A DNA stretch of 36,817 nucleotides from a virus: the IMG/VR virus record IMGVR_UViG_3300034104_003218, positions 1 through 36,817 of that record, one strand, 5' to 3'. Both the position numbers and the translations under genes were made by a program. The notes under the pieces were generated by a model. It worked only from the letters and a program-made list of their open reading frames with translations. It searched no databases and had not been told where the DNA came from. Of this stretch, positions 1 to 36,817 are shown one piece after another; position 1 is the first letter of the stretch, and every line of letters starts with the position of its first letter.

Positions 1-2
1 CT

Positions 3-140
3 AAGCTTAAAGCTGGAAGTAAAGATGCAAAAAGACGTAAATCTTTCTGTGCAAGAATGTCAGGAGTAAAAGGTCCTGCTAAAAAACCTAATGGCAAGCC
101 TACAAGAAAAACTCTTGCTCTTAGAAAATGGAATTGTTAA
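3..140 (+). CDS. C-terminal end of a DUF6321-like phage protein (5' truncated)
   Basis: The frame is open from the window edge and stops at 138-140, giving the last 45 residues of a protein whose start lies outside. The visible tail is rich in Lys and Arg and ends with KSFCARMSG, then ALRKWNC. A KRR(K)xFCARM...ALRKWNC ending is, to my recollection, typical of DUF6321-type proteins in aquatic phages, where it sits among virion genes. No catalytic motif is visible. It is followed after 20 nt by another Lys-rich gene on the same strand, so the two probably share a transcript. Family assignment is from memory of the motif; the role is unknown. Confidence 0.65.
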   Translation, partial: KLKAGSKDAKRRKSFCARMSGVKGPAKKPNGKPTRKTLALRKWNC

Positions 141-160
141 TCACATAAAAAATATATATC

Positions 161-880
161 ATGGCAACAATAAAAAGACCTATTAAAAAAGCCCAAAGTG
201 GCACAAAAGAAGTAAATTCTTTTGCGACAGCAAAAGGATTACCAATACCACGTCACGATCTAAGTGGCAGAGATGGAGTATATGCAACAGGTGTACAAAT
301 TTCTAAGAAAGATGTAAAGAAAAATCCTAAAGATTTTGAATATTTGAATCCTAAAAAACCAAAACCTATGAAAAAACTAAATCCAAAAAAACCATTAATG
401 AAAAGAACACCAATGAAAAAAGGTGGAACTATTAGTAAAGCTAAAACAGGTAAAACTGTTAATAAAGCATTTTTAGGTAGTCTACTAGGAGGTGCTGGAG
501 GTGGTGGTATGCTTGGTGGATTGCTTGGTGGTGGTGGAGGAGGAGGTATGCTTGGAGGATTACTAGGAGGTGGTGGTGGAAAAGGTGGAGCTGAAGGAGG
601 TGGAATGGGTAAAATTTCAAAAATGTTTAGTGGTTCTATGAAAAAAGGTGGTAAAGTGGTAGCTAAGAAAAAAGCTGGTATGCATAGAATGCCTAATGGA
701 ACAATGATGAAAAACTCAATGATGAAGAAAGCTAAAACAGGAACTTCATTAGGAATGAAATCTGTTAAAGCTGGATATGATAAAAATCCTGGTGTAACAA
801 GAGCTGATATTATTACAGCTGCTACAAAGAAAGCTAAGAGTGGTGCTTCGATGAAAAAATGCAAATATGGCTGCAAATAA
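161..880 (+). CDS. Lys/Gly-rich repetitive phage protein
   Basis: This 239-residue protein has no recognisable enzyme domain. It contains repeated short basic motifs (KKAKSG, KAKTG, MKKGG, about nine in all) and a central Gly-rich block near residues 105-150 in which GGMLGGLLGG occurs twice. It ends with a Cys pair (KKCKYGCK). The composition suggests a structural or nucleic-acid-associated protein of the virion module rather than an enzyme. The basic KAK-x-G motif also appears in the preceding and following genes, so the three may be related. The start is the only in-frame ATG after the upstream stop. The opposite strand is open for 211 codons, but that is a Pro-rich shadow of the Gly codons. 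Confidence 0.7.
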   Translation: MATIKRPIKKAQSGTKEVNSFATAKGLPIPRHDLSGRDGVYATGVQISKKDVKKNPKDFEYLNPKKPKPMKKLNPKKPLMKRTPMKKGGTISKAKTGKTVNKAFLGSLLGGAGGGGMLGGLLGGGGGGGMLGGLLGGGGGKGGAEGGGMGKISKMFSGSMKKGGKVVAKKKAGMHRMPNGTMMKNSMMKKAKTGTSLGMKSVKAGYDKNPGVTRADIITAATKKAKSGASMKKCKYGCK

Positions 881-1043
881 TATGACATCAGGCAAAGCTA
901 AAAAGTCAGGTGCACCAAGAAAAGCTCCTAAAGTTCCTATACCTAAGAAGGATAAACCATTCTCTCAGAATAAAGCTATGGATGATAAGATACGAAGAAC
1001 CTCAGCTCAACAACCAATGAAAAAGAAAAGTTTATCAAAATAA
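867..1043 (+). CDS. Small Lys-rich protein
   Basis: A 58-codon frame starts inside the last codons of the preceding gene (14 nt overlap); an alternative ATG at 882 lies just after that gene's stop and would give 53 residues. The product has the same GKAKKSGAPRKAPK type of basic motif as its neighbour and ends in a KKKSLSK tail, immediately before a hairpin terminator. No function can be assigned. The motif shared with the two upstream genes and the position just before the terminator support it being real. Confidence 0.55.
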   Translation: MAANNMTSGKAKKSGAPRKAPKVPIPKKDKPFSQNKAMDDKIRRTSAQQPMKKKSLSK

Positions 1044-1045
1044 TA

Positions 1046-1072
1046 AAGCCTCCTTGATTGGAGGCTTTTTTT
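1046..1072. terminator. Intrinsic terminator at a convergent gene junction
   Basis: The hairpin GCCTCC-TTGATT-GGAGGC is followed by seven T on the plus strand. It closes the plus-strand module. The minus-strand FkbM gene ends in the T tract itself (stop 1071-1073), so transcription from both sides meets here. Confidence 0.85.
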
Positions 1073-1736
1073 ATTTAATCGTTAAGTCAAAGAAGTTACC
1101 AAGACTCTCTAAGTTGGAAACATCTATCTGTTTATGCTTTAAGAAAGGAATCACACTATCGTAGAACGATTGTCTATCTTCTTTCCATCCTGGATGAAAT
1201 GATATATGCATAGGTACGTTTAGGTCCCATAGAGTTTTGTCTTTCAACAATTCTGTTTCATGACCCTCTACATCTATTTTAATCACTGATATATCTCCTT
1301 CAGATAGATTGTACTTATCAAGAATATCTTTTATAGAAACACATTTACATTTTATCACATTGGTTTTACATGAATCTCGTGTGATACTTTGACCAAGCAC
1401 ATCGCATCCTATTTCTATTTCAGGATGTATAGAAACAGCCATGTTCTCTAGATGAATGTTATTTATGTCATTAAGTTCTATATTCTGTTTAAACTCATTG
1501 TGTGCTATTCCATCTGGTTCAAAACAAATACATTGTTTAGAGAACTGAGATGCTACTAATGATATAGGTCCTATCCAAGATCCTATATCAATGAAGGTTT
1601 TATCTTTATCAAGACGAGGGATAATAAAATCAAATGTTGAATTTTCCCAACCTTCATAGTGATCTGACCAAAACTTTGAGTTCAAGTCAGTGTTTACAAC
1701 ATTGAAGCTCTTTCCAAATTTATTTACTGTAGTCAT
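1071..1736 (-). CDS. FkbM-family SAM-dependent methyltransferase
   Basis: The 221-residue protein has the SAM-binding glycine motif FIDIGSWIG (about residues 48-56), an acidic ICFEPD after strand 2, and the KIDVEGHE motif near residue 150 that marks the FkbM family. FkbM enzymes O-methylate sugars or other small hydroxyl groups. Its start overlaps the end of the upstream glycosyltransferase gene by 4 nt, and two glycosyltransferases lie directly upstream, so it probably methylates a sugar that they attach to a virion protein, DNA or the host surface. The target cannot be read from the sequence. The family call is firm and the role is inferred. Confidence 0.85.
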   Translation of the reverse strand: MTTVNKFGKSFNVVNTDLNSKFWSDHYEGWENSTFDFIIPRLDKDKTFIDIGSWIGPISLVASQFSKQCICFEPDGIAHNEFKQNIELNDINNIHLENMAVSIHPEIEIGCDVLGQSITRDSCKTNVIKCKCVSIKDILDKYNLSEGDISVIKIDVEGHETELLKDKTLWDLNVPMHISFHPGWKEDRQSFYDSVIPFLKHKQIDVSNLESLGNFFDLTIK

Positions 1737-2350
1737 AATTGTTTTTTTAGTTTACTTCCCCAAGATGATACACTTGAAGCATGTTCTAGATAGTATTTCC
1801 ATTCTTCTGGTATGTCATTTAAGTACCAAGGAATATGCTTTATACAATAAGGCTTATCTAATCTAATTGCTTTATAAGTAAATGGTGAGTTAGGTGGATA
1901 TAGTGCAAACGTAGTATCTATATCAGCAATCCAACCATGTTCATTCTTATTGACCCAAAACTTACTCTCCCATTCTATTATATTCTGTCTAAGAGGTGTT
2001 TCAGGAAGATCTAAACTTAAAGAAAATCCAACCTTTACATTGTCTTTTGCAACGTTTAACATTACATCTAACCAATCATCAGGTACACCTTCATAAGAAC
2101 AATCTGAATCAGCTATAATGAAATAATCTTTTAGATGTTCCTTCAGATCCTCACCCCAAACACTATGGGGTCCTCCATTCACTTTAGAATATACAATCTC
2201 CACAGGACAAGTTTTGTAGTATTCTAATAATGGTGGGTATGTAGATTGTTGATCGTATATAATCACATCTATTCTACTCTCCTTAGATAGAAAATCTACT
2301 GTTTCTTTTAATGTAGTTAAGAGATTCCTATTTACTATTATTGCTTTCAT
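1733..2350 (-). CDS. Glycosyltransferase, GT-A fold
   Basis: This 205-residue protein starts with a typical GT-A first strand (KAIIVNRN), has the DQQSTYPPLLEYY segment seen in many phage and bacterial GT2-like enzymes, and carries a D-x-D metal and nucleotide-sugar site, DSD, at residues 81-83. It is short for the class, so the acceptor-binding part is minimal. It sits between a second glycosyltransferase (23 nt overlap upstream) and the FkbM methyltransferase (4 nt overlap downstream), and the three form a coupled cassette for making a methylated glycan. The sugar donor and acceptor are unknown. Confidence 0.75.
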   Translation of the reverse strand: MKAIIVNRNLLTTLKETVDFLSKESRIDVIIYDQQSTYPPLLEYYKTCPVEIVYSKVNGGPHSVWGEDLKEHLKDYFIIADSDCSYEGVPDDWLDVMLNVAKDNVKVGFSLSLDLPETPLRQNIIEWESKFWVNKNEHGWIADIDTTFALYPPNSPFTYKAIRLDKPYCIKHIPWYLNDIPEEWKYYLEHASSVSSWGSKLKKQL

Positions 2351-3092
2351 TAAGGAAGTCTTTTAGCATTTGAGCATAGTCTTTGTTCCAATGTGGAACT
2401 AACTGAACATATCCTGTAGGTATAAGACCTTTTTGTCTTAAAGCTTCAATGTACTCACTGTGTCTTTGTATAACGTTAGGTCTATCTGCAGTGTCTGTTC
2501 CCAAACCTGATTGGTGATAACCACGTCCACCCCACATATAAAACCAAGAAGCTTCTGATTCAGGCATTTTTACATCAATAGCATGTTGTCTTCCTAGAGC
2601 ATGAATTTTATTAACTAATGTCATGTCTCCTCCAGCATTCTGTATTGGACTCTTTCCAATTGCTTCCCAAGCTTTCTTGCTATATACAATACCAGAATTA
2701 CCAAGGCCCATTATCTTTGTAATACTAGGCTCATTATAAAACACACCTGTAGCCCAATGAATAATGTTTGTATCTTCTTTCCAATACTTAGCTATATTAG
2801 ATAGATGATTGCTTAATGCTACATCATCATCGTCCCATACAGCAATTAGTTCTCCAGAACAACGCTCTATAGCATAGTTTTCTTTATCCCCAATTGTAGG
2901 GAATGTTTCATCCATATTATAGATTTTGATTTCTGGATGATCGTATACTAACTTTTGAAGAGGGTAGTCATTAACTATGATTAGTTCTTTCTTACCAGGA
3001 TACTCTTGTATGAGGAAGCTTTGTATTGCTTCCTCAAGAGTGTCTACTCTTCCATAAGTGATGCATTTTGCAGATATGAAAGGATATTCCAT
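2328..3092 (-). CDS. Family 2 glycosyltransferase
   Basis: The 254-residue protein has the order of motifs expected for GT2: PFISAKCITYGR at the N-terminus, ELIIVNDY at about residues 36-43, then AVWDDDDVAL with the D-x-D metal site at 87-90. GT2 enzymes transfer a sugar from a nucleotide donor. It is the first gene of the three-gene glycan cassette in transcription order and follows the GroES-like gene by 2 nt. Possible targets are virion proteins, modified DNA bases or host polysaccharide; the sequence does not decide between them. Confidence 0.85.
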   Translation of the reverse strand: MEYPFISAKCITYGRVDTLEEAIQSFLIQEYPGKKELIIVNDYPLQKLVYDHPEIKIYNMDETFPTIGDKENYAIERCSGELIAVWDDDDVALSNHLSNIAKYWKEDTNIIHWATGVFYNEPSITKIMGLGNSGIVYSKKAWEAIGKSPIQNAGGDMTLVNKIHALGRQHAIDVKMPESEASWFYMWGGRGYHQSGLGTDTADRPNVIQRHSEYIEALRQKGLIPTGYVQLVPHWNKDYAQMLKDFLNESNNSK

Positions 3093-3094
3093 AT

Positions 3095-3379
3095 TTATAA
3101 TATCTCTACTATATCAAATATAGAAACTAATAATACATTTGTATCTCCTCTAGGAATAACTAATGATTTACTTAAAGCTGTAGGGTCAACAAATACTTTA
3201 GCTCCTACAACAAGATCTTCATCAGTAATAGCTGTACCTACAGCAAACACTGTAAGACTAGACATTTTTTTAATCATTTCCTTCTCTAAGGCTTCTTTTG
3301 TATTTTCATCTACAATAAGTTTTCCTTCTTCTTTTTTTGGGAGTTCTAAATAAACTCTGTTTCCTAATAACTTTGCCAT
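3095..3379 (-). CDS. GroES-like co-chaperonin
   Basis: The protein is 94 residues, matching the usual 95-97 of GroES. It shows the GroES order of elements: an N-terminal GNRVYLELP (compare the GDRVLVKP strand), a flexible segment at about 16-32 in the mobile-loop position, a central FAVGTAI (compare VVAVGPG), VGAKVFVDP (compare VGDKVLF) and a C-terminal FDIVEIL (compare EDILAVL). No GroEL gene is visible here, so it would have to work with the host GroEL, as T4 gp31 does for capsid folding. The similarity is weak but collinear over the whole length. It lies between the glycosyltransferases and the Acb2-like gene. Confidence 0.6.
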   Translation of the reverse strand: MAKLLGNRVYLELPKKEEGKLIVDENTKEALEKEMIKKMSSLTVFAVGTAITDEDLVVGAKVFVDPTALSKSLVIPRGDTNVLLVSIFDIVEIL

Positions 3380-3385
3380 TATTTA

Positions 3386-3622
3386 TTATTTAAATGTTAA
3401 TACTTTAACTACGTTCATTTGAGCATTTAAAATTTCTCCTACACTGTGATTGTATAATTTTTCATACAATGAGTTAAATGTTCCTTCATCAAAAGATTCT
3501 TGTTTAGCTTCTTCTAATATGTCGGCTAACTCAGCACAAAGTTCTTTTACTCTTTGTACTTTTTCATTTCCTGAAGGGTTAAATGTTAATCCAACAAGTT
3601 TTTGTCCAAAAGTTTGTTCCAT
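3386..3622 (-). CDS. acb2: Acb2/Tad1-type hairpin-domain protein, putative anti-CBASS cyclic-nucleotide sponge
   Basis: The 78-residue protein matches the short family now described as Acb2/Tad1 hairpin domain: FGQKLVGLTFNPSGN at the N-terminus, a helical middle (VKELCAELADIL) and the conserved end AQMNVVKVLTF. Acb2 forms oligomers that bind and sequester the cyclic di- and trinucleotides made by CBASS, and some members also bind Thoeris signals. Activity here is inferred from the family motifs; ligand-binding residues were not mapped. Its stop overlaps nothing downstream (6 nt gap to the GroES-like gene), and its start overlaps the stop of the upstream gene (TAATG). Confidence 0.72.
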   Translation of the reverse strand: MEQTFGQKLVGLTFNPSGNEKVQRVKELCAELADILEEAKQESFDEGTFNSLYEKLYNHSVGEILNAQMNVVKVLTFK

Positions 3623-3900
3623 TATGATTTATATTCAGTTGATTGATAAAAGCGTGCACCATCTTCAGCAGATAATACTATCTCTGATTGAACAGTTTCA
3701 CGTACATTTTTGTACCCTTTAAATTTGTTAGTCTTTAAATCAATATCTGGCTGTTGTGTTACACGCTCATTGAAATCATCAAGAATAACAATTACAGATC
3801 CATCTTCACTAGTAAGAGATCTAATTACTTTTTCAAGATTAAAGGAAGCTTTATATTCCTTCTCAGCTATTGTAGCTGTGTAAATAAATTGGTTTTTCAT
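3622..3900 (-). CDS. Hypothetical protein, 92 residues
   Basis: I do not recognise this protein. It has alternating hydrophobic and charged residues suggesting a small beta-rich fold (QFIYTATIAEKEYKASF, then VIVILDDFNERV). There is no signal peptide, membrane segment or metal-binding motif. It is coupled by a 1 nt stop/start overlap (TAATG) to the Acb2-like gene downstream, so the two are probably translated together. That makes it worth testing as a partner in countering host defence, although nothing in its own sequence shows that. Confidence 0.75.
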   Translation of the reverse strand: MKNQFIYTATIAEKEYKASFNLEKVIRSLTSEDGSVIVILDDFNERVTQQPDIDLKTNKFKGYKNVRETVQSEIVLSAEDGARFYQSTEYKS

Positions 3901-3911
3901 ATTAATGGTTT

Positions 3912-4166
3912 TTATTTATTAATTTTTATTTCATCTAAGATTTGATTGTACATAATCAATGGCATATTACCAGATTGTCTATGTACTTCTTTACCATCTT
4001 TTAAGAACACAAGTGTTGGTACACTTCTAATTCCATACTTTCTTGAAGTTTCTTGATCTTTTTCAATATCGATGTTTGTAATACCTTCAACACCTTCTAA
4101 TGTTTGAGCTAACACTCTACATGGACCGCACCATGATGCACTGAATTTTAATACCTCTATGTTCAT
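3912..4166 (-). CDS. Thioredoxin-like protein
   Basis: The 84-residue protein has the catalytic WCGPC motif at residues 12-16, the cis-Pro segment SVPTLVFLKDG and a C-terminal helix. It is compact, shorter than the about 105 residues of bacterial thioredoxin, as is common for phage versions. It would reduce disulfides in the cytoplasm. In phages this can serve ribonucleotide reductase or, as in T7, polymerase processivity; neither partner is adjacent here. It overlaps the upstream HNH gene by 4 nt (ATGA). Confidence 0.92.
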   Translation of the reverse strand: MNIEVLKFSASWCGPCRVLAQTLEGVEGITNIDIEKDQETSRKYGIRSVPTLVFLKDGKEVHRQSGNMPLIMYNQILDEIKINK

Positions 4167-4558
4167 AAGTTGTATTTAAGTTTTAATTGTTCACGTCTTT
4201 TGTTAACCTCCTCATACTTATACATGTCGTTCTCAACATTAGAATGCTCCTCAAGTGTCAAAAGTATGATATTTTCTTCATCTAAACAAGCTTCAGGATA
4301 TTTTTCTTTAGGAAGTATATGATGGAAGTATGTGGACATAGGCTCTTTACCTAGATAAACACCACTCACTTCTGAATGGTGCTTTCTCTTTTTCCATACA
4401 TCAAGAAACATTTCTCTCATTTGATGGGATTTTCCATCACTAACCTTCTTTTTAGCAGTTAGTGATGGTTTATTCCCACGTTGTAGTTGTGTTCTTGGTT
4501 TATGCTGAAAGCAATACTCTCCTTCGCAATTATTATTGCATTTTTTACATTTATTCAT
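4163..4558 (-). CDS. HNH-type endonuclease with N-terminal zinc knuckle
   Basis: The 131-residue protein begins with a Cys-rich knuckle (CKKC, then C and YCFQH, residues 4-19), followed by a basic linker and a C-terminal HNH-like core: FHHILPKEKYPE, then a conserved Asn (EENIILL) and a final EEHSNVEN. The His-His, Asn and His pattern fits a beta-beta-alpha metal nuclease. Phage proteins of this layout act in recombination or packaging, or as free-standing homing enzymes. It overlaps the thioredoxin gene downstream by 4 nt, and the end of a GIY-YIG gene overlaps its start by 8 nt. A possible second copy of its N-terminal knuckle lies on the other side of that GIY-YIG gene (5131-5182). Confidence 0.72.
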   Translation of the reverse strand: MNKCKKCNNNCEGEYCFQHKPRTQLQRGNKPSLTAKKKVSDGKSHQMREMFLDVWKKRKHHSEVSGVYLGKEPMSTYFHHILPKEKYPEACLDEENIILLTLEEHSNVENDMYKYEEVNKRREQLKLKYNL

Positions 4559-5129
4559 ATCTCCATATATATCCTTTATATGATTTTTCTTTTCTACTTT
4601 TAGAACAAACAGATCCTATACCTCCTTGAGATATATTTAAAGTTTTTGCAGCTTCTGATATAGAATTCCATGTTTTTATATAAACATTATCTTTTGTTAA
4701 CTGTTGAACTTTTCTTTTATTATTTCCTCCAAGATTGTTATCTTTATTGAATTTAGACATTTTGTCTTTAAACTCTTGAGTTTTTCTTGGTAAAATTCTT
4801 CCTAAACTTTTTAAACCTATTTTTATCTTATCCTCTTCTGTAAATACATAACCTACAACACCATCACCACCATCTGTCATGTTACAAAGTAAATTTCTAC
4901 CATATAAACTTATAAATTCTTTTTCTTTTTCAAAAGCTTCATCGGCTGTTAAATCATCTAATATGATTTCTACTTCATATTTTGATATTTCTGTAATTCT
5001 TTTCCAATGAATATTTCTATTTCTAGAAGAAAAAGCTCTTTTATAATTATCAGGTTTATTCAACCCTCCTACACCTATGTAAAAGGGTTGATTTTTATCC
5101 TGTCTAATATGTCTATATAAATATGCCAT
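4551..5129 (-). CDS. GIY-YIG homing endonuclease with NUMOD-type C-terminal DNA-binding repeat
   Basis: In this 192-residue protein the N-terminus is a divergent GIY-YIG domain (MAYLYRHI, then FYIGVGG, a KRI segment and EKEFISLYG with the catalytic Glu region, about residues 1-75). A NUMOD3-like KIKIGLKSLG part follows, and the C-terminus has a NUMOD1-like helix-turn-helix (SISEAAKTLNISQGGIGSVC). This architecture is that of mobile homing endonucleases. It is very AT-rich, overlaps the HNH gene by 8 nt and has no intron signature around it, so it looks free-standing. It probably entered at the 5' end of the HNH gene. Confidence 0.85.
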   Translation of the reverse strand: MAYLYRHIRQDKNQPFYIGVGGLNKPDNYKRAFSSRNRNIHWKRITEISKYEVEIILDDLTADEAFEKEKEFISLYGRNLLCNMTDGGDGVVGYVFTEEDKIKIGLKSLGRILPRKTQEFKDKMSKFNKDNNLGGNNKRKVQQLTKDNVYIKTWNSISEAAKTLNISQGGIGSVCSKSRKEKSYKGYIWRYE

Positions 5130-5130
5130 A

Positions 5131-5182
5131 ATGTTGAATAATCGCTATCAGAATTTCTTCCACATGTTTTACAAACTGGCAC
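5131..5182 (-). pseudogene. Possible remnant of an HNH gene 5' end
   Basis: A GTG-started frame (start at 5182, stop at 5075-5077, running into the GIY-YIG gene) begins VPVCKTCGRNSDSDY. Its CxxC knuckle and spacing resemble the start of the HNH protein on the far side of the GIY-YIG gene (CKKCNNNCEGEYC). I read this as a possible leftover or alternative 5' end displaced by insertion of the homing endonuclease. The match is short, so chance similarity is possible. Confidence 0.3.
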
Positions 5183-5365
5183 CTGTATTTAAAGCACTTG
5201 TTAATGAATAAGTGTTTGCTACATGGTTAGTTGTAAATGTAGTGTCAAAAGGATTATTATTTATTGTAGGTGTATGTGGTAACCCTCTAAAATTACTACC
5301 TAATGTTTTTGGTCTAGGAAATACTCCACCATTGCTAGGTTTACTAGCTGACCAAGATGGAGCTA
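5169..5365 (-). other. Start-less open frame, candidate -1 frameshift extension of the preceding gene
   Basis: After the stop of the gene at 5366-5566, the -1 frame is open to a TAA at 5169-5171 and encodes 66 residues (beginning LVAPSWSASKPSNGG, with HTPTINNNPFDTTF later). The composition is protein-like, with Pro, Asn and Thr. The frame is open from 5405 downward and contains no ATG, GTG or TTG before its final codon, so it cannot be an ordinary separate gene. It could be reached by slippage at 5369-5375, or it may be the remnant of a decayed gene. Confidence 0.5.
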
Positions 5366-5375
5366 CTAAAAATTT
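5324..5375 (-). promoter_or_regulatory. Candidate -1 programmed frameshift site with stem-loop
   Basis: On the minus strand the zero frame reads AGA AAT TTT TAG. A AAT TTT (5369-5375) fits the X XXY YYZ slippery rule and is followed directly by the stop codon. After a 6 nt spacer comes CTCCA (5358-5362) pairing with TGGAG (5324-5328), enclosing a second perfect hairpin GCTAG-TAAAC-CTAGC (5334-5348). Slip site, stop and structure at the standard spacing are all present. No function has been shown. Confidence 0.5.
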
Positions 5376-5566
5376 CTGACCAAGATTTGTACATTGTCTG
5401 GATCCTCAGCAAACTCTTCAGGAATCTCTCTTGTAATTTTGAATACAAGATCTTTCTCTGATTTAGCTAATGCTGTTTTAGGCTCTACAATGATTTGAGA
5501 ATCTTGATAGTTACCTTCTTTGTCATACTTGTGCAGGATCACTGCATACTGAAATAAATTTTTCAT
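5366..5566 (-). CDS. Small conserved phage protein, 66 residues
   Basis: This short protein (MKNLFQYAVILHK, then REIPEEFAEDPDNVQILVRNF) resembles a small family common in Bacteroidota phages that starts with LFQYA and ends with a V-x-I-x-VRPF-like motif. Its function is unknown. The ending looks complete, so the stop at 5366-5368 is a genuine end point. That stop is also the zero-frame stop of a candidate -1 frameshift, which would add 66 residues and make a 132-residue form. It is the next gene after the MazG-like gene, with a 25 nt gap. Confidence 0.75.
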   Translation of the reverse strand: MKNLFQYAVILHKYDKEGNYQDSQIIVEPKTALAKSEKDLVFKITREIPEEFAEDPDNVQILVRNF

Positions 5567-5591
5567 GAGTTTTGGTTTTAATTATTATTAT

Positions 5592-5897
5592 TTATTTATC
5601 TTTTACAAACTGTCCATCTACCATCTTACCTGTACGTTGAGCAATTACATTGTATGCACTTTCTAAACAATCTACAAGTTTTAATCCTTGCATTTCTGCT
5701 TGGATGATAATGGTTACTAGGATGTCTCCTAAAGCATCAATTACTTCTTCTTTGTTGTCTGTATCGATTGCATCAATAAGTTCTTGCACTTCTTCTTCTG
5801 TTTTACCAGCTTGTGCTCTTGGTGTTCCATTATCTAGGATACCTTTCTGATGTGCCCATGTTATAACAAGGGCTTCTAATTCATTGTAACTTTTCAT
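5592..5897 (-). CDS. MazG-like nucleoside triphosphate pyrophosphohydrolase
   Basis: The 101-residue all-alpha protein has the MazG metal-binding pattern: KTEEEVQEL, then, after a helix turn, EEVIDALGDILVTII with the E-x-x-D ligands. MazG enzymes hydrolyse (d)NTPs to monophosphates, and phage copies are thought to clear damaged nucleotides or lower alarmone levels in the infected cell. The length matches single-domain phage MazG. It overlaps the upstream gene by 4 nt and is two genes away from a dNMP kinase, which fits a nucleotide-pool role. Confidence 0.88.
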   Translation of the reverse strand: MKSYNELEALVITWAHQKGILDNGTPRAQAGKTEEEVQELIDAIDTDNKEEVIDALGDILVTIIIQAEMQGLKLVDCLESAYNVIAQRTGKMVDGQFVKDK

Positions 5898-6364
5898 ATG
5901 TTTATTTGTATTTTACGTGTTTCACATCCCATTTTGTGTACTCCAGCTGCTTGATTACAGTAGGCACACTTCTCTGTAACAATCTTGTACCCTGTATCAA
6001 TACGCTTGAAGTCCTTCACTACATACTTCTTGAACCCAAAGCTGTCCATTGGCATACCTCTAGTAATATAGGGCCCACCACTTGGATCAATCATCTCAAT
6101 CTCATCAGTCAGTGTGTCAACCATCTTAACATACTCAGGGTAATGATAATTATTTGTCTCATCATCCCATTCGTGAACTGCTTTTTTAAATTCTTCTAAT
6201 GACATTGGTTTTTCTACATCATTACAATAAGCTTCATATGCTCTTGTGTAATCATTAGGCATACCAAATCTGCAATATTTAAAATTTCCTTGCCATAATA
6301 TGTCTTGATGTTCATCTTCTGTAAAGGTGAACATATCACCATATCTATTCTTATATTCTCTCAT
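5894..6364 (-). CDS. Hypothetical protein with C-terminal Cys cluster
   Basis: I do not recognise this 156-residue protein. The C-terminal 40 residues carry KCAYCNQAAGVHKMGC, a C-x2-C ... H ... C arrangement that may bind zinc. The N-terminal two thirds are rich in aromatic and acidic residues (DMFTFTEDEHQDILWQGNF), with no signal or membrane segment. It overlaps both neighbours by 4 nt (MazG-like and dNMP kinase) and is thus translated with nucleotide-metabolism genes. Confidence 0.75.
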   Translation of the reverse strand: MREYKNRYGDMFTFTEDEHQDILWQGNFKYCRFGMPNDYTRAYEAYCNDVEKPMSLEEFKKAVHEWDDETNNYHYPEYVKMVDTLTDEIEMIDPSGGPYITRGMPMDSFGFKKYVVKDFKRIDTGYKIVTEKCAYCNQAAGVHKMGCETRKIQINI

Positions 6365-7083
6365 ATAACTCCAGATTTAATTAATATTTCTTCTACTTTT
6401 TCTATTAGATCTTCTATAGTACCTGAGTTGTCAATATGATAATTAAACTCAACATCATCTAAAGATGTTTCACTTGGATGCAAGTCTTCTACTTTTGGTG
6501 TGTGAATACCTGTTCTGCTTACTCTAATAGTAATACCACCTTTCTCTACAACAGCTTCTAATTCATTAGGAAATCTCATGTCTGTAATAATCCAGTTAGG
6601 ATATGCTTTATGATTTACATATTCTATATCTGGATGTTGTGTATAAGACATTTTATAATCAGCAAATAAAGCATTAACCCATACATTTGTATGTAATCCA
6701 TCACGCATTGCTTCTGTACCAAGTTTTTGGAGAAGTTCTCTTACGCTCATTAGATGATTAAACTGAACATCTTCAAATACAGGAACTGCATTAAGTGGAT
6801 TAGATCTTACAGTTCCCCATTCAGATCCAAGATGTGACTTCTTGAATTCTTGGTCTTCAAAATCCTCTATATCAATCCCAGTAAGAAGAGACGCTATTTG
6901 TTTTAGCTTCCCTGCAAACTTTTTAATTTCCCAGTTACTATAAACATTTACAACACCGTCTAATTCTTCTAAAGAAACATATTGCATATCTTTAGGTAAG
7001 TTTTTATTTGCAACTAAAAATTGAATAATCTTACCAACAGTGTCCTTCCCAGAACCTATTTTTCCATTTATTCCTATTATCAT
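6361..7083 (-). CDS. Deoxynucleoside monophosphate kinase
   Basis: The 240-residue protein begins with a P-loop, GKIGSGKDT (residues 7-15), and has the phage dNMP kinase hallmarks: KKFAGKLKQIASLLTG, SVRELLQKLGTEAMRDGLH and ITDMRFPNELEAV, ending with a HPSE segment. It phosphorylates dNMPs to dNDPs, supplying DNA precursors from degraded host DNA. It overlaps recA upstream by 4 nt and the Cys-cluster gene downstream by 4 nt, so recA, dNMP kinase and MazG form one coupled unit. The length is typical for this family and about the size of T4 gp1. Confidence 0.9.
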   Translation of the reverse strand: MIIGINGKIGSGKDTVGKIIQFLVANKNLPKDMQYVSLEELDGVVNVYSNWEIKKFAGKLKQIASLLTGIDIEDFEDQEFKKSHLGSEWGTVRSNPLNAVPVFEDVQFNHLMSVRELLQKLGTEAMRDGLHTNVWVNALFADYKMSYTQHPDIEYVNHKAYPNWIITDMRFPNELEAVVEKGGITIRVSRTGIHTPKVEDLHPSETSLDDVEFNYHIDNSGTIEDLIEKVEEILIKSGVI

Positions 7084-8171
7084 AATCCTTCTTCATCAAA
7101 TAAACCATGGTTAGAACATGGAGCTGCAGGTAAAACTACATCTTCCTCCACTTCTATTTCCTCTACAGGAAGATCAGCTTCGTTAATCTTAGCTATAATC
7201 TTCTCTCTTAGTTCATCATAGAACTCTGGATTGTCTACAACCAACTGTTTGAATTCCTCTAAGTCATACTTAGTTCCATCTACAGTCATAGTCTTACCAT
7301 ACTTACGTCCTAGTTCAAACTCATTAAGAAGACTCATCATCTCATCAAGTTTGTCTATACCCACTCCATACACTATTTCAAACTCTGATTTTCTATAAGG
7401 TGGAGACATCTTGTTCTTGATAGCTTTCAGCTTAGTAATGTTACCATAGTTTACATCACCATCTTTAGCAAGAGTTCTAGACACTTCTATACGAACATCT
7501 GCATAAAACTTTAATGCATGCCCACCTTGAGTTGTTGTAGGATTACCAAACATAACACCAATCTTCTCTCTATATTGAGATATTACAATAACACATGTGT
7601 TATGTTGTGATAGAGCACCTTTTAATTTTGGATAAGCATTACTGTTTAATAAAGCTTTTCTACCAATTGTAGAGTCTCCCACATCACCATCTAACATCTT
7701 TTTAGGAATCAATGATGAGTCACTATCAATGATTACAAGATCAATCTCTCCTGTATTAATCATTTCCATAGCAATATTAAATCCTTCTTCACCACATGAT
7801 GGTTGAGCAATCAACATTTTAGTTGTGTCCACTCCTAGTTTTTTGAAATAGTTCTTGTCAACAGCATGTTCACCATCTATATATAGAACATTACCACCAG
7901 CTTTCTGACACTCTGCTGCAGCATGTCCACATATTGTAGATTTACCTGTACCTTCCCAGCCCATTAATTCATATAATTTTCCTTTAACAAATCCTCCTAC
8001 ACCAAGAGTGATGTGATCAAAACCAATACTCCCTGTACTGATGACATCATAATTTCCTCCTGTTTTAGAATCTAATGCTAATATTGAACCAACACCATAT
8101 GTTTTGTTCAATTTGTCCATTGCTTCTTGAAACTTATTGTTAGTTTCTTTTGCTTTTACTGTTTTTGCCAT
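7080..8171 (-). CDS. recA: RecA recombinase
   Basis: This 363-residue protein is a full-length RecA. Seen in order: N-terminal TYGVGSILAL, Walker A GWEGTGKST (71-79; most RecA have GPESSGKT), YIDGEHA (97-103), Walker B LVIIDSDSS (145-153), and the loop 2/signature region GNPTTTQGGHALKFYADVRIEV-like segment near residues 210-230. It catalyses homologous strand exchange on single-stranded DNA in the cytoplasm. The C-terminal tail is acidic. It is the first gene after a strong terminator, so it probably starts its own operon (recA, dNMP kinase, MazG). A Sak4-like ATPase elsewhere in the window gives a second recombination route. Confidence 0.95.
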   Translation of the reverse strand: MAKTVKAKETNNKFQEAMDKLNKTYGVGSILALDSKTGGNYDVISTGSIGFDHITLGVGGFVKGKLYELMGWEGTGKSTICGHAAAECQKAGGNVLYIDGEHAVDKNYFKKLGVDTTKMLIAQPSCGEEGFNIAMEMINTGEIDLVIIDSDSSLIPKKMLDGDVGDSTIGRKALLNSNAYPKLKGALSQHNTCVIVISQYREKIGVMFGNPTTTQGGHALKFYADVRIEVSRTLAKDGDVNYGNITKLKAIKNKMSPPYRKSEFEIVYGVGIDKLDEMMSLLNEFELGRKYGKTMTVDGTKYDLEEFKQLVVDNPEFYDELREKIIAKINEADLPVEEIEVEEDVVLPAAPCSNHGLFDEEGL

Positions 8172-8193
8172 TTTTAATTGTTTTAATTATTCT

Positions 8194-8201
8194 TTAAATA
8201 T
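8194..8201 (-). promoter_or_regulatory. Possible recA promoter (-7 box)
   Basis: TATATTTA lies 22 nt before the recA ATG, close to the distance (23 nt) seen for three clearer TATATTTG boxes in this window. It deviates at the last base, and no TTTG is found at the -33 position, so support is weak. Its place just after a terminator makes a promoter here necessary if recA is to be expressed independently. Confidence 0.35.
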
Positions 8202-8240
8202 ACTAATTTTTTTCGTTATTTTCTACTGTTATTGGGTTAA

Positions 8241-8276
8241 AAAATCCCTAATAAAAATTAATTCATTAGGGATTTT
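8241..8276 (-). terminator. Intrinsic terminator upstream of recA
   Basis: A perfect 12 bp inverted repeat (AAAATCCCTAAT at 8241-8252, ATTAGGGATTTT at 8265-8276) with a 12 nt loop gives, on the minus strand, a stem followed by a T-rich run. It ends the transcript of the small-gene cluster at 8.3-9.2 kb. Confidence 0.85.
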
Positions 8277-8301
8277 CAACAATTAAAAAACAGAACAGAA
8301 A

Positions 8302-8487
8302 TTATTTTTTCAACTCAGCGTTATTTTTTATTTTATTTGTATATGGACAATGTCTACAATGTTCTATTCCACAACAACTTCCTCTTTCTTTGAGGTATTT
8401 CTCGGTAAAATAGACTCTACCATCTTCTAAATAGTAGTCTACGTGCTCTATATAATCTTTATTTCCCATTATGTTTTTAAATTTCAT
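8302..8487 (-). CDS. DUF5522-type Cys-rich protein
   Basis: The core (DYYLEDGRVYFTEKYLKERG, then CCGIEHCRHCPY) matches DUF5522, a small protein family common in Bacteroidota, with four Cys and a His likely to bind metal. The frame is open to an ATG at 8532, but I prefer the internal ATG at 8487 because it removes the overlap with the next gene and lies nearer the conserved core. Its presence is an argument for a Bacteroidota host and for past gene exchange with it. The role is unknown. A strong terminator follows 26 nt downstream. Confidence 0.75.
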   Translation of the reverse strand: MKFKNIMGNKDYIEHVDYYLEDGRVYFTEKYLKERGSCCGIEHCRHCPYTNKIKNNAELKK

Positions 8488-8503
8488 ATTGCAATATATA
8501 AAT

Positions 8504-8683
8504 TTATTGTTTATTAATTTTAGATGGAACAATTATTTCTCCATCATTAAATAAATTTAACACAGGAGAATATTCTATGCTAAATAATTCTGCTACATCA
8601 TTGGGAGATAAAGATGGATAACGTTCTTTATATTCAATTATAAGAAGTTTAGTTTTTAAAGATATTCTAGGTCTTTCTCCCAT
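8504..8683 (-). CDS. Small helix-turn-helix-like protein, 59 residues
   Basis: The product (MGERPRISLKTKLLIIEYKE, then SLSPNDVAELFSIEYSPVLNLF) looks like a compact three-helix DNA-binding fold, in the style of Psq or homeodomain-like transposase N-termini. It overlaps the upstream gene by 17 nt and ends 16 nt before the preferred start of the DUF5522 gene. It could regulate this operon, but only the general fold is suggested by the sequence. Confidence 0.55.
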   Translation of the reverse strand: MGERPRISLKTKLLIIEYKERYPSLSPNDVAELFSIEYSPVLNLFNDGEIIVPSKINKQ

Positions 8684-8906
8684 TGAATTGTTTTATAAGT
8701 TCTCTCTCATCTTCGAATATATATCTATATTTAATATCTTTATATTCTTCCATAATGTATGGGTTCTGTAATTTTCTCCAGAAATTCTTATCATCTTTAG
8801 TTTCTACTGCTAGAATAATATGATTATCTGTATAACCACAAACATGTCCTTGATACTTTTCATGTATCACTAACATATCTTTATACTGATTGAATAGGCG
8901 TTCCAT
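8667..8906 (-). CDS. Hypothetical protein, 79 residues
   Basis: I do not recognise it. The sequence (RLFNQYKDMLVIHEKYQGHVCGYTDNHIILAVET) suggests a small mixed alpha/beta protein without signal or membrane segment. It overlaps its neighbours on both sides (26 nt upstream, 17 nt downstream) and is second in the operon that starts from the promoter at 9236-9262. Confidence 0.65.
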   Translation of the reverse strand: MERLFNQYKDMLVIHEKYQGHVCGYTDNHIILAVETKDDKNFWRKLQNPYIMEEYKDIKYRYIFEDERELIKQFNGRKT

Positions 8907-9219
8907 CTTTACTTAAGTTTAAACTTTTTAATCTATGTTCTATTTCAAATTCCACTTTAAGAATGAAGTTAATTTTCTCTTCAAGTTCTTGATCAATAAT
9001 TCTACCTACAAAAGGCATTAGATCATAAAGATTTGTATACACTCTAGCCATTCCATATTTAGTTTTAATTTGACTAAATTGAAATCCTGGAATCTTTATA
9101 AGATCATTAAAAATTTGATCTACATAAGCAATTACAGAAGGTTCACTGATATCCATTCCATAATGACCTTCTTCAATATATTCTTTGTATTTCTCGTTAA
9201 ATTCTTTTATTGTTCTCAT
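8881..9219 (-). CDS. Hypothetical protein, 112 residues
   Basis: This is the first gene of an operon: an inverted-repeat-framed TATATTTG box lies 23 nt upstream of its ATG. The protein appears mostly helical with a central hydrophobic stretch (YTNLYDLMPFVGRIIDQELEEKINFILKVEFEIEHRL). No family is recognised. Confidence 0.7.
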   Translation of the reverse strand: MRTIKEFNEKYKEYIEEGHYGMDISEPSVIAYVDQIFNDLIKIPGFQFSQIKTKYGMARVYTNLYDLMPFVGRIIDQELEEKINFILKVEFEIEHRLKSLNLSKDGTPIQSV

Positions 9220-9235
9220 TTGTTTTTAAAATTGT

Positions 9236-9262
9236 AGGGAGACAAATATAATTCATCTCCCT
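9236..9262 (-). promoter_or_regulatory. Inverted-repeat-framed promoter box (copy A)
   Basis: AGGGAGA (9236-9242) and TCTCCCT (9256-9262) enclose CAAATATAATTCA, which on the minus strand places TATATTTG, the Bacteroidota -7 consensus TAnnTTTG, next to the downstream arm. The -33 position reads TTAG, a partial match to TTTG. The exact same 13 nt loop occurs in the copy at 36585-36609, framed by different arms. Confidence 0.6.
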
Positions 9263-9274
9263 GATTATTCCTAA

Positions 9275-9685
9275 TTATTCTTCTACTATTTCCTCATCTA
9301 CCACTTCTATTTCTTTAATATCAGGGGTTAGTTTGTTTTCTAAGATTTCAAAAGCAGCCTCTACAGCAAAATGTTCAGCTTCTTTTCTTGTCTTCCAAGA
9401 ATTCTTTGTTGGCTGTCTACCAATTATAACTGTAAATTCTTTACTAGGATATAATAAAGTTTCTATTACTATACCATTCTCATCGAACACATCAAATAGT
9501 ATTCTGACATTTACATCAATCAACTTAGCTACTTTATCATCTTCTACTCCTTGTTCAAGCATAAACTGTTTGAATTCTTCAGGAACATTTTCATCTTTAA
9601 ATGATTCTAACATTGATTTCATAAACCAATCTTTAATTACTTTTGCAGCTAAAGGGTGTTTTTTTAAAAGCGTTATTCCATCCAT
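9275..9685 (-). CDS. Hypothetical protein, 136 residues
   Basis: I do not recognise the family. The N-terminus (GITLLKKHPLAAKVIKDWFMKSM) is helical, the middle is beta-rich (VNVRILFDVFDENGIVIETLL), a KNSWKTRKEAEHFAVEAAF helix follows, and the end is a strongly acidic tail (EIEVVDEEIVEE). It is the last gene before promoter A and is 2 nt from its upstream neighbour. Confidence 0.75.
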   Translation of the reverse strand: MDGITLLKKHPLAAKVIKDWFMKSMLESFKDENVPEEFKQFMLEQGVEDDKVAKLIDVNVRILFDVFDENGIVIETLLYPSKEFTVIIGRQPTKNSWKTRKEAEHFAVEAAFEILENKLTPDIKEIEVVDEEIVEE

Positions 9686-9687
9686 AA

Positions 9688-9885
9688 TTATTTAATTTTA
9701 TTATTTAATTCCATTCCTGCTAATGCCCACCATTCTCTTTCATAATCAAACTCAGTTAATGGTTCTTCAGTTTTACACGCATTATATTTAATGTCATACA
9801 TTAAACTAACTAGTTTACAGAATTCAGCAGCTTTTTCACTACCTACTTCCTCTACAATAACTTCTAATACTTCTCTATTACACAT
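9688..9885 (-). CDS. Hypothetical protein, 65 residues
   Basis: This small acidic helical protein (EVLEVIVEEVGSEKAAEFCK, then EREWWALAGMELNNKIK) has no recognised family. It overlaps the upstream gene by 22 nt and is followed after 2 nt by the next gene, so it belongs to the operon reaching up to the PD-(D/E)XK nuclease. Confidence 0.65.
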   Translation of the reverse strand: MCNREVLEVIVEEVGSEKAAEFCKLVSLMYDIKYNACKTEEPLTEFDYEREWWALAGMELNNKIK

Positions 9886-10463
9886 TGTTCTTTTATTTTA
9901 TTAAGATTTAATATTTCATTTTGTTCATCCCATCCTTCCCAAACTTCAAAATCTTTTCCAATTACAGAATTAAAATCTATTCCTAATTTTTCTTCCCAGA
10001 AATTTATTAAATCTTCATTTTTATTAAAAATTCTATATTGTAAAGATATTTCATCTTTATGTAATCCATTTCTAGTAATTTTAACTACTTTTGGAAAAAG
10101 CTTTTGAAATTCAATAGATGTCTTGGAATACCTACCTTGTTTAATAAGATTAAAATCTTTTTTATACTTATCATTAAGTTGATATACCACTACAACATAT
10201 CCATCTTCATAATCATAATCTTCAATCACTGCTTTTGTTCTCTCATATTCACCATCTAAGAATTCTCTAAACTTATCAAGGTTGTCAGGTTTGAATAATA
10301 GATAGATTGATTCTTTATATTGATCTTCTCTTCTTGCATCTTTAACATATGCATTGATAAATCCATTTCCTTTAAGAGCATCTTTAGGTACCTTGAGAGT
10401 GGGCACCATAAAAATGCTAGTTATATTCTTTTTAATCTCCATATCATCCTTTGATATTAACAA
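9864..10463 (-). CDS. Hypothetical protein, 199 residues, partner of the nuclease gene
   Basis: I do not recognise it. It is a charged, soluble, probably alpha/beta protein (ITSIFMVPTLKVPKDALKGN; YVVVVYQLNDKYKKDFNLI; FWEEKLGIDFNSVIG). Two starts are possible, Met1 or Met8; the first overlaps the nuclease gene by 20 nt. Its place directly after a PD-(D/E)XK nuclease suggests an accessory role in recombination, which is inferred from position only. Confidence 0.7.
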   Translation of the reverse strand: MLISKDDMEIKKNITSIFMVPTLKVPKDALKGNGFINAYVKDARREDQYKESIYLLFKPDNLDKFREFLDGEYERTKAVIEDYDYEDGYVVVVYQLNDKYKKDFNLIKQGRYSKTSIEFQKLFPKVVKITRNGLHKDEISLQYRIFNKNEDLINFWEEKLGIDFNSVIGKDFEVWEGWDEQNEILNLNKIKEQCVIEKY

Positions 10464-11496
10464 TTCCGTTAGATAAATAATTTTTGTGGCTTATATTCCA
10501 TGTATTTGAAGATACACACCATTTCAATGCAGCAATCAAATCTCCTACACCAGGATAAGTTTTTCCTTTGTGTACAAACCCTTTGTATGCATCCATCATA
10601 TCATTCATATCAAGAGTGTATATAAGAGGTTGATAATAGTTTGTGCTATCACATACAATAAATTGTAAATATTTTACTGTATATCCATAACATTCACTAG
10701 TTGGATCATTTGCCATATGTAACATAGCGTGATAATATAAATAAGCTTGGATGTAGGCTCTTCTATATAAATAATATTCTTCGTAAAAATTTTCCACATT
10801 CCAAGTACACTTAAGATCGTATGGTTGAATAGTCTTTTCTTTGTGGTCTATTACTACTTTATCTAATAATGATTTAAATTCGTGATCATCTATAGTATAC
10901 CCTTCAATAGGCATTTGATTTATTACTTGGTATCTGGAACTATTAATTAAATTTACAATAGGAGCTGTTGTACTGTTGATTCTAAGTTGTTCTACAATTT
11001 TTTCAGCAATTGATATTTCCATTGTATTTACCACTGTTAAATTCTTACTTCTAACAGTGCGTATTTCATTATAGTATATCTCAGCATCACTTCCTACAAA
11101 CTTAGTTACTACAGCTTCATATTTAATCTTAAATCCTGAATCTTTATATGCATCTTGTAATATATCTGTAAACACTCTAGTAATTACACCAAATTCATCT
11201 GTAGCATCTCTTGTATGTCTATACAATGCTTCTACAAAATCTAACATAAGTCCTGTAGGTGTAGAAGCACAAGATGACATATAAAACTTATCATCAAATA
11301 GATGAGGTTCCATAAGTAGGGTTTCAACTATTCTACCCATATTAGCTGCTGAGCTATCTTTGTCTTCTACCTTCTCTCCAAGAAAATATTTTTTGTAATA
11401 CTTCTTTCTATCTGTAGAGAAATCTTTTAGGCTACTGGATGAATCCATCACCACTGCTCTGTATTGAGCTTCTGTTTTTGCTGTTCCTTTTATCAT
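10444..11496 (-). CDS. PD-(D/E)XK exonuclease (RecE/YqaJ/Cas4-like)
   Basis: In this 350-residue protein the catalytic core is visible as LLDKVVID followed by IQPYDLKCT (Asp212, Asp227, Lys229), the D...D-x-K arrangement of lambda-exonuclease-like and RecE-like nucleases. The N-terminal SSSLKDFSTDRKKYYKKYFLGE and MGRIVETLLMEP are also typical of phage nucleases of this group, where the Glu in the latter helix completes the site. It would resect DNA ends to feed RecA or the Sak4-like annealing ATPase. Length and layout are close to phage RecE-type C-terminal nucleases. Confidence 0.82.
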   Translation of the reverse strand: MIKGTAKTEAQYRAVVMDSSSSLKDFSTDRKKYYKKYFLGEKVEDKDSSAANMGRIVETLLMEPHLFDDKFYMSSCASTPTGLMLDFVEALYRHTRDATDEFGVITRVFTDILQDAYKDSGFKIKYEAVVTKFVGSDAEIYYNEIRTVRSKNLTVVNTMEISIAEKIVEQLRINSTTAPIVNLINSSRYQVINQMPIEGYTIDDHEFKSLLDKVVIDHKEKTIQPYDLKCTWNVENFYEEYYLYRRAYIQAYLYYHAMLHMANDPTSECYGYTVKYLQFIVCDSTNYYQPLIYTLDMNDMMDAYKGFVHKGKTYPGVGDLIAALKWCVSSNTWNISHKNYLSNGIVNIKG

Positions 11497-11497
11497 G

Positions 11498-11662
11498 TTA
11501 CTTGTAGATTAATGTTGCACTATATTTATAAATCTCTTTTGAATGAGGCACATGCACTAAACTAAATGATATAACAGTTTTGACTATCTTATCATCTATC
11601 AATTGTTGTAACTCTCTATTTATATTGAAGAGTTTTTCATCTTCCCATATCCATGTTTTCAT
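11498..11662 (-). CDS. Small protein, Cse60-like, 54 residues
   Basis: The layout (WEDEKLFNINRELQQLIDDK, then VKTVISFSLVHV and YSATLIYK) resembles the short Cse60-like family found in phages and firmicutes: a helix followed by two strands ending in YSA-x-IIY. Its role is unknown. It is one codon away from the nuclease gene and overlaps its upstream neighbour by 4 nt (ATGA). Confidence 0.6.
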   Translation of the reverse strand: MKTWIWEDEKLFNINRELQQLIDDKIVKTVISFSLVHVPHSKEIYKYSATLIYK

Positions 11663-11832
11663 AATAATTGTTGTCTTATTTCAAGTTGTTTTCTTACTTC
11701 ATCCCATTCATGAATGTTATTATTAACCTCTTCATAGTCTTCTAAAACTATTAATACATGCTCTGCTAAATAAAGAGCATTGAAAACTCCTAAGTTTTCT
11801 ACTAATTCTTCTACTTTCTCTTCTGGTGTCAT
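11659..11832 (-). CDS. Small acidic helical protein, 57 residues
   Basis: This protein starts TPEEKVEELVENLGVFNALYL and continues as one long amphipathic helix region to EVRKQLEIRQQLL. I do not recognise a family. It has 4 nt ATGA overlaps at both ends, so it is translated in series with its neighbours. Confidence 0.6.
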   Translation of the reverse strand: MTPEEKVEELVENLGVFNALYLAEHVLIVLEDYEEVNNNIHEWDEVRKQLEIRQQLL

Positions 11833-12059
11833 AATGTTTGTTTAAATGCTTCTATAATTTGAGGATACAATGCTCTCACCTCTCTTGGTACTCTTGAGAA
11901 AAACCATCGGATTTCAATTTCATAATGATGTCCATTGACATCCAATCCTTGCGGATGTACTAACCAGAAATGATGATATTTTCCTTCATGTTCAACGTGT
12001 CCTTCATGAAAAATTTCATGAAATGCAGGTTCTTTATTAATTGTTATTGCGTTTTTCAT
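11829..12059 (-). CDS. Hypothetical His-rich protein, 76 residues
   Basis: Nine of its residues are His, mostly in the first half (AFHEIFHEGHVEHEGKYHHF), followed by a beta hairpin (HHYEIEIRWFFSRVPREV). The clustered His could bind metal, although no defined motif is present. It overlaps both neighbours by 4 nt. Confidence 0.65.
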   Translation of the reverse strand: MKNAITINKEPAFHEIFHEGHVEHEGKYHHFWLVHPQGLDVNGHHYEIEIRWFFSRVPREVRALYPQIIEAFKQTL

Positions 12060-12385
12060 AAGTTAAGTTTTTTTAAATCTTCATCAATTCTTTTTAAAAA
12101 TGATTCTTCACCATCATCTCCTGATAGTAACCAATCCATTCTCTGTATATAAACTTGAGCTATTCTAACAGCTTCTGCAGCTTTCTTAAACTGTTCAATC
12201 ACTTGTTCGTTGTATTCATAATGATTCAGATCTTCTGGATATTTTTTATACCAGTCAGGATCATACCAACTTTCTTTTAGTTCTTCTTCAGTTTTAGGTT
12301 TGCCATTCTGTTCAACTAGCTTATCTATATCCTCTGCTATATCAGTAAATCTATACTGTATATACTCCCAATGTCCTCCACTCAT
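12056..12385 (-). CDS. Conserved phage protein starting MSGGHWEYIQYR, 109 residues
   Basis: The opening MSGGHWEYIQYRFTDIAEDI is, to my recollection, widely conserved in prophages and phages, with no known function. The remainder is helical and acidic with many aromatic residues (WYDPDWYKKYPEDLNHYEY). It is soluble. It overlaps the downstream gene by 4 nt and is 2 nt from its upstream neighbour. Confidence 0.75.
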   Translation of the reverse strand: MSGGHWEYIQYRFTDIAEDIDKLVEQNGKPKTEEELKESWYDPDWYKKYPEDLNHYEYNEQVIEQFKKAAEAVRIAQVYIQRMDWLLSGDDGEESFLKRIDEDLKKLNL

Positions 12386-12387
12386 AA

Positions 12388-12546
12388 TTAGTTTAATTTA
12401 ATTCTATAACTCCATCTTGATGCAGCCATATAGGTTTCAAAATAGCAATCTTGCCAATAGTATATCACTTTATTTTCTATTCGATCATATAATGGTTTTT
12501 TTGTAATTTTAACCATGGTCCATCTACTTATAAGATTTTTTATCAT
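12388..12546 (-). CDS. Hypothetical basic protein, 52 residues
   Basis: This is a short basic and aromatic protein (MVKITKKPLYDRIENKVIYY, then YFETYMAASRWSYRIK). Met1 overlaps the stop of the HNH gene by 4 nt (ATGA); Met11 is an alternative start. No family is recognised. The tight coupling supports it being a gene. Confidence 0.55.
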   Translation of the reverse strand: MIKNLISRWTMVKITKKPLYDRIENKVIYYWQDCYFETYMAASRWSYRIKLN

Positions 12547-12932
12547 AATGTCTTCTTTTTAGATTGTTTCTCTTTAAGTGTCTTTTTATCATGACACGTT
12601 GTACATAACACTTGTAAATTATCTTGTTCACAGAATAAACGTTCTACAAATAAAGGTAAGTCTTGTGCACAGTTTAAACTTCCTGCAGGAATTATGTGGT
12701 CAACGTTGATTTGTTTTTCTGGATGCCACTTCTTACATTTCTTACATTGATATTCATACTTCTGACGTTTACCAGGTCCAGTATAATCTCTTCGTGCATT
12801 TAATTTACATATTGATATGGGCTTCCACCATCTACTCTTTTGTCTCAAAGCACTTCTTATGAAACTCCAAAAGGCTGCTTCACTCATTGTACCACTGCAT
12901 CTTGTCTTTGGGACTAACATTCTCTTTGCCAT
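12543..12932 (-). CDS. HNH endonuclease
   Basis: The 129-residue protein has a zinc-finger pair (CKKC and, after the core, CTTCH) around the HNH motif INVDHIIPAGS ... CEQDNLQVLCTTCHDKKT. The order D-H, N, H and the structural CxxC pairs are complete, so it is probably an active metal-dependent nuclease. In phages such proteins serve in packaging, homing or DNA repair; location among small early-type genes argues against a packaging role. It is the first gene after the inverted-repeat promoter at 12947-12984. Confidence 0.85.
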   Translation of the reverse strand: MAKRMLVPKTRCSGTMSEAAFWSFIRSALRQKSRWWKPISICKLNARRDYTGPGKRQKYEYQCKKCKKWHPEKQINVDHIIPAGSLNCAQDLPLFVERLFCEQDNLQVLCTTCHDKKTLKEKQSKKKTL

Positions 12933-12946
12933 ATTCTTATAATTAA

Positions 12947-12984
12947 GTTATGCCACAAATATAATAAAATATTTATGGCATAAC
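12947..12984 (-). promoter_or_regulatory. Inverted-repeat-framed promoter box (copy B)
   Basis: GTTATGCCA (12947-12955) and TGGCATAAC (12976-12984) are perfect 9 bp arms around a 20 nt AT-only loop that starts with CAAATATAAT. On the minus strand this puts TATATTTG next to the downstream arm, 23 nt before the HNH start codon. No TTTG lies at the -33 position. It may be an operator, a hairpin-type promoter or both; it also lies just after the rIIB stop and could act as a weak transcript end. Confidence 0.55.
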
Positions 12985-12995
12985 TATATTAATTA

Positions 12996-13374
12996 TTACT
13001 TAATTGTAACCACTCTGTCTTTTATTTTAGTTTTCATCTCACTAAGATTGGCAACAATCATGTTAATTTCTGAAGCTGATATAGCTGGTATGTTAAACTC
13101 ATACTTCATAGCTTCAGTAGCAAAACCATCTTTGGCTTTTTGAGCAAGAGATTCTAGTTCACGAATAGCATATTGTTCATCTAGTTGTAATGTATCAAAC
13201 ATCCCATCATGAAGAATTTGTGTAGCTTCTTCTCTTGGTACAGTCATAATTGGAAGATATTCGTAACATCTACCTTTGTGTGTACCAATACCAACCACCT
13301 TCATAGGATTGATAAGAACAATAACAGATTGATCACCACATCCTACATAGTGAATCTGATCTGCAGTGAAATGT
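12996..13374 (-). CDS. rIIB: rIIB-like protein, exon 2
   Basis: This is the C-terminal exon. The frame upstream of the apparent Met start (13304) continues as FTADQIHYVGCGDQSVIVLI, without a start codon, back to the group I splice site at 13374/13375. Joined to exon 1 it gives DCAAAGLHFTADQIHYV, which restores the GLHF motif typical of rIIB-like C-terminal regions. The spliced protein is 512 residues. The rest of the exon (NPMKVVGIGTHKGRCYEYLP) is also typical of rIIB-like proteins. Reading this exon as a separate 102-residue gene would be wrong. Confidence 0.85.
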
Positions 13375-14549
13375 CATTTTGTTATCGTAAAGGCTTTTTA
13401 TCCTCTACCTCTGGGAGTTTCCTCCTTATCCATCTAGTCTTTGGAATATTCTGATTTATTCATCAGACAGCTCAGCATATATTTTCACCCCTTAGGGGTG
13501 TTGGACACTCGTGGTGGTTTATATTCTTATTTCTAAGTTTCACCCACTATGCGTTACACTGACATAGATTTTTTACTTTCTATGTTTAGCACGGTATTAG
13601 CATAATAATTTTTGTATTTGGAATACTTTCTATCAATTTTTATATTTGAATCTTTGTAAAGATAATCAAAGAACAAAATTCTATCTTTGTGTGTTGTTAT
13701 TCTTAAAGTAAACATATCTTTTCTGTTTTTTTTATTTCTAACTTCTGTATAAAGCTTAGAAGAAATATTTTCTTCATTTAATATTTCAGAAACTTCTTCT
13801 AAAAAACTTTTACATATTCCACAAATGTAAACTTGAACTTGATTTGGTCTAGAACTTCTTTTAGAAATAGAACCATCTCCATCAAAATAACCTCTAATAA
13901 AATGCCTTACTAAATTTTTATCTATTTTTGGTATAGATAATTCTTTGTAAGTTTTATTCTTAGAGATTCCTAATTCATTTAATCTTGATATAATTTGAAT
14001 AGAACTAACATTAAATCCAACCATTTTTGTACTTTTTCTATAAGATGATTTTATTCCCATAACTGAACATATTTTCTCAATTACTTCTTTATCACTATCT
14101 TTTATAAAAATACCAAATTTTTCATAAATATAACCTCTTGTATTAGATTCATTTATATAACCATCACTCATCATTAACCCTAAGAAATAAGCTTTCTCTT
14201 CTGTATCAATTACATCTAAAAAAGTATCTATTGGTTTATTTTTTCTTCTATCTTGAATCATTTTATTAGAAGAAATTTTTCTTCTATGTAGATAACCATA
14301 AATATAAGATTGTTTAATGTTATATAATTTAGCCAATTCAGGTATAGGTATACCTTTTTCTTGATTTAATTTAATTATTTCCTCATAAGGAATATTTGTT
14401 GTTCTAGCCATTTTTTTGTTATTTTAGGATTCCACCCAAAGATATAACAAAGTTTTTAATTTTCCAAATTTATTTTAAACTATTTTAGCCTTCACCGTTT
14501 TTGCCCAATTTATTACCTTGTAATTACTTACAGGGAGGCCACATATTTT
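13375..14549 (-). ncRNA. Group I intron in rIIB (1175 nt)
   Basis: The exon 1 end GGGCT pairs with GGCCT (14536-14540) inside the intron (P1, with a U-G pair at the cut). Right before it, ATGT (14541-14544) pairs with the first four bases of exon 2, ACAT (P10). The intron ends in G, as required. Near the 3' end GCATA and TATGC form P7 around a perfect CACCCC-TAA-GGGGTG hairpin (13486-13500), which fits P8. All of these agree with the splice that restores the rIIB frame. The LAGLIDADG gene is looped out upstream of the 3' core. Confidence 0.88.
13554..14411 (-). CDS. LAGLIDADG homing endonuclease encoded in the rIIB intron
   Basis: This 285-residue protein carries two LAGLIDADG helices: AYFLGLMMSDGYI (about 74-86) and RHFIRGYFDGDGSI (about 169-182), each with its catalytic acidic residue, so a single chain can cut both strands. 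The N-terminus (residues 8-45) has a helix-turn-helix (IPELAKLYNIKQSYIYGYLH) that may add DNA contacts. The gene lies wholly within the intron and ends 179 nt before the 3' splice site. It would cut intron-less rIIB alleles and spread the intron by repair. The codon use is even more AT-rich than its neighbours, which fits transfer. Confidence 0.92.
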   Translation of the reverse strand: MARTTNIPYEEIIKLNQEKGIPIPELAKLYNIKQSYIYGYLHRRKISSNKMIQDRRKNKPIDTFLDVIDTEEKAYFLGLMMSDGYINESNTRGYIYEKFGIFIKDSDKEVIEKICSVMGIKSSYRKSTKMVGFNVSSIQIISRLNELGISKNKTYKELSIPKIDKNLVRHFIRGYFDGDGSISKRSSRPNQVQVYICGICKSFLEEVSEILNEENISSKLYTEVRNKKNRKDMFTLRITTHKDRILFFDYLYKDSNIKIDRKYSKYKNYYANTVLNIESKKSMSV

Positions 14550-15709
14550 AGCCCAGCTGCAGCACAATCTTGTGTACTCCAGTTACATTCTTCCATAGGC
14601 ATACTAGTCACTTGTCCAATACGGATATCAAATGTTTTAGTCCAGTCATCTGTAAATCTGTTTTCTTCTCTATTAGGAAGATCAAGATAAAGTTCTACTA
14701 AATTACCAATCTTTTGACCATGGTCTACAGGAACTGTAATTGTATATTCATATTCTTCCACTTCTCCTGTTCCATTACAGTTTTCACATTCTTCAGTCCA
14801 TTCCTCATCCCATTCATCATAAAATTGACCTTCGCCCTCACATTCTGGACATGTTGTAGATGTAAAAGTTTCTTCTTTGAACAATTTATCATCATGTACA
14901 AGTTTGTATTCACCATTCTCTAAGAACACTGTATACTCATTTGGATTTTTCTTCCATACAGCTTTCACTTTATTATAAGTGTTACTTACAAAGTGTACAA
15001 GCTCAGGACTTCCATGTAACGTTACAACATTACGAAGAGCTACAAAGAATCCTTGTTTAGTAATCTTAAAAGAATTTTCTGTTAAGAATCTGTATAGCTC
15101 ATGTGCCACTTCAGCTCTTGGGTTTAAACAACACCACATAAAGAAGTTCTTATGTGCTACATACTCATCATCATTGTTCAACATGTTTTGTAACTGTTCT
15201 AATCCACATTCTAAATCAGTATTGTGTACTCTATATACTATCTCAATAAATTTTTCTACAAGTAGTTGAGGCATACTTCTAGATGTACCTTTTAAATATA
15301 CAGTGTTTCCTTCTACTAAAAAATCATCAACTAATGATAATCTATCAATTCCTTGTTGTAATGCTCTAATTCTATCAGCTTCAGCTTTTGCTTTAGCTAC
15401 ATCAGCCATCACTTCTGCAGAAGACATGATAGCTAATATCTCTTCTACACATGTAGCATTTGCTACAGCATGGAAATGATCTTCACATGCATTAGGTTTG
15501 CTAAGAATAGCACCATCGTTTAACACCACTGTAAGTGTGTCATTTACCATCTTCATACTGAAGAATTGTCTTTGAGGTTTTCCTGTACATTTTTGGTCAA
15601 CTGGAACATCTTGTTCCATAAGACTATCTAACTTGTTTGCAACCACTCTGTCGATTGAGTTCTCTACTTTGCTCTTGAACCAATCAAGGCTTAAAAATTT
15701 GTTTTCCAT
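14550..15709 (-). CDS. rIIB: rIIB-like protein, exon 1
   Basis: Exon 1 gives the first 386 residues plus two bases of the next codon. Its N-terminal part (FSMKMVNDTLTVVLNDGAIL) and position after rIIA identify it as rIIB-like. Unusually it contains two DnaJ-type CxxCxGxG knuckles (CPECEGEG at 287-294 and CENCNGTG at 308-315), which likely bind zinc. Without splicing the frame runs 9 codons into the intron and stops (14528-14530). The chosen start MENKFLSL is preferred over an ATG at 15772, which lies in a hairpin and would add 21 unlikely residues. In T4, rIIA/rIIB protect infected cells against prophage exclusion and affect lysis. Confidence 0.82.
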
Positions 15710-15744
15710 TTTTATTAATTTATTTAATTGTTTACACTTGTTAA

Positions 15745-15775
15745 AACTTGAGGACGCAATATGCGACCTCAAGTT
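15745..15775 (-). promoter_or_regulatory. Strong hairpin between rIIA and rIIB
   Basis: AACTTGAGG and CCTCAAGTT form a 9 bp stem that continues past one T/T mismatch with CGCA/TGCG. On the minus strand it is followed by only four T, so it may be a weak terminator or a processing or stability hairpin. It sits 3 nt after the rIIA stop and 35 nt before the chosen rIIB start, and so could set the ratio of the two products. Confidence 0.65.
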
Positions 15776-15778
15776 GAT

Positions 15779-18109
15779 TTAATTTACTAATTCTTCTATT
15801 GTTTCTTGTGATAACACTTCTTCATTAAGTCTAATGTTGTAGTGCTTAAGATCCACTCTATATCTGTAATACTTAAATAGATCAGATAGTACATTTACAA
15901 GAGGATTTTTGTCATCATAATATCCTACACCTGTCATAAATGGATTCAAGAAAGGAAGCTTATCAAATATCTCTTGTAGCTCCATCACTTCTGGATAGAT
16001 AGTCATGTCATACAACTTATGCTCTTCAGCCACTGCTAACATAGACTCTAAAAATTCTTTAGCTGGTCCACTACCTCCTGAATAACCAGGTAGGTAATAA
16101 TTATCAGATGCATACTTAGACAGCAAATGTAATTTATTTTTTAAAGGTGTAGATGTAAATCCTACTTGAAGTGATCTATCAAATGTAGCTCTATACTTCT
16201 CTATCATTTTTTTAATTAGATAAGCTGTAGCCATACGTTTGAATGGTTTGTTTTTTCCTTCCATAAATTGTTCTAATGACATTAAGTTGTGTATTTCTGA
16301 ATCTTTGATAATAGATAATTCTCTCTGAGAGAATGTAATTACCTTCACCTTTTGCTTTTGTATACAACCAAATAAAGCATCAAGCTTCATATAGTCGTCA
16401 TGATGTGCATACACCTTCAAATTTTTATCAGATTCTAAACTTTCCAACTTGTATATTGTAGGAACGAATTTACAACATCTACCATCACTCCATTTCTGAA
16501 GATCAGCAGCTTCTTTACCATTGATTTCTCCTTTAAGTTTTTGTCTTCTGACACCAGGAATACCTGTTCCATTAATTGTAGGTTTAATTTTTTTTCTACT
16601 ATCAATAAAATATTGAGGTACAACTAACTCATCAAGATTAATAAAGTTTGCACTAATCAAAGATATTATATGTTGATATTCTTTAATGACATCCCTCCAT
16701 TGTTCTTTTGGATAGTTCTTAAGTTCTAATAAATGATAATATGTATTAACATCATACTTAGCAGGAATACCTAATGCCATATGTTTAGCTGGCTTAACAA
16801 AGAAATTGTTATCACTCTCTTTACATGTAGCTCTTAGATAATCCTTTTTAATACCAGGAATTCTATCTTCATAAACATATACATTAGCATTACCATTACA
16901 TATAGATTCAATATTATATCCATATACATAATGTTTTTCCATATCATTCATTCTTTTATATTTCAAAGAATATTTACATTTAAAAGTGTTAGGTAATAAA
17001 TATTGTTTAGTTCTTTTATAAAAACTTGGAAAATCAATAAGTTTAATTCCATCTAATTGAGGAATAACTGGTTGAATAGTAGCAAATGTTACAAATGGAT
17101 CAATTCTTTGCTTCATCCCATTTTCCATAGTTAAGAAATATCCATTTTTTTCAAGATAATTAACAACAGATTTAATATCACCACCTGTTTCAATGTTTTC
17201 ATTATACTTGCTAATAAAATAATTTGCTACATCTGTAAGTTTTTGTTTTATAATTTCTTTTGCCTCTTGTGTATAGCGAATGCTTTCTCTATTTGGTGTA
17301 GGATAAAGTTTATCACTTAATGAAAATCTAAGAGCAATAGGAAATTCAATCCTACTCATACCTAATTTATCAAAATCAAGAGGATAGTAAACATTGTCTA
17401 GACAAATGTGTAAATTTTTATCTGTAGACATTTCAGAAAATTGAAAGTGCTTATGTCTGCTAATCATGAATTCATTAGTGATGGATGAATCTTCTGGTAC
17501 ATCAAAATACACACTTTCAAAATAACACAATTGTTCTTTGATTTTTTTCATAAAATTCCATTTATCACTATATTTTACAGGAATAATAATTTTTACACCA
17601 TTTCTTTCTGTTGTTTCTTTTTCATATAAAAGATCAATAGTGTTAGTATCTTCTCCTTCATACATCATATACTTACGTTCCATTCCATCTTTTCTACATA
17701 CGAAATAGAAACTAGAGCTGTATGCAAGAGGTGCCTTAAATCCGAGTCCCATCATACCTAACTCATTGTTACTCAGACGCTTAGTACTTTTACCATATTT
17801 ACTAATAATGTTTTTTACATCATCAGCATCTAATCCTGTACCAAAATCTTCTACACAAAACTCATAATTGTTATAAGAGGAAGATTTAAATGATACAACA
17901 ATTGGTTCATCAACACCAGCTCTTCTATGACTGTCTAATGCATTAGATGCACATTCTCTAATAGCAGAACCTATATCATCAGAATATAAATTCTTACTTA
18001 ACATCTGCATCAATATCTGTGCACTATCTAAGTCTAGTGACATTCCAATTGATTCCTGTGCTTGTCCATCAACTAGGACATTTGCTTCTTTCTGTTTTTC
18101 TAAAATCAT
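15779..18109 (-). CDS. rIIA: rIIA-like protein with GHKL ATPase domain
   Basis: The 776-residue protein has an N-terminal GHKL ATPase fold: N box IRECASNALDS (50-60), G1 box VEDFGTGLD (86-94) and G2 box GMMGLGFKAPLAY (118-130). Phage rIIA proteins share exactly this N-terminal domain with a long unique C-terminal part, and rIIB follows directly, as in T4. Length is close to T4 rIIA (725). It is membrane-associated in T4; no membrane segment is visible here. ATP binding should be intact because the Asn and Asp/Gly residues are present. An rIIA role against host exclusion systems is inferred from family. Confidence 0.88.
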   Translation of the reverse strand: MILEKQKEANVLVDGQAQESIGMSLDLDSAQILMQMLSKNLYSDDIGSAIRECASNALDSHRRAGVDEPIVVSFKSSSYNNYEFCVEDFGTGLDADDVKNIISKYGKSTKRLSNNELGMMGLGFKAPLAYSSSFYFVCRKDGMERKYMMYEGEDTNTIDLLYEKETTERNGVKIIIPVKYSDKWNFMKKIKEQLCYFESVYFDVPEDSSITNEFMISRHKHFQFSEMSTDKNLHICLDNVYYPLDFDKLGMSRIEFPIALRFSLSDKLYPTPNRESIRYTQEAKEIIKQKLTDVANYFISKYNENIETGGDIKSVVNYLEKNGYFLTMENGMKQRIDPFVTFATIQPVIPQLDGIKLIDFPSFYKRTKQYLLPNTFKCKYSLKYKRMNDMEKHYVYGYNIESICNGNANVYVYEDRIPGIKKDYLRATCKESDNNFFVKPAKHMALGIPAKYDVNTYYHLLELKNYPKEQWRDVIKEYQHIISLISANFINLDELVVPQYFIDSRKKIKPTINGTGIPGVRRQKLKGEINGKEAADLQKWSDGRCCKFVPTIYKLESLESDKNLKVYAHHDDYMKLDALFGCIQKQKVKVITFSQRELSIIKDSEIHNLMSLEQFMEGKNKPFKRMATAYLIKKMIEKYRATFDRSLQVGFTSTPLKNKLHLLSKYASDNYYLPGYSGGSGPAKEFLESMLAVAEEHKLYDMTIYPEVMELQEIFDKLPFLNPFMTGVGYYDDKNPLVNVLSDLFKYYRYRVDLKHYNIRLNEEVLSQETIEELVN

Positions 18110-18120
18110 CTTGCTTTAAT

Positions 18121-18450
18121 TTAAATTGTTTCTCTTTTTACTAACCAAATTTGTCTACCACTAAGATCTTGAGAGATTCTCATGTTATGATCTTCTGGTG
18201 TAACTATCCAAACCTTTTCTATTCTTGTGTAAGTGTTACCATTATATCCTGTATAAGTGTTTGTAATAACATCTTGTCTTGTAGAACATCTTACATTTGC
18301 ATACATAGGTTGACCTGTATGCCAGTGCTTTTTGGTTTTACTCATTGTAGGTGGTGTTAACACCTTTAAATATTTGAAGTATGACTGACAAGATATCATT
18401 ATCTCATCACCTACTTGTAAATCTTGAATTTCAATTAATTTATTTTCCAT
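18121..18450 (-). CDS. Hypothetical protein, 109 residues
   Basis: This looks like a small beta-barrel protein: the N-terminus IEIQDLQVGDEIMISCQSYFKYLKVL resembles an SH3-like or KOW-like segment, and the rest is beta-rich with aromatic residues (NTYTGYNGNTYTRIEKVWIV). Members are, to my recollection, common in Bacteroidota phages. No function can be assigned. It lies 11 nt before rIIA and 11 nt after the UDG-like gene, in one transcript. Confidence 0.75.
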   Translation of the reverse strand: MENKLIEIQDLQVGDEIMISCQSYFKYLKVLTPPTMSKTKKHWHTGQPMYANVRCSTRQDVITNTYTGYNGNTYTRIEKVWIVTPEDHNMRISQDLSGRQIWLVKRETI

Positions 18451-18461
18451 GTTTTCTAATT

Positions 18462-19181
18462 TTAAAAGGGCAAGTCAACATCTAACCATTGAACACTAAA
18501 CCCATTGTTTTCTTCTAATAATGTATTCACCTTTGTAAACACACCTTCTGTGTCCCATTCAACTCCCTTATAACTTGCAGATGCTGGATGAGAGACCTCA
18601 AACACATGTGTAAATATACCTGTGTATTTTTTGTATCTCGCAGCATCCTTCCCAAGAAAGACAATTGGTACACCTAAGTGGTTTATAATTTCCTCAAAAA
18701 GATATTTTACAAGTGGTTCCCATATTTCCATATGACTTCCTGCTTTGTCTTTCTCTGTAGTTAATGCTGCATTGAACATTAGCACTCCCTGATGAGCTAA
18801 GAAGCTTACATCTGGGTTCTCTATAATGTTTAAGTTTAATCCATCATAGAATTCCTTCTCCATAGCTCTATAGAATTGATCTAAGGAAGGTTGAACTTGT
18901 TCTGTTATAGAACATCCAAACAAAAGTCCATCTGCCACTGGAGCATCATTCTTAAATGTGTGATAGGGGCACATACCCACTAGCACCACTTTAAGTTCAT
19001 CTAATGGTGTCTCTAAGAAACATCTCCAAACATGCATAGAGATGGGAGCAACCTTCTTGCCTCTCTTACTCTCTGCTTTTAGGAATGCATAAATCTTATC
19101 ACACTCTTCACTCTCTATGAATGGCTTGATTCTGTCATGCCAACTAGGGTGAAATTTGTCTTTAAATGATTCCCATTTCAT
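18462..19181 (-). CDS. Uracil-DNA glycosylase-like protein lacking the catalytic Asp
   Basis: The 239-residue protein follows the family 1 UDG layout: a water-activating loop region VVLVGMCPYHTF (65-76), ADGLLFG, GVLMFNAALT (the Asn strand) and SHPASASY in the place of HPSPLSA. The catalytic Asp of GQDPYH is Cys71 here (GMCPYH), a two-base change from Asp codons, while the uracil-binding Asn and the His of the HPS loop are kept. It may therefore bind uracil or act as a scaffold (as poxvirus UDG does in its polymerase complex) rather than excise, or it may use another residue. It overlaps the small upstream gene by 4 nt. Confidence 0.85.
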   Translation of the reverse strand: MKWESFKDKFHPSWHDRIKPFIESEECDKIYAFLKAESKRGKKVAPISMHVWRCFLETPLDELKVVLVGMCPYHTFKNDAPVADGLLFGCSITEQVQPSLDQFYRAMEKEFYDGLNLNIIENPDVSFLAHQGVLMFNAALTTEKDKAGSHMEIWEPLVKYLFEEIINHLGVPIVFLGKDAARYKKYTGIFTHVFEVSHPASASYKGVEWDTEGVFTKVNTLLEENNGFSVQWLDVDLPF

Positions 19182-19354
19182 AATGACAATGATATTTTTC
19201 TATGAAAGAACTTAGTCAATATAGATTCTAAGTTTTCAATACTTATACATTGAACCTCATCACCATTAGTTGTTTCTAACCATTCAATTTGTTCCATGAT
19301 GTTTTCTTCTAGTATCTCTAGATGTTTGTCTTCTACTTTTATAAAATCAGCCAT
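19178..19354 (-). CDS. Small acidic protein, 58 residues
   Basis: The sequence (ADFIKVEDKHLEILEENIME, then ISIENLESILTKFFHRKISL) suggests two amphipathic helices. No family is recognised. It is coupled to the UDG-like gene by an ATGA overlap and follows its upstream neighbour by 2 nt, so it is expressed with the replication genes. Confidence 0.6.
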   Translation of the reverse strand: MADFIKVEDKHLEILEENIMEQIEWLETTNGDEVQCISIENLESILTKFFHRKISLSL

Positions 19355-19356
19355 AA

Positions 19357-19752
19357 TTAATAATTTAAAATTCCTGAATCTCTAATTTTCTCGTATAGCT
19401 CTGTCTTCTGTACAGGAAACAAAGCTGTTTCTTCTATAAACTCCTTGAGATATTCTTTTCTATTAGATATGTCCAATATGTTCTCCATTCCAAGAGCTTT
19501 CTCCACTCTACTTGATAATTCATGTATCACTGTAGCTCCTTTCTTGTAATGATCTTCCTCATCTTCATCTGCAGGTTTAATCAACTTGCTTACATATTGT
19601 TCTAGATGTGGGAGAGCTGTTCGAACAGAGTTCTTAGCTCTTTGTACAAACAGACCATTTTCGTCCATTGTCTCAAACCTTTCTAATAATGCACTAGCTA
19701 GTACAAGACTCTCTATTACAACATCACTTAGTTCTTCTGATGTTAATTTCAT
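19357..19752 (-). CDS. Hypothetical helical protein, 131 residues
   Basis: I do not recognise it. It is predicted to be mostly helical and acidic (LSDVVIESLVLASALLERFE; HLEQYVSKLIKPADEDEEDH; VIHELSSRVEKALGMENIL). It overlaps the small gene upstream by 4 nt. Its place between primase and UDG suggests a replication accessory, which is only inferred. Confidence 0.7.
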   Translation of the reverse strand: MKLTSEELSDVVIESLVLASALLERFETMDENGLFVQRAKNSVRTALPHLEQYVSKLIKPADEDEEDHYKKGATVIHELSSRVEKALGMENILDISNRKEYLKEFIEETALFPVQKTELYEKIRDSGILNY

Positions 19753-19925
19753 ATTACTTCTTTTAATGTTAATTCATATTTCTTTCCATCTGAAGTTTCT
19801 ATAACACCCTCGTGGTCTATATACTTTACTGTTTTATACACTTCAGTAAAATGAATATTGAGTGATTTAGATATAGCTAATCTAAACCAATGTCCAGCTG
19901 TGCTATTTAATTTCCAACTATTCAT
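19749..19925 (-). CDS. Small protein after primase, 58 residues
   Basis: The proposed start is the ATG at 19925, which overlaps the primase stop (ATGA). A longer frame reaching back to 20036 would lie inside the primase gene and begins with an unlikely Arg-rich sequence. The 58 residues (NSWKLNSTAGHWFRLAISKS, then VIETSDGKKYELTLKEVI) suggest a helix plus a beta hairpin. No family is recognised. Confidence 0.6.
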   Translation of the reverse strand: MNSWKLNSTAGHWFRLAISKSLNIHFTEVYKTVKYIDHEGVIETSDGKKYELTLKEVI

Positions 19926-20923
19926 ATTAGTTCTTTTTTTATTAAATATTTTTCTATAACTTTTAATCCATGTGTTTTGGCAAGGTCTGCCCAATCTTTC
20001 AAGCCTTCTCCTAAATAAATCTTTGGCACATTGCAATACTCAAAACCAAACTTTTCAGTTATCAATTGAGAATTCTTCACACCAACCTCATCTGAATCAA
20101 ACGAAAGAATTTGTCTGTCTGAGTTGTCTTTTAGATATTCAACGTTCTCTTCAGAGAAACATCCCATTCCTTCATTCTGAACAGCACAACAACAAGGATA
20201 TATTTTTTTCATCACCATGTAATCCTTCTTACTCTTATTAATGAATGCTACATCACAATCTTTGATGTCAGCTAATCCATCCATCATAGTAATAGGTACA
20301 TTATTAGGCATCCACTTATTCTTCTTGTCAGCAAATGGTCTGTAGATTTTCCAATGTCCTTCATATAGGTAACCAAATCTTAATTCTGTATCCTTTAAAG
20401 GAAACTTTTTCTTATTAAGATATAATGTATCTATTGAATATACATTATTAGCTCTCAAATCATCTATGTCTTGATAATACTCATTCCAATAAGCTAGTTC
20501 TTCATGTGTAAATTTTCTTGTCTTTACTTGAATAAAATACTCACGTTTAGATGTGGCTGTTGGTTGTGTATAATTAGAAACAATCCTCTCATATTTTTTT
20601 GTAGAAGACCCTGTGACAATTCCTAAATCAAAATCTCTATCAATCATTAATAAAGTCTCACTTAATGATATATTAAATAGCATCATAACGAAATCAAAAC
20701 ATCCACCTTTTCTGCTGGAATCTCCAAAATCACAAAATCTCAATGCTCCTCCTCTATATCCTATAATGAATGATGGATTCTTTTCGTTTCTAAAGGGAGA
20801 ATAAGTGACAACATTAATTTTCCAGTTCTGATGTGGCATATACATTTTGTAAATATCATAATCAGATATTTTTTCTAGTATGCTATCAGTTGTTAATTTT
20901 ACTTTCTTTCTTCCTTGTATCAT
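19922..20923 (-). CDS. DnaG-type TOPRIM primase
   Basis: The 333-residue protein has the primase N-terminal pattern SPFRNEKNPSFIIG and RFCDFGDSSRKGGCFDFVMM (about 43-82), then a TOPRIM domain with ILSFDSDEVGVKNS (the D-x-D metal site) near residue 270. The first TOPRIM motif reads AFINKSKKDYMVM, so the usual catalytic Glu is not at its standard place; this appears to be a feature of related phage primases. It would make RNA primers for the DnaB-like helicase and polymerase in this window. A strong terminator hairpin lies only 15 nt upstream of its start. Confidence 0.85.
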   Translation of the reverse strand: MIQGRKKVKLTTDSILEKISDYDIYKMYMPHQNWKINVVTYSPFRNEKNPSFIIGYRGGALRFCDFGDSSRKGGCFDFVMMLFNISLSETLLMIDRDFDLGIVTGSSTKKYERIVSNYTQPTATSKREYFIQVKTRKFTHEELAYWNEYYQDIDDLRANNVYSIDTLYLNKKKFPLKDTELRFGYLYEGHWKIYRPFADKKNKWMPNNVPITMMDGLADIKDCDVAFINKSKKDYMVMKKIYPCCCAVQNEGMGCFSEENVEYLKDNSDRQILSFDSDEVGVKNSQLITEKFGFEYCNVPKIYLGEGLKDWADLAKTHGLKVIEKYLIKKELI

Positions 20924-20939
20924 ATAGCTTTAAAATAAA

Positions 20940-20970
20940 AAAACCTCTACCATTTCTGATAGAGGTTTTT
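20940..20970 (-). terminator. Intrinsic terminator just upstream of the primase gene
   Basis: On the minus strand AAAACCTCTA and TAGAGGTTTT form a 10 bp stem with a 10 nt loop, followed by seven T. It lies 17 nt after the SSB-like gene and 15-16 nt before the primase ATG, too close for a normal promoter in between, so primase may depend on read-through. Confidence 0.85.
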
Positions 20971-20987
20971 ACTAACAATTAATTTAA

Positions 20988-21857
20988 TTAATAATCATCT
21001 CCATCCTCAGAAATATATGAGTCAGATGCAACTAAATTATCATCTGGATTATAATCCTGAATATCTTTAAGAACATAAAAATCTTTACATCCATATTCAC
21101 CTATAACATTCACTACAAATTTTTCATGAGCTTTTAAATCTTTAGGTTTTTTATTCTTAAGACTTTCTTGTATTTTTTTGTTTCCATAATCAACAAGTCT
21201 AAATTGTTTTAATGCATAACCACCTAAGAAAGCTTTATTATAAATTCCTTGATATTCTTTAGATTCTCCATCTTTATCTTTAACTATAACAGTTGCTAAA
21301 GCTACAATAGATTTAGACCATTCTCCATCAATTTGATCTTTAATGTCTTTTACATTACCTCTCATTAACTTTTTCCATTCTAATTGTAAAACAGTTTCTG
21401 AATCACGATAGTCAAGATCAGCTAACCATATACGCATAAAGTTGTAAAGATCTTCTTCTCCAACATATGCTACACGATAATCTCTTCCTTTAGTGAACCA
21501 TTCAGCAAGATCATTCTCATCAGCTGCCCAAGTACACATACCAATAGAATTGATGTATTGTTTTTTAGTACCATCTTTGTTTTCTCTTTCTTTATCTTCT
21601 AAGAAAAAACTAACTTTGTATTTATCTTGATTTTTCACTTCTTCTAACCAGAAATCAAGACGTACATAATTGTTACCGTCTCTAGTTTCACCTAAATATT
21701 CAACAGCTTTACTGTCTTCTTTAAGTTCCATTCCAAGTTTGTCTTTAAACTCTTCTAATGATGGATTTATAGCTACAACAGTAGCTTCAAATAAACCTAT
21801 TTTTTTTCCAAAATCTCCACCACCTGTGTTTTCTCTCTTTTTTCCTCCAATGTTCAT
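20988..21857 (-). CDS. Putative single-stranded DNA-binding protein
   Basis: The 289-residue protein has the general features of phage SSBs: a basic and Gly-rich start (NIGGKKRENTGGGDFGKK), a beta-rich central core with many aromatic residues (RDGNNYVRLDFWLEEVKNQD; MRIWLADLDYRD) and an acidic C-terminal tail (DSYISEDGDDY), which in T4 gp32 recruits partner proteins. No clear OB-fold motif can be read by eye. Its next upstream gene is a Sak4-like ATPase, a pairing commonly seen in phages. The assignment comes from composition and context. Confidence 0.6.
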   Translation of the reverse strand: MNIGGKKRENTGGGDFGKKIGLFEATVVAINPSLEEFKDKLGMELKEDSKAVEYLGETRDGNNYVRLDFWLEEVKNQDKYKVSFFLEDKERENKDGTKKQYINSIGMCTWAADENDLAEWFTKGRDYRVAYVGEEDLYNFMRIWLADLDYRDSETVLQLEWKKLMRGNVKDIKDQIDGEWSKSIVALATVIVKDKDGESKEYQGIYNKAFLGGYALKQFRLVDYGNKKIQESLKNKKPKDLKAHEKFVVNVIGEYGCKDFYVLKDIQDYNPDDNLVASDSYISEDGDDY

Positions 21858-21871
21858 AATTTTAATTTAAT

Positions 21872-22543
21872 TTAGTTATAATATTCATTTAATGTTTCAA
21901 CTACTAATTGTAAGTTGTTTGGTATTTTTGTTTCTGCAAACATTCCATCTGGACTTTTTGCTGGAATCTTTTTGTAACGATTTGTTACAAATTCATAATT
22001 CACAGTTCCATCTTTATTCTCTTCTACATTAGTGTATAACACCACTGTAAATAATCCTTCAAGGTTTATTTGAGAATCTATAAGTTTGCCAGAAGTCTTC
22101 ATCTTGTATCCAATAATCTCTCCACTATCTTCGATAGTATCTGGATGAGAAAAGTAGAATACAGTTAAATCATCTCTTAACTGTCTAGCAGTTTTAATCA
22201 TTGTAACAGTGTCTTTTGCCATGAGACTAAATTTCTCATAACCTTTTTCAGTTGCTTTATCAAGCATTGTGAATCCCATTACATAATTACTGTCCTCAAG
22301 AATCACTTGTTTAATGTGAGGAGCTTTGTCTGAAATAGTTTTTAACAAACGAGAAATCTCGTTAGCATCATCTATCTCTTTGTAATTTTTGTTTTCTGTG
22401 TTGTAAAGTTTTTCACTTCCTTTGAAAGGAAGCTCTTTCTTTGCAACGTTGATAATGTACGTTTCTTCTGGATTTAAGTGCTTAATGCTGGTTGATTTAC
22501 CTGTACCTGTTGCACCAACAATCCCTACTAATTTACTTGCCAT
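21872..22543 (-). CDS. Sak4-like RecA-fold ATPase
   Basis: In this 223-residue protein the Walker A motif is GIVGATGTGKST (7-18), followed by a Walker B-like VILEDSNYV near residue 90 and LTVFYFSHPD as the sensor strand. The size and the short RecA-like core match Sak4-type single-strand annealing ATPases and the related phage AAA_24 group. Such proteins promote single-strand annealing together with the phage SSB, which is the adjacent gene here. It lies 66 nt downstream of the SF2 helicase gene. Confidence 0.75.
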   Translation of the reverse strand: MASKLVGIVGATGTGKSTSIKHLNPEETYIINVAKKELPFKGSEKLYNTENKNYKEIDDANEISRLLKTISDKAPHIKQVILEDSNYVMGFTMLDKATEKGYEKFSLMAKDTVTMIKTARQLRDDLTVFYFSHPDTIEDSGEIIGYKMKTSGKLIDSQINLEGLFTVVLYTNVEENKDGTVNYEFVTNRYKKIPAKSPDGMFAETKIPNNLQLVVETLNEYYN

Positions 22544-22609
22544 TGTTTTTACTTGCTTTAATTATTAATATTTAGTTTTAAAATATAAAGATACGAATAA
22601 TTTTTTTAA

Positions 22610-23689
22610 TTATACATATTTTATCTTAGTTTCATCAAAGAATTCTAACGCTTTCTTCAACCACTTCAGCTCTGTTGGTTCAGTGGTGCTGACAATATAG
22701 ATGTGTGCTTTCTTATCAGGAGTGTTATACTCCATTGCCATACATCTATTTATCTTCTGTGCTAGATTCTCTGCATTGCTGTCAAAATAATTTATGATCA
22801 CCTTGTCTAATGGTTTATACGTCACACCTGTATTACCAATCTTCACAACAGCAAGGTGATTACCTTTACCTTCAGCAAAATCCTCAAAGAGTTGTTTCTC
22901 AGTTGATTTACTGTGATAGGAAGGAATTCCTAGACTGTCAGCTATTTTGGTAACACCACAGAATACTAACACTCTCTCATCTTTATGTGCAGCCAAAAGT
23001 CGCTTTGTAGCATTACATTTGGCTAGGGATGATTGTATTAGTCTCATTCTAGCAAGACGCATAAACATTGTATCAGATCCACTGTTTTGTAGCTTATTGA
23101 TCACCCAAGTGAGAGCTTCAAACTGTTTCTTTTCAGTTTTTTTCTTTCCTTTGTAATCTTGCATAACAGTGTTGTCCAATGGCACTCTAATCACATGGAT
23201 CTCATAATCAACTATAACTCCCTCTTCAATTGCTTTTTCAATTGGATAGGTTGCTATTACATGAAGATTTAATTCTTCTTCAAGGGTTCTTTCTGTCCAA
23301 CTGGATAATGTACCAGTGAGACCAAGAACCTGCTCATTTATACTGAACAGGTCCTTACATACTTCTATTTGAGCTTCACTCAAGAGATGTATCTCATCAA
23401 TAATAACAACATCAAATTTTTCATCAGCATATTTCTTTAAAGATAGATGTGTGGTGTATGTGACAATGCTGTCATCAAACTCTAGTTCTTCAAAATCAGC
23501 CTGCCAAGATTCTTTAATTTTGTTATCTGGATAAGCAATAAGTATACTTTTAGGTTTAAGTTTATTTAAAGCATGTATACTAGTTCTGCATTTTCCAAAC
23601 CTAGGAGCGAGCAATAGTATCCCATGTTTATTTTTAAGCCAAACCTTTGCAAATTCCTCTTGTCTGAGGTCTCTAATACTTTTACTCAT
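22610..23689 (-). CDS. SF2 DNA helicase
   Basis: The 359-residue protein has SF2 motifs in order: motif I LLAPRFGKCRTS (26-37; Lys kept, the usual Thr/Ser replaced by Cys), motif Ia ILIAYPD, motif II IIDEIH (96-101), motif III LTGTLS, motif V VVKIGNTGVTYKPLDKVIINY and motif VI QKINRCMAME. It would unwind DNA or branched intermediates in replication or recombination, in the style of T4 UvsW. It overlaps its upstream neighbour by 8 nt. A second, truncated copy of its first 28 residues is found at 24455-24541. Confidence 0.9.
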   Translation of the reverse strand: MSKSIRDLRQEEFAKVWLKNKHGILLLAPRFGKCRTSIHALNKLKPKSILIAYPDNKIKESWQADFEELEFDDSIVTYTTHLSLKKYADEKFDVVIIDEIHLLSEAQIEVCKDLFSINEQVLGLTGTLSSWTERTLEEELNLHVIATYPIEKAIEEGVIVDYEIHVIRVPLDNTVMQDYKGKKKTEKKQFEALTWVINKLQNSGSDTMFMRLARMRLIQSSLAKCNATKRLLAAHKDERVLVFCGVTKIADSLGIPSYHSKSTEKQLFEDFAEGKGNHLAVVKIGNTGVTYKPLDKVIINYFDSNAENLAQKINRCMAMEYNTPDKKAHIYIVSTTEPTELKWLKKALEFFDETKIKYV

Positions 23690-23918
23690 GTTTTAAGTTT
23701 TTAATAAAGTCTTCAACATCTTTATCTGATAATCTAGCAACAAGGTTTCCATGTTCTAAATGATAAGGTATAAAATCAATTGCTTTTCTTAAATCTTCTT
23801 CAGTATACTTTTTTTCTTGTTTAATACTTAAAACTTTTTCTTTGTTAATAGATAATTCCATAGATCCTAATTGAGAACCTTTACCTAAAACTATTCCTTC
23901 TGGGGATGATTGAGCCAT
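23682..23918 (-). CDS. Hypothetical protein, 78 residues
   Basis: I do not recognise this protein. The first 35 residues are beta-like (SSPEGIVLGKGSQLGSMELS), the rest helical (EEDLRKAIDFIPYHLEHGNL, then DKDVEDFIKNLKHE). It is the last of three small genes that sit between the intact helicase gene and the truncated helicase copy, and so may be part of an inserted cassette. Confidence 0.65.
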   Translation of the reverse strand: MAQSSPEGIVLGKGSQLGSMELSINKEKVLSIKQEKKYTEEDLRKAIDFIPYHLEHGNLVARLSDKDVEDFIKNLKHE

Positions 23919-23921
23919 GAC

Positions 23922-24209
23922 TTATTTTTTTTTAAACTTTAAATACTGTTTATTGTGTTCTTCTTCTAATTGAATAGAAGCAAATTCTTCCCAATGTTCA
24001 ACTATTTTACGAGCAGAAGCTTTGTGAAGAGCTTCTAAAAAAGCAACACAATAATTTTCATCTAAAGCTTCAATGTATTCTTCTGCTATTTTATCATAAT
24101 CAAGCATATTATATTCTTCACTTTCAAGCACAGCTTCTTCAAGAGTTTTATTTATTTTATGAAGAAATACATGAACATACATGTTATTTGATATTTTTAC
24201 TGATTTCAT
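23922..24209 (-). CDS. Hypothetical protein, 95 residues
   Basis: This is a mostly helical, acidic protein (NKTLEEAVLESEEYNMLDYD, then NYCVAFLEALHKASARKIVE) with a basic C-terminus (KFKKK). No family is recognised. It is the middle gene of the possible cassette between the two helicase copies. Confidence 0.65.
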   Translation of the reverse strand: MKSVKISNNMYVHVFLHKINKTLEEAVLESEEYNMLDYDKIAEEYIEALDENYCVAFLEALHKASARKIVEHWEEFASIQLEEEHNKQYLKFKKK

Positions 24210-24214
24210 AGTTA

Positions 24215-24436
24215 TTATTTTTTATATTGATCAAACCATATTTCAGTTGCTGTAAAAGAAGAAAATACTCCAATAGATAAAAGTCTTTTTTGTATAATCT
24301 CCATAACTTCTTCGTTTGAAAACATAAAGTTTTTTTGACATTCTGCTCCTTTTAAAAATGAAGAAACAGAAATTATTCCTCCTTTAGGCTGATTAAACAA
24401 CCTTTCTGCAATTTCTTTTAATGTTTCTTTTTCCAT
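24215..24436 (-). CDS. Hypothetical protein, 73 residues
   Basis: This is a small helical protein (LKEIAERLFNQPKGGIISVS, then NEEVMEIIQKRLLSIGVFSS). The opening resembles the short KEIAERLF-type proteins seen next to phage replication genes, but no function is known. It is the first gene of the possible cassette and starts 18 nt after the truncated helicase copy. Confidence 0.65.
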   Translation of the reverse strand: MEKETLKEIAERLFNQPKGGIISVSSFLKGAECQKNFMFSNEEVMEIIQKRLLSIGVFSSFTATEIWFDQYKK

Positions 24437-24454
24437 AATATTATTTGTTTTTAA

Positions 24455-24541
24455 TTACCTTGGGCATAGATTTAATATTCCATGTTTTTTCTTTAACCAT
24501 ACATCAGCAAATTCTTTTTGCCTAACATCACGTATACTCAT
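24455..24541 (-). pseudogene. Truncated second copy of the SF2 helicase N-terminus
   Basis: This 28-codon frame (SIRDVRQKEFADVWLKKKHG, then ILNLCPR and stop) aligns without gaps to residues 4-30 of the helicase at 22610-23689, with 21 of 27 positions identical. It ends at the Pro-Arg just before the ATP-binding lysine motif. Third-codon positions differ widely, so it is not a fresh tandem copy. It follows the ParB-like gene directly, which is where the helicase gene would be expected to start if the three intervening small genes were absent. Confidence 0.8.
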
Positions 24542-24543
24542 AA

Positions 24544-25227
24544 TTACTTATTCAAATATACTTTGTAATCTCCTCTTTTACCTTTGTTAATTATGTTTTC
24601 AAAGGCTGTGATAAAATCTTGAGAGTTAGATAATTTAGGAACAATAATTAATCTTGACTTTAATCTATTTAATTGAGATTTTGTTAATTTATCATACACT
24701 GCTACAATTGCTCTAATAAATTTATTATCTTTATTATAACTAATTGTGTTACAATTTAAAATAAAATCTGTTATTTGTTCAGCATTTTCTCTAACTTTAA
24801 GAATATCTCCATTTTTAACATGCATAGATTTTACACCTGCACCAAATAAAAGAGTGATGGCAGAAGTAAGACTCAATTCATATTTCTCTTGAAATTTCAA
24901 AAGTTTTCTGTAACAATCAATATTTTGATTTGCATATGAATTAACATAATCTTCTAAAGACCAATTAGACTGTGTAGAATTCAATTGAATCATTTTGTCA
25001 AGATAATTTCCATCTAATATTTCAAATTCAACTTCAATATTAAGATCTTTAGCTGCTAAAAATCTATGTTGACCGTCAACAATTATCCATTCTTTTGTAA
25101 TTAACACTGGTCTACCAGGAATAAATCCAAACTTCTTCATGGATTCTTTAATAGATAATACTGTTTTTGATTTAATCTCTCTGTTTTGTTTAGAGAACAC
25201 GAATTTTGAATAATTTTTTGTTTTCAT
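24544..25227 (-). CDS. ParB/sulfiredoxin-fold domain protein
   Basis: In this 227-residue protein the N-terminal part has the ParB-N signature IIVDGQHRFLAAKDL (48-62), preceded by a helix and GFIPGRPVLIT. ParB-like domains bind CTP or act as small nucleases or modifiers. The C-terminal 130 residues are helical and basic, without the usual ParB DNA-binding helix-turn-helix I could name. In phages such proteins are found with DNA modification or replication genes. No ParA partner is present, so a partition role is unlikely. Confidence 0.78.
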   Translation of the reverse strand: MKTKNYSKFVFSKQNREIKSKTVLSIKESMKKFGFIPGRPVLITKEWIIVDGQHRFLAAKDLNIEVEFEILDGNYLDKMIQLNSTQSNWSLEDYVNSYANQNIDCYRKLLKFQEKYELSLTSAITLLFGAGVKSMHVKNGDILKVRENAEQITDFILNCNTISYNKDNKFIRAIVAVYDKLTKSQLNRLKSRLIIVPKLSNSQDFITAFENIINKGKRGDYKVYLNK

Positions 25228-25253
25228 TTTTAATCATTTTTAATTGTTAATAT

Positions 25254-25586
25254 TTATTTTCTTCTTCTTTTAATTATTGTTTTTGATTCTGTCATATCTA
25301 AAATTTCTGAAAGTGAAAGTTTAGACATTTGTGGTGGAAGTGTAGGCATAGATGACCAATAATTACCAGACATCCAACTCAAGTCATTAGTTTCTGTCAC
25401 TACTGGTTCTTCAGGACCAAAATTACCAACATCTTCACCATTCAACAGCTTCTTAATATAATCAAGTTCTTCTGTAACATTTTCAGGTTTTTCTTTTATT
25501 GTTTCTTTCACTTTCTTCACCTTCTGATATCTTATTTTAGCTTGTTGTTGCTGTTGAAATCTATAGTTGTTTATTTTCTTTTTCAT
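25254..25586 (-). CDS. Hypothetical protein, Lys/Gln-rich N-terminus, 110 residues
   Basis: I do not recognise it. It starts with a basic, Gln-rich stretch (NNYRFQQQQQAKIRYQKVKK) likely to form a charged helix, continues with Pro/Glu-rich linker sequence and ends in IIKRRRK. Its start overlaps the stop of the DnaB-like gene by one base (TAATG), so the two are translated together, and it may be a helicase partner or DNA-binding accessory. Confidence 0.68.
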   Translation of the reverse strand: MKKKINNYRFQQQQQAKIRYQKVKKVKETIKEKPENVTEELDYIKKLLNGEDVGNFGPEEPVVTETNDLSWMSGNYWSSMPTLPPQMSKLSLSEILDMTESKTIIKRRRK

Positions 25587-26650
25587 TATCTAAGGAAATA
25601 TGATTTGTTAATAATAGCTTCATAATCAGCATCTGTGATGTCTTTCTTTCTTGGGAGCTCTTTGAACATACCAACTTGGCCTAGGAAACCCATACCAATT
25701 CTAATATCGTCTTCTCCATAAGAATTTTTAATCACCCTAAGACTTCTAAAATATTTAGCTCCATAAGAATCTACTAATTTGTCTAAGTTATATCCAGAAG
25801 GATCTGCTACTTTATATCTAATAGGATCAAACAGGCCCATAACAACATCAGCATCATTCTGTGTTGATGAACTATCTGCAAAATCCTCTAGCTGAGGTTC
25901 TACATCTCCATTCTTTATCCTAGTAGGATTGGATATACTTCTATTGAACTGACTAACAACAACAGGACTATGACCATAAAAGTCTCTAGCAAATCTGAGT
26001 TCATCACTCATTTTGTCTATAGCATCTTTCTTGGTTGGTTGGTCTTTAGTTGTCTTTAACAATCCAACATGGTCAATTACATCAAGAGTGATTTCATTTG
26101 GATCATCTGGAATATATATTTTATTCCATTCATCCATCTGTTCAATCTTTCCTTTTTGAAGAGCATAAGTTTTTAGTTCTTTAGCTATTCCAACAGGATT
26201 CTCTGGCCCATCAATAAGTGTAACCACTTCACACAACTCATTCATATAGTCTTTGTAATGTAAATATAGATCATGCTCATCTTTGTTCATCACTTCCTTC
26301 CAGCCTAATAGTTTACCTACAGGAATAAGAATTCCTTGGTCTACAAATATCTTTCTGGACATCCATTTAGCCATTTTATAGGCTCTACTTCTCTCCATAG
26401 ATCTGTACCAAACCTTCACTTTAATTCCTGATGCTCTTCCTTCTTTGGATAAAGACCAATCAACAGGATTAAGAACAAATGCATCATCAATAAAACTAGT
26501 TTTACCTGAACCAGTGTTACCACCTATCAAATAATACATACTCTTACGAATACCTACATAGTTGGTGAGTCTATCAAAACCCATAGGGATTCCTTTATTC
26601 TTACCAGCTAAGCCTTTGTTCACTTCTGCATCTAATATGTCAAAACTCAT
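25586..26650 (-). CDS. DnaB-like replicative helicase
   Basis: The 354-residue protein is the RecA-like C-terminal domain of the DnaB family: Walker A GGNTGSGKTS (43-52), a Walker B-type LDVIDHVGLL, and VVVSQFNRS with the sensor Gln. The N-terminal primase-interaction domain of cellular DnaB is missing, as in T4 gp41-like or smaller phage helicases. It would act as the replication fork helicase with the primase at 19922-20923. A probable loader or replication accessory is encoded two genes upstream. Confidence 0.85.
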   Translation of the reverse strand: MSFDILDAEVNKGLAGKNKGIPMGFDRLTNYVGIRKSMYYLIGGNTGSGKTSFIDDAFVLNPVDWSLSKEGRASGIKVKVWYRSMERSRAYKMAKWMSRKIFVDQGILIPVGKLLGWKEVMNKDEHDLYLHYKDYMNELCEVVTLIDGPENPVGIAKELKTYALQKGKIEQMDEWNKIYIPDDPNEITLDVIDHVGLLKTTKDQPTKKDAIDKMSDELRFARDFYGHSPVVVSQFNRSISNPTRIKNGDVEPQLEDFADSSSTQNDADVVMGLFDPIRYKVADPSGYNLDKLVDSYGAKYFRSLRVIKNSYGEDDIRIGMGFLGQVGMFKELPRKKDITDADYEAIINKSYFLR

Positions 26651-26844
26651 AATAGCTCTATTTCTTTTTTAACTTCTTGCCAATAATCTAAAGATTCAAA
26701 TACTCTTTCTTGTAATAAAACAGTTTCTATTTCTTCTACTGCTATTAATGCACATTGTTTGGCGTTATACCAAACAATAGATTGATAACTATTATGTAAC
26801 ATAAATTTATCTACTAATTCTTGTGCTTTTTGTTTTGGTGTCAT
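26647..26844 (-). CDS. Small helical protein of a common phage type, 65 residues
   Basis: It starts KQKAQELVDKFMLHNSYQ and has AKQCALIAVEEIETVLLQE, a pattern frequent in Bacteroidota phages (KAKELVDKF ... AKQCALIAVDEI), with no known function. It has 4 nt overlaps with both neighbours, DnaB-like helicase and the putative loader. Confidence 0.72.
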   Translation of the reverse strand: MTPKQKAQELVDKFMLHNSYQSIVWYNAKQCALIAVEEIETVLLQERVFESLDYWQEVKKEIELL

Positions 26845-27470
26845 ATGTCTGTACCTCCTTTTGGTTTTTGTAGAGATTCTTTGATTTCCTCTCCTGAGTT
26901 AATTAATTCGATATATGACTCATACGCTCTTTGATTCAGATAGGTGACACTGTTTTGCATGAATGTCATTCTATTACTGCTAGTTTGTAAAGAAGATTCT
27001 TTTTTTTGTAAGATTTCATAATTCAAAGCAGCTATAAGCTGTTGAGCTGTATATTCTCCTTCGAGTATTATTTTATCAAACTTTAGTCTACATTCATCTT
27101 TACCTTTTCTAATAGCTCTGGTACCTGTAAACTTTTTACCCTTATATTCAAATGAATCAGTTCCTGGATAATTTTTCCACCACTCTTCAAAATCTGTAGT
27201 TGCAGGTTTTCTCTTTATCAGTTTACCTGTCATTTTAGCATCTAGGAATTCTAATAAATCTTTTCCTATTGTTGTAAGCTTTTCATCAGTTTCTGTTATT
27301 AAACCTTTTCTAATTAAAGACTGATAGATTGCAGATAATCTCATGCTGTCTTTACATAAAAGAGCAACATCATATTGCTCATCTATCAGTTTTAATAAAT
27401 AAATAATGTCTAGGTTATAACTTTTCTTGATGAGCTCTTCGAACTTTTCTGGTGTTATATTGAGCTTCAT
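26841..27470 (-). CDS. Putative replication accessory (winged-helix, possible helicase loader)
   Basis: The N-terminal 75 residues look like a winged helix (SAIYQSLIRKGLITETDEKL, then GKDLLEFL). The C-terminal part has FEEWWKNYPGTDSF, a CRLKFDKIILEGEYT helix and MTFMQNSVTYLNQRAYESYI. This two-part layout recurs in phage proteins next to DnaB-like helicases and resembles DnaD/loader-type proteins. It is two genes upstream of the DnaB-like gene in the same transcript. No ATPase motif is present, so it would not be a DnaC-type loader. The function is inferred from fold and place. Confidence 0.6.
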   Translation of the reverse strand: MKLNITPEKFEELIKKSYNLDIIYLLKLIDEQYDVALLCKDSMRLSAIYQSLIRKGLITETDEKLTTIGKDLLEFLDAKMTGKLIKRKPATTDFEEWWKNYPGTDSFEYKGKKFTGTRAIRKGKDECRLKFDKIILEGEYTAQQLIAALNYEILQKKESSLQTSSNRMTFMQNSVTYLNQRAYESYIELINSGEEIKESLQKPKGGTDI

Positions 27471-27627
27471 TTGTTGTTATAGGTGTTAAAACTTTTATAA
27501 TTGCAGGTAAACGTTTTTTACTTTCCTGCTCTTCCTCCCATTGTTGCCATGAAACTTCAATATCATGTTGTCTTTCTATGGCATATATGTGGTCATTGGG
27601 ATATTCCCAATCTTCAAACCAACTCAT
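27415..27627 (-). CDS. Hypothetical protein, 70 residues
   Basis: The first half is rich in Trp, acidic and aromatic residues (SWFEDWEYPNDHIYAIERQH, WQQWEEEQ) and the last half is basic. It overlaps the downstream gene by 56 nt, which is large; the overlap covers only its last 18 codons. The start overlaps the membrane/AT-hook gene stop by 1 nt. No family is recognised. Confidence 0.6.
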   Translation of the reverse strand: MSWFEDWEYPNDHIYAIERQHDIEVSWQQWEEEQESKKRLPAIIKVLTPITTNEAQYNTRKVRRAHQEKL

Positions 27628-27944
27628 TACTCAGTGGTTTTTCTTGGTCTACCAACTGGTCTTTTTTCAACTTGTGCATTATTTGCAATGGTTGATTTCT
27701 TTTTCTTGTTGTAATACCTTTTCTTCTTTCTCTTAGGAGCTAATGTTTCTTCAGTAGAAACAGGTGTTACGTCCTTTTTAGATAGATTTATAGAAGATGG
27801 TGTAGAAAGATCAACCACCTTTCTAGGTTCAAACTTAGGAAGAGGCTTTTCCTCTTTAATCTCTTGAGCATTTCTAGTTAAAATGTAGAATCCAACCATT
27901 GTTACAATAGCTATTCCTGGTAAAATAATAAATAAATCATTCAT
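27627..27944 (-). CDS. Membrane-anchored protein with C-terminal AT-hook
   Basis: In this 105-residue protein residues 3-22 (DLFIILPGIAIVTMVGFYIL) form one membrane helix at the very N-terminus. A Pro- and Thr-rich linker follows, then a strongly basic stretch (KRKKKRYYNKKKK) and a C-terminal RPVGRPRK, an AT-hook motif that binds the minor groove of AT-rich DNA. With the short N-terminal side outside, the basic tail would face the cytoplasm, so the protein could tether the AT-rich phage DNA or the replisome to the inner membrane. It sits between helicase-side genes and DNA polymerase. Confidence 0.72.
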   Translation of the reverse strand: MNDLFIILPGIAIVTMVGFYILTRNAQEIKEEKPLPKFEPRKVVDLSTPSSINLSKKDVTPVSTEETLAPKRKKKRYYNKKKKSTIANNAQVEKRPVGRPRKTTE

Positions 27945-27949
27945 AATTG

Positions 27950-28207
27950 TTAAGATTTGATGCGAAGGCCAAACTGTAAATCAAACCAATCAAATGTTTG
28001 TTCAGCCTTTGCTTTGTTAAATTTAAAAATCTTTTTTAACAGAGGAATAGCATAACGCTTGAATTCCTCATGTTGTTCTGGTGTCATGGTCCAATTGAAG
28101 TACCACATGTCATCATCTAGTGTATCCACTAGTCTCTTACCAACCATATCGAGTTGATACTCGATTAAATGTCTGGTAATGTTAGCTCTGTTTACTTTAG
28201 CTTTCAT
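27950..28207 (-). CDS. Hypothetical protein, 85 residues
   Basis: This is a helical protein with many aromatic residues (DMWYFNWTMTPEQHEEFKRY, then AKAEQTFDWFDLQFGLRI). It overlaps the polymerase gene by 4 nt (ATGA), so it is translated directly after DNA polymerase and may be an accessory to it. No family is recognised. Confidence 0.7.
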   Translation of the reverse strand: MKAKVNRANITRHLIEYQLDMVGKRLVDTLDDDMWYFNWTMTPEQHEEFKRYAIPLLKKIFKFNKAKAEQTFDWFDLQFGLRIKS

Positions 28208-30165
28208 TCAAATAGATTTAATTGATTAGGAATAAAGACTGTTTTAATTCTTTTGCCTTCTGTAGAAATTTTGGTGATAATCCTGTTTGCTTTCTCAATA
28301 TAGTAATCATAATTGACATTATCAGTTTTACTGCTTTTTGGCAAGAAATTACAAACTTTACACACCCATTCACCTGCTTCTATCTGACTGATAGCTGCAG
28401 CTCTGGTTTGACACTCTGGATTCTTAATCTTAAAGATTTTATCTCCTGTGTTTGATACATAATATCGTATCAATTTGTTGTAAACTGTAACTTCTCCTGT
28501 AGCTCTATTAGTTCCCTCATAATGGAAACTTCTTGTAGCTTTCTGTCTTATACAAAAATCATATAGATTATTATGATTTCTAATAGTCTCATCAACAGGA
28601 ATACCACTAACAAAGTAATGTTCCAAAGCAATGGGAACAATCCTTGCACTCTTGTTCTTATGCAGTTCAAAGTCAGTAAGGAAATCACCTTTCTTTTTAA
28701 TTTCTCCATTGGTCATAATTGCTAAATAATCATTTACAGTACTAAAGATAATCTTGGAATAGTCAGTTCTTTCCAACTCATACTGAGTGATATCACACCA
28801 CCATTGATTGATCTCATACATTAAAGGGATTAGGTCTTTCTTAATCTTGATAGTTACACCATCCGTGTTTGCAGAGATCACTTGTATGCCATTGGTTTCA
28901 TATCTTTCAATAAGCATCATCAGACTAAGCTCACCAGTTATAGTGGTGAACATAGTTAACTGCCTATCATATATCCAATTTTGCATATCAGATGACTTAC
29001 CATATACAGAGTTAACTGCAAGTTTAAGTGCTCCAACAATTCCTTTAATCTTCTTATCCTTTTTTGCAAAAGGTTTAAGTTCCAATCTTTTCTCAAACAT
29101 CTGTTTGTACCCACGTAGAAACTCTTTTCCTAAGTGAGCAGGGAACTTTCCATTGTTGATAATAATGGCTGGATAATAGGAACTAACATCCCAATCGATT
29201 ATCTCATAGTCTTCATCAGCTTCAAATATCTTAGGACTATTCTCTGTGTGAAGACCACCTTTCATAAAAGAATATACATTTCCATAGAAATTTATATGCT
29301 CTTTGAAATCATCTTGCAGACCAAGCTGCATCTTATTAATTTTCTTTAAGAACTCTTTAAGTTGAGGAGTTTCAAATTTTACATATTTTGCAATGCAATT
29401 TTTTACATCTATACTCTTTCTGAAATATCCTTTTCTAGGAAGTTCTTTATACTCAATACCTTTTTCTTGGCAATAATACTTCTTAATCATCTCATCACCT
29501 ATCTTACTATCTGAATAGTTAAGACATGGAATACCAAACTCTTCTTCAATATCTCTACGAAGTTCTATTTGGTTGTTTCCTTTGTATAAAGGATGATCTG
29601 TATTTCCTGTTGTTATCTTATAGAATTCATAAGTTGCATCAACATCATTAAAACAATAGTCTACAGTAAGATCTACATCTTCCTTAGTCATATCTGTTTT
29701 ACTGTGATGTATAGGCATCTCTTCAATGTTCTCTAGATCCATCTCAAACTCAAGCCTTTTTAAAGAGACCATTCGATTTTTATTGTTGTAGTGCATCAAA
29801 GTAAATAAGTCTATTATTTTAAAACTTAAATCACTTTCTCTATATTGTGGAAAAACTTCATAATTTGCATCGTGTATTGTATCTTGAGCAACTTGTGCAA
29901 TTTTTGCACATACTTCAAGACCAGATAATTCATGCCATTTTTCATAATTTCTAAGTACATACTCAATCACTTGACTATCAAATCTTAATCCATTATAAGT
30001 TACATGGTAATGATCGTTTTTTTCTTCAAAGAATCTTGCCATACGATCTAATGTATTTTTCCATTTACTAACTTCAAACTTATGATACTTGTTAGTCTGA
30101 GGATCATAACAAAGACATAAAAAGTATTCTGCCATTGTTTCTATATCTGTTATTATAACATTCAT
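28204..30165 (-). CDS. Family B DNA polymerase with 3'-5' exonuclease
   Basis: The 653-residue protein has an intact exonuclease domain: Exo I DIET (7-10), Exo II YNGLRFDSQ (57-65), Exo III YCFNDVDA (170-177). The polymerase domain follows: motif A DWDVSSYYPAI (324-334), motif B KLAVNSVYG (381-389) and motif C SANTDGV (431-437), where the usual DTDS is NTDG with the second Asp kept. A TPR-like insertion of protein-primed polymerases is not obvious. It is the phage replicative polymerase. Its start codon overlaps the stop of a GIY-YIG homing endonuclease by 4 nt, so its translation may depend on that gene. Confidence 0.93.
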   Translation of the reverse strand: MNVIITDIETMAEYFLCLCYDPQTNKYHKFEVSKWKNTLDRMARFFEEKNDHYHVTYNGLRFDSQVIEYVLRNYEKWHELSGLEVCAKIAQVAQDTIHDANYEVFPQYRESDLSFKIIDLFTLMHYNNKNRMVSLKRLEFEMDLENIEEMPIHHSKTDMTKEDVDLTVDYCFNDVDATYEFYKITTGNTDHPLYKGNNQIELRRDIEEEFGIPCLNYSDSKIGDEMIKKYYCQEKGIEYKELPRKGYFRKSIDVKNCIAKYVKFETPQLKEFLKKINKMQLGLQDDFKEHINFYGNVYSFMKGGLHTENSPKIFEADEDYEIIDWDVSSYYPAIIINNGKFPAHLGKEFLRGYKQMFEKRLELKPFAKKDKKIKGIVGALKLAVNSVYGKSSDMQNWIYDRQLTMFTTITGELSLMMLIERYETNGIQVISANTDGVTIKIKKDLIPLMYEINQWWCDITQYELERTDYSKIIFSTVNDYLAIMTNGEIKKKGDFLTDFELHKNKSARIVPIALEHYFVSGIPVDETIRNHNNLYDFCIRQKATRSFHYEGTNRATGEVTVYNKLIRYYVSNTGDKIFKIKNPECQTRAAAISQIEAGEWVCKVCNFLPKSSKTDNVNYDYYIEKANRIITKISTEGKRIKTVFIPNQLNLFE

Positions 30166-30911
30166 TTTTCTATCTTTAATGTTCTTAAATATGTTTTTCT
30201 TCCTATAGAAGATGTTATTGTAGCAATATGTACATTTAATGTATCTGATAAGTTTCTAGAATTAATAGTTCCTATAAATCTATGAAAGCAATCATATATT
30301 TTATATTTACCATTACTTGACTTGATTTGATTAAATATATTATTCCAATAAGCTTCTACATCTTCTGCTGATTCATTTTCATCAAGAAATATAAACTTAC
30401 TAGATTCTGAATCAATCAAGTTCTTTTTAAAAAACTTTACGTTCATCTTTCTATGAATGTTAGGAGCTGCAGTATTAAAATGTTCAGCACATTTATATAA
30501 ATCAGTAAAGCTTTGGTAGAACTCTCCATAGATAGTATAAACCATTACTTTTCTTTTAGGTGCAGAATTGCTCATTCTTACTTTAGTTTCATCAGAAACT
30601 GCACGTTTTCCTTCAGGACAAGTAGGATCAATGTTATATCCATGTTCTCTATTGTGGGTATCTAACATATTACACCAATAGTTTTCTTGAGAATAAATAT
30701 ATTCAGGGTTACATTCTTCAAGTGTTTCAAATATAAAGTTATGTTCTCCGTGTTTATTAAAAGAACTTTGTAGATGGGTATTATGATGAATACCCACTCT
30801 AAGTTTCCATTTATGCATACATAATCTATTATATAGATCTATAGTTGCACCAATGTAACTTTTATTTGTAACTACATTTTGAATAATGTAAACTCCTGAA
30901 CTCTTTCTCAT
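30162..30911 (-). CDS. GIY-YIG homing endonuclease upstream of DNA polymerase
   Basis: In this 249-residue protein the GIY-YIG domain is clear: GVYIIQN (6-12), KSYIGAT (17-23) with its Arg in DLYNRLCMHK, and the catalytic Glu in YSQENYWC near residue 77. The C-terminus has NUMOD-like repeats, KRKVMVYTIYGEFYQSFTDL with a helix-turn-helix and a second at GKYKIYDCFHRFIGTINSRN. It is free-standing, not in an intron, and occupies exactly the space between a Bacteroidota-type promoter and the polymerase start codon. Confidence 0.92.
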   Translation of the reverse strand: MRKSSGVYIIQNVVTNKSYIGATIDLYNRLCMHKWKLRVGIHHNTHLQSSFNKHGEHNFIFETLEECNPEYIYSQENYWCNMLDTHNREHGYNIDPTCPEGKRAVSDETKVRMSNSAPKRKVMVYTIYGEFYQSFTDLYKCAEHFNTAAPNIHRKMNVKFFKKNLIDSESSKFIFLDENESAEDVEAYWNNIFNQIKSSNGKYKIYDCFHRFIGTINSRNLSDTLNVHIATITSSIGRKTYLRTLKIEK

Positions 30912-30926
30912 AATGATATTATCTTA

Positions 30927-30964
30927 ATGATGCAAATATAAACATCATATTTGAAACTACCAAA
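30927..30964 (-). promoter_or_regulatory. Bacteroidota-type promoter with inverted repeat (copy C), for GIY-YIG gene and polymerase
   Basis: Minus strand: TTTG (30961-30964), 20 nt, TATATTTG (30933-30940), an exact match to the Bacteroidota primary sigma consensus TTTG/TAnnTTTG. ATGATG (30927-30932) and CATCAT (30943-30948) frame the -7 box as an inverted repeat. The box lies 21 nt before the ATG of the homing endonuclease gene. Confidence 0.78.
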
Positions 30965-30982
30965 TAAAGTTATCAACAAACT

Positions 30983-31273
30983 TTAGAATCTTTCTCTACT
31001 ATCTAACATTGCTTTGATTGACACTATTATAACATCTGGTGTAAATTCTACATCTTCATATAGAGTTATTTCATCTCTAATTTTATTTAACAAATCATAA
31101 GCCTCTATGTCTCCAAACTGTTTATTTAGATTATAAGCATGTGCTTCTGCCTCATTTAGTGTATTAAAAGATGTAATTTTTTGTCCATCTCTATAAACTG
31201 ATGTATCTTTCACATACCTTGCTGTTTTTGTATATGATCTTGTTGTGTCATAAATTATTACGTTTTCTTTCAT
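30983..31273 (-). CDS. Hypothetical protein, 96 residues
   Basis: The N-terminal part is beta-rich (NVIIYDTTRSYTKTARYVKD), with a possible repeat of small strand-turn units, then an ITSFNTLNEAEAHAYNLN helix as in short phage proteins annotated only as conserved. No function is known. It overlaps the membrane protein gene upstream by 4 nt and is the last gene before the polymerase promoter. Confidence 0.68.
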   Translation of the reverse strand: MKENVIIYDTTRSYTKTARYVKDTSVYRDGQKITSFNTLNEAEAHAYNLNKQFGDIEAYDLLNKIRDEITLYEDVEFTPDVIIVSIKAMLDSRERF

Positions 31274-31467
31274 GTTCTTGTTGATTTTTTATGTTCTTTC
31301 CAATCTAACCAAAAGCCTATTGCTACAATGATGTTCATTCCAAACGAGGCTATTATCTCATATATGTCCTCATATATGTTAGTAGTAAGATGGATATGTC
31401 CCACCATCCAGAAAGGAATAGCAAGGTTATTTGATATCCATCTTACTAAATAATTTATAAAGTTCAT
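31270..31467 (-). CDS. Small membrane protein, 65 residues
   Basis: Two hydrophobic stretches are visible: INYLVRWISNNLAIPFWMVG (4-23) and IIASFGMNIIVAIGFWLDW (about 38-56), with a basic, cytoplasmic-type C-terminus (KEHKKSTRT). Possible roles include a superinfection or lysis-related membrane factor, but nothing specific is shown. It directly follows a possible promoter. Confidence 0.65.
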   Translation of the reverse strand: MNFINYLVRWISNNLAIPFWMVGHIHLTTNIYEDIYEIIASFGMNIIVAIGFWLDWKEHKKSTRT

Positions 31468-31473
31468 AGCCTA

Positions 31474-31499
31474 CAAAGATAACTAAAATTATTATTATT
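31474..31499 (-). promoter_or_regulatory. Possible promoter or operator before the small membrane protein
   Basis: TATCTTTG (31474-31481) fits TAnnTTTG, with an ATTG about 19 nt upstream at the -33 place. The box ends only 6 nt before the ATG, so the transcript would be nearly leaderless, unlike other copies in this window. An 8 bp inverted repeat (ATAACTAA/TTAGTTAT) spans the area and could be an operator. Support is weak. Confidence 0.35.
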
Positions 31500-31515
31500 G
31501 CAATAACAAAGTTAG

Positions 31516-31965
31516 TTATTCTTCTAGTCCATCTTCTAATGTTTCATCCCAATCATCAAAATCATCTTCTGGTGCAATTGATAATACCACTCTATCATCA
31601 ATTATTACAAAATCATCTTCCACTTCATCATATTCAATATCAACGTACCCATCAAGTTCTCTTAATATGTAATTGATATCATCTAATGTAATATCTCTGT
31701 ACACATCTGTATTATCACCATCATCCCACCAAGCTATCTCATCATGTGTAGCAAGTAAATTTCCATCTTCATCAATAATGGCTAGTTCTACAGGAACACC
31801 ATGTTTGCTCATAAATGCATCTGGGTTTTCAGGTATTTCTTCTAGCTCAAATAACTCAATGTATGGTTCCATTACACCAACAGAAATTCTGTTAACGAAA
31901 AGCATACCTACCTCCAATTCTGAAGGCAGATAGCTATTAAATACAATTTCAGCTGACATCCACAT
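31516..31965 (-). CDS. Hypothetical acidic protein, 149 residues
   Basis: The protein is highly acidic, with the C-terminal third dominated by Asp and Glu (DVEDDFVII-like strands and a DDFDDWDETLEDGLEE tail). Such charge could mimic DNA, a strategy used by several phage anti-defence proteins, but no known family is recognised. The start overlaps the stop of the upstream gene (TAATG); Met3 is an alternative. Confidence 0.7.
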   Translation of the reverse strand: MWMSAEIVFNSYLPSELEVGMLFVNRISVGVMEPYIELFELEEIPENPDAFMSKHGVPVELAIIDEDGNLLATHDEIAWWDDGDNTDVYRDITLDDINYILRELDGYVDIEYDEVEDDFVIIDDRVVLSIAPEDDFDDWDETLEDGLEE

Positions 31966-32321
31966 TAGAAATCTTTTTTAGGTGTTGGTTCAGCAATTTG
32001 ATAAACACTATGACTACTTGCTAGTCTCAACAATATATGAAGCTGTTCAGCTTCTAGATAATCTAGATGTTTTTTAGCATTAATACCGATAATTTCTATA
32101 CCATTACCATTATCTACTAATTGCATTGCAACTTGTTTTTTTAAATTATCAGTCCATTCTTCATCATCACTGAAATATAGTGTATGAACAGTTATATTTG
32201 GTGCAGCTTCAAGTTTATGATAATCATACTCGTGTCTACTGTTGATGTAGATTTCTTCTCTATATAAGACACTGCTAGCATTGTCTATTACTTCTTGGAT
32301 TTCTTTGTTTAGTTTTGCCAT
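31965..32321 (-). CDS. Hypothetical protein, 118 residues
   Basis: I do not recognise this soluble alpha/beta protein (NKEIQEVIDNASSVLYREEI; NITVHTLYFSDDEEWTDNLK; KHLDYLEAEQLHILLRLASS). It is coupled to the acidic protein gene by a TAATG overlap and lies one base after the next gene. Confidence 0.7.
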   Translation of the reverse strand: MAKLNKEIQEVIDNASSVLYREEIYINSRHEYDYHKLEAAPNITVHTLYFSDDEEWTDNLKKQVAMQLVDNGNGIEIIGINAKKHLDYLEAEQLHILLRLASSHSVYQIAEPTPKKDF

Positions 32322-32322
32322 G

Positions 32323-32637
32323 TTATTTTTTTGTTATTAAGGTTAATGTTTTTTGATGTCCTTCAAGAGCATCTTCGTAAGATGTGTATCTTTCTTGATA
32401 TTGATCGTTTTCTCCTCCAAATATCATAGTTTCCCACAACACTGGTTTACTACTACCATAAGCATGATCTAATCCAAGAAACACTGTTGACACACGAACC
32501 TCATCACCATTGAGATCTGTTAGTTCGTCATATGCAACTCTTTTTCTATTTGGATTGTCTTCCATCCACTGTGCTGCTTCTAAATATGGTTTATGAATAG
32601 GTTTGTGATTGTTGTCTAATATATACCACTTACTCAT
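32323..32637 (-). CDS. Conserved phage protein with LGLDHAYG / WETMIFGG motifs, 104 residues
   Basis: The segment VSTVFLGLDHAYGSSKPVLW followed by ETMIFGG and YTSYEDALEGHQKT is a pattern I know from many unrelated phages and prophages, always without a known function. The fold appears beta-rich with a C-terminal helix. It overlaps the upstream gene by 4 nt. Confidence 0.75.
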   Translation of the reverse strand: MSKWYILDNNHKPIHKPYLEAAQWMEDNPNRKRVAYDELTDLNGDEVRVSTVFLGLDHAYGSSKPVLWETMIFGGENDQYQERYTSYEDALEGHQKTLTLITKK

Positions 32638-32897
32638 AATTTTGATGTTAATTGTTTCATTTCAATAATAATTTCGTCTATTGTTCTCTCATCTTCAACT
32701 AAATGATCAAGTATTTCTGGATAAGGATAGCTCCATAGTCCTACACCTTTATCAAAATGTACAGTGCATGAATTTGGAGTCTGGCTTATTATTTCTGCTT
32801 CTTTACCAATAAAATTCTTCATACTATAAGTAAAACCTGGACCACCAGAAAACTTAAAACCATACATTTTCTTTCCTACTAAATTTTTGTCTTCCAT
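32634..32897 (-). CDS. Hypothetical protein, 87 residues, paralogue of its neighbour
   Basis: It begins EDKNLVGKKMYGFKF and ends IDEIIIEMKQLTSKL; the neighbour upstream begins IGKNDIIGKELRIED and ends IEDLIKEMKQLISQI. The middle (GKEAEIISQTPNSCTVHFDK) suggests an SH3-like barrel. The two genes share 16 identical bases at their 3' ends. They look like an old tandem duplication. No function is known. Confidence 0.7.
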   Translation of the reverse strand: MEDKNLVGKKMYGFKFSGGPGFTYSMKNFIGKEAEIISQTPNSCTVHFDKGVGLWSYPYPEILDHLVEDERTIDEIIIEMKQLTSKL

Positions 32898-33178
32898 TAG
32901 ATTTGTGATATTAATTGTTTCATTTCTTTTATCAGGTCTTCAATAGATTTATCGTAGTTTCTGTGTTGATCAATTATGAACCTCTTAGGAAATATCTGTT
33001 TGTTAGGTTTCCCTTCAATAGTTTCTACATAAACATAATCTTTATTGTTATGATATTCAACCACTCTAACGAGTTGTCCTATCATTTTCCTGTGTGCAGG
33101 ATTGCAAGATAATACTGAATCTTTAAATGTGTCTTCTATACGAAGTTCTTTTCCTATTATGTCATTTTTACCAATCAT
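32897..33178 (-). CDS. Hypothetical protein, 93 residues, paralogue of its neighbour
   Basis: A small beta-rich barrel (GQLVRVVEYHNNKDYVYVET) with a C-terminal amphipathic helix is likely. It shares the start pattern K-N-x-x-G-K and the EMKQL end with the following gene. It joins both neighbours with 1 nt overlaps, so three small proteins are translated in series. Confidence 0.7.
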   Translation of the reverse strand: MIGKNDIIGKELRIEDTFKDSVLSCNPAHRKMIGQLVRVVEYHNNKDYVYVETIEGKPNKQIFPKRFIIDQHRNYDKSIEDLIKEMKQLISQI

Positions 33179-33411
33179 CAGTATCCTGCTAGTTTAGATA
33201 ACATACCATCTTGCTCTAATAAATAGGCAAGTTCACTTTCTTCTTTGCATGTAAGTTTTTGCATAGAAGAAATAAGATTTATTCTATCGTATGTAATGTT
33301 ATTACCATACAATGCTTTCACCTTCTGTCCTATTTCTAGGAGCTCTGTGACATTAAAATTATCTACAGGGTTGTTATGATCATCAACCCATCTTCCTTGA
33401 ATAATTTTCAT
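33178..33411 (-). CDS. Hypothetical protein, 77 residues
   Basis: This is a small protein with an N-terminal strand (KIIQGRWVDDHNNPVDNFNV) and helices (VTELLEIGQKVKALYG; ESELAYLLEQDGMLSKL). No family is recognised. It overlaps the regulator gene upstream by 4 nt. Confidence 0.68.
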   Translation of the reverse strand: MKIIQGRWVDDHNNPVDNFNVTELLEIGQKVKALYGNNITYDRINLISSMQKLTCKEESELAYLLEQDGMLSKLAGY

Positions 33412-33614
33412 AATTTTTCTATTTTAATTGTTAGTTTTTTCCCTAATTTGTTACAAAATTTTTCTAATTGATCTAATGATAAATCCAAATTACCACTTAA
33501 CCATTGTGAAATGTTTGGTGTATGTTTTTCATAACCAAGAATTTTACAAAATTCTGTTTGAGAACAATTATGTTCTAAATAAATATCCCAAAGAATTTTA
33601 TTAGTTTGTTTCAT
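33408..33614 (-). CDS. Xre-type helix-turn-helix regulator, 68 residues
   Basis: The protein consists of one HTH_3-type domain: NCSQTEFCKILGYEKHTPNI forms helices 2 and 3, followed by SQWLSGNLDLSLDQLEKFCN, the recognition helix and helix 4. It lacks a dimerisation tail. It may repress early promoters of this phage; the inverted-repeat promoter boxes in the window are possible targets, though no link is shown. Confidence 0.82.
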   Translation of the reverse strand: MKQTNKILWDIYLEHNCSQTEFCKILGYEKHTPNISQWLSGNLDLSLDQLEKFCNKLGKKLTIKIEKL

Positions 33615-33771
33615 AAGGTAATTCTTTTATAGATGTTATACGTTTATATATAAAAAATTTAATATTAAATTTATTTAAAGCTTCTTGAATAGTATTAGCA
33701 TCAATAATAGTTTCTAAATCATGACATTCATCATTTTTTTCTTTTAAATAACATATTAGATATTTTCTCAT
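33601..33771 (-). CDS. Small protein, 56 residues
   Basis: The sequence (RKYLICYLKEKNDECHDLET, then ANTIQEALNKFNIKFFIYKR) suggests a beta-alpha-beta fold. It overlaps the regulator gene by 14 nt and precedes it in the transcript. No family is recognised. Confidence 0.55.
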   Translation of the reverse strand: MRKYLICYLKEKNDECHDLETIIDANTIQEALNKFNIKFFIYKRITSIKELPYETN

Positions 33772-33773
33772 TT

Positions 33774-33953
33774 TTATTTCTTTTTAAATTTGATTTCTAA
33801 TGATTCCATTATTTCTTCAAAATCTTTTTTCTTTAGTGTCTTAGGTTTGTTAATGTACAACACATGTGTTGAACTTCCCTCATTGGTAATAAAAGATACA
33901 ATTCCTGTATCTTTTTTGAGAATCACTCTCTTTGTTTCTTGTAATAAACTCAT
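33774..33953 (-). CDS. Small basic protein, 59 residues
   Basis: This is a beta-rich, Lys-rich protein (RVILKKDTGIVSFITNEGSS, then VLYINKPKTLKKKDFEEIME). No family is recognised. It lies 2 nt from genes on both sides in the tightly packed early-type block. Confidence 0.55.
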   Translation of the reverse strand: MSLLQETKRVILKKDTGIVSFITNEGSSTHVLYINKPKTLKKKDFEEIMESLEIKFKKK

Positions 33954-33955
33954 TA

Positions 33956-34156
33956 TTATTTTATTTTACGTTTTTTATACTCTTCATCTAATGCTTGATC
34001 AGGACTGTACACTTTAGAACATTTTCCACAAATCATATTTTCACCATCTTCAGTATATGTATTTACATATTCACCTTCTTTTATGTATTTGCTACAAGTT
34101 TTGCAATTACATGCGTTTGTCGTTCCACAATATGGACAATTAAAGGATCCCATCAT
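33956..34156 (-). CDS. Zinc-ribbon protein, 66 residues
   Basis: It has CPYCGTTNACNCKTC in the N-terminal half and CGKC in the second, so up to six Cys in CxxC-type pairs that should bind one or two zinc ions. The rest is charged. Small zinc ribbons in phages may bind RNA polymerase or nucleic acids; no target is visible. It overlaps the phosphoesterase gene by 4 nt. Confidence 0.75.
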   Translation of the reverse strand: MMGSFNCPYCGTTNACNCKTCSKYIKEGEYVNTYTEDGENMICGKCSKVYSPDQALDEEYKKRKIK

Positions 34157-34626
34157 ATTTTTATTAATTTAGAAAATTCAACTGGTGTGTAATCTATCAT
34201 CTCAGCACATACGTTAATATAACGTGGATCATCAATATTATTTTCATGAACATGTCCATGAATGTTATATGAATATCTGAATTCAAGTTGTGAAGGATGT
34301 ATAGGACAATGTGTAAGTATAGCCATTTTCTTGTAGTCAATCATTCCTGACACACTATGTACATAGTTTAACATCTCTCTTACATGTCTTCTCTCATCAT
34401 GATTACCAAGAACAACATGTATTATTCCTTGTAATCTGTTTAAGATTTCATAATTTTTCTTTTCCATTGTAATATCACCAAGCAAATACACTGCATCTTT
34501 TTTAGATACAGTGTTATTCCAGTTTTTTACAATAAGTTCATTCATCTCTTCTGCAGATGAAAATCCTCTGTGTTTTGCCATATTCTCATGATGAAAATGT
34601 GGATCACTAAATAAATATGCACTCAT
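34153..34626 (-). CDS. Calcineurin-like metallophosphoesterase
   Basis: In this 157-residue protein all metal motifs are present in order: SDPHFHH (Asp8, His10), LGDIT (Asp51), LGNHDE (Asn75, His76), THCPIH (His106) and HGHVH (His125, His127). The small size matches phage and YfcE-type phosphodiesterases, which act on cyclic nucleotides or nucleic acid ends. Degradation of a host signal nucleotide is a possibility but the substrate cannot be read. It overlaps the neighbours by 4 nt on both sides. Confidence 0.9.
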   Translation of the reverse strand: MSAYLFSDPHFHHENMAKHRGFSSAEEMNELIVKNWNNTVSKKDAVYLLGDITMEKKNYEILNRLQGIIHVVLGNHDERRHVREMLNYVHSVSGMIDYKKMAILTHCPIHPSQLEFRYSYNIHGHVHENNIDDPRYINVCAEMIDYTPVEFSKLIKI

Positions 34627-34742
34627 GATTTTACAGGTTTAGGTGTACATACATGACCATCACTCCATTTAATACCTGGAGGAGGTGTTAATTCTGGTGA
34701 GCTGTATTTTGTACCACACTCACTACATTCAAATTTGTTCAT
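34623..34742 (-). CDS. Small zinc-finger-like protein, 39 residues
   Basis: This is a very short frame (NKFECSECGTKYSSPELTPP, then GIKWSDGHVCTPK). The CxxC pair with a later H-x-C can bind one zinc. ATGA overlap with the phosphoesterase gene and close spacing upstream (2 nt) support that it is translated. Confidence 0.55.
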   Translation of the reverse strand: MNKFECSECGTKYSSPELTPPPGIKWSDGHVCTPKPVKS

Positions 34743-34744
34743 GT

Positions 34745-34924
34745 CTATTTGTTTTTGTGTTTGGTTTTTCTTGAAAATTTATAAGGACTACACATATAAC
34801 AACTACAAGGTTGTCCAGTGGTTCTATAGCAATTAAAATTACCTTCTTTAGTTGTTAATCCTAATTGGTTTAGTCTTTTCTTAAACTTCAACATCTTTAG
34901 TTCAAATCTTCTTTTTTTATCCAT
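34745..34924 (-). CDS. Small basic protein with PCSC-x-MC motif, 59 residues
   Basis: It starts with a basic helix (DKKRRFELKMLKFKKRLNQL) and ends with CYRTTGQPCSCYMCSPYKFS. The PCSCxMC cluster is shared with small basic proteins I recall from Bacteroidota and their phages; its role is unknown. It is the first gene after a terminator-like hairpin 26 nt upstream. Confidence 0.65.
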   Translation of the reverse strand: MDKKRRFELKMLKFKKRLNQLGLTTKEGNFNCYRTTGQPCSCYMCSPYKFSRKTKHKNK

Positions 34925-34950
34925 ATCATATATTATTAATTTTAAGAAAT

Positions 34951-34973
34951 AAGGGCTCCACTACAGAGCCCTT
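34951..34973 (-). terminator. Terminator-like hairpin
   Basis: On the minus strand AAGGGCTC and GAGCCCTT form an 8 bp stem with loop TGTAGTG, followed by ATTTCTT. It ends the transcript of the 34986-35132 gene. The loop is nearly the same as in the hairpin at 35745-35767 (TGTAATG). Confidence 0.7.
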
Positions 34974-34985
34974 GAATTCCCCTCC

Positions 34986-35132
34986 TTAATAACCCAACTG
35001 TTCTAGTTGGTCTATATTGGCTTCTACAATGTACACACCCTGTGCCATTGTACATACAAATGCTATACACATAGCAAATGCTAATTTTCTAAATTGCCAG
35101 AATTCCACTGGACTTAATTCAATTGTTTTCAT
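34986..35132 (-). CDS. Small single-pass membrane protein, 48 residues
   Basis: Residues about 13-36 (FRKLAFAMCIAFVCTMAQGV) form a hydrophobic segment, preceded by a short polar start and followed by an acidic tail (EANIDQLEQLGY). It may be a membrane-anchored or exported small protein. It is preceded by a 17 bp leader repeat (35140-35156) that is also found before the gene at 35340-35708. Confidence 0.55.
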   Translation of the reverse strand: MKTIELSPVEFWQFRKLAFAMCIAFVCTMAQGVYIVEANIDQLEQLGY

Positions 35133-35139
35133 TTCTATT

Positions 35140-35156
35140 GTTATTAAGGATTAATA
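35140..35156 (-). repeat. Leader repeat, copy 1
   Basis: GTTATTAAGGATTAATA on the plus strand (minus strand TATTAATCCTTAATAAC) lies 8 nt before the start codon of the 48-residue membrane protein. An identical copy is at 35718-35734, before another gene, and the similarity extends a few bases further upstream. Confidence 0.6.
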
Positions 35157-35160
35157 AACA

Positions 35161-35361
35161 TTATAAGTTCTTTTCATTCAACACTTTCACCTTTGGTGAT
35201 TGTGAAGCAGGAATAGAATGTGTGAGTTGTAACAAAGCTAGTCTAATAATAATATTAGCTGATTCATTAAGTGCTTTAGCTTTAGCTATTGATCTCTCGC
35301 CTGATTCTAATTTTTCATAGTTATCAAGCATTTTCTTTGTTAGTTTTGTAATTGTTGACAT
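35161..35361 (-). CDS. Hypothetical helical protein, 66 residues
   Basis: The protein is almost entirely helical (TITKLTKKMLDNYEKLESGE; AKAKALNESANIIIRLALLQ). No family is recognised. It overlaps the zinc-finger gene upstream by 22 nt. Confidence 0.6.
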   Translation of the reverse strand: MSTITKLTKKMLDNYEKLESGERSIAKAKALNESANIIIRLALLQLTHSIPASQSPKVKVLNEKNL

Positions 35362-35708
35362 AATCTGTAGGTTTTAAGTTGAATTCTTTTTAATTCTATA
35401 AGTTCTTGTGGTATTGATTCTTTTGGAATTTTTACTATTTTTTGAATTTGTCTTCTTATATAAAAATCAGTAAGTTTATCTACACCTTTTTTAAGAGATT
35501 TGCTACAATCTAATAGACGTTTCTTTTTATCTTTTAGATAATTTAACCTACGTTCAATTTTTCTTTTTTCTTGATACCTTTCTTTATATATCTCTCTTTC
35601 ACAATATTTACACATTGAACGTTTATTGTCTTTACCACCTCTATGAAACAAATAAGAATCTAAAGACTTAGTTTCTTTGCACTTTGTGCATGTTTTGGTT
35701 ATTTCCAT
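35340..35708 (-). CDS. Zinc-finger protein with long basic coiled region, 122 residues
   Basis: The N-terminus has CTKCKETKSLDSYLF and SMCKYCEREIYKERY, two CxxC pairs spaced as in the small zinc ribbons found near HNH nucleases in phages, followed by a basic helix (KRKIERRLNYLKDKKKRLL). The catalytic His-Asn-His residues of an HNH enzyme are not present, so it is more likely a binding protein. A copy of the 17 bp leader repeat lies 9 nt upstream of the start. Confidence 0.72.
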   Translation of the reverse strand: MEITKTCTKCKETKSLDSYLFHRGGKDNKRSMCKYCEREIYKERYQEKRKIERRLNYLKDKKKRLLDCSKSLKKGVDKLTDFYIRRQIQKIVKIPKESIPQELIELKRIQLKTYRLCQQLQN

Positions 35709-35717
35709 TGTTATTTA

Positions 35718-35734
35718 GTTATTAAGGATTAATA
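35718..35734 (-). repeat. Leader repeat, copy 2
   Basis: This is the second identical 17 bp copy, between the terminator hairpin at 35745-35767 and the start codon of the zinc-finger gene. Being directly downstream of a terminator it could include promoter or ribosome-loading signals. Confidence 0.6.
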
Positions 35735-35744
35735 CATAATAAGA

Positions 35745-35767
35745 AAAGCCTCCATTACAGAGGCTTT
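35745..35767 (-). terminator. Terminator-like hairpin after the RNA block
   Basis: Minus strand AAAGCCTC and GAGGCTTT pair over 8 bp with loop TGTAATG, followed by TCTTATT. It would end transcripts carrying the tmRNA and tRNA-like element. Confidence 0.75.
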
Positions 35768-35932
35768 AATAGGACTTTCTCCCTTGGGAGATGTCAATTG
35801 TTGAGATTGGCACTAGTAAAACCCAAACCATAAAGTACTCAACTCCTTCTCTGCGTGGAAAGGACTTAACATTCGTGGTATGCAAACTACCCAATGTCTG
35901 TTACTGTACTATTTGCATCAAGTAACTGCTGT
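35768..35932. other. Non-coding stretch between terminator and tRNA-like element
   Basis: I find no convincing gene here; the longest minus-strand frame with a start is under 25 codons. Two hairpins are visible: GAC-A-TCTCCC-AA-GGGAGA-AA-GTC at about 35789-35812 and a GTTACT/AGTAAC pair at about 35901-35927. This may be a third structured RNA or a spacer. Confidence 0.4.
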
Positions 35933-36032
35933 GATTGAGACAGGATTTGAACCTGTAAGTGTATTGAAGCTTCGCAGGCATACACAACCATTTGTTGCTT
36001 ACTTCTTGCGTTTACCATTTCGCCACTCAATC
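35933..36032 (-). tRNA. tRNA-like element, anticodon not assignable
   Basis: A perfect 7 bp acceptor stem (GATTGAG/CTCAATC), a D-arm (GCG-AAATGGTAAA-CGC) and a canonical T-arm (ACAGG-TTCAAAT-CCTGT) are all present at the right spacing; the opening TGGCGAAATGGTAAACGC resembles tRNA-Leu. The 51 nt between D-arm and T-arm cannot be folded into a normal 5 bp, 7 nt anticodon arm, and are 12 or more nt longer than in class II tRNAs. A GTGTAT/ATACAC pair may be an extended variable arm. It may be a tRNA with an insertion, a decayed tRNA or a tRNA mimic. CCA is not encoded. Confidence 0.5.
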
Positions 36033-36039
36033 ATTAAAT

Positions 36040-36066
36040 CCCTACACACTTGAGACATGTGTAGGG
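36040..36066 (-). other. Hairpin between tmRNA and tRNA-like element
   Basis: CCCTACACA and TGTGTAGGG form a 9 bp stem with a 9 nt loop, not followed by a T tract. A processing site between two stable RNAs is the simplest reading. Confidence 0.5.
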
Positions 36067-36106
36067 AAATGGTAAAAGTTATGTACAATGCAAAAGACAT
36101 AACTAG

Positions 36107-36461
36107 TGGAGGCGCTGGGTACTGCCCCCAGGTCTTGTTCAATTTTAATTTTACAATTTTATACAGCTTATTTAGGGTCAAGCTAGGCTTAACGATCCAC
36201 CACTCTATTTAATCTAATAGAGAAATCTTTATTCAATTTAGGCTGCTAATTCAAATTCAACAATGTCATTTGATTTAACTTCAGTACCACCATTTAAAAT
36301 GTTGTGTACTACAGTCATGTTAGCTTCTACTTGTGCGTTGTCTCCTTGAGATACTACACTATTTGTGTTTTTGCCATTTAATTAAATTCACCTTAGTTTA
36401 CAGTTATCTCTCTGGCTGAATTGTAAAATCTATTATTGCCAATCAATGCTGTTTCGCCCCC
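36107..36461 (-). ncRNA. ssrA: tmRNA (SsrA)
   Basis: The 355 nt fit a tmRNA. The ends pair as an acceptor stem: GGGGGCG (36455-36461) with CGCCTCC (36108-36114), discriminator A at 36107. Helix H2 is a perfect 11 bp pair, ATTTTACAATT (36419-36429) with AATTGTAAAAT (36148-36158). The T-arm is CTGGG-GGCAGTA-CCCAG, with an unusual loop that I associate with alphaproteobacterial-type tmRNA, as also the GGGGGCGAAACAG start. The tag frame ends EFELAA and stop (36238-36240), the LAA end expected for ClpXP targeting. The frame is open from 36375, giving 35-45 codons depending on the resume codon; known tags are mostly shorter. CCA is not encoded. It would rescue stalled ribosomes. Confidence 0.85.
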
Positions 36462-36584
36462 AATATTCCCATGTGTATGGGCACTGTGTCAATAGTTGTG
36501 TTGTTGACCAATGAATGTCAACTTTTATCTATTATATCACTCTAGTGAGTTTTAAGCTAACTACAGTGATATGAAACATAATTA

Positions 36585-36622
36585 TCCCTGCAAATATAAT
36601 TCACAGGGACTAATAAAACAAA
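36585..36622 (-). promoter_or_regulatory. Bacteroidota-type promoter with inverted repeat (copy D), upstream of tmRNA
   Basis: Minus strand: TTTG (36619-36622), exactly 20 nt, TATATTTG (36591-36598). TCCCTG (36585-36590) and CAGGGA (36604-36609) frame the -7 box; the 13 nt loop CAAATATAATTCA is identical to that in copy A. The predicted transcript start lies about 120 nt before the mature tmRNA 5' end, and the leader has further hairpins (GTTGAC/GTCAAC, CCCAT/ATGGG) that could guide processing. Confidence 0.75.
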
Positions 36623-36628
36623 TTAACC

Positions 36629-36817
36629 TTAATATTTAAGCTCTTGCTTTCCTGCTTCAACAGAATATGTAAACACTTCATCGTCTTCTGTAACCTCAAT
36701 CTGTTTACCACCTGTGTTAAGACACAAGTCTTTCAATTCATTACTGAATGACATTAATGATACAGCATTCACCTTGTATGGGAATTTATCTGTACCAATA
36801 GAGTCTTGACCATCATT
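36629..36817 (-). CDS. C-terminal end of an unidentified protein (5' truncated by window edge)
   Basis: The frame enters from the right edge and stops at 36629-36631, giving 62 residues (GQDSIGTDKFPYKVNAVSLM, then LNTGGKQIEVTEDDEVFTYS). The alternation of polar and hydrophobic residues suggests a beta-rich fold. No family is recognised. Its stop lies 6 nt before the -33 element of the tmRNA promoter. Confidence 0.7.
   Translation of the reverse strand, partial: NDGQDSIGTDKFPYKVNAVSLMSFSNELKDLCLNTGGKQIEVTEDDEVFTYSVEAGKQELKY

Follow-up and report, generated by a model that had tools for sequence, protein, structure and literature searches.

tmRNA is a bacterial RNA that rescues stalled ribosomes, and its G3.U70 pair directs charging with alanine. 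A C-terminal AA on the tag is the usual recognition end for ClpX. Group I introns in the tmRNA T-loop are already known. The literature lists 79 unique phage tmRNA sequences (PMC11915505), and 402 phage genomes with tmRNA and 133 unique structures (PMC9004378). The standard tmRNA (RF00023) is a one-piece molecule with a G3.U70 acceptor stem, a T-arm, a long helix H2, a PK1 segment, and a tag that ends in AA before the stop codon. Tags of 10 aa are the most frequent in a curated database (PMC11915505). The alphaproteobacterial tmRNA (RF01849) has a permuted gene. The two-piece tmRNA of the methylophage Melnitz is likewise permuted and alpha-like over the whole gene, and its sequence points to a bacterial group other than that of the host (PMC9004378). 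One tmRNA was counted in the Cellulophaga phage Calle (PMC8776804). No paper on a long-tag family, or on a one-piece tmRNA with an alphaproteobacterial-type elbow, was found in the open PubMed Central literature.

The window analysed here is a 36,817-nt stretch of viral DNA (IMGVR_UViG_3300034104_003218, positions 1 to 36,817). Its minus strand carries a one-piece phage tmRNA (Table 1), which the preliminary description had placed at 36107–36461, correct within 3 nt. A 1-kb search with RF00023 matched the gene over the full length of the model (1–374), with 29.5 bits and an E-value of 6.8e-10. Covariance models and ARAGORN had been suggested as checks; the first gave this full-length match, which missed the gathering score of 47, and the second called no tmRNA anywhere in the window. 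The proposed tmRNA identity was borne out by the acceptor stem, the H2 helix, the open frame, the RF00023 match, and a family of relatives. The window tmRNA is far beyond chance, because at least 119 further contigs share its PK1 signature and close relatives score 54–95 bits with RF00023.

Table 1. Features of the tmRNA gene and its downstream flank in the window.
Feature	Position	Strand	Basis
One-piece phage tmRNA gene, 358 nt	36104..36461	(-)	RF00023 match, reconstructed ends, identical copy in strain L129
5' acceptor strand GGGGGCG	36455..36461	(-)	7/7 pairs with 36108–36114
D-loop AAACAGCATTGATTG, 5' end AAACAG of alphaproteobacterial type	36440..36454	(-)	Commonest alphaproteobacterial D-loop start AAACAGGATCGA
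Helix H2, 5' strand	36419..36431	(-)	12 pairs with 36147–36158
PK1 region CAGCCAGAGAGATAACTGTAAACTAAGGTGAA, family signature	36387..36418	(-)	At least 119 viral contigs, 0 genome contigs
Tag reading frame, 45 codons + TAA, GKNTNSVVSQGDNAQVEANMTVVHNILNGGTEVKSNDIVEFELAA	36238..36375	(-)	Frame, core, and ending kept in 79 complete distinct tags
Covarying hairpin module 3' of the tag, GATTT-hairpin-TGGTGGA...TTGACCC	36175..36231	(-)	61/110 relatives; model R1, 70 bits
Helix H2, 3' strand	36147..36158	(-)	Pairing with 36419..36431
T-arm CTGGG-GGCAGTA-CCCAG, non-TTCRA loop of alphaproteobacterial type	36115..36131	(-)	RF01849 alignment; unique among 110 one-piece relatives
3' acceptor strand CGCCTCC	36108..36114	(-)	7/7 pairing with the 5' strand
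Hairpin directly 3' of the tmRNA	36040..36066	(-)	Read from the sequence

The gene has most parts of a standard tmRNA in the standard order. The acceptor stem is 7 bp long and contains G3.U70, and the gene length includes ACTA where CCA would be encoded. H2 consists of 12 contiguous pairs, GATTTTACAATT/AATTGTAAAATT; the helix itself had been recognised in the preliminary description, with a length of 11 bp that falls one pair short. The PK1 segment ahead of the tag, a putative pseudoknot, is strongly conserved in sequence, and the hairpin module 3' of the tag is presumably a pseudoknot domain. The T-arm stem is fully paired (5/5). The TTCRANN-type T-loop of the standard tmRNA is absent from the window tmRNA, whose loop is GGCAGTA; since this loop is standard in alphaproteobacterial tmRNA, its presence does not exclude a tmRNA. 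The remaining differences from RF00023 are the score below the gathering cut-off and the tag of 45 aa.

The 5' acceptor lies upstream and the 3' acceptor downstream, which is not a circular permutation and agrees with the earlier reading of the gene as phage-encoded and not permuted. A permuted gene built with the downstream tRNA was considered, since RF04321 gave a match (E = 0.057) that joins the T-arm to the 5' end of the tRNA and contains a large insertion. This reading was rejected because the true 5' acceptor is upstream and pairs 7/7. All 358 nt of the tmRNA are unchanged in the contig L129, and a nearby gene (32323–32637) shows only 91% protein identity between the two. L129 is thus a second strain, and the tmRNA is not a single-assembly error. 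The hairpin directly 3' of the gene is likely an ancestral terminator, because the relative L109 has the same hairpin followed by a T run.

The family signature in the PK1 region is CAGAGAGATAACTG(n0-5)AAACTAAGGTGAA. It was present in at least 119 IMG/VR contigs and absent from all 84,980 prokaryote genomes searched. Named members of the family are Flavobacterium psychrophilum phages (Fpv1 and others), without tmRNA annotation there, the crAss-like Cellulophaga phage phi14:2, and the Cellulophaga phages phi38:1, phi40:1, and Calle_1. Among the records inspected, a tmRNA was annotated only in Calle, and the family is mostly unannotated. Like the window tmRNA, that of Calle_1 (MT732432) carries the PK1 signature and a long tag belonging to this family, GNNTNAVNAQIEANMEAVNAILNLEVAVGV; it differs in its ordinary TTCGATT T-loop, and its record states no tag. 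These sequences form a large, little-described tmRNA family in phages of Bacteroidota-type bacteria, with isolates that infect Flavobacterium and Cellulophaga.

A pairing search gave both ends for 113 of 126 sequences, a few of which are duplicates of one phage. Three of the 113 (L041, L044, and L115) exceeded 600 nt, with ends apparently misplaced, and were set aside, leaving 110 relatives. The acceptor stems covaried, with 12 pair combinations among 72 non-redundant relatives, and G3.U70 was kept in all 72 of these, for which ends with a recognisable acceptor stem were found. H2 also covaried, with a mean of 10.4 bp with its own partner against 7.8 bp with swapped partners. ARAGORN detected most of the close relatives and gave a truncated tag for many relatives. 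No SmpB gene turned up in 16 phage records, of which several are fragments; the tmRNA is therefore presumed to depend on the SmpB of the host.

The tag of the window tmRNA resumes at the GGC codon at 36375 and ends in ELAA-TAA, and a second possible start, GGA, lies ten codons after GGC. The unusual length and the ELAA end had been noticed beforehand, and the range of 35–45 codons given then covers both starts. In the family, the tag was read from the codon after A-N-[TC], 18–21 nt past the start of AAGGTGAA. The tag frame was open in every locus. Including truncated loci, 82 tag strings were obtained, of which 79 are complete distinct peptides of 24–49 aa; 74 of these 79 end in AA. The median open length was 35 codons in the tag frame compared with 6 and 11 in the other two frames. 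In similar, non-independent pairs, dN/dS was approximately 0.52 in the tag frame, a moderate value, versus 1.04 and 1.37 in the others, and most codon changes in the tag frame of such pairs were at third positions. The long tag is kept throughout this family of phage tmRNAs; it is neither a quirk of the window gene nor an insertion peculiar to it, a possibility raised earlier for the tag loop. A six-codon tag at the usual resume position (GCA AAA ACA CAA ATA GTG TAG) had also been put forward; it is present in the sequence, and it was rejected because its frame is not conserved (in the family, the median stretch without a stop is no more than 11 codons, against 35 for the tag frame).

An alignment of 45 tags showed that Q15, A18, N19, and M20 are invariant and that V23 and the final A are nearly so. 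The conserved helical core is Q-[VI]-x-ANM-xx-V, and its ANM is missing from one complete tag (L039). Synonymous codons for the core Q, A, and N vary across the family, which shows that the constraint acts on the protein. AlphaFold predicted a single helix at residues 10–28 with a mean pLDDT of about 78, and the mean over the whole tag was low (66). The tag had no Pfam match.

The elbow of the window tmRNA looks as if it came from another bacterial phylum. Its T-loop GGCAGTA together with the D-loop AAACAG occurred only in the window and L129 among the 110 one-piece relatives; all others with ends found had a TTC-type or closely related T-loop. The D-loop pattern of Table 1 was also confined to these two, with no other viral contig carrying it. 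RF01849 aligned with the T-arm and 3' acceptor almost without mismatches. At least 119 genome contigs contain GGGGGCAGTACCCRGCGCCTCCAC, with titles nearly all alphaproteobacterial or unspecified Proteobacteria and one Marinimicrobia, and the commonest D-loop start among the fetched alphaproteobacterial genomes was AAACAGG. The 3' 29 nt of the window tmRNA match the alphaproteobacterial sequence at 27/29 positions, whereas the phage mean was 17.9 and the best phage 24. The 5' 21 nt gave a mean of 16.1 matches to alphaproteobacterial sequences, compared with a phage mean of 9.3 and a best of 16. The loops also have the alphaproteobacterial combination of T-loop GGCRGTA with D-loop AAAYAG or AACYAG. 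Nearly all of 120 viral loci with a GGCAGTA-type T-arm have a downstream 5' acceptor motif, as in a permuted gene, and only L129 among them is one-piece with the family PK1. The resemblance to alphaproteobacterial tmRNA at the T-loop and 5' end, suspected earlier, is thus real. It is confined to the tRNA-like elbow, since the body and tag are of the Flavobacterium/Cellulophaga-phage type; in Melnitz, by comparison, the whole gene is alpha-like.

Two relatives show where the elbow differs. L109, whose DNA polymerase is 84% identical to that of the window, is nearly identical to it in the downstream flank (ACTAGTTATGTCTTTTGCATTGTACATAAC) and related to it in the upstream flank, and L059 shares 95% identity over nt 36–267 of the RNA. 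L059 has an ordinary elbow, as does L109, with T-loop TTCGAGT and D-loop ACATGGAATTGAT. These comparisons argue that the elbow was exchanged in place. On our reading, the window tmRNA has the body typical of its family and has had its tRNA-like elbow replaced. The D-loop and T-loop would have been replaced together, most likely through recombination between the phage gene and the tmRNA gene of an alphaproteobacterium. Because the alphaproteobacterial gene is permuted, with the arms in opposite order, one simple crossover cannot deliver both arms; we infer that two exchanges, or one exchange and compensating mutations, were needed. The altered T-loop might make the window tmRNA immune to group I introns of the T-loop.

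We consider it very probable that the locus is a functional-looking tmRNA of a tailed phage, with a Bacteroidota host by gene context, an extended tag, and a swapped elbow. During infection, host AlaRS may charge the phage tmRNA with alanine via G3.U70, and host SmpB may bind it and allow entry into stalled ribosomes. The SmpB of a Bacteroidota host would have to accept an alphaproteobacterial-type elbow. Translation would then restart at GGC, adding alanine and the 45-residue tag before the TAA stop, and the ELAA end could be recognised by ClpXP-type proteases. The likely role of the RNA is thus trans-translation with an extended degradation tag. The conserved amphipathic helix of the tag, QVxANMxxVxxIL, most likely offers a protease adaptor an additional place to dock or enhances the degradation of truncated proteins.

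Other readings of the tag and the elbow were weighed against this account. The long frame could be an ordinary small-protein gene inside the RNA, started at the ATG of ANM and not, or not only, used as a tag. The ATG is invariant in 78 of the 79 complete tags and a tag needs no Met codon, but the frame is open and conserved as protein upstream of the ATG to the resume codon in every locus, as the fixed Q, A, and N with their varied codons illustrate. The start of the tags 18–21 nt after a fixed PK1 position and the tag-typical AA end also speak against such a gene, and we regard it as very improbable. If the frame is a tag, its conserved internal helix, much longer than a usual tag requires, might sequester or redirect, hiding truncated proteins from host proteolysis while the phage tmRNA competes with that of the host. 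In favour of this, the phage DS6A tmRNA, of which only the tRNA-like part is left, is reported to inhibit host-type tmRNA (PMC11915505). The AA end kept in most complete tags is, however, the one ClpX usually recognises, and sequestering seems distinctly unlikely compared with the degradation signal preferred here.

For the elbow, convergent drift by point mutations would make the alphaproteobacterial match coincidental, possibly in a decaying, inactive tmRNA. The outer T-stem pair of the window is still phage-like (T-A, as in L109), so that the replaced stretch would be very short, and the pieces of the alphaproteobacterial gene are in permuted order. The match to the alphaproteobacterial type nevertheless covers every one of the seven bases of the T-loop as well as AAACAG in the D-loop, the T-stem and acceptor are perfectly paired, the tag and PK1 are intact, and the RNA is identical in L129 despite the diverged neighbouring gene. 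Drift therefore appears doubtful to us, and an elbow swap is preferred. A more speculative idea, which we hold to be rather unlikely, is that the family-wide helix gives a dedicated adaptor or protease a phage-specific handle, and that one lineage swapped its elbow, perhaps evading a host defence or an intron directed against the ordinary T-loop.

That a large family has conserved a tag several times longer than usual, and that the helical core is fixed across phages from several genera, suggests a function in the tag itself and offers a clear peptide for testing. As a natural experiment, the exchanged elbow can show which combinations of D-loop and T-loop are acceptable to SmpB and AlaRS. Current tools miss or mistranslate such tmRNA genes.

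Weak Shine-Dalgarno signals and A-rich leaders are known for Bacteroidota. Of 50 starts in the window, only 3 had a Shine-Dalgarno-like motif ahead of them (mean of 1.1 after shuffling), and the leaders were A-rich. Together with the Flavobacterium and Cellulophaga hosts of the relatives, these features point indirectly to a Bacteroidota host, and an alphaproteobacterial host is not favoured. The rIIA and DNA polymerase proteins have matches in isolate phages, at distances too great for naming the host.

Several further elements were observed in related or compared phages. The hairpin module also occurs about 60–80 nt upstream of the tmRNA, outside it, in Lactococcus 949-like phages (L006:1497–1552 and L008:1502–1532; model R1, 45.9 bits, E = 3e-10). 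The gut crAss-like phage cr128_1 has an apparent unannotated tmRNA of the same kind (L005:1204–1871), with a short tag that on visual inspection reads GNTYRAAA; its group I intron (1602–1871) is probably in the T-loop. Group I introns 3' of the tag, probably also in the T-loop, were found in two long-tag members (L041:3998–4221 and L099:1524–1739). A related phage contig contains a Hatchet ribozyme (L104:3304–3454, 75 bits). The tmRNA annotated in the Maribacter phage Panino (L370:27557–27889) looks like a false call; it is without the family signature, and two annotated tRNA genes overlap it.

Directly 3' of the window tmRNA, a tRNA-like gene (35932–36032, minus strand; RF00005, 43 bits) is enlarged by 34 nt around the anticodon, with no ordinary anticodon loop evident and no ARAGORN call. 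It is followed by a conserved non-coding stretch (35745–35930, minus strand; GCAGTTACTTGATGCAAATAG...CATTGGGTAGTTTGC...) without an Rfam match, which ends in a terminator-like hairpin (35745–35767) and is also present 3' of the tmRNA in L121. Elsewhere in the window, a GIY-YIG endonuclease gene (30162–30911, minus strand), possibly encoding a homing endonuclease, adjoins the DNA polymerase gene (28204–30165).
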